Shown here in pieces: positions 1 through 7,142 of a DNA stretch of 7,142 bases; within the stretch, counting starts at the first letter, position 1; each line of letters opens with the position of its first letter. The translations under genes were made by a program, and so were the position numbers. The notes below the pieces were generated by a model. It saw only the letters and a program-made list of their open reading frames with translations, was not told where the DNA came from and searched no databases. Origin of the DNA: Desulfobacterales bacterium (GTDB lineage Bacteria > Desulfobacterota > Desulfobacteria > Desulfobacterales > UBA5852); assembly GCA_016735415.1 (NCBI GenBank), contig JAERRP010000324.1, positions 1 through 7,142 on the forward strand, written 5' to 3'.

Positions 1-1287
1 GACTACAAGAAGCTCAACGCTAAGATGCTTGACGAGGTGGCGCCCGATAACCCGGTGATGTTGCACGACTGGACCAACCACCTGATTTGGGTGAACTCCG
101 CGGCGCTTAAGGCCGCCAAGATCACAAAGGACACGCCGGACCCTGTGGCCGGCGTGATTGACCGCGACAGCTCGGGCAACCCGACCGGCACCCTCCATGA
201 TAAGGCGCTGGGCCTGATCACCGCTGTTATGACGCCGCCCAAACCCGAGGTGGTGGAAGAGCGCGCCGCGTGGATTTTTAACAAGCTCAATGAATACGGC
301 ATCACAGCGATCACGACGCCGCAGCTTGATCCCATGCGCGTGCAGGCCTATCGCAGCCTCGAGTCCAAGGGCAAGTTGACCGTTCGTATCCAGGGTAGCT
401 GGGACTTCAACACCCGCTACGTGACCACGTCGCTCGAGGAGCAGTCGAAGACCTTTATGTCGCGCGACAAGCGCGGCGAGAACTCGCCCTTCATCAACGT
501 CGACGGCGTGAAGATCTACATGGACGGCATACCCAACGACGCGGAGGGGGGTGCACCAATGATTGATCCCTACGCGACCGCGCCAAGCTTCGGCACCCCG
601 AGCATCGACGAGTCGACGTTCAGCACCTGGATGCTGCGCTTCGACGCAGAGGGGCTAAAGGTCATGGCGCACGCTACCGGCAGCCTGTCGATCCGTCACT
701 TCCTCAACGCGGTGGAGGCGGTGCGACGCGCCAACGGCAAGGGCCCGCGTCATCACATGGCTCACTCGATGCTCATCTACCCGGAGGATGTGGCCCGGTT
801 CAACTTCGAGCGCTCGAACTTCGTCGCCGAGGTCTCGCCCTACCAGCTCTGGACCCCGGATCCGGCCGTCGGCTCCTGGGCCAGGTGGATTGGCCGTGAC
901 CGCTTCAACCTGACCATCACCCCGCTCAGATTCCTCATCGACGCCGGCGCCGTGGTGTCCTACGGCAGCGATTGGGACAACATCGCTGAGCCGGATCCAT
1001 GGTTCGCCATGGAAGGCATGATCACCCGCCAGATGCCCGGCAAGCCCGAGTTGGGAAACGTTAACCTGAACCAGGGGATCGACCGTGAGATCGCGATCGA
1101 AGTCTTCACCAGGAACGGCGCGATGCTCATGGAGAAGGAGGACGAGACCGGCACCATCGAGGTTGGCAAATCGGCCGACTTCATCGTCATCAACCAGAAT
1201 ATCCTCGAGATCCCGGTGGAGAAGATTCACGAGACCAAGGTGCTCAAAACCGTATTGATGGGACATACGGTGTATGCGTCGAAGTAA
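1..1287 (+). CDS. YtcJ-like amidohydrolase (Amidohydro_3 family), 5'-truncated by window edge
   Basis: The frame is open from base 1 (DYKKLNAK precedes the first internal ATG at 25), so this is the last 428 codons of a longer gene, not a start at 25. Counting from the Met at 25, the family landmarks are: HLIWVNSAAL (19-28), TPDPVAGVI (37-45), VKIYMDG with its Lys at 163 (in this family a Lys near here is a likely metal-bridging residue), HATGS (216-220), RHHMAHSML (242-250) followed by PEDVARF, GSDW with Asp 316 (last metal ligand), and the closing TGTIEVGKSADFIVI (375-389) typical of amidohydrolase beta-sandwich ends. Family members usually run about 530-600 residues. The missing part should hold the N-terminal HxH metal pair and any signal peptide. 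Members hydrolyse amide or formamide bonds; the substrate here cannot be read. The RHHxAH form differs from the commoner RHRIEH, but as I recall it is normal for one subgroup. The gene ends with TAA, and no clear terminator follows. Confidence 0.9.
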   Translation, partial: DYKKLNAKMLDEVAPDNPVMLHDWTNHLIWVNSAALKAAKITKDTPDPVAGVIDRDSSGNPTGTLHDKALGLITAVMTPPKPEVVEERAAWIFNKLNEYGITAITTPQLDPMRVQAYRSLESKGKLTVRIQGSWDFNTRYVTTSLEEQSKTFMSRDKRGENSPFINVDGVKIYMDGIPNDAEGGAPMIDPYATAPSFGTPSIDESTFSTWMLRFDAEGLKVMAHATGSLSIRHFLNAVEAVRRANGKGPRHHMAHSMLIYPEDVARFNFERSNFVAEVSPYQLWTPDPAVGSWARWIGRDRFNLTITPLRFLIDAGAVVSYGSDWDNIAEPDPWFAMEGMITRQMPGKPELGNVNLNQGIDREIAIEVFTRNGAMLMEKEDETGTIEVGKSADFIVINQNILEIPVEKIHETKVLKTVLMGHTVYASK

Positions 1288-1354
1288 AATTCTCGCCCTT
1301 TGCGGGATCTTCGACAGGTGTCAGGACGCATACAGGTGATTTAATCTGATACGT

Positions 1355-1420
1355 TTCGTACTCGTTCTCGTGCTCGTAAATTAAAATTTATCGAGGTCGA
1401 AGGACGAGTACAACGACGAG
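1355..1420. repeat. Imperfect inverted repeat of CTCGT/ACGAG units with AT-rich centre
   Basis: The left arm (1357-1376) is made of CTCGT-like units. The centre TAAATT (1377-1382) / AATTTA (1385-1390) is self-complementary. The right arm (1391-1420) carries the complementary CGAG, ACGAGTAC and ACGACGAG units. The reverse complement of the left arm matches CGAG-n2-CGA-n2/3-ACGAGTAC in the right arm with one gap. It lies in the 279-base gap between the amidohydrolase gene and the substrate-binding-protein pseudogene. The rest of that gap shows no gene. There is an AGGAGG at 1502-1507, but the following TTG opens only a 7-codon frame. The repeat may form a hairpin and may be a dispersed genomic repeat. 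It lacks the GC stem plus T-run of a standard terminator. Confidence 0.55.
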
Positions 1421-1566
1421 GATGGCAACTGCTGCACGCGGCACACTATGACCTGGGTCCAGGCAGGGCAATGACAAGCTGTGAATGGAACGATAAGACT
1501 GAGGAGGAATAAGTTGTCTCAACTATCAGAAAATTAAAGGGAAAGGCTCTTTAGTAATTACTATTT

Positions 1567-2271
1567 TCATTCTGGTGTTGCATTTAGTTGGATCATTGCA
1601 TCTATTATGGGCGGCCTTTTTCGGGTATACTTGCCAATCCATTTATCGTAAATAGCAAGTATCTTTTTTGATCGGTAAATATCAGATATTACGCGATCGG
1701 CAACAAGACGAAAGTCTGCATCATTTCGTCTTACGGCGAGTGCAAAAGGCTCAAAGGAGAACACGGCAGGCTTAATCACGAAGTCCATTGGGTCAGGCTC
1801 TTTTGAAGCTATACCAATCAATACGATCTGGTCAGAAGAAAAGGCATCGATTTTCTTCTTTCGTAATGCATCGATGCCTTCATTTGCCGAATTGAATAAG
1901 ACAATTTCCGCATCCGTTGATGTTTCTCGAATGAGTTGTTTCAAAGTGACTTCGGTCGTTGTGGCTTCCACGACGCCAATTTTGGTTCCATCAAAACCGG
2001 CCGAATCAAGCATTTTATTCTCTTTCAAGCCCATTAGTGAAGCGCCGGTGACAAATGTCAATTGAGTGAAGTCAACAAGTTCACTGCGGGATAGCGTTTT
2101 AGTCGTCGAGCCACATAATATGTCAAATTTCGTGTCAAGAAAAATACGGTCATACTGCCCTTTTCAATGTGCGGGCCGGCCTGTTTGGTGTATATTTTCC
2201 TCCTGCCTGAATGCAGCCGCCGCGCGTTCTACCACTCTGGAATGCATATCGACCGCAACCGATCTTGACTT
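1567..2271 (-). pseudogene. Decayed amino-acid ABC transporter substrate-binding protein (SBP_bac_3 / GltI-like)
   Basis: The minus strand from 2061 down to the TGA at 1567-1569 encodes 164 residues of the C-terminal part of a periplasmic solute-binding protein: a TFVTGASL segment, a DGTKIGVVEATTTE segment, an ALRKKKIDAFSSDQ segment and a terminal IYDKWIGKY. A TTG at 2059-2061 could be called a start, but family homology clearly continues upstream in the same frame: RIFLDTKFDILCGSTT (2101-2148) and SELVDFT (2065-2085), where CGSTT and VDF are hallmarks of glutamate/aspartate-type binding proteins. That frame is broken by TGA at 2164-2166. Beyond it a further 35 codons are open (2167-2271), including VAVDMHSRVVE, which resembles the usual G-x-S-V-D-L-x-x-x-V-V segment, before another TGA at 2272-2274. 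No signal peptide is found, and traces of the N-terminus may lie in other frames up to about 2345. The region is AT-richer than its neighbours (one sampled 60-base line has 20 G/C). I infer a nonfunctional remnant. A sequencing error at 2164-2166 would rescue only part of the gene. Confidence 0.75.
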
Positions 2272-2352
2272 TCACCGAGGTCCGTGCCAGTAGCACAAAA
2301 TCTCGCAATGGCGAAGGTACTTGATGTTTGAATGATCAAAATAGGAATGCCC

Positions 2353-2358
2353 AGGAGG
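2353..2358 (+). promoter_or_regulatory. Strong ribosome binding site for the heme-propeller gene
   Basis: A perfect AGGAGG sits 5 bases before the ATG at 2364. It fixes the start and places the signal peptide in frame. No convincing -35/-10 pair was seen between the pseudogene remnant and this site. Confidence 0.75.
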
Positions 2359-2363
2359 TTTAA

Positions 2364-3977
2364 ATGCGGCCTGCGTTCATCGTCCTCTTATTCAGTACAC
2401 TGATTTCGATACAATGTTCGCCGTCCATGTTAAATCTTTACCAGGGCGAGGGCGCCCTTGTCGTCTCTGCCTGCCATGAGTCGCAATATGACCTGTCCGA
2501 CGTTCCGCACATCATGCGAAAACCCGGCCCTTCCCTTCCCACGCTTAAGGTTATCAATCCCCTGGATGGAGCTGTGTTTCCCCAGGACATGCCGGCGCCA
2601 CGGTTCGAATGGAGCGATGCGCATTATCACAGCGTCAATTGGGTCATCACATTCTCTTCTGACGTACTGGATGCATTGTATATCGTTACCGACCGGCAGC
2701 GATGGACACCGGAGCCCTGGCAGTGGGACAGGGTGAAAATCGGTGCGGGCGAAAAACATCTTCGCGTCGAGATCCGTGGTTTCAGCCGGGACCTTGAACC
2801 CGTTTCATCGGCGATCTTCAGCCTGCGGTTTTCCAAAGATCCTGTGGAGGCCGCCCTTTTTTACCTGGAAATGCCCCTGCCTTTTTCCTTTGGAGAGCGG
2901 CATCCGGAAACATTGCGCTGGAAGATCGGCGACCCCGTTTCTTCCGCTCCCCCTCGTGTGGTAGCCCAGGGCTTGCCGACTTGCAGCAACTGCCATTCCG
3001 TGTCAAGAGACGGCCGGCTTCTCGGCGTGGACATGGACATCGACGGTGACAAGGGGGGCTATGTCCTGGTCAGGACCGAGCGGGACACGGTTGTCTCCAG
3101 GCCGGATCTGGTCAGCTGGAACAGTTTTACCGGGCCGTCGGGACGCAAGAGCATGGGGCTGTTCTCAAAAATTTCGCCTGACGGCCGTTACGTGGCCAGT
3201 ACGGTATGGGAACACTCCTTCTTCGCCTATCTCGATGACGTATGGTACTCGCAATTCTTTTTTCCCATCCGGGGCGTTATCGCGGTCTACGATATCGAAA
3301 AGAAGTCATTCCAAACACTTGGCGGGGCCGATGATGAAATGTTTGTGCAGACGTGCCCCGACTGGCACCCGGATGGCCAAAGCCTTGTTTTCGCCCGGGC
3401 CAAACCGGCCCCTTCGCTGTTTAAAGCCTTGGGCGACCGCAAGGTTCTACCCACTTCTCCCGGGGACCGAATCCAGGCCCTCAACAAAATCCACAAACTG
3501 CACTTCAACCTTTACCGGAGCCCTTTTGGCCAAGGCGGTGGCGGGAGGGCACAACCCTTGAACGGAGCCAGTCACAATGGCTTCAGCAACTACTTTCCCA
3601 GGCACTCGCCCGACGGGCGGTGGATCGTTTTCACGCGCAGCCCAAACGGTTTGGCCATCCAGCCGGAAAGTGAACTGTGGATCGTACCCGCGGCCGGTGG
3701 TGAAGCCCGGCGCATGCGCTGTAATTTGAGTCCCATGAATTCATGGCATAGCTGGTCTCCCAACGGTCGCTGGCTGGTTTTCAGCTCAAAGGCCAGAGGA
3801 CCTCATACCCAACTATACCTAACGCATGTGGATCGAGAGGGCCAGGATAGCCCCCCGGTGCTGTTGTCCCGTTTCAGCAGCCCAGGATACGCGTGCATGG
3901 TGCCGGAATTGGTCAACCCCGGCCTGCTGCAGGTCCGGTCTATCACCTTGGGCCAGGACATCGAAGACAGTCGTTAA
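2364..3977 (+). CDS. Exported c-type heme (CxxCH) protein with TolB/PD40-like beta-propeller
   Basis: This gene encodes 537 residues. Residues 1-18 form a short signal peptide (basic start, then FIVLLFSTLISI). The Cys at 18 is preceded by Q, so it is a poor lipobox and the protein is more likely periplasmic or secreted than a lipoprotein. Residues about 60-155 look like an Ig/FN3-type sandwich with the opening motif NPLDGAVFPQDMPAPRFEW. CSNCH at 207-211 is a c-type heme attachment motif, followed by SRDGRLLGVDMD, so one covalent heme is expected after export. Propeller repeats then follow: KISPDGRYVAST (269-280), DWHPDGQSLVFAR (333-345), RHSPDGRWIVFTRS (413-426) and WSPNGRWLVFSSK (464-476), the SPDGxxxVF pattern of TolB/PD40 blades. 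Proteins combining this single heme motif with a PD40 propeller are known as uncharacterised families, and their electron partner or ligand is not established. The gene stands alone, 207 bases before the next one. A redox or sensing role is inference. Confidence 0.85.
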   Translation: MRPAFIVLLFSTLISIQCSPSMLNLYQGEGALVVSACHESQYDLSDVPHIMRKPGPSLPTLKVINPLDGAVFPQDMPAPRFEWSDAHYHSVNWVITFSSDVLDALYIVTDRQRWTPEPWQWDRVKIGAGEKHLRVEIRGFSRDLEPVSSAIFSLRFSKDPVEAALFYLEMPLPFSFGERHPETLRWKIGDPVSSAPPRVVAQGLPTCSNCHSVSRDGRLLGVDMDIDGDKGGYVLVRTERDTVVSRPDLVSWNSFTGPSGRKSMGLFSKISPDGRYVASTVWEHSFFAYLDDVWYSQFFFPIRGVIAVYDIEKKSFQTLGGADDEMFVQTCPDWHPDGQSLVFARAKPAPSLFKALGDRKVLPTSPGDRIQALNKIHKLHFNLYRSPFGQGGGGRAQPLNGASHNGFSNYFPRHSPDGRWIVFTRSPNGLAIQPESELWIVPAAGGEARRMRCNLSPMNSWHSWSPNGRWLVFSSKARGPHTQLYLTHVDREGQDSPPVLLSRFSSPGYACMVPELVNPGLLQVRSITLGQDIEDSR

Positions 3978-4053
3978 CCGGGCCGCAACTTTTCTTCTAT
4001 GGCGATCAAACGGATGAGACCTGGTGACATGCCAATTCCCGGCGGATTTTTTG

Positions 4054-4084
4054 TTGACAAAAATTTAGAGATATGTCTTAAAAT
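4054..4084 (+). promoter_or_regulatory. Candidate sigma70-type promoter ahead of the three-gene cluster
   Basis: A perfect TTGACA (4054-4059) is followed either by CTTAAA (4077-4082, 17-base spacer) or by TAAAAT (4079-4084, 19-base spacer, 5 of 6 to TATAAT). The surrounding stretch is AT-rich within an otherwise GC-rich region. It would give a leader of about 90 bases before the GTG at 4185. This is a consensus match only. The rest of 3978-4184 shows no gene. Confidence 0.4.
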
Positions 4085-4088
4085 TGTT

Positions 4089-4106
4089 CGCGGCGGAAAA
4101 ACCGCG
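4089..4106 (+). other. Small GC hairpin in the putative leader of the cluster
   Basis: CGCGG (4089-4093) pairs with CCGCG (4102-4106) around the 8-base A-rich loop CGGAAAAA. It is followed by ATAATTTTCCCC. The stem is only 5 bp and the T-run only 4 bases, so it could be a weak terminator for the heme-propeller transcript, a leader structure of the next operon, or chance. Confidence 0.25.
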
Positions 4107-4172
4107 GATAATTTTCCCCGGGCCCAGCCGGCCTTGTTGTTTGCGTCCATCCCCAGAAAGAGATAGGCATAT

Positions 4173-4180
4173 AGGAGGTG
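4173..4180 (+). promoter_or_regulatory. Ribosome binding site deciding a GTG start
   Basis: AGGAGGTG ends 4 bases before the GTG at 4185-4187. It supports GTG as the true start, since the next ATG (codon 14) would remove the front of the signal peptide. Confidence 0.7.
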
Positions 4181-4184
4181 CGCC

Positions 4185-5069
4185 GTGGAATATCCAACCC
4201 GATCGGTCTCCTTTTTAATCCCAATGGTAATGACGGCCTGCCTTGTTCTGTCAACCGCCAGCGCCTTTGCCTATGGCGGCGGCGGCGACGGAGGTGATGC
4301 CACAGGCACGTCACTCACAGGCGATTCCACCTCCGAGAACAAAACCCCGCCTGACGGTTTCGACCCCTCTTCGGATCCGGGCATGGGCGGTATCGTGAGC
4401 GATTTCGGGACGGGGGAGATGGACACCTCTTCCCAGGGAACCAGCGACGACCAGCGCAACCTTGAGGAAAAAATCAACGAAGAAGCGGGCCGGCGTGAAA
4501 TCGAAGTCCAGCAGCGGCAAGAAGAGGAGGAACGCAACCGTCCGCCAACACGTATGGAGGTCTCTAATCAGGCCCAGGAATATCTGAGCAATCTCCCCCC
4601 GGAAGTCCGGCAGCAACTGACCCAACGATATACCTCGGCAGAGATTTTGACCATCAAACAATTTGGTCAAATGACTGACGCCATCCGGAACACCAAAGAT
4701 CCGGAACTGCTGCATATCCTGCAACAGGGGCTCACCAATGCCCAGAACAATTTTGTCAAGAATCATAATGTTCGTCTGGCGCAGCGCCAGGCCCAGTTGC
4801 AGCGGACCAGGGAGGATGCCGAGTTTGTGGCAAAATTCATCGTAGGTGTTGGTGTCAATGTTGCGACCGCCGGCGCCGGCAAGGTCGGAATCGCAGTGAA
4901 TATTGCTTACAACACCGCCGTTGGTGGTGCCAGGGGGGGAGGAACGGCGGCGGTCGCGACAGCGCTCACGAGCAAGATTCCCGGGGGTAACATCGCCGCG
5001 AATGCCGTTCGCGATGCCATCACCCAAGAGGCGGTCAATCAAGCCATCGAGCCCGACAAAGCCCACTAA
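4185..5069 (+). CDS. Exported protein of unknown function: coiled-coil segment and Gly/Ala-rich C-terminus
   Basis: This gene encodes 294 residues and starts at GTG behind a strong ribosome binding site. Residues 1-29 are a Sec signal peptide: FLIPMVMTACLVLSTASAFA, with likely cleavage after AFA (29). The mature protein opens with a Gly run (31-34) and a Ser/Thr/Asp/Gly-rich low-complexity linker to about residue 90. Residues 91-120 are extremely charged and helical (EEKINEE, REIEVQQRQEEEERNR), consistent with a coiled coil, and 125-215 stay predominantly helical with many Gln. From about 214 to 290 the composition changes to Gly/Ala/Val (FIVGVGVNVATAGAGKVG, AVGGARGGGTAAVATAL), small-residue segments that could pack as glycine-zipper helices or insert in a membrane. 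There is no catalytic motif and I do not recognise a family. It leads a three-gene cluster in which every product is exported, which suggests an envelope or extracellular role. A resemblance to linker regions of secreted toxins is only compositional. Confidence 0.8.
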   Translation: MEYPTRSVSFLIPMVMTACLVLSTASAFAYGGGGDGGDATGTSLTGDSTSENKTPPDGFDPSSDPGMGGIVSDFGTGEMDTSSQGTSDDQRNLEEKINEEAGRREIEVQQRQEEEERNRPPTRMEVSNQAQEYLSNLPPEVRQQLTQRYTSAEILTIKQFGQMTDAIRNTKDPELLHILQQGLTNAQNNFVKNHNVRLAQRQAQLQRTREDAEFVAKFIVGVGVNVATAGAGKVGIAVNIAYNTAVGGARGGGTAAVATALTSKIPGGNIAANAVRDAITQEAVNQAIEPDKAH

Positions 5070-5078
5070 GGTAACGAT

Positions 5079-6017
5079 ATGATACGATTCAATCGACAGC
5101 TTTCGTACAAGTCTGCGCCGTCCCGTCCGCAGACGTTTTTTCTCATGGCTTTTCTGGGTTTGATGATGTCCATGGGTCTGACCCGGTTGGCAGAGGCCCA
5201 GGACGATCTGGAGATTGTCAGGCGTGCCGTCCTGGTGCCCCAGGCCGTAGGCATCGCCCTCACCGGTGGTAAGGCCGACACCATCCCCGACCGGGTCGGG
5301 TTTTCCAAGCGGATACGCGCCGACGCCTATTTGGTCAGGAATGGTTTCCGGTTGGCCCGGGTTAACACCTCCTTCTATCGCGCGGATCTCCTTTTGGGAT
5401 CACTGACCTTTGAGGACGATCTGGGGCGCAGGGTATGCAAAGCCTACACCATCAACTATGTATCGAAAGGTAAGGACCGCCTCATCGTCCGTAAGGCCAA
5501 GATGAACAATATCACACCGTTTATCCCGGCCCATGAAGTCTATATCGTCCCTGCTGAAAAAATGAGCCTGAAAAAGATGCGGACCAGGGCTTTCACTGAT
5601 CTTCTGACCTTTGCCAGGAAGCACACGATCCAAGTTACCCAGGAGGCCCTGGACCCGGCGCCACGCAACTACCAGGTCCTAGTTTTTGACATGGATCGCC
5701 TCCACCCCAAAGACGGATGGAATCTCTTCGCGGATGAAACCATGGGCCGCTCCTGGGGTAAAAACGGATGGATGGTGGCCGGAACGACATCGAGCTTTGC
5801 CGTCAACGGCCCGGATGAAGTCATCTTCCGGGTCTTCCACGCCCGTGGGCGGGGCAGTGCGGTGGCGGGCAAGACTCTAGCCGTGGGGGCCTTTACCAAT
5901 CATTACCAGCCGCCCATACCGGCCGGCCCTTCACCCGTCGTTGAGGTCACCCCCGCCATGCGGGAACTGAAGACCCGCTATGCCTCCAAGGCCTTCCCCA
6001 ACCTGAACAAGGAGTAA
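5079..6017 (+). CDS. Exported protein of unknown function, paralog of the downstream lipoprotein
   Basis: This gene encodes 312 residues and begins 9 bases after the previous stop, with a modest AAGG upstream, so it is probably translated from the same mRNA. Residues 1-40 form a signal peptide with a long n-region and a hydrophobic core FFLMAFLGLMMSMGL (20-34), ending in LAEA with likely cleavage after Ala 40. The mature part looks like mixed alpha/beta. Residues 104-179 align with residues 108-182 of the next protein: G107, L115, R117-R118, Y123, Y127, D133, P150, M162, and F172-x-D174. The second half also shares a Y (198), DR (206-207), P (210) pattern and a DEVIFRVFHARGRG segment matching TELYAKVTFREAKG. 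One Cys (120) remains in the mature chain, so no intramolecular disulfide. A Pro-rich tail follows residue 276. I see no enzyme motif and recognise no family. Location in the periplasm is inferred. Confidence 0.85.
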   Translation: MIRFNRQLSYKSAPSRPQTFFLMAFLGLMMSMGLTRLAEAQDDLEIVRRAVLVPQAVGIALTGGKADTIPDRVGFSKRIRADAYLVRNGFRLARVNTSFYRADLLLGSLTFEDDLGRRVCKAYTINYVSKGKDRLIVRKAKMNNITPFIPAHEVYIVPAEKMSLKKMRTRAFTDLLTFARKHTIQVTQEALDPAPRNYQVLVFDMDRLHPKDGWNLFADETMGRSWGKNGWMVAGTTSSFAVNGPDEVIFRVFHARGRGSAVAGKTLAVGAFTNHYQPPIPAGPSPVVEVTPAMRELKTRYASKAFPNLNKE

Positions 6018-6026
6018 AAGGCTGAC

Positions 6027-6896
6027 ATGAGACGCATTCAAGCGTGTATGATTTATTCGCTGGCGATGCTGCTGGTCCACACCCTGGCAGGCTGCATTCC
6101 CACGATGGTCCGCAGGACAGAGCCACCGCCCATGGCCATGTCATTCGACAGCATGCCCCTGGAGGCGGCCACCATCACTTCGGCAGTATCGATTCAAACG
6201 CTGACACCGCCTCTGGAGACGACGAGCAATGTCCGTTTTGCCGACGGTGTGAACGGTCGTTCCGAAGTGGTCATGGCCTCGGAAGGCTTCGTGTTCACGG
6301 ACAGTATCCTTTACGCCTTTCGCTCTGCGGTCCATGGTCAGCGCGGGATGGTGGCCGGAATGATTGGCTATTCGGATCCCCTTGACCGCCGGGCCGAATT
6401 TCTCTACTTGGCCGAGTATGAAAAAAGCGGAGACGCATATGTGGTCCATAGCCTCAAGCTAACGCCCAAGTACGCCGCCGCGCCGCGGATGCGGCTGTTC
6501 GTAGTCGCGCGGAAGGACATGCCCCGGGAACGGCGCATCGCAACCTACGCCGATTTTGTCACTCTATTGGCCGATAAAGCCATCGGCCCGGAGGTCTACA
6601 GAAAGTCCAGCGGCATGGCCGCCTACGTCATCATCGCCATGGGCGCGGATCGTGTGGCCCCGGACGCCGAACTGTGCCTGGGCGTCTCGGCCGACAGGAC
6701 TAGCATTATCTGCTACAAGGCGGACAGCAGGTTTTATTGTTACAATGGATGGCCCGTAGCAGTCCTGACCGGCGGCATGGATCCGGCGGGCGCAACGGAG
6801 CTCTACGCCAAGGTTACCTTCCGGGAAGCAAAAGGCGGGATGTTCGCTTTTACCAAGCTGCTCTGCGTCCACCAGCTATCCGGTTTTAAGGATTAA
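6027..6896 (+). CDS. Lipoprotein of unknown function, paralog of the upstream exported protein
   Basis: This gene encodes 289 residues and lies 9 bases after the preceding stop. Ribosome-binding candidates are AAGGAG at 6009-6014 and AAAAGG at 6016-6021. The N-terminus MRRIQACMIYSLAMLLVHTL is followed by a clean lipobox LAGC with the lipidated Cys at 23. Ile at +2 gives no inner-membrane retention signal, so the outer membrane is likely. Residues 30-60 are a Pro/Thr/Ser-rich tether. The folded part aligns with the upstream protein (G111, L119, R121-R122, Y127, Y131, D136, P153, M165, Y174-x-D176, and the later Y200, DR 208-209, P212), so the two probably arose by duplication. Unlike its partner it carries several cysteines in the mature part (217, 229, 238, 280) that could form disulfides in the periplasm. 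There is no enzymatic signature and I recognise no family. As last gene of the cluster it may be the membrane anchor of a complex. No T-tailed terminator follows. Confidence 0.87.
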   Translation: MRRIQACMIYSLAMLLVHTLAGCIPTMVRRTEPPPMAMSFDSMPLEAATITSAVSIQTLTPPLETTSNVRFADGVNGRSEVVMASEGFVFTDSILYAFRSAVHGQRGMVAGMIGYSDPLDRRAEFLYLAEYEKSGDAYVVHSLKLTPKYAAAPRMRLFVVARKDMPRERRIATYADFVTLLADKAIGPEVYRKSSGMAAYVIIAMGADRVAPDAELCLGVSADRTSIICYKADSRFYCYNGWPVAVLTGGMDPAGATELYAKVTFREAKGGMFAFTKLLCVHQLSGFKD

Positions 6897-6914
6897 GGCC
6901 GAGGGGGCGTATCC

Positions 6915-7037
6915 CTACCCCAGATCCAGATCGTGGTCCGACCCCACATCGCTCTTACTGTATTCGGGGATCTCGACCACTATCTCGGGCGAAAAAGTTG
7001 ACAACTTACCTATTGTCCATCCAGAAACACCGAAAAG
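6915..7037 (-). pseudogene. Possible remnant of the 3' end of a minus-strand coding sequence
   Basis: Read on the minus strand, 40 codons are open between TAA (7038-7040) and TAG (6915-6917). The last 25 residues look protein-like and acidic (PEIVVEIPEYSKSDVGSD, then DLDLG). There is no start codon with a ribosome binding site and no recognisable family. It could be the tail of a mobile-element or other gene lost by rearrangement, or chance. The region also contains a perfect 13-base palindrome, AAGTTG-A-CAACTT (6995-7007). Apart from this and the edge repeats, 6897-7142 shows no gene. Confidence 0.25.
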
Positions 7038-7106
7038 TTAGCGTTTCCAGCGACCGAAAAATTCAGAAGTACTTCTTCTTGAAAAGTAGTTTGCCATTAT
7101 GAGAGG

Positions 7107-7142
7107 GAAATAGGGACAGGGCGAAATAGGGACCGAAATAGG
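7107..7142 (+). repeat. Three clustered direct copies of GAAATAGG(GAC) at the window edge
   Basis: GAAATAGGGAC occurs at 7107-7117 and 7123-7133, and a third copy begins at 7135 and is cut by the window end after GAAATAGG. Start-to-start distances are 16 and 12 bases. From memory, strings like AAATAGGGACAG often flank Y1 (IS200-like, REP-associated) transposase genes in Desulfobacterota-type genomes, so a mobile element may begin just beyond the window. That link is recall, not tested here. Confidence 0.55.

Follow-up and report, generated by a model that had tools for sequence, protein, structure and literature searches.

The locus and its genes

The analysed stretch of DNA (the window, 7,142 nucleotides) carries a truncated amidohydrolase gene, a solute-binding protein remnant on the opposite strand, a gene for a PD40 protein and then a row of three genes. 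The amidohydrolase (25-1287, + strand; PF07969, E 4.9e-62) matches its profile from position 83. Its N-terminal part is lost at the window start, with the frame open to base 1, and its best plasmid matches listed come from Novosphingobium at 36-37% identity. What remains of a family 3 solute-binding protein gene (1567-2163, - strand) matches SBP_bac_3 at E 0.0034 and 17.6 bits, below the 26.4-bit cut-off. Its open frame covers the profile's C-terminal end only, a stop codon lies just upstream, and it is probably a decayed gene. The PD40 beta-propeller protein (2364-3977, + strand) scores 34 of 343 bits, far under the TolB cut-off, and carries a CSNCH motif of the CxxCH type (possible haem c); its plasmid matches are six records from Parabacteroides, Phocaeicola and Bacteroides at 25-27% identity. 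Repeated GAAATAGGGAC units lie at the window end (7102-7142), and a 27-base pattern taken from them found no exact match in viral contigs.

The three genes of the row occupy 4185-5069, 5079-6017 and 6027-6896, and each stop-to-start gap measures nine bases. Their G+C contents are alike (0.575-0.590), and stretches resembling ribosome-binding sites are clear upstream of the first and third genes and weak upstream of the second. Between 3900 and 7142 there is no promoter-like site, and two terminator-like sites were observed against 3.5 expected; across the window no Rfam family reaches the gathering level. Together, the genes from 4185 to 6896 look like a putative three-gene operon that would be transcribed as one unit. 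For their products, we infer both a Gram-negative-type envelope and the localisation within it.

The first gene of this putative operon (4185-5069, + strand) encodes an exported-looking protein of 294 aa. It begins with GTG, and an AGGAGGT stretch ends five bases ahead of this start. The protein has a signal-like N-terminus, one low-complexity and one charged stretch, and a C-terminal part rich in glycine and alanine. It has no match in Pfam with E up to 1, in PADLOC families or in PDB sequences, and NCBIfam returned chance-level lines only (E 0.11 and 0.24). Weak PHROGs matches (E 0.019 and 0.14) are of unknown function.

An exported protein beside a lipoprotein

The second and third genes encode the proteins called P0001 and P0002 here, and both open reading frames lie where the initial annotation had placed them. 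P0001 (5079-6017, + strand), 312 aa by translation of its reading frame, is an exported protein that lacks a lipobox. Read by eye, its putative type I signal sequence covers residues 1-40 (5079-5198, + strand) and ends in LAEA-Q, with the AEA-Q boundary at about 5199 and no cysteine there. A long charged stretch precedes the hydrophobic segment, so a later ATG could be the true start. The gene has an intact reading frame and a third-position G+C like that of its neighbours.

P0002 (6027-6896, + strand) is a lipoprotein of 289 aa, recognised from the translated reading frame and from its relatives, with AAGGAG upstream of the gene. Its lipobox, LAGC, lies at 6084-6095 (+ strand) and supplies cysteine 23. 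Protein searches found at least four relatives at 40-45% identity, and in the alignment P0003, P0004, P0005 and P0006 are 44%, 42%, 40% and 45% identical to P0002, respectively. The search that yielded P0006 was limited to the 8,000 candidates with the most words in common; its results are not exhaustive, since P0002, P0003 and P0004 are missing from them. The lipobox, read by eye, has a cysteine that is invariant in all five lipoproteins, where it is preceded by LAG, ATG, ATG, LAA and LSG. This agrees with the difference in anchoring that had been proposed between the two neighbours.

The family P0002-P0006 is a grouping made in this analysis, and it is uncharacterised. P0002 has the lipobox cysteine, the N-terminal FDSMPxEAA block, the LDRR and GWPV motifs and at least 40% identity to the other members, while P0006 carries LDAMP in place of FDSMP. 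P0001 has neither the lipobox cysteine nor the FDSMPxEAA block and is therefore treated as a distant relative of P0002-P0006, not as a member.

Neither protein falls into a known family, as had been stated, in Pfam, NCBIfam, PHROGs, PADLOC or PDB sequences. Scanned alone, P0001 matched no family in Pfam and NCBIfam (E up to 1) or in PADLOC and gave a single PHROGs line at E 0.28; P0002 matched none in Pfam and NCBIfam (E up to 1), PHROGs or PADLOC. Among PDB sequences, searched with E up to 10, neither protein found a solved structure. No Pfam domain is attached to P0003-P0006 in the protein-search results, and the six aligned proteins together gave one Pfam match, in one protein, at E 0.22. 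A protein search with P0001, scoring the 3,038 candidates that share short words with it out of about 5.8 billion proteins, returned P0001 itself only.

Scans of other sequence collections used short peptide patterns that can miss distant relatives. Within this scope, scans of genome contigs with a few patterns from the lipoprotein found no relative, and neither did scans of viral contigs with the lipoprotein alignment, the upstream protein and P0001, or tblastn searches of plasmids with the proteins of the three-gene row. A tblastn search of phages with the lipoprotein as the only query also found none. A defence role for the locus is unsupported by PADLOC. Literature searches by general terms, too broad to show that the pair is unpublished, returned nothing pointing to it, the opening of the PMC9012536 abstract included.

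Probable common ancestry of the two proteins

The adjacent proteins can be aligned, as the initial annotation had done by eye. In a BLASTP comparison of this one pair, 250 columns align collinearly at 20% identity, with a score of 25.4 bits and E 0.001, and across methods the collinear match spans about 160-250 columns. The motif G-x7-L-x-RR-x4-Y-x3-Y is common to both, as GSLTFEDDLGRRVCKAYTINY at residues 107-127 of P0001 (5397-5459, + strand) and as GMIGYSDPLDRRAEFLYLAEY at residues 111-131 of P0002 (6357-6419, + strand). The correspondences reported for the C-terminal half are also present, with DRLHP in P0001 facing DRVAP in P0002 (DR-x2-P) and DEVIFRV facing TELYAKV. The alignment adds a further common motif absent from that earlier list, NGW-x-V, at residues 229-233 of P0001 (5763-5777, + strand) and 240-244 of P0002 (6744-6758, + strand). 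L-x-RR, P, D and GW-x-V are invariant in all six aligned sequences.

The four relatives of P0002 allow a better test of homology than the pairwise alignment. With hmmsearch, mature P0001 reaches 18.9 bits against a profile built from the five lipoproteins, a value that none of 10,000 shuffled sequences reaches (best 10.0). A profile of the four relatives without P0002 still scores 15.8 bits, and again none of 10,000 shuffles reaches it (best 10.9). Single-sequence phmmer comparisons with P0001 are weaker: the real score is reached by 0 of 10,000 shuffles for P0002, 7 for P0003, 21 for P0004 and 56 for P0006. P0005 alone shows no similarity to P0001, because 1,327 of 10,000 shuffles do equally well.

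The profile-profile comparison that had been suggested as a check came out partly in favour. With four sequences, hhalign gives an E value of 2.3e-5, but its probability of 75.9% falls below the level of about 95% that is customarily taken as certain. With five sequences the E value is 6.4e-5 and the probability 64.3%, so the fifth sequence lowered it. The BLASTP and hhalign E values each describe one comparison, chosen because the genes adjoin, and the database search with P0001 found only itself.

Judged from these alignments, P0001 and P0002 very probably share a common ancestor, a rating that rests on the collinearity of the match and on shared residues invariant in six sequences. The rival view, that two unrelated beta-rich exported proteins converged or match by chance, would fit an identity of only about 20%, hhalign probabilities of 64-76% and the lack of similarity between P0005 alone and P0001, but it is very improbable given the collinear match, the motifs invariant in relatives from elsewhere and profile scores that no shuffle in 10,000 reaches even without P0002, although shuffles do not mimic two real beta-rich proteins.

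Predicted structures

AlphaFold2 models speak partly for the shared fold that had been expected of the pair. Strands and helices follow a near-identical order in both proteins, but the second model is no independent test, because the lipoproteins served as its alignment. Of the 207 aligned core positions, 184 (89%) have the same predicted secondary structure in both proteins; sliding the sequences by one position lowers the agreement to 78-81%, and by three to 56-61%. Corresponding regions of the two models (149-287 and 150-275) resemble immunoglobulin-type domains in the PDB, with Z below 7 and sequence identities of 4-13% among the matches listed. Searching a viral structure library with the P0002 model returned nothing at or below E 0.001. 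Both proteins look, in their models, like beta-rich two-part folds whose second half resembles an immunoglobulin-like sandwich. The likeness points to a common arrangement and does not demonstrate kinship.

Proposed duplication and change of anchoring

The initial annotation had also proposed a duplication followed by a change of anchoring. Shared ancestry and the anchoring difference are both supported, but the order of events is not fixed by the tree, in which all five attachments tested for P0001 fall inside the 95% confidence set. For the same reason, there is no preference between an old duplication and one specific to the lineage. All four relatives found are lipoproteins, and a duplication that preceded the change of anchoring is plausible. 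In the core, P0001 is 18-20% identical to every lipoprotein, against 39-88% among the lipoproteins themselves, and its branch measures about 2.9 substitutions per site compared with 0.02-0.78 for the other tips. P0001 is accordingly either an old paralog or a fast-diverging one.

Proposed role and comparison with known systems

The explanation we favour treats P0001 and P0002 as ancient or fast-diverging tandem paralogs with a two-part fold, acting as a tethered and a soluble part of an envelope binding module; as a whole it is an even call. Homology, the lipobox cysteine with its conservation and the gene order are its supported parts, and the shared fold is predicted. The P0002 lipoprotein would be fixed to a membrane, and soluble P0001 would work alongside it or act on a partner common to both. 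That partner may be the glycine-rich protein encoded directly upstream, a possible functional partner of both paralogs. The arrangement of the genes and the different anchoring of their products point to such a module of tethered and soluble copies without showing it, and binding of the two proteins to each other, as in the heteromeric complex that the initial annotation had proposed, or to the upstream protein is purely conjectural.

A somewhat less probable but serious competitor is that the paralogs act independently, with P0001 serving another task or being weakly constrained and the lipoprotein alone carrying the conserved function. It is nearly as good an explanation, because the lipoprotein is found elsewhere, with relatives at 40-45% identity, and its partner is not. 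The long P0001 branch and the missing N-terminal block fit it as well. Against it, P0001 keeps an undamaged frame, the base composition of its neighbours and the shared motifs, and lies 9 bp from both adjoining genes. An unlikely extension of the binding-module reading would make the pair an undescribed complex, in which tethered and soluble copies of one two-part immunoglobulin-like protein pair as a heterodimer to capture or assemble the upstream glycine-rich protein, and P0001 diverges too fast for homology searches to reach it.

Overall, the paralog pair is a real but modest finding. An asymmetric envelope complex can arise simply when a gene is duplicated in tandem and one product switches between a lipid anchor and a soluble form; a pair still recognisable at 20% identity, from a family that has no name, would add one more testable case. 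The example also shows that gene neighbourhood can connect two orphan proteins where a database search makes no link.

Compared with the lipoprotein family P0002-P0006, P0002 is a full-length member with the lipobox cysteine, the FDSMP-type block, L-D-RR and GWPV, whereas P0001 shares the core motifs only and lacks both the lipobox and the N-terminal block. Compared with immunoglobulin-like beta-sandwich proteins, the two models are similar in their second half, yet both differ from them by a helix inserted between strands.
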